Both the position numbers and the translations under genes were made by a program. From Patescibacteria group bacterium (lineage in GTDB: Bacteria; Patescibacteriota; Patescibacteriia; CAIXNZ01), in NCBI GenBank assembly GCA_028714455.1, contig JAQTMG010000009.1, positions 1 through 34,308 on the forward strand: DNA of 34,308 nucleotides, read 5' to 3'. How positions within the stretch are numbered: position 1 is the first letter of the stretch; each line of letters starts with the position of its first letter. The notes under the pieces were generated by a model that worked only from the letters and a program-made list of their open reading frames with translations, searched no databases and was not told the origin of the DNA. Positions 1 to 34,308 of this stretch are shown in pieces.

Positions 1-2
1 AC

Positions 3-2264
3 GGGGATTGCGTACCAGGCAGCGGCGGTACAGATACCATTATCAGGGACGATGTGGGCGCGGGTCTTTTGACGACAGGTGTTTTTCCTTACACTTATTT
101 TAACGCGGCCGGTTTTTTGGTCTACGCCGACAAAAACGCCAGCAATTCCTATACCTTTGGCGCTACCGCGGCCACTACCGAATCTCTTTGGCTGGAAAAT
201 CAAGGCGATGCTACTTGGGACAGCGTGACAAAAAATATTTTAGTGGAAGCTGATGGCACGGCTACAACGGGCGTGGGAGTAGATGATGACGCGCCGTTAC
301 GCGGTGACATTCTAATTTATTTACAGGCCGGTGATAATGTTTGCGCGGGTTTTGACTACGTAGCTGCTGTTTTCCACTTTGAAGATATTTATGTTGATGG
401 CAATGGAAATTGTATTCCTGGCGACGGGGGTGCGGATAGCATTCTTTTTGATCTGACGGGCGACGGCCTGACAGCCGGCACTGTTTATAGCGGAACCTGG
501 GCTTCGATGGCTGGCACGCTGGCTTTTTCAGACGCGATGGCAACCGGCGTCTACACCTTTGGAGCTAGTGCCGCGGCCACTGATTCGCTTTGGACGACTT
601 TCTGGGTTCCCGGGGTTGTGCATAATCCCACCTATACAAGTACGGGCGATACAAAAGTTTTTGGCTTTGATCATAATCTAAAATCGGGCGATGACCTGGT
701 CAGCCTAAAGACAGCGGTTGGAGTCGGCGGCCAGCCCATTATTTACGCTGACGCGGATTTCGGAGGCAGTCTTAATTCCACCGATGAGATTTTGGAAGAT
801 ACGGGTAATGTGCAGGGCGGTCCGGCCACGGTGCCAAATGGCGTGATTGACCGGCAGGGTGATGTCGCTGATTTTTTTACTTTTAAAAATATCGGCACGG
901 CCAGCTCGGATGAGATTACCAATGTTAGATTGTACGGTGATTTCTGGTTCACGGGCAGCAATGGTCGTTGCGATACTCCGGCCGGCTCGGTTGATGATTT
1001 ATTGATTGGGACTTTTACTTATGACGTGGCCACTCAACAATGGGTTTCCAGCGCCTTAAACAGCATAGTATTTCCGGCGCTTTTTAGGGCCTGTATCGTG
1101 GCAGATATCTCGCCAACCGCTCTTTCCAGTCACACACTGATTCCTCAAATACCGCAACTTCACGATGTCAACTCTAATGGACGTTATGACGCGGGTGACA
1201 GCGGCTTATTCTTCTTTTCTGCAAACGACGGTCCGACAGGCGGATCCATTAACGCGCCATATAGCATTACCTTTACTAACGCGCCAGGCTCTTCGTCAGC
1301 AGCATCTGGCGGCAGCAGTTTTACCTGCGGCGTTAATATTAATAACGGCAATGCCACCACTTCTGACTTGAATGTTAATCTTTCAATCAGCGCCAGCGGC
1401 CTGACAGCGAGCGAAATGATTATCAGCGATAATAGCAGCTTTACCGGAGCTAGTTTTGAACCTTTTAGCGCGACCAAGAACTGGACTTTAAGCGGCGGCT
1501 ACGGGGATAAAACCGTTTATTTGGTGCTCAAGGATGCCAATGGTACGACGAGTCAGCTCTGCTCCGCTTCGATAAATTATTCGCAGACAGGAGCGCCGAC
1601 GCCAGTACCGACCCAGCCTAGCGCGCCCATCTTGCACGGTTCAGAACCAGCCGCTCCGTTGCCATCGGACGTACAGGCCGGAGAGCTTGTTAAAATAGCC
1701 GGTATTAATTCTGTTTATTTCATTAGTTCTGATAACCGCAGACACGCTTTTCCCAATGAGATGGTATTCTTTAGCTGGTTTAAGGATTTTTCTAACGTCA
1801 AAACGATTTCCTCAAGTACCTTGGCCCTGATACCGCTTGGCAGCGACGTAACTATAAGGCCGGGCACCTGGTTATTGAAAGTTCAGAGCGATCCCAAGGT
1901 CTATGCCGTGGAAGCCTACGGAGTTTTGCGCTGGGTTAAAACGGAAACGGTTGCCCAGAATTTGTACGGCGCGGATTGGAATAAAAAAATTCTGGACATC
2001 AACCCGTCTTTCATGTTCGATTATCAATTCGGTTCGGATATTGAGACTTCGATTCATCCGACTGGTTCAGTCATTCAGTATGCTGATTCCAGCGTTAAAT
2101 ATTACGTGGAAAACGGCCAGAAAAGGCTAATCTCGCCCGCGGTTTTTTCAGCTGATTTATTCCAGGATAAATTCGTCTTGAAAAACATTTCTACGTCAAT
2201 TACTTATACAAGCGGCTCTGATTTGACAGCCAGTCCGATTCAAGATTTAATCTCGTTGAGATAA
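3..2264 (+). CDS. Large secreted/surface protein, 5' partial, with C-terminal three-repeat module
   Basis: The frame is open to the window edge, so the true start lies upstream. A GTG at 54 is only an internal codon, because the residues before it (GDCVPG) continue a repeat seen again about 134 residues later (GNCIPG). The N-terminal part is Gly/Asp/Thr-rich and beta-like with at least two such repeats. Near nt 1320-1600 there is an Ig-like segment with the motif TKNWTLSGGYGDKTVY, common in bacterial surface proteins. From about nt 1629 to the stop, three successive units of about 60 residues share a pattern of a VYxV strand, an Arg-hydrophobic strand and an aromatic region (NRRHAFPNE; GVLRWVKTE; GQKRLIS). 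The next gene ends in the same module. Inferred role: exported cell-surface or adhesion protein. The function is not proven and the missing N-terminus prevents a signal-peptide check. Confidence 0.8.
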   Translation, partial: GDCVPGSGGTDTIIRDDVGAGLLTTGVFPYTYFNAAGFLVYADKNASNSYTFGATAATTESLWLENQGDATWDSVTKNILVEADGTATTGVGVDDDAPLRGDILIYLQAGDNVCAGFDYVAAVFHFEDIYVDGNGNCIPGDGGADSILFDLTGDGLTAGTVYSGTWASMAGTLAFSDAMATGVYTFGASAAATDSLWTTFWVPGVVHNPTYTSTGDTKVFGFDHNLKSGDDLVSLKTAVGVGGQPIIYADADFGGSLNSTDEILEDTGNVQGGPATVPNGVIDRQGDVADFFTFKNIGTASSDEITNVRLYGDFWFTGSNGRCDTPAGSVDDLLIGTFTYDVATQQWVSSALNSIVFPALFRACIVADISPTALSSHTLIPQIPQLHDVNSNGRYDAGDSGLFFFSANDGPTGGSINAPYSITFTNAPGSSSAASGGSSFTCGVNINNGNATTSDLNVNLSISASGLTASEMIISDNSSFTGASFEPFSATKNWTLSGGYGDKTVYLVLKDANGTTSQLCSASINYSQTGAPTPVPTQPSAPILHGSEPAAPLPSDVQAGELVKIAGINSVYFISSDNRRHAFPNEMVFFSWFKDFSNVKTISSSTLALIPLGSDVTIRPGTWLLKVQSDPKVYAVEAYGVLRWVKTETVAQNLYGADWNKKILDINPSFMFDYQFGSDIETSIHPTGSVIQYADSSVKYYVENGQKRLISPAVFSADLFQDKFVLKNISTSITYTSGSDLTASPIQDLISLR

Positions 2265-2281
2265 AAGTTCAACAATAGTAT

Positions 2282-2325
2282 GCCCCGCACCTTTTGTGAA
2301 CAAAAGGTGCGGGGCTTTTGTGTTT
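2282..2325 (+). terminator. Strong intrinsic terminator
   Basis: A perfect 15-bp GC-rich stem (2282-2296 with 2301-2315) closes a TGAA loop and is followed by TTTTGTGTTT. It lies 18 bases after the stop of the first surface-protein gene and separates it from the next transcription unit. Confidence 0.9.
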
Positions 2326-2370
2326 ATAAAGGCTGACCAAGCGCCAGGTTTGGCGATAAAAGCCCGTAAT

Positions 2371-2399
2371 TTGCTGCCTTTTTGAGTTGTTGCTATAAT
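2371..2399 (+). promoter_or_regulatory. Sigma70-type promoter of second surface-protein gene
   Basis: TTGCTG (2371-2376), a 17-bp spacer and TATAAT (2394-2399) with an extended TGC before it. The predicted transcription start is near 2406. This rules out the TTG at 2382 as translation start, because it would lie upstream of the RNA. Confidence 0.7.
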
Positions 2400-2468
2400 G
2401 TAGTGAAGAAACAATTTTTAATAATGATAAATTTGGAGATTTCCAGCCTTAATTTTGCAAATACGTTT

Positions 2469-5400
2469 ATGAAGAACCAAAAAATGCATTATTTCCGACA
2501 AAAATGTGTTTATTTTTTAATTTTGGCATTGGTACTGACAATTTCCAATCTCTTTGTTTTTTTGCCAAAAGAGGCAAGAGCCGTAAGAGCCGACGGATTA
2601 ACTTGCGGTTCTACCATAACAACGGATGTTACATTTACCGCGGATTTGGACTGTTCAGGCACTGGCAGCCAGGGTTTGTTAATAGGCGCTGACAATATAA
2701 CTATTGACGGCAACGGTTATACGATTGACGGCACGTATAATACTCCCGCGACTGAATTTACTGATCCAAATGTCCAGTTTGGCGTGGCAAATGTCAACTT
2801 TAGCCACGTTACTATAAAGAATCTGCACGTTAAAAATTTTTTTTACGGCATTGTAGAACTGGGGTCACCCTCGGCGATAAGCAATATCACGATTGAAAAT
2901 AATATCATCACCAATGACGCAAAATACGACCTAAGCTTTGTCTTTCCGATCGCCATCTCTCTCTACGCCAGCGACCAGAATTTAATTTCGGGGAATCAGA
3001 TAGAAGGTTTTAGCACCGGAATGAATTTAACCTTGGCCACCAACAGCGATATCTCTGACAACAGTATAATAGCCGGTAGCGGTTCGGCAATTGCCGCAGA
3101 CACTGACAGCACTTCTACTTCAAGCGTGGCAAATAATTTTATAAAATGGTATTCACAGGCGTTAGCATTGTCAGGCGTGGATGTGGGTTCAAGCGCTTCT
3201 GTCTCCGGCAATACTTTTTTATTCAATGATTCCGATACTGGCGGAGGAACAAATATTAATTTTGCCAATAATCTTTCCTTGCACAATATAGAAAACAGCA
3301 TGATATTCATCCAGACACCGCCCGATAAAAATTTACAGCTGGGCGATACGGCCAATTTTACTTTTGATTTAAGAGACGAGGCTCAAGCTCTCTGCCCCGA
3401 CTGCAGTTATAGTTTGACGACTAGCCCGTCAGAAATCATTACAAGTGATCAAGTTGGCAGCACCGTAACTGGCAGTTTTGTCCCGTCAAAAGAAGGCACT
3501 TATTCTTTGCAAATCGTTGCTAACGACACCCACGGAAACACGGCTAAAAGAAATATGCTTTTTTATGTGGATTCTGCCGGGGCTAGCAGTCTGGCGACGG
3601 CACAGACAATTTTTTATTTTAGGCCGAATGTCGATCCTGTTCATGGCCAGCCCAAGGGTAGAGATGAGCGCTCCTTTTTGCTTACGCCGCCAACCCAGGT
3701 AGAGCAGGAGCAGTGCTCGCAATGGGTGCTGAACAGCATTGATGAGTTGCCCGATTATCCCTTTAGCGTGATCACGGAACAAAATATTGATTTTTGGCAC
3801 AGGGAATCAAGGAATTCCAATGCCTATATAAGAAGTGCCGCGGGTGCCGAACTTTCCCATGCTATAACCAAAAGCACGGTCTACGTTTTTGAAAACGTGG
3901 ATTTTTCTGGCCTGGTTTGGAACATGGATTATCCCATATACTGGTATAGCGTGGTTTTCGAATTCGGCAAGCCGTTTCAGGGCTTTACCGACCCGTTTAT
4001 TCAGAGTACTCCGGCTCAACCCAGTATTGATACAATAACCCATACTTATGTAACCACGCCGGCCATTAAATATTTTTCCAATCCAGACGCTCTGCTTCTG
4101 GCGGCCAATCCTTCTGCGGCAGGTTCGCCGTTGGCCACGCTCACTCTAGACGGGTCCAATATTCTAGGTAACGGCTCCAGTCACTCCGTGAATGTCACGC
4201 TGGACAATTATAAGTATCCGTTTAGCACGGCCATGACTGAAATAAATTCAGACGGCACCGCGACTCTGGTCGTTGATAATTTAACCGCCGAAGAAACCTT
4301 CAGCTCTGTCGACATGTCGATTGTCCCTGACAGCGGGTATGTCGACGTGGCCATACAAGATTGGAACGTGGGCGCCGGAGGGAATTATTACAAAAGATGG
4401 ACAGAGACGAGCAGTTTAAGAAATACGCACGCCGATCATTCAATAGCCGATATGGCTCCGCTTACTTTTTATAATATTTTAGTTGATGGTAAAATTTATA
4501 CCACGATTTTTTCCGACTTAGCCGGAACATTGACTTTTGATTATAACGGCGGTTATTCCGCTCATACTTTTGAAGTCACTGGCACAAATTTGGGAGTTGT
4601 TGAGACAGACGTTAGAGCGGTGGGTGACTATCGCCTCAACTTGTCCGGCCGGCAACCGACCGATGATGTTACTGTTACGATAACCACGGACGGTAAAACG
4701 GCGGTTAGCCCCGCTACGCTGACATTTACGAGCGGAGATTGGTTTGTGCCGCAGGATGTTGATGTATCGACCGATATTTGCGGTCCCGATTCAAGCACTC
4801 TTACACTTACTTTTTCAAGCGCAGACCTTGTTTATGATGGCCTAACCTTTGATATTAACGTTGATATTCTGCCTTGCCGATCGGGCGGCGACTTGACTTT
4901 TACGGGTTTAAATTCATTGGCCATAAATGGCGGGGCGTTAACAACCTCTTCACTCGAGGTGATTCTGAACATATTTTCGCAAACAGCCGCCACCATGCGC
5001 ATCTCTAATGATCCCAATTTTACAAATAGTGACTGGGAATATATTTCTTCGACCAAGAATTGGACATTGACTTCGGGTGAAGGGGAAAAAACTGTCTATG
5101 CTCAATTTAAAAATTCTGCCGGTATCCCTTCCCAAGTTTTAACGGCTTCAATACTTTACCAACCAAGCGCAACGCTACCCGTTACTCCTCCTGTCGCGCC
5201 ACAGCCAGCCTATTTGATTCTCCACGGTTCTGAACCGGCCGGCTCTCTGCCCTCTGGCGTGCAAATCGGCTCGCTAATTAAATCAGAGGACGTCAGTGCC
5301 GTGTATTTTGTGGGTCAAGATAACCGTCGCCATGCTTTCCCCGACGAGACAGTATTTTTCAGCTGGTTTGTCGATTTTTCTGGCGTGAAAACGATTTCAG

Positions 5401-5855
5401 CCGGCACCTTGGCCGCCATACCGCTCGGCAGTAATGTAACCATGAGACCCGGCACATATTTGATTAAGATTCAGTCAGACCCCAAAGTCTACGCGGTTGA
5501 GCCATACGGCGTCATCCGCTGGATTACGACCGAACAAATCGCCGTTGATCTCTATGGCTCTGTCTGGAACGGCCTGGTGCGCGACGTCGCTCCCGCTTTT
5601 TTCATTAACTATCAGGTAGGCCTTGATATTTCTGCGTCCGTACATCCAACCGGTTCGCTCATTCAATACACCGGTTCAAGTGACATTTACTATATTGATA
5701 ATGGGCTGAAAAGATTAATTCCGGCCTTATCGGTTTTTAACGCCGATTTATTTCAAGACAAATTTGTAGATAAAAATATTTCTAGCGCGATAAGCTACGA
5801 TTCCGGACAGGATATGACAGCCGTGCCTATCGAAACTCTGATGACGTTAAGATAA
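2469..5855 (+). CDS. Secreted beta-helix surface protein with C-terminal three-repeat module
   Basis: 1128 residues from the ATG at 2469. This start gives a clean signal peptide: basic start, hydrophobic stretch at about 14-32, and a likely AxA cleavage site at ARA (36-38). Earlier in-frame starts lie before or close to the promoter and would bury the signal. Residues about 55-270 look like a right-handed parallel beta-helix (NosD type) with recurring NITIDGNG, VTIKNL, ISDNSI and VSGNTF turns. A middle region has an Ig-like part. Around nt 4600-4870 there is a Calx-beta-like segment (VSPATLTFTSGDWFVPQDV). Next come an Ig-like domain (TKNWTLTSGEGEKTVY) and, from about nt 5218, the same three-repeat module as the upstream protein (NRRHAFPDE; GVIRWITTE; GLKRLIP). 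The pair probably arose by duplication of the C-terminal half. Likely exported and surface-held; the ligand is unknown. Confidence 0.85.
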   Translation: MKNQKMHYFRQKCVYFLILALVLTISNLFVFLPKEARAVRADGLTCGSTITTDVTFTADLDCSGTGSQGLLIGADNITIDGNGYTIDGTYNTPATEFTDPNVQFGVANVNFSHVTIKNLHVKNFFYGIVELGSPSAISNITIENNIITNDAKYDLSFVFPIAISLYASDQNLISGNQIEGFSTGMNLTLATNSDISDNSIIAGSGSAIAADTDSTSTSSVANNFIKWYSQALALSGVDVGSSASVSGNTFLFNDSDTGGGTNINFANNLSLHNIENSMIFIQTPPDKNLQLGDTANFTFDLRDEAQALCPDCSYSLTTSPSEIITSDQVGSTVTGSFVPSKEGTYSLQIVANDTHGNTAKRNMLFYVDSAGASSLATAQTIFYFRPNVDPVHGQPKGRDERSFLLTPPTQVEQEQCSQWVLNSIDELPDYPFSVITEQNIDFWHRESRNSNAYIRSAAGAELSHAITKSTVYVFENVDFSGLVWNMDYPIYWYSVVFEFGKPFQGFTDPFIQSTPAQPSIDTITHTYVTTPAIKYFSNPDALLLAANPSAAGSPLATLTLDGSNILGNGSSHSVNVTLDNYKYPFSTAMTEINSDGTATLVVDNLTAEETFSSVDMSIVPDSGYVDVAIQDWNVGAGGNYYKRWTETSSLRNTHADHSIADMAPLTFYNILVDGKIYTTIFSDLAGTLTFDYNGGYSAHTFEVTGTNLGVVETDVRAVGDYRLNLSGRQPTDDVTVTITTDGKTAVSPATLTFTSGDWFVPQDVDVSTDICGPDSSTLTLTFSSADLVYDGLTFDINVDILPCRSGGDLTFTGLNSLAINGGALTTSSLEVILNIFSQTAATMRISNDPNFTNSDWEYISSTKNWTLTSGEGEKTVYAQFKNSAGIPSQVLTASILYQPSATLPVTPPVAPQPAYLILHGSEPAGSLPSGVQIGSLIKSEDVSAVYFVGQDNRRHAFPDETVFFSWFVDFSGVKTISAGTLAAIPLGSNVTMRPGTYLIKIQSDPKVYAVEPYGVIRWITTEQIAVDLYGSVWNGLVRDVAPAFFINYQVGLDISASVHPTGSLIQYTGSSDIYYIDNGLKRLIPALSVFNADLFQDKFVDKNISSAISYDSGQDMTAVPIETLMTLR

Positions 5856-5870
5856 AAGAATGAAATAAAT

Positions 5871-5901
5871 AAAAAGCCCCGCACGAGTTTCGGGGCTTTT
5901 T
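5871..5901 (+). terminator. Intrinsic terminator, possibly bidirectional
   Basis: AAAAAGCCCCG (5871-5881) pairs with CGGGGCTTTTT (5891-5901) around a 9-nt loop. It starts 15 bases after the stop of the surface-protein gene and directly abuts the next promoter. Confidence 0.9.
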
Positions 5902-5909
5902 GATATAAT
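5901..5909 (+). promoter_or_regulatory. Extended -10 promoter, predicted leaderless start of comEC
   Basis: TGATATAAT with the last T at 5909, exactly 7 bases before the ATG at 5916. No clear -35 box or Shine-Dalgarno motif is seen, so the mRNA likely starts at the ATG itself. Confidence 0.6.
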
Positions 5910-5915
5910 ATAAGC

Positions 5916-7412
5916 ATGACAAAATCTAAGATATTTTTATACTCGTGCCTATTTTTTATTTTAGGAATTTTTATCGGTTCGGTTTTTCAAATTGACGCCT
6001 ACTATTATGGCGTAATTCTTCTGGTCTCGATCGTTTTTTTCTCGCTTGGCCTAAAGAACAAGGTTTTTTTAGTTTTCGGCCTCTTCGGCTTGATTTTAGT
6101 CCTGGGAATCTGGCGCTACCAAGTCTCTTTGCCGCTAACAAGAGCGGACAAAATTTATTTTTATAACGGCCAGAAAGTTGAATTTCAAGGGCTGGTTTTT
6201 CAGGAGCCGGATGTGCGGCAAAGCTCGGTTAAATTAAAAATAAAAGTTGATTCCGTTTTACAGAATGGCGGATGGGAAAAACTTTCCGGTGATGTTTTAG
6301 TCACCACTTATCTATATCCGGAATACGAATATGGCGATTATCTGAACGTTCAATGTGAATTACAAAAACCCGAGAACATAAACGGCTTTGATTACGACAA
6401 TTATTTATCGAGGTACGGAATTTATTCCATCTGCTATTATCCCAAGCTAGAGTTGCTTGGCCAAAATAGGGGCAACTTTTTTCTGGCCGAAATTTATGAT
6501 TTTAAAAGTTTTTTTGTCAAGCGGCTCAATAAAATTTTGTCAGAACCGCAATCGTCATTTTTGGCCGGCCTGCTGATCGGCGCCAAAAAATCAATTCCAG
6601 CCGATTTGCAGACCGCTTTTAGCAAGACCGGCACGACTCACATCGTGGCTGTTTCTGGTTTTAACATCACCATCATTGTCGCGTTTATCGCGATGATATT
6701 GAGTACTCTTGCCGTGCCAAGAAAAAAATCTTTTTGGCTGGTCAACGCCGGACTTATTTTATTCGTGGTCATAACCGGATTTCAGGCATCCATCTTAAGA
6801 GCGGCGATAATGGGTTTTTTGGTGCTTTTAGGCAGCTTTTTGGGCCGCTTGAGTCGGGTGACCAATGCCCTTGTTTTAGCCGCGGCGCTGATGCTGGTGA
6901 TTAATCCGAAGCTGCTGGTTTTTGATTTGGGATTTCAGCTCTCTTTTTTGGCTACCCTGGGCCTGATTTATTTGCAGCCGCTTCTCTCTTCTTTATCAAA
7001 AGTAGAAAACATAAATAATAAATTTCTGAAAACAGTCCTGGGCGATTATCTGATGACCACACTGGCCGCCATTATCATGACCACGCCGATAATTTTGTAT
7101 AATTTCGGCAAGGTATCGCTAGTGGCGCCTCTGGCTAACATTTTGGTGCTTCCTTTTATTCCCTTGGCGATGCTGCTTGGATTTATCGCCGGCCTTGGCG
7201 GTTTAATTTCTGTCGCGCTCGGCTCGGTCATGGCCTGGCCGGTTTGGTTGGTTTTGACTTATGTGATTTGGATTTTGGAAAAACTTTCTAATTTAAATTG
7301 GGCTTATTTTGAATTTTCGAAGATAAATTTTTGGCTGATGGCGTCGCTGTATCTCGCCCTGGTGGTTTTTATTCGCGTTGTCAAACCCATAAAACCCCAA
7401 AAAAATAATTGA
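5916..7412 (+). CDS. comEC: ComEC/Rec2 family DNA-uptake channel, membrane part
   Basis: 498 residues, strongly hydrophobic. The N-terminus has several membrane segments (about 5-70), then a soluble DUF4131-like OB-fold region (about 80-180), then the competence domain with the family hallmark around GLLIGAKKSIPADLQTAFSK and THIVAVSGFNITI, followed by repeated membrane helices to the C-terminus. Known ComEC proteins form the inner-membrane channel that passes single-stranded DNA in transformation. The protein stops before the usual C-terminal metallo-beta-lactamase domain, which is encoded by the next gene 62 bases downstream under its own promoter. The stop codon is TGA, so TGA is not recoded here. 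Confidence 0.88.
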   Translation: MTKSKIFLYSCLFFILGIFIGSVFQIDAYYYGVILLVSIVFFSLGLKNKVFLVFGLFGLILVLGIWRYQVSLPLTRADKIYFYNGQKVEFQGLVFQEPDVRQSSVKLKIKVDSVLQNGGWEKLSGDVLVTTYLYPEYEYGDYLNVQCELQKPENINGFDYDNYLSRYGIYSICYYPKLELLGQNRGNFFLAEIYDFKSFFVKRLNKILSEPQSSFLAGLLIGAKKSIPADLQTAFSKTGTTHIVAVSGFNITIIVAFIAMILSTLAVPRKKSFWLVNAGLILFVVITGFQASILRAAIMGFLVLLGSFLGRLSRVTNALVLAAALMLVINPKLLVFDLGFQLSFLATLGLIYLQPLLSSLSKVENINNKFLKTVLGDYLMTTLAAIIMTTPIILYNFGKVSLVAPLANILVLPFIPLAMLLGFIAGLGGLISVALGSVMAWPVWLVLTYVIWILEKLSNLNWAYFEFSKINFWLMASLYLALVVFIRVVKPIKPQKNN

Positions 7413-7459
7413 ACAGCTGATAGCGATAGGGGGGGGATTTTTTAATTAACTTTTTGACG

Positions 7460-7468
7460 TGATATAAT
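7460..7468 (+). promoter_or_regulatory. Extended -10 promoter, predicted leaderless start of ComEC MBL gene
   Basis: TGATATAAT with the last T at 7468, 7 bases before the ATG at 7475. The arrangement is identical to that before comEC. A TTGACG nearby (7454-7459) is only 3 bases from the -10, so it is not a usable -35. Confidence 0.6.
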
Positions 7469-7474
7469 TATCTT

Positions 7475-8344
7475 ATGGAAATAAAAACAAAAAAGTATCT
7501 CAAGATAATTGGTGGTCTGGCGGCTATCATTTTTTTGTTGATCGGCTTTGTCGCCAGTTCAGAGTGGCAGAGGCAGAATCTGGAGATTGATTATCTAAAC
7601 GTCGGTCAGGGCGATTCCATTTTAATTAAAACTCCCTTTGAGCAAAACATCTTGATTGACGGCGGTCCCGACAACACGGTTTTAGCCGAACTGGGCACTA
7701 ACTTGGCGTTTTTTGACAAAGATATTGATCTTGTAATTTTAACCCATCCTCATTCCGATCACGTTACGGGTCTGGTCGAAATCCTGCGCCGCTATAACGT
7801 GAAAAAGATTCTGATGACCGGCGTCGCCTATAGCGCGGCATATTACCAAACATTTTTGGCAGAGATTAAAAATAAAAATATTCCAGTGGAAATTATTGGC
7901 GGACAAAAAGATATTGTTCTGGGTCCGCAGCTGGATATTCAAATCCTTTTCCCTTTCTCGAATTTGAGCGATCAGAATTTTGACGACGTTAATGATTCAT
8001 CGATCGTGGCCAAGTTGATTTACAAAAGTGATTCTTTTTTATTTGAAGGGGACGCTGGAAAAGTAGTTGAAGACGATTTGATTTTAAATAAAATTGATCT
8101 GGCCGCCGATGTTTTAAAAGTCGGGCATCACGGCAGTAAATACGCCACCAGTCCGGAATTTTTAGACGCAGTTAAGCCAGACATGGCCATTATTTCAGTG
8201 GGTAAAAATAATTATGGCCATCCAGACCCCGGCGTTATTGAGCGCCTGGGTCAGGCGCTGATAAAAATTTTTCGCACTGATCTGGCTGGAACCATAAAAA
8301 TCATTTCAGACGGAAATCAGATTCAAATAAAAAATCAGGGCTAG
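7475..8344 (+). CDS. ComEC-type metallo-beta-lactamase domain protein
   Basis: 289 residues. One N-terminal membrane anchor (about 8-27) precedes a metallo-beta-lactamase fold of the ComEC C-terminal type: DYLNVGQGDS (39-48), LIDGG (60-64), the zinc motif HPHSDH (91-96), an aspartate in EGDAG, GHHGSKYA (His at 218-219), and SVGKNNYGHP near the end. In ComEC this domain is thought to be the nuclease that degrades the non-transported strand. Its place directly after the channel gene supports a split ComEC working as two polypeptides. A role as an independent phosphodiesterase cannot be excluded from sequence. Confidence 0.87.
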   Translation: MEIKTKKYLKIIGGLAAIIFLLIGFVASSEWQRQNLEIDYLNVGQGDSILIKTPFEQNILIDGGPDNTVLAELGTNLAFFDKDIDLVILTHPHSDHVTGLVEILRRYNVKKILMTGVAYSAAYYQTFLAEIKNKNIPVEIIGGQKDIVLGPQLDIQILFPFSNLSDQNFDDVNDSSIVAKLIYKSDSFLFEGDAGKVVEDDLILNKIDLAADVLKVGHHGSKYATSPEFLDAVKPDMAIISVGKNNYGHPDPGVIERLGQALIKIFRTDLAGTIKIISDGNQIQIKNQG

Positions 8345-8357
8345 GGCGCCCTGATTT
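8332..8357. terminator. Convergent terminator shared by the MBL gene and the minus-strand gene
   Basis: AAATCAGGGC (8332-8341) pairs with GCCCTGATTT (8348-8357) around TAGGGC. The MBL stop codon is inside the loop. On the minus strand a run of six T follows the stem, so it should work best for the minus-strand gene. Confidence 0.7.
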
Positions 8358-8367
8358 GGCGGAGTTC

Positions 8368-8700
8368 TTAATGGCCGGGGACGAAAAAGGTGGCCAGAAA
8401 GACTTCTTTTTTTACGGACTGCGGCTGGGTGCCTTTTGGCTGACCCCTCTCGTCGAGGCGGAACCGGAAAAGAACCGTGCCCTCTTCTTTGTTTACTTCT
8501 TCAATTCTCACCTGGCGTAAAAACAAGAGCGGATTGTGGGGGTCTTCGTAAAATTGATCGGAGAAAAGTTTTTTTGGCATCTCGTCATCCTTATTGAGTA
8601 CGCCAGTCCCGTCATTGACGGTGATAAAAACCTTGTCCCCGCTTTCTTTTATAATTTTCGCTCTCTGCCAGCAAACGTCGCCTGCCTGAAGATTATCCAT
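8368..8700 (-). CDS. Uncharacterised 110-residue protein
   Basis: I do not recognise a family. It is a soluble, charged protein with no membrane segment or signal. The N-terminal half (GDVCWQRAKI, GDKVFITVNDGTG) and C-terminal half (EEGTVLFRFRLDERG) look beta-rich. One cysteine is present. The start is well supported by an AGGAGG motif 7 bases upstream of the ATG, one of the strongest ribosome binding sites in the window, and by a TTGACA/TAAATT promoter. It is transcribed divergently from ndk and convergently with the ComEC MBL gene, sharing a terminator with the latter. The codon structure and regulatory signals indicate a real, probably well-expressed gene. Confidence 0.7.
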   Translation of the reverse strand: MDNLQAGDVCWQRAKIIKESGDKVFITVNDGTGVLNKDDEMPKKLFSDQFYEDPHNPLLFLRQVRIEEVNKEEGTVLFRFRLDERGQPKGTQPQSVKKEVFLATFFVPGH

Positions 8701-8730
8701 TGTATTTCCTCCTCACGTTTCATTTATCTG

Positions 8731-8759
8731 AATTTAAACCAATTTTGCCTTCTTGTCAA
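8731..8759 (-). promoter_or_regulatory. Promoter of the 110-residue protein gene
   Basis: On the minus strand, TTGACA (8759-8754), a 17-bp spacer and TAAATT (8736-8731). The -35 box overlaps the -35 box of the ndk promoter on the other strand. Confidence 0.65.
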
Positions 8760-8781
8760 GAATGAAAAATTCTGTTAAAAT
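8753..8781 (+). promoter_or_regulatory. ndk promoter
   Basis: TTGTCA (8753-8758), a 17-bp spacer and TAAAAT (8776-8781) with TGT before it. The predicted start near 8788 gives a leader of about 23 nt. Confidence 0.65.
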
Positions 8782-8810
8782 TTTCGTATCTTAATATTTA
8801 TTAATTTTTT

Positions 8811-9392
8811 ATGGAGAGAACACTAGTCATTGCCAAGCCAGACGCTGTTCAAAGAAATCTTGTCGGCGAAATAATCAAGCGGCTGGAAAGAAGCGGCTTA
8901 AAATTAGTTGCCATGAAAATGGTCAGAGCCGAGGCAAAATTAATCGAGAAACACTACACCATCGATCCTAAATGGTTTGAGAACGTGGGCAACAAGGCCA
9001 TCGAATCCTACAAGAAGAAGGGTCTGACGCCGCCCAACAGCGATCCCGTCGCACTGGGTAAAGAAGTTCTTGAACGTTTAAAAAAATATATGACGGCTTG
9101 CCCCGTTATCGCCATGGTGTTTGAGGGAAATTCCGCCGTTGCTTTGGTTCGAAAAATTTGCGGCGGCACAGAACCACTAAGCGCGGCCGCGGGCACAATC
9201 AGGGGTGATTTTACTCCGGAGTCCTATCAGTTAGCTGATGGGGGCGAGAGGGCGATAAGAAATTTGATTCACGCCTCTGGCTCGTCCGAAGAGGCGGAAA
9301 AAGAAATCGTTTTATGGTTTGAAAAAAAGGAATTGATGGAATATAAACTTATCCGCGATTCCATTATCTACGACGTCGATTGGAAATTTTGA
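8811..9392 (+). CDS. ndk: Nucleoside diphosphate kinase
   Basis: 193 residues, longer than the usual 130-150. It transfers the gamma phosphate of ATP to nucleoside diphosphates through a phosphohistidine. Visible motifs: RTLVIAKPDAVQRNLVGEII at the start, the segment GTIRGDF (128-134) and the active-site region NLIHASGS with His154. The extra length comes mainly from an inserted segment at about 50-93 (WFENVGNKAIESYKKKG...) and a longer C-terminal tail. Both catalytic regions are intact, so it should be active. No Shine-Dalgarno motif is seen before the ATG. The gene has its own promoter and terminator. Confidence 0.95.
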   Translation: MERTLVIAKPDAVQRNLVGEIIKRLERSGLKLVAMKMVRAEAKLIEKHYTIDPKWFENVGNKAIESYKKKGLTPPNSDPVALGKEVLERLKKYMTACPVIAMVFEGNSAVALVRKICGGTEPLSAAAGTIRGDFTPESYQLADGGERAIRNLIHASGSSEEAEKEIVLWFEKKELMEYKLIRDSIIYDVDWKF

Positions 9393-9412
9393 TTTGAAAT
9401 AACGTAGCAAAA

Positions 9413-9441
9413 AAATCGTCTTGAAAAAGGACGGTTTTTTT
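9413..9441 (+). terminator. ndk terminator
   Basis: AAATCGTCTT (9413-9422) pairs with AGGACGGTTT (9428-9437) with two G-U pairs, loop GAAAA, and a T run to 9441. Confidence 0.8.
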
Positions 9442-9444
9442 ATG

Positions 9445-9471
9445 TTGACAATATTTCGTTTTTGTTATAAA
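9445..9471 (+). promoter_or_regulatory. Promoter of the 43-codon gene
   Basis: TTGACA (9445-9450), a short 15-bp spacer and TATAAA (9466-9471) with the extended TGT. The predicted transcription start is near 9478, only about 4 bases before the ATG at 9482. Confidence 0.55.
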
Positions 9472-9481
9472 GTGGTTAATT

Positions 9482-9613
9482 ATGGATTTAATCTTAAGCA
9501 AAAAAGAAAAAGACTTGGCAAATTCAGGCCTCTGGCTGGCTAACGTTTTTGTGCTAACTATAAGCTTGGTTTTGGCATTTTACGCCGTGGCCAGGCAGTA
9601 TAATTTGTTTTAA
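9482..9613 (+). CDS. Predicted 43-residue single-pass membrane protein
   Basis: A short gene reading MDLILSKKEKDL at the start, then a hydrophobic helix at about 17-37 (WLANVFVLTISLVLAFYAVA) and ending RQYNLF. The charged N-terminus followed by one helix fits a small inner-membrane protein. Support for expression comes from the promoter just upstream, a stop codon TAA, and a terminator-like hairpin about 30 bases downstream. It lies between ndk and a second mini unit, each with its own signals. I recognise no family. The length makes chance occurrence possible, but the regulatory framing argues for a real gene. Confidence 0.5.
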   Translation: MDLILSKKEKDLANSGLWLANVFVLTISLVLAFYAVARQYNLF

Positions 9614-9640
9614 AATTCCATTCAAATTTACTATATTTGA

Positions 9641-9668
9641 GATCGCGGTAAAACGCGGTTTTTTTTAT
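9641..9668 (+). terminator. Terminator-like hairpin after the 43-codon gene
   Basis: GATCGCG and CGCGGTT (9641-9647, 9654-9660) can pair around GTAAAA with wobble pairs in the outer part, followed by eight T. The stem is short but the T run is strong. Confidence 0.5.
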
Positions 9669-9681
9669 TTTAAAACATTGA

Positions 9682-9690
9682 TGATATAAT
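9682..9690 (+). promoter_or_regulatory. Extended -10 promoter of the 20-codon unit
   Basis: TGATATAAT with the last T at 9690, 7 bases before the ATG at 9697. It has the same sequence and spacing as the two leaderless promoters of the comEC pair. Confidence 0.5.
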
Positions 9691-9696
9691 GGTTAT

Positions 9697-9759
9697 ATGG
9701 ATTTGGTTAGTCAGATAAACCAGCTTTATATTTGCGGCCGAATAAAATTATTTTTATAA
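9697..9759 (+). CDS. Possible 20-residue peptide or leader peptide
   Basis: Reads MDLVSQINQLYICGRIKLFL and a TAA stop. The ATG sits exactly at the predicted transcription start, and a terminator hairpin begins one base after the stop codon. So promoter, frame, stop and terminator form a complete unit of about 90 bases. It could be a leader peptide controlling the downstream lipoprotein gene, an independent peptide, or a small RNA with a chance frame. Confidence 0.3.
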   Translation: MDLVSQINQLYICGRIKLFL

Positions 9760-9760
9760 T
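9732..9760 (+). promoter_or_regulatory. Promoter of the lipoprotein gene
   Basis: TTGCGG (9732-9737), a 17-bp spacer and TATAAT (9755-9760). The -10 box overlaps the stop codon of the 20-codon frame. The predicted start near 9767 falls inside the terminator hairpin, so only RNA from the upstream promoter can form that hairpin. Confidence 0.5.
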
Positions 9761-9784
9761 GGCGATTTTCCTTATCGCCTTTTT
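9761..9784 (+). terminator. Terminator or attenuator before the lipoprotein gene
   Basis: GGCGAT (9761-9766) and ATCGCC (9774-9779) pair around TTTCCTT, followed by TTTTTATTTT. It directly follows the 20-codon frame and ends about 15 bases before the lipoprotein ATG. Confidence 0.6.
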
Positions 9785-9798
9785 ATTTTAAAAAAATT

Positions 9799-11487
9799 AT
9801 GACGAAACTAAAACTATTTATTTTTTTGGCAGCCGGTCTGGTTATCTTTTCCGGCTGTAATTTGAATCAGAATATTCAGAATACAAATAATGCCAATCTG
9901 AACGCGGTTAACCAGCCAACAAACGTGAATCTGGCTGTTAATACAAATATTCCAACGGTTGTGCCCCCGACTTCGACAAATTGCGCGCAAATCGGCCAGG
10001 CGCCAGGCCTTATTATAAAATGTTGCTCGGGTCTTATTTTACAAAATGGTAAATGCGCTGCTCCTCCCGCAACTTGTATTAAAGAAGGTCGGGCGCCCGG
10101 TTCTTCTCTTGCAAAATGTTGCGCAGATTTAATTTTGCAGGGAGGAATTTGCAGCCAGCCCGAATGTAAAACTGATTCTGATTGTTATCCTCTTGGGTTT
10201 AAGCCGGGAAAATGCGGAACGTTTTATCAATGCAAAAGCAATAAATGTTACAGCGGCAGTGCGCAGTGCCCGCCGCCAGCTTGCTTGCCAAATTGCTTGG
10301 GCAAAGTTTGCGGATCTGATGGTTGTAACGGCGTTTGCGGTTCTTGCCTGCCACCATCGACTTGCAGCGCTAACGGAGCGGAATGTCTTAGCCAGCCGCC
10401 GGCTTGTACGCCCAATTGTGCCGGTAAAACTTGCGGTGACGATGGTTGTGGCGGAAGTTGCGGCACTTGTGCTTCTAATCAAACGTGCGTAAGTGGCAAC
10501 TGCCAAAATTGTGTTTCACATGGCAATCTTGATATTAACACGCCACCGAGGCAGATTCTTATCGGCGGCAGCAGTCATGTGAGCGTGATGACGATTAAAC
10601 TTCAGGCCAGTAGCGCCGAAGATCTATATTTAAACGAAGTCAGGGTTACTGACACGGCGGCAATCACCCCGGTGGCGAGCGCTTGGTATTTATACGCCTC
10701 AAGCAGATCTGACTGCGGTTCCATCGCTGATCCGGTCGCTGTCGCACCGGGTGGCGTTGTGGCGGATTTCAGAATTTCAGATACAAGCGTTACGATTCCG
10801 CACGGCGGCAGCGTTACTCTGGTGGTCAAGATAGATGTTATTAACGTGGACGGCTCCATGATTCAAAACGGCCTGCCGTTTTATCCCTGGGTGGCCGCCA
10901 GCGGAGACGTTATGGCCACTGGTAAATATTCCGGCCAGCACGTAAATATTATTACGGCTCCGCTCAAAGCCGAAGGGCCCGACCATGTCTATGGTTCGCG
11001 GCCGTACTTTAGCGTCGACGCGAGTTCACCGGGCGGAGCGCTGATACCGAGTTCCAATGCGCAGCTGGCAATTTTTGATGTCAGCGCCGATGCCGCCAAT
11101 GATATTACTTTTTCTCACAGTGCCGGCAATAAATTAGTAGTTGGCGTAAATCGATCTTGTGTTGGCTCGGTCGGCACCGTTTTCTTAAAAGACGGGGACG
11201 GAAATATTTTGGACAGTCAGGCCGGCGTTGATCTTTGCGCGGTTTCTAGTCTTACTTTTACTTTCAGTTCAAGAGATCTAATCATTGCCAAAGGCACGAC
11301 CAAGAAACTATACGTTTATGGCAATACCTCGGGCTTTATTAATCATGGCGATTTGATACAGCTATGGCTCGATCCATCGTTAACCACCAATGTGACTTGG
11401 AGTATAAATAGCGATGGCGGTAATTATGGCGAAGCCGATATAATCTTCCGTGGCGGCATTTACGCCAATTCTCTATCCAAAAGCTAA
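9799..11487 (+). CDS. Cysteine-rich secreted lipoprotein
   Basis: 562 residues. The N-terminus is a lipoprotein signal with lipobox FSGC, the lipidated cysteine being Cys20. An Asn/Thr-rich linker follows (about 21-55). The next roughly 180 residues are cysteine-rich: two 35-residue units of the form C-x-G-x-APG with a CC pair, then two units of the pattern CxPNCxGKxCGxDGCxGxCGxC, a repeat also known from secreted proteins of other bacteria. The rest (about 240-562) is a long beta-rich Gly/Ser/Thr/Val region with few cysteines. Likely disulfide-stabilised and held on the outer face of the membrane. Function unknown; a binding or adhesion role is inferred from architecture only. No Shine-Dalgarno motif is visible. 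Confidence 0.83.
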   Translation: MTKLKLFIFLAAGLVIFSGCNLNQNIQNTNNANLNAVNQPTNVNLAVNTNIPTVVPPTSTNCAQIGQAPGLIIKCCSGLILQNGKCAAPPATCIKEGRAPGSSLAKCCADLILQGGICSQPECKTDSDCYPLGFKPGKCGTFYQCKSNKCYSGSAQCPPPACLPNCLGKVCGSDGCNGVCGSCLPPSTCSANGAECLSQPPACTPNCAGKTCGDDGCGGSCGTCASNQTCVSGNCQNCVSHGNLDINTPPRQILIGGSSHVSVMTIKLQASSAEDLYLNEVRVTDTAAITPVASAWYLYASSRSDCGSIADPVAVAPGGVVADFRISDTSVTIPHGGSVTLVVKIDVINVDGSMIQNGLPFYPWVAASGDVMATGKYSGQHVNIITAPLKAEGPDHVYGSRPYFSVDASSPGGALIPSSNAQLAIFDVSADAANDITFSHSAGNKLVVGVNRSCVGSVGTVFLKDGDGNILDSQAGVDLCAVSSLTFTFSSRDLIIAKGTTKKLYVYGNTSGFINHGDLIQLWLDPSLTTNVTWSINSDGGNYGEADIIFRGGIYANSLSKS

Positions 11488-11499
11488 TCTATCCCAAAT

Positions 11500-11530
11500 A
11501 AAAAACGTTCCGTTTAGCGGGACGTTTTTT
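11500..11530 (+). terminator. Lipoprotein gene terminator
   Basis: AAAAAACGTTCCG (11500-11512) pairs with CGGGACGTTTTTT (11518-11530) with one G-U pair, loop TTTAG. The A and T tracts on both sides could let it act in both directions. Confidence 0.88.
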
Positions 11531-11571
11531 AATAGAAAAATTATATTAAAAATAAAACTAACGTTTTATCA

Positions 11572-11648
11572 TGCGGTTCACGACCATAAATTATAAAAAA
11601 TTAGGTAAACACTTTTAGGTTTACCATAAACCGCACGATTTATGGTCG
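11572..11648. repeat. Interleaved inverted repeats next to the tRNA-Pro element
   Basis: Three pairings are possible: TGCGGTT (11572-11578) with AACCGCA (11629-11635); CGACCATAAAT (11581-11591) with ATTTATGGTCG (11638-11648); and GGTAAAC with GTTTACC between them. The first two cross each other, the order needed for a pseudoknot. No gene is seen in 11531-11829. Confidence 0.6.
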
Positions 11649-11663
11649 GGCTGGCGGGACTTG
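11646..11663 (-). repeat. Partial copy of the tRNA-Pro(CGG) 3' end
   Basis: These 18 bases are identical to 11830-11847, the discriminator base, acceptor strand and part of the T arm of tRNA-Pro(CGG), in the same orientation and 184 bases away on the 3' side of the tRNA. This is the layout of an att-site duplication after tRNA-targeted integration, or of a decayed tandem tRNA. Confidence 0.75.
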
Positions 11664-11787
11664 TCCTTTACTCTCGTCATCTTCCGATGACTCGGTACGG
11701 ACTGGCCTCGCGGTGTTCGTCGCCTTAAAGCTCCTCACACATCGCTGCGGCCTTCAAGTCCCGACGCGAGCAAAACTATTTGCTCGC
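11655..11787. other. Foldable, possibly non-coding RNA element
   Basis: An outer 9-bp stem CGGGACTTG/CAAGTCCCG (11655-11663 with 11755-11763) encloses GTCATC-TTCC-GATGAC (11676-11691) and a GGCC/GGCC arm (11704-11707 with 11749-11752) that contains GGTG-TTCGT-CGCC. A separate perfect 9-bp hairpin with a 4-base loop follows at 11766-11787. I do not recognise an RNA family. Strand of transcription unknown. Confidence 0.45.
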
Positions 11788-11829
11788 TCCAGCCGAAAGT
11801 TTACAAAACGGATAGTGATTATGATATTA

Positions 11830-11902
11830 TCGGGCTGGCGGGACTTGAACCCGCGACCTTGCGGTCCCGAACCGCACGCGCTACCAGCTGCGCTACAGCC
11901 CG
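11830..11902 (-). tRNA. tRNA-Pro(CGG)
   Basis: 73 bases fold into a cloverleaf: 7-bp acceptor stem CGGGCTG/CAGCCCG with C1-G72 and discriminator A73, as in bacterial tRNA-Pro; D arm GCGC-AGCTGGTA-GCGC; anticodon stem TGCGG/CCGCA with loop TTCGGGA, giving anticodon CGG and G37; T arm with TTCAAGT. It reads CCG codons. CCA is not encoded and must be added after transcription. A partial copy of its 3' end lies 184 bases away. Confidence 0.96.
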
Positions 11903-11908
11903 TTAAGA

Positions 11909-12826
11909 TTATGGTTGCAAAATATCTTCAGTTCTGCCGTTAATTGAGATTATCACATTTTTTACTGTTGAAAATTGTTTGAGCGTTTGCGTTATTTGCG
12001 CTCGGATTGCCGCCACTCGGCAAGAACCGCCGACAGCCGCTTCCAATTGTTCGTCAAAATCAACACTCGCTGTTCCATTTACAATTATCAGCTTTTGAAT
12101 TTTCACGTTTGAGTTGATTGAGGTGTAATATCCCTGACTTTTTTCCGCGTCAGTCGGACCCTGGAGTAATTCTTCCAAGGCCGCCCTGGCCACCTCTTTA
12201 GTTTTCGCAACATTTCTGTTAATCGGATAGACAAGCCGGCAATCTTCCGCGTTCGGATTTTTATTTGTATTTCCCCAATAAACATTTACACCCAGAGTCG
12301 GCCCGGCTTTTAATTTGACTGGCAATTCAAATTTTTCATCATTTTGCGGCAGCCCAGAAGGATTGTCTTTCATGAAAACCAAAGTGCCGGCCTGATCTTG
12401 GTCAATAGAAAAATTTAAAGTCGCCTTGAATGGCACAAAACTAGAAGTCATCCAATCGCCTTGAGCTTGGGCCTGGGCAGTGGCTATCTCTTTGCCAGAA
12501 GCATCTAATAGTTTGATGGGAAAGACCGCCTCGAAATACCAGCCGGCGGCCTGGCCTTCGATTGCGTACGGATTAGAAATTTCTTCATTGGCTTGCGGTT
12601 TGCTCACAATAATTTTTTGAGTCTGAACCGTGCCATTGGTATTTGTTTGGCCATTGCCGCAGGCAGTTGTTGGTTGCGGCTGGTCTGGGTTGCCGTGCTT
12701 AATCCACTGTCCATTTTGGCAAAGCCAGGTATCTTCCGGCGTGGAAAATCTTAAAACGGCGATTGTAACACCAGCCGTTAAAATTATGGCCAAGGCAATT
12801 ATTAAAATTACTTTTTGTGTTTTCAT
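11909..12826 (-). CDS. Membrane-anchored Gmad2 and GerMN domain protein
   Basis: 305 residues. An N-terminal membrane anchor (about 5-27) is followed by a Cys/Gln/Thr-rich linker, a Gmad2 immunoglobulin-like domain (about 75-170; ISNPYAIEGQAAGWYFEAVF, LLDASGKEIATAQAQ, GDWMTSSFVPF) and a GerMN domain (about 180-305; VNVYWGN, AALEELLQGPT, VDFDEQLEAAVGGSC). In Firmicutes these domains occur in spore germination proteins, but here, with no sporulation, they probably act as extracytoplasmic binding modules at the cell envelope. The gene ends 6 bases from tRNA-Pro(CGG) on the same strand. No lipobox is seen, so a helix anchor is more likely than lipidation. Confidence 0.82.
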   Translation of the reverse strand: MKTQKVILIIALAIILTAGVTIAVLRFSTPEDTWLCQNGQWIKHGNPDQPQPTTACGNGQTNTNGTVQTQKIIVSKPQANEEISNPYAIEGQAAGWYFEAVFPIKLLDASGKEIATAQAQAQGDWMTSSFVPFKATLNFSIDQDQAGTLVFMKDNPSGLPQNDEKFELPVKLKAGPTLGVNVYWGNTNKNPNAEDCRLVYPINRNVAKTKEVARAALEELLQGPTDAEKSQGYYTSINSNVKIQKLIIVNGTASVDFDEQLEAAVGGSCRVAAIRAQITQTLKQFSTVKNVIISINGRTEDILQP

Positions 12827-12842
12827 AAGTTTGTTTATTATT

Positions 12843-12873
12843 TTTTATCGGATCGACGCACCTTAGCGCGTTA
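12843..12873. repeat. 31-bp direct repeat, copy 1
   Basis: Matches 13052-13082 at 29 of 31 positions, 209 bases apart. Its minus strand contains ACGCGC-TAAG-GTGCGT, which can form a small hairpin. It lies upstream of the GerMN gene start. Confidence 0.8.
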
Positions 12874-12915
12874 CTCATCCCACGGCGGAGCAAATATTGA
12901 GAACGTTGATTTTCG

Positions 12916-12955
12916 TCAACTTGTTGGCGGTTTATCTCCTCAACAAGTTGAGGAG
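12916..12955. repeat. Overlapping inverted repeats (alternative hairpins)
   Basis: An 11-bp pairing (12916-12926 with 12941-12951) competes with a 9-bp perfect palindrome CTCCTCAAC-AA-GTTGAGGAG (12936-12955). Only one can form at a time. It lies between the two 31-bp direct repeats. No convincing gene is seen in 12827-13083. Confidence 0.6.
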
Positions 12956-13051
12956 AATCACGTAAAAGTAAATTGGCAGACCCAGCGTTAATATATTTTA
13001 TAAACATTCCGAGATCCTTCCCTTTTTCAGTCTTTATAACTACAAATTCTC

Positions 13052-13082
13052 TTTTATCGGATCGGCGCACTTTAGCGCGTTA
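13052..13082. repeat. 31-bp direct repeat, copy 2
   Basis: Second copy of the repeat at 12843-12873 with two substitutions. It lies directly after the stop codon of the MazG-like gene on the minus strand. Confidence 0.8.
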
Positions 13083-13083
13083 T

Positions 13084-13413
13084 TTAACGGTTGTCGCCGT
13101 TGCCGTGAAGCATACCTCGTTCTTTTCTGGAAAATAATTTTTCAATATTTTTTTGCGCCACTTCATCCAGTGATAAACCAAGCTCGGTGGCGATTTGCGA
13201 AGTGTACCACAAAACATCGCCAAGTTCTTTTTGGATTTCTAATTTTGTGGCCTCATCAATAATGCCGTTTTTGTCGCGTAAAACTTTTTTAATCTTTTCC
13301 GCCACTTCGCCCGCTTCGCCGCTTAAACCCAGGGTTGGATAAATAAAATTTTTATCCCTATTAGGATAAAGCGCTGTTTCTCTTGATTTTTTTTGATATT
13401 CTTGGAAATCCAT
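13084..13413 (-). CDS. MazG-like nucleotide pyrophosphohydrolase
   Basis: 109 residues, one MazG-like all-alpha domain. The metal-binding pattern is visible: GLSGEAGEVAEKIKK with Glu33 and Glu36, then KELGDVLWY with Glu63 and Asp66. Family members hydrolyse nucleoside triphosphates to monophosphates and pyrophosphate, clearing abnormal or excess nucleotides. The single-domain length fits the short MazG-like group rather than the two-domain MazG. It lies downstream of the trmB-like gene with a 39-base gap, so the two may be cotranscribed. Substrate cannot be read from the sequence. Confidence 0.87.
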   Translation of the reverse strand: MDFQEYQKKSRETALYPNRDKNFIYPTLGLSGEAGEVAEKIKKVLRDKNGIIDEATKLEIQKELGDVLWYTSQIATELGLSLDEVAQKNIEKLFSRKERGMLHGNGDNR

Positions 13414-13452
13414 AATATTAATTATTAGTTATTTGTATAGAAATGGTATCAA

Positions 13453-14247
13453 CTATTGAGGAATATTTAAAGGGGGAGCTTCCTGCTTATTTTCTGATTC
13501 AGATCCGATCCAGGCAAGTTCAAATATAGTTTTTTGGGTTCTGGCGATGGCCGAACTTTCAATTATTATGCTTAGCAGGTCCTTGTATGAGGCAATAAAT
13601 ACTTTATTGCCATAAATAATTATTTGGTTAAATAGGGGAAATTTTTCTTTACTAATCAGCCTGGTAATTCTTAATTCTTCTCCATCATTTTTTTGGAGCT
13701 CCATGGATTGGGAAGATAATTCAGCCAAACATCTTTGCTTGAGACCCTTTTTAACCCGTCTTACAATATACTCCTTGATATATTGTTCGAGATATTTTGT
13801 TGTTGATTCATAAGCCGAATAAACAAGCATATCTTCATTATATTTTGACTCAATAGATTCATCAAAAATAGCTTTTATACCATCGAGCCCTTCGTAAGTT
13901 CTAATTTTTGGCTTAATGCCCCTTATGTTATAGAAAGATAATAATTCTGGCATTAATTCCGAAAAAGCATCTTCTTCGTTTCTGATTTTTTCTTCTTGTT
14001 GCTTAAAATATGCAGTAATTTTTTTTGGGTTTTCGGCAAAATACTCGCGATGTGTCCCCTTTTGGCTAAAAGAAATAAAGCCTCTTTTAATAAGACTATC
14101 AAGGATGCTATAAGTGGTTGTCCTTTTTATTTGCGCCTTATCAGCGACTTCTTGAATATTGGCCGAACCAAGCTGAAGCAGGGTTAAATAGATTTTAACC
14201 TGATTTTTTTTGAGTCCCAAATTGAGTAGGCGAGTGTTTATATCCAT
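13453..14247 (-). CDS. TrmB-type transcriptional regulator
   Basis: 264 residues. Residues about 8-75 form a winged helix-turn-helix of the TrmB kind (LGLKKNQVKIYLTLLQLG, ADKAQIKRTTTYSILDSLIK, wing RGFISFSQKGTHREYFAENP). The next stretch (about 78-105) looks like a charged helical linker, and the C-terminal effector part (about 110-250) is like that of other bacterial TrmB-type proteins. TrmB proteins often sense sugars in archaea, but the bacterial ligand is unknown. The gene is divergent from a radical SAM enzyme. A 19-bp palindrome lies between its predicted transcription start and start codon, and a related site overlaps the enzyme's -35 box, suggesting autoregulation plus control of the enzyme. 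Confidence 0.87.
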   Translation of the reverse strand: MDINTRLLNLGLKKNQVKIYLTLLQLGSANIQEVADKAQIKRTTTYSILDSLIKRGFISFSQKGTHREYFAENPKKITAYFKQQEEKIRNEEDAFSELMPELLSFYNIRGIKPKIRTYEGLDGIKAIFDESIESKYNEDMLVYSAYESTTKYLEQYIKEYIVRRVKKGLKQRCLAELSSQSMELQKNDGEELRITRLISKEKFPLFNQIIIYGNKVFIASYKDLLSIIIESSAIARTQKTIFELAWIGSESENKQEAPPLNIPQ

Positions 14248-14252
14248 AAATT

Positions 14253-14271
14253 TGACGAATATATGTCGTCA
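14253..14271. promoter_or_regulatory. Candidate operator 1 (TrmB leader)
   Basis: TGACGA-N7-TCGTCA, perfect 6-bp arms with an AT-rich centre, placed between the predicted trmB transcription start (about 14276 on the minus strand) and the start codon. Confidence 0.6.
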
Positions 14272-14282
14272 TTCATATTTAA

Positions 14283-14311
14283 ATTATAGCAAATTACTCA
14301 ATAAAAGTCAA
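14283..14311 (-). promoter_or_regulatory. trmB-like gene promoter
   Basis: On the minus strand, TTGACT (14311-14306), a 17-bp spacer and TATAAT (14288-14283) with TGC before the -10. Confidence 0.75.
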
Positions 14312-14365
14312 ATCTTTTTGGCTATATATAGGAATTATCTGCTAAATATAAAAAACCCAAATTTA

Positions 14366-14384
14366 TGACGAAATATACTTGACA
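14366..14384. promoter_or_regulatory. Candidate operator 2 (radical SAM promoter)
   Basis: TGACGA-N7-TTGACA has the same left arm and spacing as operator 1, with 4 of 6 matches in the right arm. Its right arm is the -35 box itself, so binding would block RNA polymerase. Confidence 0.5.
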
Positions 14385-14407
14385 AGATTAGTAATTTATG
14401 CTATAAT
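14379..14407 (+). promoter_or_regulatory. Consensus promoter of the radical SAM gene
   Basis: TTGACA (14379-14384), a 17-bp spacer and TATAAT (14402-14407), also extended by TGC. This full consensus is unusual for an accessory gene and suggests high expression when not repressed. The leader is about 63 nt. Confidence 0.85.
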
Positions 14408-14476
14408 AATTAAGCTTGAAGATAAAATATAGGCAAATTGTTCATTAAAATTTATTAAAAAAGGAGGAAATGGTCC

Positions 14477-15535
14477 ATGAAAATGAGAATAAAATCTTCC
14501 CCCACAAAGCTTGAGATCGAGAACGCTCGGAACAATGGCCAACTTATGCTTCTGTGGCTAGAAATTTGGCCGAATTGCCATCTGAATTGCAGCTTTTGCT
14601 TCAATCATGGTGGCAGAGCTCCGCAGACCCCAGATTGGTTGACAGTCGATGATTATTATAAAATCATTGACGAGTTCATTGCTCTGGGCGGTAAGTATCT
14701 GGGAATCCCTGGATACGGAGAACCCTTTCATCCTCGCAATCTTAATCTTACGCTCAACATCTTGGAGCATGCCTTGCAAAAAGGTGTTAAGTCCTATGTA
14801 TTTACAACTGCCGATTTAATCAACGAAGACTTGGCACTGCAACTGAAGAAACTTGATGTGACACTGATGATCAAGTTCAACAGCTTTGATGAAGAAATTC
14901 AAGATGGATTGGTCGGCAGCAGGGGTTATACGGCCAGAAGGGCAAAAACCCTGGAACTTTTAATTAAACTTGGTTTTAACAAACCGGAGATTGACGAGGA
15001 GGGTGTTACCACGCGGTTGGCTTTCGTGACCTCAATTGTCCCTGAAAACGGCGAAGAGATTAAAAGAATCTGGGAATATTGTCATCAAAACAATATTTAC
15101 CCAGACATCGACACGATTTTGCCAAAGGGAAGAGGTCGCGATTACACTTGTTCAAGCGCTGAAAAAATCGAAGAGATATTTAAGGCGCTGACCGGACATG
15201 AAGTTAAGTCGCCAACCTACATTGATGGCCATTGCGATCGGACAATGTATGGCCTTTACATCAGCTACAAGGGAGAAATTTTTCCTTGCCTGGGATGTAA
15301 GGGTGAAAACGGTGATAAGGCTTGCATTGGTCACATCAAAAGCGGTCTTACACTTGCCTGGAACTGTACTCTTGAAAAAAAGATCAGGAGTCGCGATTAC
15401 TCCGGCAAATGCACAACCTGCGAGCATTACATTGATGGGAAATGCAACAGCTGCATTGGTCGCTGTTGCACGAAATGCACCGAAGATTGCATCGAGATGG
15501 ATGGATGTTCCTTTTATAAAAAGGCATCTATATAA
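14477..15535 (+). CDS. Radical SAM enzyme with cysteine-rich SPASM-like C-terminus
   Basis: 352 residues. The [4Fe-4S] SAM-binding motif is CHLNCSFC (Cys34, Cys38, Cys41), followed by GIPGYGEP, a variant of the glycine-rich SAM contact. The last 100 residues hold 14 cysteines, including FPCLGC, CTTC, CNSC, RCCTKC and DC..GC, which fits a SPASM/twitch domain with auxiliary iron-sulfur clusters. SPASM enzymes modify peptides or proteins or activate partner enzymes. No precursor peptide gene is seen next to it. AGGAGG lies 9 bases before the ATG, the promoter is full consensus, and a strong terminator follows, so it is a single-gene unit. It faces a TrmB-type regulator. The substrate is unknown. 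Confidence 0.88.
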   Translation: MKMRIKSSPTKLEIENARNNGQLMLLWLEIWPNCHLNCSFCFNHGGRAPQTPDWLTVDDYYKIIDEFIALGGKYLGIPGYGEPFHPRNLNLTLNILEHALQKGVKSYVFTTADLINEDLALQLKKLDVTLMIKFNSFDEEIQDGLVGSRGYTARRAKTLELLIKLGFNKPEIDEEGVTTRLAFVTSIVPENGEEIKRIWEYCHQNNIYPDIDTILPKGRGRDYTCSSAEKIEEIFKALTGHEVKSPTYIDGHCDRTMYGLYISYKGEIFPCLGCKGENGDKACIGHIKSGLTLAWNCTLEKKIRSRDYSGKCTTCEHYIDGKCNSCIGRCCTKCTEDCIEMDGCSFYKKASI

Positions 15536-15549
15536 AATAAATTTATAAA

Positions 15550-15581
15550 ACAGCCCTGAAACTTCAGGGCTGTCTTTTTTT
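15550..15581 (+). terminator. Radical SAM gene terminator
   Basis: ACAGCCCTGA (15550-15559) pairs perfectly with TCAGGGCTGT (15564-15573), loop AACT, then CTTTTTTT. Confidence 0.92.
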
Positions 15582-15594
15582 ATACTTTTTTAAA

Positions 15595-16179
15595 TTAAGA
15601 TTTTTTTTCTAGAAATTTTTTCAATTCATTTAATGCTTTTCTTCTCATGCTAATCTGATTCTTTTCTTCCCGGGTCATTTCGGCAAATGTTTTAGTGAAG
15701 CCATTTGGTTTAAAGATCGGGTCCCAGCCAAAGTCTGTTTCTCCAGTCGGTTTTGTTATTTCACCATCCAAATCGCCTTCAAAGAAATGAATATTTTTAG
15801 AATTTTTTGCGTAACCAATAATAGTTTTGGCCTGCGCCTTGAAATTGCCAAATTTTTCCGCGATTTGCCATAAACCGTTATTTCCAAGTTTCTTTAAAAA
15901 CCATTTTATTAGCGGACCCGGCAATCCATTGAGGCAATTAAAATATAAAGAAGTATCTTCAACAATAAATTGGCCTTTTTCGTGCTTGAGAGCTTCGAGC
16001 AGTTTAGCCTCCACAACCTTTTTGGCATCTACTTCTTGAATCTCGGGCAAGTCAATATTTTTTTGCTTGACTTCCGGAAGTATTGATTGTACTTCTCTTA
16101 GTTTTTTCTCATTGCCGGTAATAAAATAAATGCCTGGCTTTTTTGCTTTTCGTTCTGGCGAATTAATATTTTTTTTCAT
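15595..16179 (-). CDS. RdgB/HAM1-type purine NTP pyrophosphatase
   Basis: 194 residues. It matches the Ham1/RdgB fold: nucleotide-binding TGNEKKLREV near residue 21, the acidic VEDTSLYFNCLNGLPGPLIK segment, GWDPIFKPNGFTKTFAEM, and MRRKAL near the end in place of the more common SHRxxA. The family removes ITP, XTP and their deoxy forms by cutting to monophosphate and pyrophosphate, protecting DNA from base analogues. The sequence looks closer to the archaeal/eukaryotic style than to E. coli RdgB. A 12-residue Lys-rich N-terminal extension may mean a later start. It lies 15 bases after the membrane-protein gene, likely as one operon. Confidence 0.88.
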   Translation of the reverse strand: MKKNINSPERKAKKPGIYFITGNEKKLREVQSILPEVKQKNIDLPEIQEVDAKKVVEAKLLEALKHEKGQFIVEDTSLYFNCLNGLPGPLIKWFLKKLGNNGLWQIAEKFGNFKAQAKTIIGYAKNSKNIHFFEGDLDGEITKPTGETDFGWDPIFKPNGFTKTFAEMTREEKNQISMRRKALNELKKFLEKKS

Positions 16180-16194
16180 AAAACATTTTCAAAA

Positions 16195-16680
16195 TTAATA
16201 GATTCCTAACGCCGGTAAAATTCCCAGAAATAATAATATGGCAATAAAAAATAAATCTTTGGCCAATCTCGATTTAATTCTTGCTTTATCCTGCGAAATT
16301 TCAACAGAAGAATATAATAAAGCACTGACTATATTACAAGCATAGAAAATTAAACTTATATTTTTTCCCACAGAGATAGATAAAAATATACCGACTACAT
16401 TTAATAGAAAACTATAAGCTATTATAAAGGTTATATAACCATATCTATCCCAGATTTCTGCCTTATTTGTGTAAGCTAACTTTGCCCTAGCGAAGATTGA
16501 GGTCATAAATAATGGTATGGCCGTTGTTAGCTGAAGAGACAATAGAATATTATTTTTTAATAAAATCGGATTTATGGCAACTATAAAAGTAAAAAGTGTA
16601 AAACATATTCCCAAGAGACAAAGATTAATATTTAATCTTGATCCTGACTTTGTAATTTTAAATTCCGTGTTATTTAACAT
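16195..16680 (-). CDS. Hypothetical multi-pass membrane protein
   Basis: 161 residues with about four or five hydrophobic helices: roughly 18-38, 43-63, 80-101, 107-127 and 142-160. Short charged loops lie between (RAKLAYTNKAEIWDRYG; EISQDKARIKSRLAKD). I see no catalytic motif and do not recognise a family. The gene is richer in A and T than its neighbours. It probably forms an operon with the RdgB-like gene 15 bases downstream. It lies next to a tRNA-Pro and repeat sequence, which is compatible with acquired DNA but does not show it. Confidence 0.65.
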   Translation of the reverse strand: MLNNTEFKITKSGSRLNINLCLLGICFTLFTFIVAINPILLKNNILLSLQLTTAIPLFMTSIFARAKLAYTNKAEIWDRYGYITFIIAYSFLLNVVGIFLSISVGKNISLIFYACNIVSALLYSSVEISQDKARIKSRLAKDLFFIAILLFLGILPALGIY

Positions 16681-16732
16681 AAGAATATGACTAACAGTTA
16701 GATTTATTAAAATATTATCTATCTTTGGTGGA

Positions 16733-16794
16733 AACCCACGACCTCCCGCCTACATCCTTCGACAGACTCAGGATTTCGGCGGGCAGGCATGCAC
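16733..16794. repeat. tRNA-Pro(GGG) fragment interrupted by a hairpin insert
   Basis: AACCCACGACCTC (16733-16745) and ATGCAC (16789-16794) together match 19 consecutive bases of tRNA-Pro(GGG) (16828-16846), but a 43-base insert separates them. The insert can fold with CCCGCC/GGCGGG and ATCCT/AGGAT and contains CCTTCGACAGACTCAGG, a motif type often seen in bacterial repeats. Confidence 0.55.
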
Positions 16795-16809
16795 TATAAA
16801 AATGTTAAG

Positions 16810-16882
16810 TCGGGCTAGTGGGACTTGAACCCACGACCTCATGCACCCCATGCATGCGCGCTACCAGCTGCGCTATAGCCCG
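16810..16882 (-). tRNA. tRNA-Pro(GGG)
   Basis: 73-base cloverleaf: acceptor stem CGGGCTA/TAGCCCG with C1-G72 and A73; D arm GCGC-AGCTGGTA-GCGC; anticodon stem CATGC/GCATG with loop ATGGGGT, giving anticodon GGG with G37; T arm GTGGG-TTCAAGT-CCCAC. It reads CCC and CCT codons. CCA is not encoded. Its acceptor, D and T regions are very similar to tRNA-Pro(CGG) at 11830, so the two probably arose by duplication. Confidence 0.96.
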
Positions 16883-17026
16883 TTCTTTTTAAGTTTAGAT
16901 TATAAAGCTCTTTTTTTCAACCCAGTCAAGGCATGACAGCTATGAAAAAAATAATCTATATGTATTTATTAAATTTTAAAACTACGAACGCATTAAAAGC
17001 TCCCTGGGGTTTGGGGGCGCAACTAA

Positions 17027-17146
17027 GCCCCTCGACTTCGCTCGGGGCGGGCTCTATGAAAATTAAGAATAATACTTTTTGCCTGCCCCGCACAAAAGAG
17101 CGTAGCGAATTTTGGCGTGGGGGTTCTTTTTGGTTACAAAAAGAAC
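17027..17146. repeat. Block of three hairpin repeats
   Basis: The 16883-17277 gap contains no convincing gene. It holds GCCCC/GGGGC around TCGACTTCGCTC (17027-17048), an imperfect long hairpin (about 17086-17122), and a perfect 10-bp hairpin GTTCTTTTTG/CAAAAAGAAC (17123-17146). A 95-codon frame across it reads mostly through these repeats and is not accepted as a gene. Confidence 0.55.
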
Positions 17147-17239
17147 AGAAGAATCATCACGAACTATTATTCAGAAAATTGAATATTATTTTCTCAAAAC
17201 GATCCAATCCCGTATCTTAACTTATATATCCAGCTAAAT

Positions 17240-17268
17240 AAAAAGATCCCGCGCCGCGGGACCTTTTT
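17240..17268. terminator. Terminator of the DUF5679-like gene, bidirectional
   Basis: TCCCGC/GCGGGA with loop GCC is flanked, after one mismatch, by AAAAAG and CTTTTT. It lies 9 bases beyond the stop codon of the minus-strand gene and also ends with T on the plus strand. Confidence 0.85.
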
Positions 17269-17277
17269 ATAAGAGTC

Positions 17278-17424
17278 CTATTTTGACGCACCGATTTTAA
17301 ACATCTTTGTTCCGCAGGCAGGGCATTTTCCTGTCACGGCTGGTCTGCCGTTTTTCATTTTAATTTCCTGGGCGTCACTCATTTCTTTTTTAGCTTTACA
17401 TTTTACACAATAGCCTTCTGGCAT
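17278..17424 (-). CDS. DUF5679-type small zinc-ribbon protein
   Basis: 48 residues beginning MPEGYCVKCKAKKEM, with a second cysteine pair in GKCPACGTKMFKIG. The two CxxC pairs (Cys6/Cys9 and Cys34/Cys37) form a rubredoxin- or ribbon-like zinc site. Between them is a conserved-looking KMKNGRPA segment. The pattern matches small proteins of the DUF5679 type that I recall as common in candidate-phyla genomes, where their role is unknown. It lies two genes away from another zinc-ribbon protein (L28) and has its own promoter and terminator. Confidence 0.82.
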   Translation of the reverse strand: MPEGYCVKCKAKKEMSDAQEIKMKNGRPAVTGKCPACGTKMFKIGASK

Positions 17425-17465
17425 AGTAATGGAGTTATTATTTAATTATTGTAAATTGTTCTCTA

Positions 17466-17494
17466 ATTATACAGAAAACAGGCCGAAAAGTAAA
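17466..17494 (-). promoter_or_regulatory. Promoter of the DUF5679-like gene
   Basis: On the minus strand, TTTACT (17494-17489), a 17-bp spacer and TATAAT (17471-17466). The leader would be about 35 nt. Confidence 0.6.
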
Positions 17495-17501
17495 GGTTTG
17501 G

Positions 17502-17675
17502 TTATTTTATCTTATATTTGGTCTTGAGACAGCTGGTGCAGATTCTCACTCTTTTGCCGTCAATCTTTTTGTTCTGCAGATTGATATGCCTCCATTTCTT
17601 ATTTTGTATATTCGAATGGCTTCGATTAGCGCCCATCTTTGGTCCGCGGCCGCATATTTCACAAACTTTTGACAT
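17502..17675 (-). CDS. rpmB: 50S ribosomal protein L28
   Basis: 57 residues. The typical L28 start is present: KVCEICGRGPKMGANRSHSN, then NLQNKKIDGKRVRICTSCLK. All four zinc cysteines (Cys5, Cys8, Cys46, Cys49) are present, so this is the zinc-binding (C+) form. L28 binds 23S rRNA near the E site of the large subunit. It is a single gene on the minus strand with a weak upstream TATTAT whose position would place the transcription start at or next to the ATG. It lies between the DUF5679-like gene and a divergent M50 protease. Confidence 0.95.
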   Translation of the reverse strand: MSKVCEICGRGPKMGANRSHSNIQNKKWRHINLQNKKIDGKRVRICTSCLKTKYKIK

Positions 17676-17682
17676 AGATGCT

Positions 17683-17688
17683 ATAATA
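17683..17688 (-). promoter_or_regulatory. Possible -10 box of rpmB
   Basis: TATTAT on the minus strand ends 8 bases before the rpmB ATG. No good -35 box is seen, so this is a weak call, but it would give a leaderless mRNA. Confidence 0.35.
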
Positions 17689-17706
17689 TTATTTGGTTAA
17701 CTTAAT

Positions 17707-17764
17707 CACGAATTTTTTTTCACCAATAGCACGAATTTGTGTAATTAGTGATTATGTATTAGTG
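17707..17764. repeat. Short AT-rich repeat cluster
   Basis: CACGAATTT occurs at 17707-17715 and 17730-17738, and ATTAGTG at 17744-17750 and 17758-17764. It lies in the 147-base gap between rpmB and the M50 gene. No coding potential is evident. Confidence 0.4.
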
Positions 17765-17822
17765 GTTCCTAATTCAATATTAAGTAGTTTAGCAAAAAAT
17801 ATCGAACTAATCAAGTGTCTCT

Positions 17823-18458
17823 ATGAATTCCGAACTTATCATACAACTTATTTTCCTGGTGGCGCTTTTTCTGGCCATGACCATCCATGAGTTTTGCCAT
17901 GCCCTTTCCGCTTATTATTTGGGAGACAAGACAGCTCAATATGCCGGACGCTTGACCCTAAACCCGCTGGCCCACATTGATTTATTCGGAACGATACTTG
18001 TGCCGTTATTTTTGATTTTATCTGGCTCACCCATATTGATCGGCTGGGCCAAGCCAGTGCCGGTAAATTACAATAATTTGAGTAGCCAGAAATGGGGTCC
18101 GGCTATTGTTTCTGTGTTTGGGCCGCTGGCCAACCTGGTTTTCGGCTTATTTAGCGTGGTTTTATTGAAAATAGTCGAGGTTTTTATGGGCCTGGGACCG
18201 AATAATTTGCTTGTTATTTTTCTGACCTACTTAATTTACGTAAATATCGGATTGATGATCTTTAACTTAATCCCGATTCCGCCGCTTGATGGTTCTAAGG
18301 TTTTATTCGGAATTTTGCCTGATAAATATATTAATTTTAAAATGTGGCTGGAAAGATATGGTATTATAATTTTGTTATTTATTTTGCTGTTTTTTCCCGG
18401 CTTACTCTCGGGTATTTATATAGTTATCGATTGGGTTTTTAGGTTATTTAACATATAA
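17823..18458 (+). CDS. M50 family site-2 protease, membrane metalloprotease
   Basis: 211 residues with about five or six membrane helices. The zinc ligands are present: HEFCH (22-26) in the first helix and the third ligand Asp156 in NLIPIPPLDG (148-157). The compact layout without a PDZ domain fits the short M50B group (SpoIVFB/YwhC-like). Such proteases cut transmembrane segments, often in signalling, but no anti-sigma partner lies nearby, so the substrate is unknown. It begins 147 bases from the divergent rpmB. No clear Shine-Dalgarno motif is seen before the ATG. Confidence 0.92.
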   Translation: MNSELIIQLIFLVALFLAMTIHEFCHALSAYYLGDKTAQYAGRLTLNPLAHIDLFGTILVPLFLILSGSPILIGWAKPVPVNYNNLSSQKWGPAIVSVFGPLANLVFGLFSVVLLKIVEVFMGLGPNNLLVIFLTYLIYVNIGLMIFNLIPIPPLDGSKVLFGILPDKYINFKMWLERYGIIILLFILLFFPGLLSGIYIVIDWVFRLFNI

Positions 18459-18460
18459 TC

Positions 18461-18489
18461 TTGACTTTTTTCAGCGAACAATATAGAAT
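18461..18489 (+). promoter_or_regulatory. str operon promoter
   Basis: TTGACT (18461-18466), a 17-bp spacer and TAGAAT (18484-18489). The predicted start near 18496 gives a leader of about 98 nt before rpsL. Confidence 0.75.
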
Positions 18490-18548
18490 ACTAGTACAAA
18501 TAAAGTAATTGTTAATAATTAAATTTTGATGTTTTCAGCCATAGCTCG

Positions 18549-18587
18549 CAGCTGCGAAGCGCAGCTGAAGCACTGACTGATTTTTTT
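18549..18587 (+). promoter_or_regulatory. Leader hairpin before rpsL
   Basis: CAGCTGCG (18549-18556) pairs perfectly with CGCAGCTG (18560-18567) around AAG. Thirteen bases later a run of seven T occurs. It could be a weak attenuator or a protein-binding leader; str operons are autoregulated by S7 in other bacteria. Confidence 0.4.
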
Positions 18588-18593
18588 ATTTTT

Positions 18594-19025
18594 ATGCCGA
18601 CAATTAGCCAATTAGTAAAGAAGGGTCGCAAGATCATAAAACGTAAAACTAAAACTCCAGCGCTGGAGTCTGTTTTTGATACCATCCGAAGAAAAAGAAC
18701 AAAACTGCAAAAAGGCTGTCCGTTCAAACGCGGCGTCTGCGTTAAAGTAACCACTATGACCCCGAAAAAGCCAAACTCTGCGTTGCGCAAAATTGCCAGA
18801 GTTCGCCTTTCCAACGGCATGGAAGTGACCGCTTATATTCCGGGTGAAGGCCACAATTTGCAGGAACATTCAATTGTCATGATTCGCGGCGGCAGGGTTA
18901 AGGACTTGCCAGGCGTTCGTTATCATATAGTCAGAGGTCGCTATGATACGCAAGGCGTGGAAAATAGAAAGCGCGGTCGCTCGCTTTACGGCGTGAAAAG
19001 ACCGAAAGCCGCTGTTAAGAAATAA
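18594..19025 (+). CDS. rpsL: 30S ribosomal protein S12
   Basis: 143 residues, against about 124 in E. coli. The decoding-centre motifs are intact: [13 protein letters not shown] and [10 protein letters not shown]. The extra length is mainly an insert of about 15 residues (26-40, [15 protein letters not shown]) between PALE and the GCPFKRGVC segment. S12 sits at the 30S/50S interface and controls decoding accuracy. It is the first gene of the str operon, 31 bases upstream of rpsG, and its ATG directly follows a T-rich leader without a Shine-Dalgarno motif. Confidence 0.97.
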
Positions 19026-19056
19026 TTACATCACTTAGAACTTAATTCACATTGTT

Positions 19057-19527
19057 ATGAGAGGTAAAAAAGCTCCAAAAAGGGAAATCAAGCTCGATCC
19101 AAAATTTAAAAATCAGCAGATAGCCAAATTTACTAACTATCTAATGAGAAGAGGCAAGAAATCAACTGCTCAAAAAATAGTTTACGATTGTTTTAATACT
19201 ATTTCGGAAAAAACCAAGCAGGATGCGCTGGAAATTTTTGAACGCGCCGTCAGAAACGTCAGTCCCTCACTAGAAGTCAGGGGTCGCAGAGTTGGTGGTG
19301 CCAACTATCAGATTCCATTTCCGGTTAGGCAGGAGCGCAAATTTGCCTTAGCCTCACGCTGGATTATTGAAGCGGCTAATAAGAGAAAAGGCAAAAAAAT
19401 GGCTGATAAACTCGCCCAAGAATTAATGGACGCGGCGCAGGGAATCGGCGATGCGTTTAAGAAAAAAGAAGACGTCCACAAAATGGCAGACGCCAACCGC
19501 GCCTTTGCTCATTTTGCCAGATATTAA
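19057..19527 (+). CDS. rpsG: 30S ribosomal protein S7
   Basis: 156 residues, the normal bacterial length. Clear family features are the basic N-terminus, MRRGKKSTAQKIVYD, and VRGRRVGGANYQIPFPV. S7 nucleates assembly of the 30S head on the 3' domain of 16S rRNA and, in other bacteria, represses its own operon. It is the second gene of rpsL-rpsG-fusA. A weak AT-rich hairpin with a T run follows its stop. Confidence 0.97.
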   Translation: MRGKKAPKREIKLDPKFKNQQIAKFTNYLMRRGKKSTAQKIVYDCFNTISEKTKQDALEIFERAVRNVSPSLEVRGRRVGGANYQIPFPVRQERKFALASRWIIEAANKRKGKKMADKLAQELMDAAQGIGDAFKKKEDVHKMADANRAFAHFARY

Positions 19528-19539
19528 TTAATAAACACC

Positions 19540-19562
19540 AATTCTTTCTCAAGAATTTTTTT
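19540..19562 (+). terminator. Weak terminator-like hairpin between rpsG and fusA
   Basis: AATTCTT (19540-19546) pairs with AAGAATT (19551-19557), loop TCTC, then five T. The stem has one G-C pair, so it would at most reduce transcription into fusA. Confidence 0.35.
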
Positions 19563-19574
19563 ATTTGAAACACT

Positions 19575-21650
19575 ATGCCCAGAGAATATCCGCTTGATCG
19601 GACAAGAAATATAGGCATCATGGCCCACATCGACGCCGGTAAAACAACAGTGACCGAGCGCGTTTTATTTTACACGGGAAAAAAACATAAGATCGGCGAA
19701 GTTCACGAGGGCGCTGCGGAAATGGATTGGATGGAGCAGGAAAAAGAAAGAGGCATTACTATTACCTCGGCTGCTACGACTTGTTTTTGGAAAAATCAAA
19801 GAATAAATATTATCGATACTCCCGGTCACGTTGATTTCACTGTTGAGGTTGAAAGATCCTTGCGCGTTTTGGACGGCGCCGTGGCGGTTTTTGACGGTTC
19901 GCAAGGCGTAGAACCGCAATCAGAAACAGTTTGGCACCAGGCTTCAAAATATAATGTCCCGCGCGTTGCTTTTGTCAATAAAATGGATAAACTTGGCGCT
20001 GATTTTTATATGAGTTTGACTTCGATTCAGGAACGCCTTTCTCCACACGCCGTGGCTGTCCAATTGCCAATTGGCTCCGAAGATAGTTTTTCAGGCGTTA
20101 TTGATCTTCTCTTAAGAAAAGCCTTTAAATTCTCGGGTGATAACGGTCAGGTTATTGAGGAGATTCCGATCCCAGAAGAGATGAAAGAAAAAGTAGAAAC
20201 ATACAGAAAAATATTAATGGAAACAGTGGCTGCCAACGATGAAGCCATGCTTAATAAATATTTAGCCGGAGAGGAATTAGACATAAATGAAGTTAAAAAA
20301 GTAATCAGAAAAGCCACGATTACCAGCGATTTTCATCCAGTTTTGGCTGGTTCAGCCTTGAAAAACATTGGTGTCCAGCAGGTTTTGGACGCGGTTGTTG
20401 ATTATCTTCCTTCACCGTTGGATATCCCCCCAGTTAAGGGTAAAGAACCAGATACTGGCGCAGAAATTTTAAGAAAGGCCTCTGATGAAGAACCGTTTAC
20501 GGCCCTGGCTTTTAAAATTGCTACTGATCCTTTCGTGGGCAAACTTACTTTTATTAGAATCTATTCGGGGGTTTTAAAATCGGGTTCATATGTTACAAAC
20601 ACAACTAACGGCGAAAGAGAAAGAATCGGCAGAATCGTGCGAATGCATGCCAACCATCGTGAGGATGTGGAAGAAGTATATTCGGGTGAAATCGCTGCCG
20701 CGATTGGTTTAAAAGCCACGGTGACTGGCGATACATTGTGCGATGAAAAACACCCGGTTGTGCTTGAACAGATCGTTTTTCCAGAACCCGTTATCTCGGT
20801 GGCTATTGAGCCGAAGACCAAGGCTGATCAGGAAAAAATGGGCACGGCTTTGCAAAAATTAGCCGAAGAAGATCCGACTTTCAAGATACGCACCGATGAA
20901 GAAACCCTCCAGACGATTATTTCGGGTATGGGAGAATTACATCTGGATATTATCGTTGATCGCATGAAACGAGAATTTAAAGTTGAGGCTAATGTCGGCG
21001 CGCCCCAGGTTGCTTACAAAGAAACAATTAAAGGCACTGCCGAAGCAGAAGGCAAATATATCCGTCAGACGGGCGGACACGGTCAGTATGGCCATTGCTG
21101 GTTAAGGGTTGAGCCGCGTGATCGAGGCGCGGGTTTTGAGTTTGAAGACGATACCAAGGGCGGTTCCATACCTCGAGAATTTATTTCTCCGATACAAAAG
21201 GGCGTTAAAGAAGCGACGACTAAAGGCGTTATCGCCGGTTATCCGGTCGTTGATATCAAAGTTGTTGTTTTTGATGGTTCTTACCATGAGGTAGATTCGT
21301 CAGAAATCGCTTTTCAAATAGCCGGCTCAATGGCTTTTCAAGAGGCAGCCAAAAAAGCCGGTTTAATACTTTTGGAGCCGATGATGAAAGTCGAAGTGGT
21401 TACGCCGGAGCAATTCATGGGAGACGTGATCGGTGATTTGAATTCAAAAAGAGCCCAGATCAATGAGCTGTCAGATCGGAGCAGAATGAAGATCATAAAA
21501 GCGCTGGTGCCGTTGGCGGAAATGTTTGGTTATGTCACGTCTTTGCGCTCATTAACCCAAGGACGAGCGACTTCTACTATGGAATTTGATCACTATGCCC
21601 CGGTTCCGAATAACGTTACCCAGCAAATCATTGAGGGCAAGAAGAAATAA
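19575..21650 (+). CDS. fusA: Elongation factor G
   Basis: 691 residues, standard length. GTPase motifs are complete: AHIDAGKTT (G1), RGITIT (G2), DTPGHVDF (G3), NKMD (G4) and GSALKN (G5). Domains II-V follow, with the domain IV region around [19 protein letters not shown] drives translocation of tRNAs and mRNA on the ribosome with GTP hydrolysis. It is the last gene of the str operon; a new promoter starts only 3 bases after its stop. Confidence 0.98.
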
Positions 21651-21653
21651 TAT

Positions 21654-21682
21654 TTGACAGGATTCATTATTTTAGCTAGAAT
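21654..21682 (+). promoter_or_regulatory. Promoter of the 102-residue protein gene
   Basis: TTGACA (21654-21659), a 17-bp spacer and TAGAAT (21677-21682). The leader is about 15 nt. It separates this gene and possibly tuf from the str operon. Confidence 0.75.
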
Positions 21683-21703
21683 TAGACATAAGTTTCTAGT
21701 TTT

Positions 21704-22012
21704 ATGAAAAATTTTAAGAAAATACTGGAATTAATTAGCAAGACAGGCGATCGCTTCATATTTGAAGATGAAGACAGGGCATTTGTGGTAATTTCAGCGC
21801 AAGAATATGAAAATTTAGTCATAAAAAATAGCGAGATTAAGGATTTAAGCGAGCAAGAGCTATTGAACAAAATTAATAAAGATATTGCTGTTTGGCGCGA
21901 TTTACAAAAAATGCAAGAAGCCGAGGATAATCTGCCAAATTTGGCTGAAGATAAAGAAAAAATAGAAGAGGAAGATCAATATTATTTTGAACCGTCAGAT
22001 GACGAGGAATAA
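21704..22012 (+). CDS. Uncharacterised acidic 102-residue protein between fusA and tuf
   Basis: A small soluble protein. The N-terminal half (ILELISKTGDRFIFED, AFVVISAQEYENLV) resembles the DNA-binding part of Phd/YefM-type antitoxins in style, with a strand and then a helix, but this is only a loose similarity. The middle has DLSEQELLNKINKDIAVWR, and the C-terminus is very acidic (EEEDQYYFEPSDDEE), probably disordered. No toxin gene lies next to it. It has its own consensus-like promoter within the translation-factor cluster, so it may be a housekeeping gene of this lineage. Confidence 0.65.
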   Translation: MKNFKKILELISKTGDRFIFEDEDRAFVVISAQEYENLVIKNSEIKDLSEQELLNKINKDIAVWRDLQKMQEAEDNLPNLAEDKEKIEEEDQYYFEPSDDEE

Positions 22013-22049
22013 AAAGGTTAAAAGTGGAGAAATTGTTAATTATCCGCAT

Positions 22050-22077
22050 TTGCCAAATCCAGAAATTGTGTTATAAT
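22050..22077 (+). promoter_or_regulatory. tuf promoter
   Basis: TTGCCA (22050-22055), a 16-bp spacer and TATAAT (22072-22077) with extended TGT. The predicted start near 22084 gives a leader of about 85 nt. Confidence 0.7.
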
Positions 22078-22117
22078 TAGCTATACAATTAATTTAATAA
22101 AAAAATTTATATTGGAA

Positions 22118-22159
22118 CGGCTGGGTAAAACTCTGCAAGTCAGAGGCCGCTTCTAGGAG
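22118..22159 (+). promoter_or_regulatory. Structured tuf leader and ribosome binding site
   Basis: CGGC (22118-22121) pairs with GCCG (22146-22149) and CTCTG (22131-22135) with CAGAG (22141-22145), leaving loop CAAGT and a 9-base bulge GGGTAAAA-like on one side. The Shine-Dalgarno motif AGGAG (22155-22159) lies just after it, 9 bases before the ATG. Confidence 0.5.
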
Positions 22160-22168
22160 TTAGTTACT

Positions 22169-23359
22169 ATGGCAGAAAAATTTGAACGAACAAAACCCCA
22201 TGTTAATGTAGGCACCATTGGCCACGTTGACCACGGCAAGACTACGTTGACTGCTGCGATTTTACAGTATCTGATTGCGAATGGTAAAAAAGCTCAAAAT
22301 AAGAGCGTTGATCAAATCGACAATGCCCCTGAAGAGAAAGCTCGCGGCATCACCATTAACACTGCTCACGTTGAGTATGAGACGGAAAAAAGACACTACG
22401 CCCATATCGATTGTCCCGGTCATGCCGATTACATCAAGAATATGATTACCGGTGCCGCTCAAATGGACGGCGCGATTTTGGTCGTGGCCGCTACTGACGG
22501 CCCGATGCCCCAGACCCGAGAACACATACTTTTAGCTAGACAGGTCGGCGTGCCAGCCATCGTAGTTTTCTTAAATAAGGTTGATCAGGTTTCTGACCCA
22601 GAATTAATAAATCTGGTTGAAGATGAGGTTCGAGAATTATTGACAAAATATGAATATCCAGGCGACAAGACGCCAATCATCAGAGGCTCTGCCCTGAAAG
22701 CTCTGGAAAATCCCAAAGGCGATGATGCTAAGTGCATTCAAGAACTTTTGAACGCCTTGGATACTTTTATTCCTGAACCAGTACGTGAAACAACAAAGCC
22801 ATTTTTAATGCCTATTGAGGACATTTTCTCTATCGAAGGAAGAGGCACTGTGGTGACTGGTAAAATAGACAGAGGAATTATTAAAATTAATGATGAAGTT
22901 GAAATAGTTGGTTTGAAGGATACTCAAAAAACAGTGGTGACGGGCATTGAGATGTTCAATAAGTCATTAGATGAAGGTCAGGCAGGCGATAATGCCGGTT
23001 TGCTTTTGCGAGGCACCAAAAAGGAAGACGTTGAAAGAGGTCAGGTTATCGCCAAACCAGGCAGTATCACACCACACACCGAATTTGAAGGCGAAGTTTA
23101 CGTCTTAACAAAAGAAGAAGGTGGCAGACATAAACCATTTTTTAAAGGGTATAAACCGCAATTTTACTTCCGCACCACTGACGTGACTGGCGAACTATTA
23201 GAAATTTTGGGTGGCGCAGAAATGGTTATGCCTGGCGACACGGTTCAACTCAAGGTGAAACTTATTTCTCCGGTTGCCATGGAACAAAAGCAGAGGTTTG
23301 CTATCAGAGAAGGCGGCAGAACTGTTGCTTCAGGCGTTATCACAAAGGTTATTGCCTAA
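22169..23359 (+). CDS. tuf: Elongation factor Tu
   Basis: 396 residues, standard length. GTPase motifs: GHVDHGKTT (G1), RGITI (G2), DCPGHADY (G3), NKVDQ (G4) and GSALKAL (G5). Domain II and III regions ([42 protein letters not shown]) are complete. EF-Tu carries aminoacyl-tRNA to the ribosomal A site. Unlike most neighbours it has a clear Shine-Dalgarno motif, in keeping with the high level needed. It has its own promoter, and a long hairpin follows the stop. Confidence 0.99.
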
Positions 23360-23365
23360 TATATT

Positions 23366-23400
23366 CAAAAGTCCTCTCCCGTTTAAGGAGGGGACTTTTG
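23366..23400 (+). terminator. Long hairpin after tuf
   Basis: A 14-bp stem (23366-23379 with 23387-23400; one G-U pair) around CGTTTAA. The T run lies mainly inside the stem and is followed by GGTCCG, so it is either a partial terminator or an RNA-processing and stability element before rpsJ. Confidence 0.55.
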
Positions 23401-23441
23401 GTCCGTTATTATTTGTTAATTAAAAAATAATTGCATAGTAA

Positions 23442-23789
23442 ATGTCAGAGAAGACGACTAAAACTAAAGAAAAGAAAGAAGAAGCGGCACAAAGAATTAG
23501 AATTAAGATTAGGGCCTATGATCATAAGATTATTGATCAGTCGGCCAAGACCATCGTTGATACCGCCCGCCGAACAGGAGCGCAGGTAATCGGTCCGGTT
23601 CCTCTGCCAGTCGAGATGAAAAAATACACTGTCTTGAGTTCAACTTTTGTGCACAAAAATTCAAGAGATCAGTACGAAATGAGGATACACAAGAGATTGA
23701 TCGACCTGGTTGAACCAACGCCGGCCACGGTTGATGCACTGATGAGCTTAAATCTTCCAGCGGGAGTCGATGTCGAGATTAAGATGTAA
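23442..23789 (+). CDS. rpsJ: 30S ribosomal protein S10
   Basis: 115 residues. The S10 body starts at [19 protein letters not shown], and [20 protein letters not shown] and [18 protein letters not shown] follow. A 16-residue Lys/Glu-rich N-terminal extension is present, or the true start is later. S10 belongs to the 30S head and also serves as NusE in antitermination. No promoter is seen directly upstream, so readthrough from tuf is likely. A consensus promoter lies directly after its stop, separating it from rplC. Confidence 0.96.
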
Positions 23790-23791
23790 CC

Positions 23792-23820
23792 TTGACATTA
23801 ATTTGGATTTCCGCTAGAAT
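23792..23820 (+). promoter_or_regulatory. Promoter of the rplC-secY cluster
   Basis: TTGACA (23792-23797), a 17-bp spacer and TAGAAT (23815-23820), starting only 2 bases after the rpsJ stop. The predicted start near 23827 gives a leader of about 222 nt. Confidence 0.8.
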
Positions 23821-23947
23821 ATCTTTATAAATAATTAGTATCTGGTAGATTTAAAAATAATTATAAAAAATGTAAAGAAAGCTTCTTTAACCAGAAAAAC
23901 CTTTATATTTTTTAAAATTATAGGAGAATAAACAAGCTAAATAAAAA

Positions 23948-24031
23948 AGTCCAGTAAAAACCCAACTAAAAAGTTCGCGTTTTTATTAATTTTTTTTAAG
24001 GTCTGGATTATTTGGCTAAGCCAGATTTTTT
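23948..24031 (+). promoter_or_regulatory. Candidate attenuator in the rplC leader
   Basis: A first hairpin, AAAAAC/GTTTTT with AACT/AGTT inside (23956-23984), is followed by eight T. A second, TCTGGATTA/TAAGCCAGA (24002-24025, one mismatch), is followed by six T, as in a terminator. AGTCCAG (23948-23954) can pair with CTGGATT (24003-24009) and so prevent the second hairpin. This suggests transcription attenuation; the ligand is unknown, and L4 does this in other bacteria. Confidence 0.5.
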
Positions 24032-24048
24032 ATTTTCTAGAGTAAATT

Positions 24049-24768
24049 ATGAAATTTATCTTGGGTAAAAAAATAGAGATGACGCAGAAGTTTATGGCCA
24101 ATGGCGAGGTGGTGCCGGTCACCGCCGTGCAAGCCGGGCCTTGTTTTGTTACCCAAGTTAAGAATAAAGAGAAAGACGGCTATCGAGCCATCCAGATTGG
24201 TCTGGGTTCTAAAAAGAAACCAAACAAAGCGCTGGCCGGTCATCTGAAAGGAATGGAAAATTTTAGAGAACTCGGAGAGTTTGCAATACCAGAAGATGAT
24301 AAGGGCGCTTATGAGCGCGGCCAAAAAATCACCGTATCAGTCTTTGCCAAAGGCGATGTCGCCAAGGTTGTCGGCACTTCAAAAGGCAAGGGTTTCCAGG
24401 GCGTCGTTAAGAGACACGGCTTCCACGGCGCAGACAAAACTCACGGCACTAAAGACCAGTTAAGACATTCAGGTTCAGTCGGCCCCAAGGGACCGGCACA
24501 TACTTTCAAGGGTACGCGCATGGGCGGTCGCATGGGAGGCGATCAGATAACGGTAAAAAATTTAGAGATAGTTGATATTGACGATAAAAATAATCTTTTG
24601 TTTGTCAAAGGCGCGGTGCCGGGCGCCAGAAATGGTCTGGTTAGGATTATCGCTCCCGGTGAGATGAAATTTATTGAGACAGCCAAAGAAGTTTCCAAGA
24701 ATGAAGAGAAACCAGTTGAAAATCAGGCAGCCGATAAAGCTGAAGTTAAAAAAGAAGAAATTAAATAA
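24049..24768 (+). CDS. rplC: 50S ribosomal protein L3
   Basis: 239 residues. L3 features: KFILGKKIEMTQKF at the start, GTSKGKGFQGVVKRHGFHG and HTFKGTRMGGRMGGDQ. It is an early 50S assembly protein whose loop reaches the peptidyl-transferase centre. A Lys/Glu-rich tail of about 25 residues extends the C-terminus. It is the first gene after the long leader and is separated from rplD by 2 bases. Confidence 0.97.
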   Translation: MKFILGKKIEMTQKFMANGEVVPVTAVQAGPCFVTQVKNKEKDGYRAIQIGLGSKKKPNKALAGHLKGMENFRELGEFAIPEDDKGAYERGQKITVSVFAKGDVAKVVGTSKGKGFQGVVKRHGFHGADKTHGTKDQLRHSGSVGPKGPAHTFKGTRMGGRMGGDQITVKNLEIVDIDDKNNLLFVKGAVPGARNGLVRIIAPGEMKFIETAKEVSKNEEKPVENQAADKAEVKKEEIK

Positions 24769-24770
24769 AT

Positions 24771-25409
24771 ATGGCTAAGGTGAATGTCTACAATTTGGCA
24801 GGCAAGGAGATTGAAAAATTGGATTTAGATCCAAAGATTTTTGAAGTTAAAGCCAATCCCGCCTTGATTCACCAGGTCATCGAGGTTCAGCGCGCCAATT
24901 CCAGATTAAAGCTCGCCCACACGAAAACAAAAGGTGAAGTTCGCGGCGGCGGCAAAAAGCCATGGCGACAAAAGGGCACGGGCCGCGCTAGACACGGTTC
25001 GAGCCGCTCTCCTCTTTGGATCGGTGGCGGCATAACTTTTGGACCAAGGACTGAAAGGGAATTTTCAAAAAAGATTAACAAGAAAATGAAAAAGAAAGCG
25101 CTGTTTATGACGCTTTCCGATAAAGTTAAAGAAAATAATTTTATTGTTGTTGATAAATTGGTTTTGGAGGGGATAAAGACGAAAAATTTTTATAATATTT
25201 TGAAGAAATTGCCGATGCAGGGCGTCTTTTCAACACTGGTAGCTATGGCAAAAAAAGATGACATTATTAGTAGATCCGCAAAAAATATTAAAAAGACAAA
25301 AACCATATTGGCGGATAGTTTGAACGTTTACGATGTTTTGAAATATCGCTTTCTCTTGATCGATAAAGAGGGCGTGAAAAAAATAAGTGACACTTACAAA
25401 AATATATGA
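24771..25409 (+). CDS. rplD: 50S ribosomal protein L4
   Basis: 212 residues. The conserved loop is visible as RGGGKKPWRQKGTGRARHGS followed by RSPLWIGGGITFGPR, which lines the nascent-peptide exit tunnel. L4 is also the autoregulator of S10 operons in gamma-proteobacteria, so it is the natural first candidate ligand for the leader before rplC. Its TGA stop overlaps the rplW start (ATGA), indicating translational coupling. Confidence 0.97.
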   Translation: MAKVNVYNLAGKEIEKLDLDPKIFEVKANPALIHQVIEVQRANSRLKLAHTKTKGEVRGGGKKPWRQKGTGRARHGSSRSPLWIGGGITFGPRTEREFSKKINKKMKKKALFMTLSDKVKENNFIVVDKLVLEGIKTKNFYNILKKLPMQGVFSTLVAMAKKDDIISRSAKNIKKTKTILADSLNVYDVLKYRFLLIDKEGVKKISDTYKNI

Positions 25410-25861
25410 GTTTTTTAGATAGATTTAAAAAGAAAGAAGAAGCCAAAAAAAGAGAAGCACGGGTTAAGGAAAAGGCCCCAAGGCCAACGACGCTAAAGCC
25501 TAAGGCCGAGGCGCAGGCACCAGCCCTGAAGCAAAAAACGGTTTCTCGCCCGAGCGGCAAGACAAAAGATAATACAAAAAATGCTTACAGAGTTTTGGTT
25601 GCGCCAATCGTGACCGAGAAAGCGACAGATTTGGTTTCAAAAAATAAATACGCTTTTGAAGTTACCAAAGAAAGCAATAAGGTTGAGATAAAAAAGGCCA
25701 TTAAAAATGTTTATGGCTTTGAGCCGGTTAGCGTCAGGATAGTAAATGTCAGAGGCAAGGACGTTTCCTACGGCAGAATGAGCGGCAAAAGAAAATCATG
25801 GAAAAAGGCCATCGTAACGCTGAAAAAAGGCGATAAAATAGAAATCTACGAAGGAGTATAA
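25406..25861 (+). CDS. rplW: 50S ribosomal protein L23
   Basis: 151 residues, against about 100 in E. coli. The L23 domain starts near residue 60 (YRVLVAPIVTEKATDLVSKN) and ends normally (WKKAIVTLKKGDKIEIYEGV). The first 55 residues are a disordered Lys/Ala/Pro-rich extension. L23 surrounds the tunnel exit and docks signal recognition particle and trigger factor. The start overlaps the rplD stop by 4 bases. Confidence 0.95.
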   Translation: MSFLDRFKKKEEAKKREARVKEKAPRPTTLKPKAEAQAPALKQKTVSRPSGKTKDNTKNAYRVLVAPIVTEKATDLVSKNKYAFEVTKESNKVEIKKAIKNVYGFEPVSVRIVNVRGKDVSYGRMSGKRKSWKKAIVTLKKGDKIEIYEGV

Positions 25862-25882
25862 TAAATTTCATTATTGATAAAT

Positions 25883-26725
25883 ATGCCAGTTAAAGAATAC
25901 AAATCAGCCAGAGGCGGCAGAAGAAATTCAAGCGTTGACTCGTTTGAAGATATTAGCGTTGCCAAACCCTTCAAGAAACTGATCATTATAAAGAAGAAAT
26001 CTGGCGGCAGAAATGTCTACGGCAGAATTACGGTCAGACATCTGGGCGGCGGAGAAAAAAGATTTATTAGAATTATAGATTTTAAACGCGACAAGTATGA
26101 AGTGCCCGGTATTGTTAAGACGATTGAATATGATCCAAACCGTAATGCTCGAATCGCTCTTATCGCCTATAGCGATGGCGAGAAACGCTATATTGTCGCT
26201 CCGGTTGAATTAAAAATCGGAGACAAAATTGTTTCTTCTGATAAAAATGCAGTTGAGATAAAGTCAGGCAACGCCATGCCCATAATGTATATTCCGGTCG
26301 GTTCCATGATTTATAATATTGAGTTGACTCCTGGCAAGGGAGGCCAGATCGTGCGCAGCGCGGGTTGCAGCGCCCAGCTCATGGCCGTTGAGGGTGATTA
26401 CGCCCTGATTAAGCTTCCTTCTAGCGAGGTACGCAAGGTAATGAAAGAGTGCTTGGCCGTGATCGGCAGTGTGAGTAATCCAGAACATATGACCATCAGA
26501 GTTGGCAAGGCAGGTCGCAAGAGACACATGGGCATTAGACCATCAGTTCGCGGTAAAGTCATGAACCCGGTGGATCATCCACACGGTGGCGGTGAAGGCA
26601 AACAGCCGATTGGCTTGAAATATCCAAAGACGCCATGGGGTAAGCATGCCCTAGGCGTGAAGACACGCAATGTTAAAAAGTATTCAGATAAATTCATAAT
26701 TTCCAGAAGAAAGAAAAAGATTTAA
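25883..26725 (+). CDS. rplB: 50S ribosomal protein L2
   Basis: 280 residues from ATG 25883; an upstream TTG would add three residues without need. Motifs: [19 protein letters not shown], the RNA-binding middle and the near-catalytic region [16 protein letters not shown]2 is essential for subunit joining and peptidyl transfer. It is followed by rpsS after 21 bases. Confidence 0.98.
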
Positions 26726-26746
26726 CCACCATAATTAATATAATTT

Positions 26747-27040
26747 ATGTCGAGAAGTTTAAAAAAAGGTCCATACGTCAACGAGAAGCTCTTAAAAAAG
26801 CTTTCAAAATTGAGAGCTGGCGATAAGACAATCACCAAGACCTGGGATCGTGCCTGCATGATTACTCCCGAGATGGTTGGTTTTAAAATCGGCGTTTATA
26901 ACGGCAAAGAACACATCGTTGTTGACGTAATCGAAAATATGGTAGGTCACCGTTTGGGTGAATTTTCTCCCACCAGGAAATTTATTAAGCATGGTGGCAG
27001 AATGGCGAAAGAGCAGGCCAAGGAAGGCGCTGCCGTATAA
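26747..27040 (+). CDS. rpsS: 30S ribosomal protein S19
   Basis: 97 residues. [18 protein letters not shown] at the start and [13 protein letters not shown] near the end are characteristic. S19 binds the 30S head with S13 and contacts the A-site region. The length is normal, with an Ala/Glu-rich tail. The gap to rplV is 10 bases. Confidence 0.97.
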
Positions 27041-27050
27041 TTTTTAACAT

Positions 27051-27659
27051 ATGCAAATCAAAGCAAAATTAAATTATTTGAGAATGTCGCCCAAAAAAGT
27101 GCGTTGGGTCGTTGCTTTGGTTCGCGGTTTGAAAGTTGAACAGGCGCAGATCCAATTGGCTTATTTGAGTAAACTAGCCAAGAAGCCGGTATTGAAGCTT
27201 TTGAACTCCGCCATTGCCAACGCGGAAAATAATTTTAATTTAAAAAAAGAGAATTTGTTTATAAAAGAAATTAGAGTAGACCAGGGCGGTTCGCTGAAAC
27301 GCTGGACGCCAAAGGCTCATGGTCGAGCTACGCCAATTTTGAAGAGATTTTCTCACGTCACATTGGTTCTGGAAGAGCTGGCACCCAGCAAAAAGAAAGT
27401 TAAAGCCCCCAAAGTCAGTAAAAAGGAAGAAATAGTGAAGGTTGCTTCGTTGGAAGAGATCAAAAAATCACCAGTCGCTGAAAGTGTTTTGAGGCAAGAA
27501 GAGGGTAAAAAACCGGAAGGTCATGATAAAGAAATAGACAAAGAGATAATTGACGTTAGAATGGAAGGTAAGCATCGCCAACAAAAGCAGGAAGACAGAA
27601 GAAGCATGAAAAAGGCTAAAGGATTTATAAAGAAGATGTTTAACCGCAAGGCCGGCTAA
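27051..27659 (+). CDS. rplV: 50S ribosomal protein L22 with long C-terminal extension
   Basis: 202 residues, against about 110 in most bacteria. The L22 domain (1 to about 112) has LRMSPKKVRWVVALVRGL and the tunnel loop near KRWTPKAHGRATPI. From residue 113 to the end is a highly charged Lys/Glu extension that is probably unstructured or helical. L22 spans the 50S from the exterior to the tunnel, so such a tail could lie on the ribosome surface. The frame is clearly open through to the stop. Confidence 0.95.
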   Translation: MQIKAKLNYLRMSPKKVRWVVALVRGLKVEQAQIQLAYLSKLAKKPVLKLLNSAIANAENNFNLKKENLFIKEIRVDQGGSLKRWTPKAHGRATPILKRFSHVTLVLEELAPSKKKVKAPKVSKKEEIVKVASLEEIKKSPVAESVLRQEEGKKPEGHDKEIDKEIIDVRMEGKHRQQKQEDRRSMKKAKGFIKKMFNRKAG

Positions 27660-27670
27660 TTTAAATAAAT

Positions 27671-28345
27671 ATGGGACACAAAGTTAATCCAAAAGTAATA
27701 AGATTAGGCATCACTAGAACCTGGGAATCGAAATGGTTTGCCAGAAAAAACTACCCGCTTTATTTGAGGCAGGATGTTTTGATACGCAAGTTCATTAAAG
27801 CAAAACTTAAAGATTCTGGCGTGGCCAAAATTGAAATCGAAAGATCTGGTGAGAATTTGAACGTTATTATTAGAGCGGCCAGGCCGGGTATTATCATCGG
27901 CCGTGGCGGTTTGGGGGTGGAGACAATAAAGAAAGAACTGCAGGAGAAAATTTTAAATAAAAAAGAGCTTAAGATTCCCGGCAAAACAAATATTAGCATT
28001 AATATCCTGGAAGTAGATAAGCCAAATTTAAACGCGCAGATTGTCGTTGACTCTATAATAGCTGATACAGAGAAGAGGGTGGCTTTCCGTCGAGTTATGA
28101 AACAGGCGATCAGCCGAGCTATGCGGGCGGGCGCCAAAGGAGTGAAAGTTTGGATGGGAGGTCGATTGAACGGAGCTGAAATAGCCAGGACCGAGGTTTT
28201 GTCCGAAGGCACTATTCCGCTGCATACATTAAGAGCAGATATTGACTATTCAAGAGGCGCAGCCGAGACAATGTACGGTAAAGTCGGAGTAAAGGTTTGG
28301 ATATATAGGGGTGAAGTTTTTGCGAAAGATATTATTAAGAAATAA
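27671..28345 (+). CDS. rpsC: 30S ribosomal protein S3
   Basis: 224 residues. [20 protein letters not shown] is the usual start, the KH domain contains [16 protein letters not shown], and the C-terminal half has [21 protein letters not shown]3 lies at the mRNA entry channel and contributes to helicase activity. The length is normal. Confidence 0.98.
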
Positions 28346-28368
28346 CATTAGAAATCAAGGATTTATAT

Positions 28369-28782
28369 ATGTTAATGCCGAAAAAAGTAAAATTTAGAAA
28401 ATGGCACAAGGGCAGAAAAAGAGGCAAGGGTGTTGCCACTGCAGCTACCGAGGTTAGTTTTGGCAGTTATGGTTTGAAATCGTTAGATCATAATTGGATA
28501 ACCGCCAGGCAACTGGAGGCAGCGCGTAGAGCAGTCACTCATTTCTTAAAAAAAGGCGGCAGAGTTTGGATTAGAATTTTTCCAGACAGACCCAGAACTA
28601 AAAAAGGAGCCGAAGTGCCAATGGGCGGAGGTAAGGGCGCGCCAGAATTTTTTGTCGCTGTTGTTAAGCCGGGCACCATGATTCTTGAGGTTGAAGGCGT
28701 GAATCTGCAGACCGCCAAAGAAGCCATGACCCTCGCCAGCCACAAGCTGCCGGTTCGCACTAAATTTTTAGTTAAAGAATAA
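28369..28782 (+). CDS. rplP: 50S ribosomal protein L16
   Basis: 137 residues. [19 protein letters not shown] at the start, [19 protein letters not shown] and [19 protein letters not shown] identify it. L16 helps to position the A-site tRNA. A second ATG six bases later (MPKK) is an alternative start. The gap to rpmC is 4 bases. Confidence 0.97.
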
Positions 28783-28786
28783 AGTT

Positions 28787-29005
28787 ATGAAATATAAAGA
28801 AGAATTAAAGGATTTAAAACTAAAGTCAGAAGCAGAACTGGGCAAACTTTTGGCAGCCAGCCGAGAGAAGCTACGCGATTTAAGATTTAAAGTTTCCCAA
28901 AATCAATTAAAAAATGTCAGAGAGGTAAGAGTAATAACAAAAAAAATTGCTTTACTGCTGACTCTGATTGGTCAGAAAAAGTTATCAAATAAAGCAAGCA
29001 AATAA
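28787..29005 (+). CDS. rpmC: 50S ribosomal protein L29
   Basis: 72 residues, mostly helical, with the core KLRDLRFKVSQNQLKNVREVR. It binds near the tunnel exit beside L23. The length is normal, and it lies 5 bases before rpsQ. Confidence 0.93.
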   Translation: MKYKEELKDLKLKSEAELGKLLAASREKLRDLRFKVSQNQLKNVREVRVITKKIALLLTLIGQKKLSNKASK

Positions 29006-29010
29006 AATTT

Positions 29011-29265
29011 ATGGAAAAATCTAACGCTAACAACAAAAGAAGATTTGAAGGTACAGTGGTCGGCAATAAAATGAGCAAGACCATCAGTGTTTTAGTTACC
29101 AGCGTTAAGATACATCCGAAGTACAAGAAACAATTCAAGACAAGCAAGAAATACAAGGTAGCTGATGATAAGGCCGAAGCAAAAATTGGAGACAAGGTAA
29201 TTTTTGAGGAATGCCGGCCGCTTTCCAAAGATAAAAGATGGAGATTAATTAAGGTCGTAAAATAA
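29011..29265 (+). CDS. rpsQ: 30S ribosomal protein S17
   Basis: 84 residues. The OB-fold core reads [20 protein letters not shown] and [19 protein letters not shown]17 is a primary 16S rRNA binder of the 30S body. The length is normal, and it ends 4 bases before rplN. Confidence 0.96.
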
Positions 29266-29269
29266 TTAT

Positions 29270-29641
29270 ATGGTGCAACATCGAACAATGTTAAAATTGG
29301 CTGATAATACCGGAGCTAAAAAGCTGCAGGTTATTCGAGTATTGGGTGGTTACAAAAAAAGATTTGCGCGATTAGGCGATATCGTGACTTGTACTATTAA
29401 AGAGGCAGCGCCACACGGTATGGTTAAGAAAAGCGATGTTGTCTATGCCGTTCTAGTCAGAACCAGGAAAGAAGTTAAAAGGAATGACGGTTCTTATATT
29501 AGATTTGACGATAACGCGGCAGTTATAGTTGATAAGAAAACCAAGGAACCAAAAGGTACGCGCATACTTGGACCAGTAGCCCGAGAATTAAGAGTAAGGG
29601 GCTATGCTAAGATAATTTCACTCGCACCCGAGGTGCTGTAA
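29270..29641 (+). CDS. rplN: 50S ribosomal protein L14
   Basis: 123 residues. Motifs: [35 protein letters not shown] and [14 protein letters not shown]14 forms an intersubunit bridge and binds the silencing factor RsfS. The protein starts MVQH rather than the more common MIQ, with no Shine-Dalgarno motif. Confidence 0.97.
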
Positions 29642-29651
29642 TTAGAAAAAT

Positions 29652-29972
29652 ATGAAATTTAAAAAGGGAGACAAAGTAAAAGTTATCGCAGGGAAAGACA
29701 GAGGCAAGAAAGGAAAGATCTTGCAGATTTATGCCGAGCGAAATAAAGCTTCGGTTGAAGGTATTAATTTAACTATAAAACACGTTCGGCCGAGAAAAGA
29801 AAATGAAAAGGGCCAGAAGATCGAATTTCCAGCGCCCATGAATATCTCCAATCTGATGCTGCTTTGTCCAAAATGCAATAGAAGCGCTAGAATAGCTTAC
29901 AAAATCCTAACAGCTGATAATAAAAAAAGTAAAGTCAGGATTTGTGCGAAATGCAAAGAATTGATTGATTAA
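29652..29972 (+). CDS. rplX: 50S ribosomal protein L24
   Basis: 106 residues. The KOW motif is KGDKVKVIAGKDRGKKGKIL. The C-terminal part carries two CxxC pairs (CPKC and CAKC), so it is probably a zinc-binding form. L24 starts 50S assembly. Confidence 0.96.
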   Translation: MKFKKGDKVKVIAGKDRGKKGKILQIYAERNKASVEGINLTIKHVRPRKENEKGQKIEFPAPMNISNLMLLCPKCNRSARIAYKILTADNKKSKVRICAKCKELID

Positions 29973-29989
29973 ATTTTATAAATTAAGAT

Positions 29990-30550
29990 ATGAATTTAAA
30001 AGAATTCTACAATAAAAAAGTTGTGCCCGAGCTGGAAGGCAAATTTGGTTATAAAAATGACATGCAAGTGCCAAAGCTGGAGAAAGTGGTTTTAAACGCC
30101 GGTTTGAGTAAGGGACTTAAAGAACCCAGTTATATTGAGACTGTGGAGAGTACCTTGGCGAGAATTTCTGGCCAGAGACCGCAAAAAACCAAGGCCAAAA
30201 AGTCAATTTCAAATTTTAAAATAAGAAAGGGCATGGTCATTGGCATGAAGGTAACCATTAGGGGACAGCGCATGTACGATTTTATCGAGAAACTTATCAA
30301 GATAACGTTGCCTCGCGTCCGTGATTTTCGCGGTTTGCCAGTTGAAAATTTGGATAGAAATGGCAATTTAAATATAGGTATTAGAGAACACATCGCTTTT
30401 CCAGAAATTAAGGCTGACGAGATAGAAAAGCTTCATGGCCTAGAAATAGCGATTGTCAGTTCGGCCAAGAGCAAAGAAGAGGCCCTGGCCTTATTCTCCG
30501 CCCTGGGTTTTCCGTTTAGGAAAGCAGAATCTAAATCTGATAAAAAATAA
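29990..30550 (+). CDS. rplE: 50S ribosomal protein L5
   Basis: 186 residues. Typical segments are [35 protein letters not shown] and [14 protein letters not shown]5 carries 5S rRNA together with L18 and contacts the P-site tRNA. The length is normal. Confidence 0.97.
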
Positions 30551-30560
30551 TATTTTAAAT

Positions 30561-30746
30561 ATGGCGACAAGTGCACAGATTGCAAAATCAAATAAAAAAC
30601 CGAAGTATTCAACTCGCATAGTGAGAAGATGCTGGAGATGTGGCCGAGCTCATGGCTATATGCGTGATTTTGGAATTTGCAGAATTTGCTTTAGAGAACT
30701 GGCAAGTAAAGGTGAGGTGCCAGGAATTAAAAAAAGCAGCTGGTAA
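30561..30746 (+). CDS. rpsN: 30S ribosomal protein S14, zinc-binding type
   Basis: 61 residues from the ATG at 30561. The frame is open further upstream, but that part overlaps rplE and is not needed. Zinc ligands are CWRC and CRIC, and the ending [11 protein letters not shown] is typical of short, zinc-type S14. It lies in the 30S head. Confidence 0.95.
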
Positions 30747-30782
30747 TTATTAAATTATAAACTAGAAGTTAAATATTTTAAT

Positions 30783-31178
30783 ATGATTACAGATCCAATA
30801 GCAGACATGTTAACAAGAATAAGAAACTCTCAAGCCGTCAAGAGAGAAGGGGTTTTGATTCCATACTCAAAGCTAAAGTTTGAAATTGCCAAAATATTGA
30901 AGCACGAAGATTACGTTGATTCTTTTGAAAAAATCGATGAAGCAAAATTTCCGCAAATTAAGATAATTTTGAAATACGGAGCTGACGGCGAATCAGCTAT
31001 CAGAAGCATCAAGAGAATAAGTAAGCCGGGTCATCGCGTCTACGCCGGCAAGGGCGATATAAAAAATGTTTTAAATAATTTAGGCATTTCAATCATTTCT
31101 ACTTCGGCAGGCCTAATGACCAATAAAGATGCCAAGAAAAAAGGCGTCGGCGGCGAAGTAATTTGCGAGATTTGGTAA
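30783..31178 (+). CDS. rpsH: 30S ribosomal protein S8
   Basis: 131 residues. The start TDPIADMLTRIRNSQAVKR and end ISTSAGLMTNKDAKKKGVGG are characteristic. S8 is a primary binder of the 16S central domain and represses the spc operon in E. coli. The length is normal. Confidence 0.97.
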   Translation: MITDPIADMLTRIRNSQAVKREGVLIPYSKLKFEIAKILKHEDYVDSFEKIDEAKFPQIKIILKYGADGESAIRSIKRISKPGHRVYAGKGDIKNVLNNLGISIISTSAGLMTNKDAKKKGVGGEVICEIW

Positions 31179-31189
31179 TTTATATTTTT

Positions 31190-31738
31190 ATGTCAAGAAT
31201 AGGCAAAAAACCAATTGAGATACCGAGCGGCATTGACGTTAGAATTGAGGGAGATCTTGTTATTGTCAAGGGTCCGAAAGGAGAATTAAGACAAACAATT
31301 CATCCCGATGTTATTGTTGAAAAAAAAGATAATTTTATTTCCGTTAGTATTAAGGATCAGAGTGAAGTTGACCAGCGAGCACTTTGGGGACTTTTTTCCA
31401 GATTGATTCAGAATATGATTATTGGGGTCAAAGACGGTTATGAAAAAAAGATGGAAGTTGTTGGTGTTGGCTTCAGAGTCGCCCTACAAGGTAATAAGAT
31501 AGTTATGAGCTTGGGATTTTCTCATCCAGTTGAATTTGTATTGCCCGGGGGCATTAAAGCAACCGTCGAAAAGAATTTAGTAACTTTATCAGGCATCGAT
31601 AAACAACTTGTCGGTGAGACGGCGGCTAGGCTGCGCAGAATAAAAAAGCCCGATGTTTATAAAGGTAAGGGCATCAAATATTTAGAGGAAGTGATTAAAA
31701 AGAAACCAGGCAAGGCAGCCGCCAAAGCAGCCGCATAA
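31190..31738 (+). CDS. rplF: 50S ribosomal protein L6
   Basis: 182 residues from ATG 31190 (MSRIGKKPIEIPSG). A longer frame begins inside rpsH and is rejected because the family starts at this methionine. The VVGVGFRVALQGNKI and KPDVYKGKGIKYLEE segments identify L6, which lies near the factor-binding site. It has a short Lys/Ala tail. Confidence 0.96.
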   Translation: MSRIGKKPIEIPSGIDVRIEGDLVIVKGPKGELRQTIHPDVIVEKKDNFISVSIKDQSEVDQRALWGLFSRLIQNMIIGVKDGYEKKMEVVGVGFRVALQGNKIVMSLGFSHPVEFVLPGGIKATVEKNLVTLSGIDKQLVGETAARLRRIKKPDVYKGKGIKYLEEVIKKKPGKAAAKAAA

Positions 31739-31754
31739 TTTATAATATTAATAT

Positions 31755-32108
31755 ATGGAAGCTAAAATCAAACAAGAAAAAAGAGAAGCCAGAAGAAAAA
31801 GGGTGCGAGCTAAGGTTATTGGCACGGCCAGCAGACCGCGACTTAGCGTATTTCGCAGCCTGAAACACGTTTATGCGCAATTGGTTGATGATCAGATCGG
31901 AAAGACTATTGTTTCGGCTAGCGATTCCGAGCTCGGCAAAAAGAAAATGACAAAAATCGATAAAGCAAAAGAAATCGGAAAACTGATGGCGCAAAAAGCC
32001 GTTGCCAAGGGAATAAAAAAAGTGGTGTTTGATCGCGCCGGCTACAAGTATCACGGTCGAGTGAAAGCCGTAACCGAAGGAGCGCGCGAGGGCGGTTTAG
32101 AATTTTAA
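31755..32108 (+). CDS. rplR: 50S ribosomal protein L18
   Basis: 117 residues. [20 protein letters not shown] and [20 protein letters not shown] are the family hallmarks. L18 binds 5S rRNA. The length is normal. Confidence 0.97.
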
Positions 32109-32123
32109 TCATATTATTAAAAT

Positions 32124-32618
32124 ATGCCTAAGAAAAATTTTAGAGAATTAAAGAGAGACGAAGAGTTTGAACAGCGCACTATCGATCTGGCCAGGGTGAC
32201 TCGCGTAACCTCGGGCGGTAAGAGGATGCGTTTTCGCGCCTGTATCGGCATCGGCAATAAGGCCGGTAAGTTTGGTGTTGGCGTAGCCAAGGGCGCTGAC
32301 GTTTCCATGGCCATAACCAAGGGTTTTAATCAAGCCAAGAAAAATATCATAAATATTCCGTTGGTAAATGAAACTATTCCGCATCCGGTTTTTGTAAAGT
32401 TCGGTGCGGCTAAAATTTTATTAAAGCCCGCCAGAAAAGGTACAGGTATAAAAGTCGGTGGTGCCGTCAGAATTCTTTGCGAGCTGGCTGGTATCTCCAA
32501 TATTTCGGGAAAAATTTTAGGTTCAAAAAATAAAATAAATAACGTTAAGGCGGCTATGATCGCCTTGAGTAGTTTTAAAAAAGGAAAAGTAAGAGAGAAG
32601 AAAGAGGAAAAGAAATAA
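32124..32618 (+). CDS. rpsE: 30S ribosomal protein S5
   Basis: 164 residues. The double-stranded RNA-binding region reads RVTRVTSGGKRMRFRACIGI, and the C-terminal domain has KPARKGTGIKVGGAVRILCE. S5 affects decoding accuracy at the mRNA entry site. It ends 4 bases before rplO, leaving no room for an rpmD (L30) gene, which usually lies here. Confidence 0.97.
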   Translation: MPKKNFRELKRDEEFEQRTIDLARVTRVTSGGKRMRFRACIGIGNKAGKFGVGVAKGADVSMAITKGFNQAKKNIINIPLVNETIPHPVFVKFGAAKILLKPARKGTGIKVGGAVRILCELAGISNISGKILGSKNKINNVKAAMIALSSFKKGKVREKKEEKK

Positions 32619-32622
32619 TTTT

Positions 32623-33096
32623 ATGGCTTTAAATTTATACAACTTAAGACCGGCGAAAGGTGCTAAGAAGAATAAGAAAAGAGTTGGCCGAGGAGATTCC
32701 TCTGGCCATGGCACGTATTCGACGCGCGGCCAGAAGGGTCAGCGAGCCAGAAGCGGCGGCAGACGAGGCCTGAAGATGATGGGCCTCAAGACGAGCATCC
32801 AGAGCATTCCAAAACTCGGCGGCTTCAAGAGTCTCAAACCGAAAAATTCCGTGATTAATTTGAAAGATCTGGAAGTTAATTTTAAGGACGGTGAAAACGT
32901 CAGTGCCTTGAGTTTGTGGAAAAAAGGATTAACAGATAGTAAATACGGGGTTAAGATATTAGGAGAAGGGAAAATAAGCAAAAAGTTAAATATTGCCGAT
33001 AATGTAAAAATATCCGCATCGGCTAAGGAGGCGATTGAAAAAGCCGGCGGTAAAGTCGCGAGCATAACGGCCGAGGAGCCGAAAGAAAATAAATAA
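32623..33096 (+). CDS. rplO: 50S ribosomal protein L15
   Basis: 157 residues. The Gly-rich start is typical: KKRVGRGDSSGHGTYSTRGQ, then GQRARSGGRRGLKMMG, and IPKLGGFKSLKPKN follows. L15 is a late 50S assembly protein. It directly follows rpsE, and secY follows 2 bases after its stop. Confidence 0.97.
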   Translation: MALNLYNLRPAKGAKKNKKRVGRGDSSGHGTYSTRGQKGQRARSGGRRGLKMMGLKTSIQSIPKLGGFKSLKPKNSVINLKDLEVNFKDGENVSALSLWKKGLTDSKYGVKILGEGKISKKLNIADNVKISASAKEAIEKAGGKVASITAEEPKENK

Positions 33097-33098
33097 AT

Positions 33099-34308
33099 AT
33101 GTTTGATAAAATTTTTCAAATATTTAAGATTAGAGATCTGCGCCGCAGCATTCTTTTTGTGCTGGGTCTACTCTTTGTTTTTAGGATAGCAGCGCATATA
33201 CCAATACCGGGAGTCGATCTTACTGCTTTGAAGGATTTTTTTAATTCAAACCAAGTGTTTGGCTTGATCAATATCTTTTCCGGCGGATCTATGGAGAGAT
33301 TTTCCATCGTCGGTATGGGCGTCGGACCATTCATCACCGCTTCGATTATATTTCAGCTTTTGATTATGATTATTCCTCGCCTCGAAGCGCTATCTAAGGA
33401 ACCAGGCGGTTATCAAAAAATCAATCAGTGGACCAGAGTGCTCACGGTACCGCTGGCTGCCTTACAGGCTTATGGCACCATCTCCATTTTGAGTCATCAG
33501 TCGGCTTACAAGATAATTAATTTTGCTTCGCCCTTTGATTTGTTCAGCGCGATAATAACTCTTTGCGCGGGCACAGTCTTTTTAATGTGGCTGGGCGAAC
33601 TCATCTCTGAAAGAAAAATAGGAAACGGCATCTCGCTCTTGATCTTTGCGGGTATTATCGAGCGTTTGCCGCAGGTACTACAGACGGTCATTGTGACTTT
33701 TGACCCGACAGAAGTTCTTAATATAGCTCTCTTTGCGGCCGTTGCCTTGATTACTATAGTCGTTGTAGTAATAATAAACGAGGGTACTCGAAACGTTCCC
33801 GTTTCTTATGCGAGGCACATTCGGGGTCACCGCATGTATGGCGGTGTAAACACGTATTTGCCGTTGCGAGTTAATATGGCTGGCGTGATTCCGATAATCT
33901 TTGCCATCTCACTGATTATTTTCCCTCCGATGATAGCCAACTTTTTTTTAAACGCCAAGACGCAATTTTTGGCCAGCGCTTCACAGTTTGTAATTAACGT
34001 TTTCCAGAATCAGCTGATCTACGGCCTCCTTTATTTTACGTTTGTTTTTGGCTTCACTTATTTCTATACCGCGGTGGTTTTTCATCCGCAACAGATTGCC
34101 GACAATCTGCAGAAGCACGGCGGTTTTATTCCGGGTATACGTCCTGGCAAACACACGGAAGATTATCTTTCTTTCGTAACTAATAGAATAATATTCGCGG
34201 GCGCCCTTTTTCTGGGCCTCATCGCGGTGTTGCCCTTGGTTATTCAGCAATTTACAGGCACGCTAAATCTGGTGATCGGCGGAACCAGCTTATTAATCGT
34301 GGTTAGCG
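33099..34308 (+). CDS. secY: Protein translocase subunit SecY, 3' partial
   Basis: The frame starts at ATG 33099 (MFDKIFQIFKIRDLRRSILF) and is open to the window end, giving about 403 codons of a usual 430. Membrane helices recur, and GVGPFITASIIFQLL and PGIRPGK near residue 347 are family motifs. SecY forms the protein-conducting channel of the Sec system with SecE and SecG. It is the last gene visible of the S10-spc cluster. Confidence 0.97.
   Translation, partial: MFDKIFQIFKIRDLRRSILFVLGLLFVFRIAAHIPIPGVDLTALKDFFNSNQVFGLINIFSGGSMERFSIVGMGVGPFITASIIFQLLIMIIPRLEALSKEPGGYQKINQWTRVLTVPLAALQAYGTISILSHQSAYKIINFASPFDLFSAIITLCAGTVFLMWLGELISERKIGNGISLLIFAGIIERLPQVLQTVIVTFDPTEVLNIALFAAVALITIVVVVIINEGTRNVPVSYARHIRGHRMYGGVNTYLPLRVNMAGVIPIIFAISLIIFPPMIANFFLNAKTQFLASASQFVINVFQNQLIYGLLYFTFVFGFTYFYTAVVFHPQQIADNLQKHGGFIPGIRPGKHTEDYLSFVTNRIIFAGALFLGLIAVLPLVIQQFTGTLNLVIGGTSLLIVVS

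Follow-up and report, generated by a model that had tools for sequence, protein, structure and literature searches.

A divergent gene pair in a patescibacterial genome raises the question of how a bacterial TrmB-type regulator and the radical SAM gene that it faces are controlled. The pair lies in a 34,308-nt stretch of DNA (hereafter the window, meaning the whole stretch analysed) from an 893-kb, 16-contig assembly. The original prediction held that the regulator represses itself and its neighbour through shared operator-like sites, and that a ligand releases both promoters. From comparisons at the sequence level, we consider it likely that the local TrmB-type protein binds operators at both promoters and represses its own gene and, less surely, the radical SAM gene. 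The features concerned are the following:

13084-13413, minus strand: MazG-type pyrophosphohydrolase gene, 39 bp downstream of the TrmB-type gene
13453-14247, minus strand: TrmB-type regulator, 264 aa, with a winged HTH, a coiled coil and a PLD-like C-terminal domain
14107-14109, minus strand: codon of Ser47, a residue that co-varies with the operator and corresponds to D51 of P. furiosus TrmB
14253-14271, no strand assigned: O1, TGACGAATATATGTCGTCA, palindromic operator-like TGACGA-N7-TCGTCA (6+6, perfect) in the TrmB 5' leader, from a pattern scan with no mismatches
14283-14311, minus strand: TrmB promoter TTGACT-N17-TATAAT (11/12) with TG before the -10, from a promoter scan
14366-14384, no strand assigned: O2, TGACGAAATATACTTGACA, half-palindromic TGACGA-N7-TTGACA, from direct reading and a pattern scan
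14379-14407, plus strand: radical SAM promoter TTGACA-N17-TATAAT (12/12) with TG before the -10, from a promoter scan
14477-15535, plus strand: radical SAM/SPASM protein, 352 aa, with CX3CX2C at C34-C38-C41
15550-15573, plus strand: strong intrinsic terminator, immediately behind the radical SAM gene

The local arrangement is as originally noted. O1 reads without mismatch between the predicted TrmB transcription start (around 14276) and the ATG at 14247. The second site is present and ends exactly on the TTGACA of the radical SAM promoter; it repeats the left arm and the N7 spacing of O1 without change, and its right arm, which matches TCGTCA at 4/6 bases, is itself the -35 hexamer (14379-14384). 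This places the centre of O2 at about -39 relative to the predicted radical SAM start. Both promoters are near consensus and carry a TG before the -10 box. The exact O1 palindrome occurs once in the 893-kb genome and in none of 60,000 shuffles of the window's intergenic region. The presence of two sites with at most two mismatches in 34 kb is mildly unusual (0.59 expected; reached in 12 of 100 shuffles). Because these in-window statistics are weak for O2, the comparison across genomes decides on it, and the candidacy of O2 rests on that comparison and on its position.

Two extensions of this arrangement were considered and rejected. A search for a wider regulon in the same genome returned one site with one mismatch and about 20 with two. 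Three of these sites were inspected and two fall within long open frames (the third, L004, not clearly so), and we therefore claim no wider regulon. A fixed helical phasing between O1 and O2 was also set aside: the distance from centre to centre is 113 bp in the window versus about 86 bp in most relatives.

The regulator carries the TrmB-type winged HTH (PF01978, 54.5 bits for a cut-off of 25.6) and scores far below the cut-offs of the NCBIfam TrmB, TrmBL1 and TrmBL2 equivalogs. Its predicted structure is confident (pLDDT 92). The closest full-length solved structure, by sequence and by fold, is TrmBL2 (Foldseek E-value of 7e-14 to 5bpd over the full length), and TM-scores of about 0.4 indicate that domain placement differs; weaker matches are to phospholipase-D-like folds, presumably via the C-terminal half. 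In P. furiosus TrmB, Y50 and D51 have been named as DNA-binding residues (PMC4158304). A profile alignment puts Y46 and S47 of the window protein, within its recognition helix IKRTTTYSILDSL (residues 40-52), at their places, with the tyrosine conserved and the aspartate replaced by serine. The part of the original prediction in which a ligand releases both promoters is unsupported: Pfam reported no match to the Regulator_TrmB sugar-binding domain (PF11495) at E <= 0.001, the nearest full-length structures are those of TrmBL2, and TrmBL2 stands in a review's listing with no effector-binding domain (PMC4158304). Any releasing signal, whatever its nature, would be conjectural.

The radical SAM protein has cysteines C34-C38-C41 that are invariant in seven sequences, a match to PF04055 (54.8 bits), and a SPASM domain that passes marginally (PF13186, 22.0 bits against a cut-off of 21.5). 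It falls far below every NCBIfam equivalog cut-off, those of the mycofactocin, PqqE, sactipeptide and other named radical SAM/SPASM maturases included (best score of 37.4 bits against a cut-off of 265). NCBIfam, the PDB sequence search and Foldseek returned generic SPASM relatives only, and the structural model is weak (pLDDT 68). In a general view of the neighbourhood, no RiPP precursor gene was noticed beside it. The gene appears to be monocistronic, with its terminator directly behind it. On the other side, mazG may be co-transcribed with the TrmB gene and would thus share its autoregulation. Genes for MazG and for a Ham1 nucleotide pyrophosphatase flank the pair in the window.

TrmB homologues are common in the relatives searched (at least one in 110 of 144), and G110, a relative of the same class with a 1.4-Mb genome, has 18 matches, several of them adjoining one another. 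The radical SAM protein is rare: besides its own genome it was found in one of 143 relatives, and the wider searches found it in four of 381 class genomes and three of 380 phylum genomes, its own included. All five full-length copies found in Patescibacteria (window, G140, G149, G596 and G545) face a TrmB gene; in G364, a contig end and a transposase-like frame cut into the copy. Searches at family and class level around the other four pairs added none, a scan of viral contigs gave one weak match, and a scan of genome contigs produced no new pair. The latter did find radical SAM homologues with no TrmB called alongside, in a Cloacimonetes bacterium and on a Kiruna metagenome contig. The Cloacimonetes protein (L041:3881-6730) has 949 aa, is 41% identical over the shared part, and is encoded directly behind ABC-transporter-like genes.

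A tree built from the effector part alone unites the window TrmB with those of G149, G596 and G545 in one clade (support 99/99) and places that of G140 elsewhere; a different TrmB therefore took the same place in G140. We also observed that the TrmB of G596 (L039:2824-4008) runs into a NUDIX-like domain and is apparently a TrmB-NUDIX fusion. The radical SAM leaders of G596 and G545 (L039, L040) have two hairpins in common, CGATGA..TCATCG and then a GC hairpin (z-scores of -4.0 and -2.5), a structure that the window leader lacks.

Five radical SAM/SPASM-linked pairs were available for comparing the sites. The expectation that both sites would be conserved with the gene pair was borne out in part. 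The TrmB of G149 is 50% identical to that of the window, and its leader has, at the same position as O1, TATGACGA-N7-TCGTCATA, which keeps TGACGA-N7-TCGTCA exactly (one of 60,000 shuffles of its region). The two-site layout recurs as well. In G140, whose TrmB has Leu47, the leader contains TGTCATCAATTATGACA and a TGTCAT-N5-TTGACA ends on the target's -35, so that TGTCAT is found at both sites. The two His47 regulators have TGTGAA-N6-TTCACA (G545) or a one-base variant of it (G596) in their leaders; at O2, G596 matches in 5/6 bases, with a TGTGAT that lies six bases upstream of its -35. The conservation of O2 is where the expectation fell short: G149 is the closest pair, yet its O2 left arm reads TGACAC (4/6; shuffle P of 0.11), and G545 also reaches 4/6 (shuffle P of 0.15).

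The relation between protein and site extends beyond these pairs. We compared a set of 108 nonredundant TrmB homologues, made up almost wholly of members of the class together with the two pairs from other classes. In TrmBs with Ser47, a TGACGA palindrome with a spacer of 7 or 8 closely follows the gene's own -10 box. When one mismatch was allowed and the distance to the start was limited to 60 nt, the motif TGACGA-N7/8-TCGTCA was found for 10 of the 12 Ser47 TrmBs versus 0 of the 96 others (Fisher P of 1.7e-12; the Fisher and shuffle values overstate independence, since the sequences are related). Exact copies of the palindrome also occur at two non-Ser47 TrmB genes, though over 150 nt upstream. 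The tighter form TGACGACN5ATTCGTCA had three perfect matches in 381 genomes, all at leaders of Ser47 TrmBs. When residue 47 changes (to His, Asn or Leu), O1 changes too, and a change of O2 is clear in two of the three cases. The His47 regulators of G596 and G545, with their TGTGAA-type O1, lie inside the radical SAM-linked clade, and in G349, whose Asn47 regulator is nested in the Ser clade of the effector-domain tree, O1 and O2 alike carry TAGACA. Such parallel change of the two sites is hard to explain otherwise than by one protein reading both.

A separate observation concerns TrmBs with the helix INRTTGYD, which often carry TTTGTG-N12-CACAAW-type palindromes overlapping their own -35, with TTGACA inside (leaders L006-L013, L019, L072 and L079-L081). 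This suggests a putative second class of operators.

The systematic comparison for O2 took the O1 half-site from each of 14 divergent TrmB intergenic regions and scored its matches in that same region 5-7 bp ahead of the -35 of the target (placed by promoter consensus scan, except by hand in G170). The matches sum to 75 bases across the 14 regions, compared with a mean of 39 and a maximum of 52 in 3000 shuffles, and nine regions have a perfect 6/6 half-site. The half-site fails in G110 with the -35 chosen by the scan and is weak (4/6) in G149 and G545. Among the genes divergent from Ser47 TrmBs are B12-binding radical SAM genes (G174, G041 and G057, in the last behind a tRNA-binding gene), methyltransferases (G027, G367, G170) and a NUDIX gene (G311); in G027 the methyltransferase is followed by a gene with a CX3CX2C motif and no Pfam match. 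As the targets vary, the radical SAM gene is not a fixed partner of these regulators. In regions of the non-SPASM Ser47 clade (L058-L064, upstream in G174, G110, G041, G311, G044, G170 and G367), an everted TCGTCA-N3/4-TGACGA lies just upstream of the divergent gene's -35, in addition to O1; the window differs in this respect.

Because O1 is exact in G149, the layout recurs, and the sequence of the sites follows the recognition helix, the reading of O1 and O2 as cis-elements recognised by the adjacent TrmB is supported, binding itself being what we infer from these computed patterns. A TrmB dimer would read the TGACGA half-sites through the recognition helix of its winged HTH. Bound to O1, which closely follows the TrmB promoter, it would block its own transcription and possibly that of mazG behind. 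At O2 it would compete with RNA polymerase, the right arm of the site being the -35 hexamer, and a full-consensus promoter would be kept down. The original prediction, in which the regulator represses both itself and its neighbour, stands unequally for its two halves: autoregulation is well supported, and the effect on the radical SAM gene, which we infer with less certainty, is probably repression.

The main competitor for O2, which we regard as unlikely, is that TrmB, while repressing itself at O1, acts from O2 as an activator of the radical SAM gene, in the way of archaeal TrmBL1 and Tgr with a motif upstream of the promoter elements. The centre of O2, at about -39, is close to class II activator sites, and some targets in relatives have weaker promoters, with 9-10 of 12 consensus bases. 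Sites of TrmBL1, Tgr and VNG1451C activate when upstream and repress when downstream (PMC4158304). Against this, the -35 hexamer is itself the right arm of O2, and the window promoter, at 12/12 with a TG before the -10, should need no activator; the target promoters of G149 and G174 also score 12/12. We favour repression at O2 because the radical SAM promoter is at full consensus.

Two further readings were weighed. That they are read by another regulator, or that they serve mainly TrmB autoregulation with the radical SAM gene hit via a chance overlap of O2 and the -35, seems to us quite improbable. The varied neighbours of Ser47 TrmBs (B12-binding radical SAM, methyltransferase, tRNA-binding, NUDIX) would fit it, as would a right arm that the -35 constrains anyway; the left arm of O2 has no core-promoter role, however, in two clades the operator changes with the TrmB helix, and O2 tracks the changes of O1 in G349 and G140. 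Much less credible still is the view that O1 acts in the TrmB leader only at the RNA level, as a hairpin or a weak terminator, and that O2 resembles it by chance. The terminator scan does mark a plus-strand stem of 6 bp at 14253-14271, but this stem has few pairs, an Rfam search gave no match, and the primary sequence TGACGA is kept, beyond pairing, in Ser47 TrmBs and is repeated at O2 in the opposite transcription unit.

TrmB-type regulators are widespread and multi-copy in this class of bacteria with tiny genomes, and the window offers a concrete, testable operator pair. The comparison suggests a specificity-setting residue and the gene of each regulator, a route to the functions of neighbours such as the rare radical SAM enzyme. 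We see roughly even chances that patescibacterial TrmBs follow a helix-to-operator code, in which each kind of residue 47 (Ser, His, Asn, Leu or Asp) has an operator of its own and every regulator acts through two sites, on its own gene and on the divergent neighbour, with O2 against the neighbour's -35. If so, it would become possible to predict from sequence what a large family of regulators controls in uncultured bacteria, and one line of TrmBs would be devoted to radical SAM enzymes.

Local regulators that control themselves and have operators on divergent promoters are already known, and in the archaeal TrmB family the position of the operator relative to the promoter sets the effect, with autoregulation for some members (PMC4158304). 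No description seems to exist of the operator, its association with Ser47, the link to radical SAM genes or a TrmBL2-like build in bacteria: a literature search, with most subscription journals outside its coverage, found nothing on TrmB in the candidate phyla radiation, Patescibacteria or Parcubacteria. The best fold matches of the radical SAM protein are SuiB (sactipeptide-type, 5wgg/5why) and anSMEcpe, which share the CX3CX2C core and a SPASM-like C-terminal part, at 15-19% identity and on a low-confidence model. The regulator resembles P. furiosus TrmB, TrmBL1 and T. kodakarensis Tgr in its PF01978 winged HTH, its recognition-helix tyrosine (Y50, here Y46) and its palindromic operators. 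It differs in having Ser in place of D51, in the absence of a reported PF11495 match, in a radical SAM target instead of sugar transport, and in its operator, TGACGA-N7-TCGTCA as opposed to TACT-N3-AGTA and TATCAC-N5-GTGATA. TrmBL2 of P. furiosus (PDB 5box, 5bpd, 5bqt; about 264 aa), the best match in full-length sequence and fold, is an abundant chromatin protein on coding and intergenic DNA (PMC4158304). A similar non-specific chromatin role is disfavoured here: TrmBL2 coats DNA widely, whereas the exact O1 palindrome has a single copy in the genome of the window.

Follow-up and report, generated by a model that had tools for sequence, protein, structure and literature searches.

The leader that separates rpsJ from rplC in the 34,308-nt stretch of Patescibacteria DNA analysed here (the window), which belongs to a genome of 893 kb, is probably an autogenous ribosomal-protein transcription attenuator controlling the genes from rplC to secY, with L4 as the most likely ligand and L3 as the second choice. 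The best-supported part of this leader, judged from aligned relatives, is a 71-nt domain that we call P1, overlooked in the initial annotation of this DNA. It is made up of a long hairpin, whose internal loop is near-invariant, and an AAGGAGA box behind it. On these alignments P1 covaries strongly enough to be defined as a new RNA family, the known rplC leaders having been compared with it by description only. P1 is followed by an intrinsic terminator and by a conserved alternative pairing. In 20 families, genomes have this element in front of their largest ribosomal protein operon.

Leader, promoter and gene order

The genes of this part of the window are arranged in the order fusA, an ORF at 21704-22012, tuf, rpsJ, the leader, and then rplC to secY. 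The position of the leader, before rplC and not before rpsJ, is unusual because rpsJ here is part of a fusA-tuf-rpsJ cluster, in which it comes after tuf. Behind the leader lie 20 co-directional genes, 19 for ribosomal proteins and secY, in agreement with the number that the initial annotation had placed under its control; secY is incomplete and extends past the end of the window. Pfam names 17 of the 20, while rpmC, rpsN and secY are what we take the corresponding genes to be from their translations. The features discussed below are collected in Table 1.

Table 1. Features of the leader region, in window coordinates
Feature	Position	Strand	Remarks
Sigma-70-type promoter, TTGACA-17-TAGAAT	23792..23820	+	11/12 consensus bases; TTGACA 23792-23797, TAGAAT 23815-23820, spacer 17 nt
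rplC leader RNA	23827..24048	+	222 nt; sequence; start placed from the promoter
P1 hairpin	23857..23918	+	covariance models R1-R3; loop 5' AG-AAAG-N-U / 3' A-AAAC-CU
P1 core, UAAAG-AAAGC-UUCU...AGAA-AAAC-CUUUA	23873..23905	+	invariant A, A, G / A, A, C, U in 44/44
AAGGAGA box (here TAGGAGA)	23921..23927	+	single-stranded, close to the 3' end of P1; complements the genome's 16S tail AUCUCCUUUCU; not followed by a start codon
Antiterminator 5' strand (AGCTAAATAA ... AGTCCAG)	23936..23954	+	AGCTAAATAA 23936-23945 with TTATTTGGCT 24008-24017; 7-bp part AGTCCAG 23948-23954 with CTGGATT 24003-24009; inner TCCAG invariant 8/8; outer part with both-side changes
Switch segment (TCTGGATTATTTGGCT)	24002..24017	+	antiterminator 3' strand and terminator 5' arm
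Intrinsic terminator, ATTTGGC-TAA-GCCAGAT and six T	24010..24031	+	hairpin 24010-24026, six-T run 24026-24031; wider form TCTGG 24002-24006 with CCAGA 24021-24025; CCAG[A/G]TTTTTTATTT in 8/8 family members
Putatively controlled genes	24049..34307	+	rplC rplD rplW rplB rpsS rplV rpsC rplP rpmC rpsQ rplN rplX rplE rpsN rpsH rplF rplR rpsE rplO secY

The consensus promoter and 222-nt leader described in the initial annotation were both recovered. The promoter begins 3 nt past the rpsJ stop codon, and transcription would start near 23827, judging from its position. When folded as a whole, the leader gave a z-score of -3.41, and none of 200 shuffled sequences folded equally well. An L3 gene was obtained from 8 of the 9 genomes of the window's family, and all eight have TTGACA, a spacing of 17 and a second hexamer of the form TA...T. 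The gap between rpsJ and rplC also keeps a fixed order of elements in all eight: TTGACA-17, P1, GGAGA, TCCAG, TCTGGAT and CCAG[A/G]TTTTTTATTT. The ninth genome (G002), of the same genus as the window genome, yielded no rplC though it is rated 100% complete (130 contigs), probably owing to an assembly gap. Elsewhere in the window, two strong promoter-like sites (21654-21682 and 18461-18489) lie 3-4 nt past the stops of fusA and of the ORF at 17823-18458, respectively, and resemble the promoter found after rpsJ.

The P1 hairpin and its distribution

P1 was described by a covariance model built on the 8 family members (R1) and by two widened models (R2 and R3). In an alignment of 44 sequences, 24 of the 25 pairs showed changes on both sides, 87.0% of the cells were paired and covariation reached 0.726, compared to 0.225 after shuffling and at most 0.196 after sliding; the sequences were aligned by fitting them to the model, so these values lean towards the structure. 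The covariation in relatives that had been suggested as a check is thus strong, and it was found in a domain absent from the initial annotation. The internal loop hardly varies: an A (column 23), an A and a G (27, 28), and A, A, C and U (198-200, 202) are identical in 44/44 sequences, and a G-C pair (28 with 200) likely stands beside a three-A bulge. Since this invariant loop is enclosed in a covarying stem, P1 is probably a ligand-binding domain, and likely the sensor of the leader.

The models were then run over class genomes. With a limit of E<=0.1, R1 matched 27 of 380. All 21 matches with E<=1.01e-3, including 13 that do not come from the training family, lie between rpsJ and rplC, while the six weaker ones (E>=1.04e-3) are near none of the genes for EF-Tu, S10, L3, L4, L23 and L2. 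In an even draw from the class, R2 found P1 before rplC at 7 of 28 loci, with E<=2.3e-5 for four and 0.009, 0.038 and 0.22 for the others; a candidate visible by eye at locus L024 was excluded from this count. In 80 further rplC-upstream regions searched with R2 and filters off, the best 21 matches (E<=0.031) were all on the sense strand, and weaker ones fell on both strands. R3 matched 61 of the 380 class genomes at E<=0.01, and in 60 of these, from 20 families, the match lies before rplC on the same strand. This placement was established by coordinates for 38 (86-251 nt from the L3 match) and by tblastn for 22, with S10 before and L3 after; the sole match out of place is in genome G291 (L182). 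Twenty-two of the 61 genomes had contributed no training sequence, and 21 of these 22 matches are in place. No match at E<=0.01 was obtained with R3 in the remaining 319 genomes under the strict filters of the large genome searches, which drop weak matches. With the same strict filters, an even sample of 379 genomes of the phylum yielded P1 in 5, all of the same class. P1 is thus a conserved, structured RNA that immediately precedes a ribosomal protein operon and, with one exception among the 61 class matches, occurs only in that place.

A compact invariant internal loop joined to an expression platform with a terminator might also be read as a small-molecule riboswitch, in which P1 would bind a metabolite, for example a nucleotide signal. 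We regard this as quite improbable. The near-exclusive association with rplC and the single real copy in the window's own genome (two other matches, with E of 5.5 and 7.5, are at chance level) are as expected of an autogenous element, and P1 matched no Rfam riboswitch. Indeed, Rfam 15 gave no family above its gathering cut-off in the leader and 20 relative loci, and across the window it identified only two tRNAs.

Terminator and alternative pairing

As computed, the leader ends in an intrinsic terminator with a mutually exclusive alternative fold. The terminator-like hairpin with six T reported in the initial annotation is present, and its T-run ends 17 nt before rplC, a gap that leaves no room for a promoter, so that rplC transcripts must cross it. 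The alternative pairing of 7 bp, one of them G-U, that the annotation had set against this hairpin is also present and, like the terminator, is kept in 8/8 family members, but it abuts the compact hairpin without overlapping it. Exclusivity arises instead from a longer antiterminator, which joins the pairing of AGCTAAATAA with TTATTTGGCT to the 7-bp part, and from a wider form of the terminator, both of which are conserved. The computed energies of the two folds differ by 0.2-1.7 kcal/mol in all eight family genomes.

The antiterminator was more stable than 60 of 60 shuffled sequences in five of the eight family members, than all but one in L006 and all but two in L004; in L008 it was unremarkable (17 of 60). 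Its inner helix, AUCCAG/CUGGAU, is constant within the family and so by itself carries no evidence. The outer helices vary: by eye, AGCU/GGCU is found in two members, CACU with AGUG or GGUG is possible in four (in one of these, L005, the minimum free energy (MFE) fold prefers a different outer pairing), L007 has another sequence, and L008 has none. The two outermost antiterminator pairs therefore change on both sides. A pairing of 23840-23846 with 24020-24026, proposed by the MFE of the whole leader, was rejected because only one of the eight family members has the CTGG that it requires.

Terminators were sought within 150 nt of the rplC start in 116 leaders of the class and found in 61 of them, compared to a mean of 4.05 (maximum 9) in 20 sets of shuffled sequences and 4 on the opposite strand; this is an uneven sample, made of 80 leaders hand-picked from about 160 genomes with the most similar L3, 28 from the even draw (among its 36 L3-bearing genomes, besides two of the window's own family) and 8 of that family, and with several genomes per family the leaders are not independent. 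The other 55 have no terminator under our simple rule. Compared with shuffled sequences, the terminator's 5' arm shows more upstream pairing (0.63 vs 0.53, Wilcoxon p 9e-5, n=60), and taken singly, only 13 of the 60 leaders reach p<=0.05 for arm pairing and only 10 of the 60 for complementarity of the upstream sequence to the terminator arm. The hairpin and T-run are kept while their sequence differs between families. These results suggest that attenuation upstream of rplC is frequent across the class and that the exact antiterminator is variable. Together with the pairing conserved in 8/8 family members, these class-wide terminators, well above chance, support the attenuator that the initial annotation had proposed.

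The hairpin might instead merely end the fusA-tuf-rpsJ transcript, with no regulated attenuator of rplC. Of the 44 P1 leaders, 41 had an rpsJ stop that could be located, and in 12 of these P1 starts at most 11 nt past it; the element is therefore intercistronic there and transcribed from further upstream, as this reading would have it, which makes the promoter found in the window's family a local feature. We nevertheless judge it very unlikely, given the lack of promoter room behind the terminator, the conserved promoter that precedes P1 in 8/8 family members, and the balance between the alternative folds, which a plain terminator would not lead one to expect. Control of rplC translation and not of transcription would agree with a U-rich tract near the rplC start codon and with E. 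coli, in which L4 acts at both levels (PMC10931766). Such control is hardly probable here: only 8 of 116 rplC leaders have a Shine-Dalgarno-like site that could be hidden, and what is kept between families, despite the change in sequence, is the hairpin with its T-run.

Two further observations were made upstream of rplC. In three other families, L021, L023 and L036 share CAGATAAC[AG]ATTTGC in a leader of a different type, which may constitute a second leader class. In family f44, L021, L107, L129, L133 and leaders like them have a motif near AACAATTTGCCAG, placed within the antiterminator strand or immediately ahead of it, and leaders with and without P1 share it.

Proposed control and known ribosomal protein leaders

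The flank of P1 contains GGAG in 28 of 44 leaders. The following base is A in 25 of these 28 and AU comes next in 10. The genome's own 16S rRNA ends in GGACCAUCUCCUUUCU, not in the usual GAUCACCUCC (as given in PMC10582724), so that AAGGAGA, included in the complement AGAAAGGAGAU, is an exact Shine-Dalgarno sequence for this organism. No ATG follows it at a workable distance: ATG, GTG or TTG occurs 3-13 nt past the box in 5 of 28 leaders (all TTG, no ATG), compared to 36% of random leader windows, and a leader peptide was ruled out on the ground that start codons are rarer than random. The 16S tail GGACCATCTCCTTTCT at locus L184 (about 1499-1514, minus strand) has GACCA for the GAUCA box and UCUCC for the CCUCC anti-Shine-Dalgarno.

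A Shine-Dalgarno sequence of this kind, lacking a start codon and fitting the variant anti-Shine-Dalgarno of this lineage, could make the leader a sensor of free 30S subunits: a bound 30S would cover the antiterminator strand and cause termination when ribosomes are in excess. The complementarity to the 16S tail, the bases kept after GGAG and the scarcity of start codons are in line with this idea. So is the rarity of Shine-Dalgarno-like sites in general, found for rplC in 8 of 116 leaders and, at a length of at least 4 bases, upstream of only 4 of the 29 window genes checked, most starts, including that of rplC, having none. The idea leaves the invariant loop of P1 unexplained, however, and 16 of 44 P1 leaders have no GGAG in the flank; we consider it unlikely. 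A combined version, in which the box matched to the altered 16S tail (UCUCC) and P1 together would sense free 30S or the state of assembly and switch L3 to secY through the terminator, seems to us doubtful to a similar degree. If true, it would mean feedback by whole subunits and not by one free protein.

In the autogenous attenuator that we favour, polymerase starting after rpsJ would transcribe P1, then the AAGGAGA box, then the segment with two exclusive folds. Formation of the antiterminator (23936-23954 with 24002-24017) would allow read-through into rplC-secY, and formation of the terminator (24002/24010-24031) would stop transcription 17 nt before rplC. When rRNA is short, a free ribosomal protein, L4 or as second choice L3, would bind to the internal loop of P1 and the AAGGAGA box. 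It would thereby block the antiterminator at its 5' strand, whose start is 8 nt past the box, and favour the terminator. That P1 is coupled to the switch is suggested by this distance; no base-pairing between the two is evident. L4 is proposed as the ligand because it controls the same operon in E. coli via termination in the leader (PMC10931766), a line of reasoning also applied to the Archaeoglobi leader (PMC7247131); L3, the second choice, is encoded directly behind the leader. One short RNA and one protein would then suffice to test in vitro the autogenous control of these tiny, mostly uncultured cells.

In the E. coli S10 operon, binding of L4 to the leader causes termination at an intrinsic terminator (PMC10931766). 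Both leaders thus belong to an L3-L4-L23-L2 operon and contain such a terminator, but the E. coli leader lies before rpsJ, whereas that of the window lies after rpsJ, which follows tuf. The S10 leader is described as working through a NusA-dependent pause, with no mention of a bistable switch, and P1 was compared with it by description. According to the same source, the E. coli-type leader is not widely conserved even in gammaproteobacteria (PMC10931766). The difference in position from this classical leader, noted in the initial annotation, is confirmed and has precedents in cyanobacteria (PMC1242208) and Archaeoglobi (PMC7247131). The cyanobacterial rplCD leader (Axmann et al. 2005, PMC1242208), known here as a table entry (cluster 5, NT), is structured and lies directly before rplC. 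The Archaeoglobi L4 r-leader (Eckert and Weinberg 2020, PMC7247131), set against P1 by description, lies before rplC-rplD and differs in being archaeal and from another lineage; its proposed ligand, L4, was chosen on the basis of earlier knowledge. Since both are listed at this place, a position before rplC alone is not new. The L20 leader (RF00558) and the L10(L12)4 leader of rplJL in B. subtilis are alike in mechanism, a ribosomal protein shifting exclusive terminator and antiterminator folds (PMC10931766), but they serve other operons and other ligands. A match of the window to the L20 leader RF00558 was discarded because it scored 24.3 bits, below the cut-off of 58.7, and did not recur on the sense strand of two relatives. 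Our search of the open-access literature found no ribosomal-protein leader for Patescibacteria.

Likeness to the rRNA binding site is a frequent but not obligatory trait of ribosomal-protein leaders. Mimicry of 23S rRNA by P1 was sought, and not seen, at the genome's own 23S locus, where the best R3 match reached 10.9 bits (E 0.8) and fell outside the core, and a scan for the core loop was negative. The own 23S match itself (L148) measures 3116 bases for a model of 2925 positions and is A+T-rich near 1980-2240 of the gene, which possibly reflects an insert in this rRNA gene.
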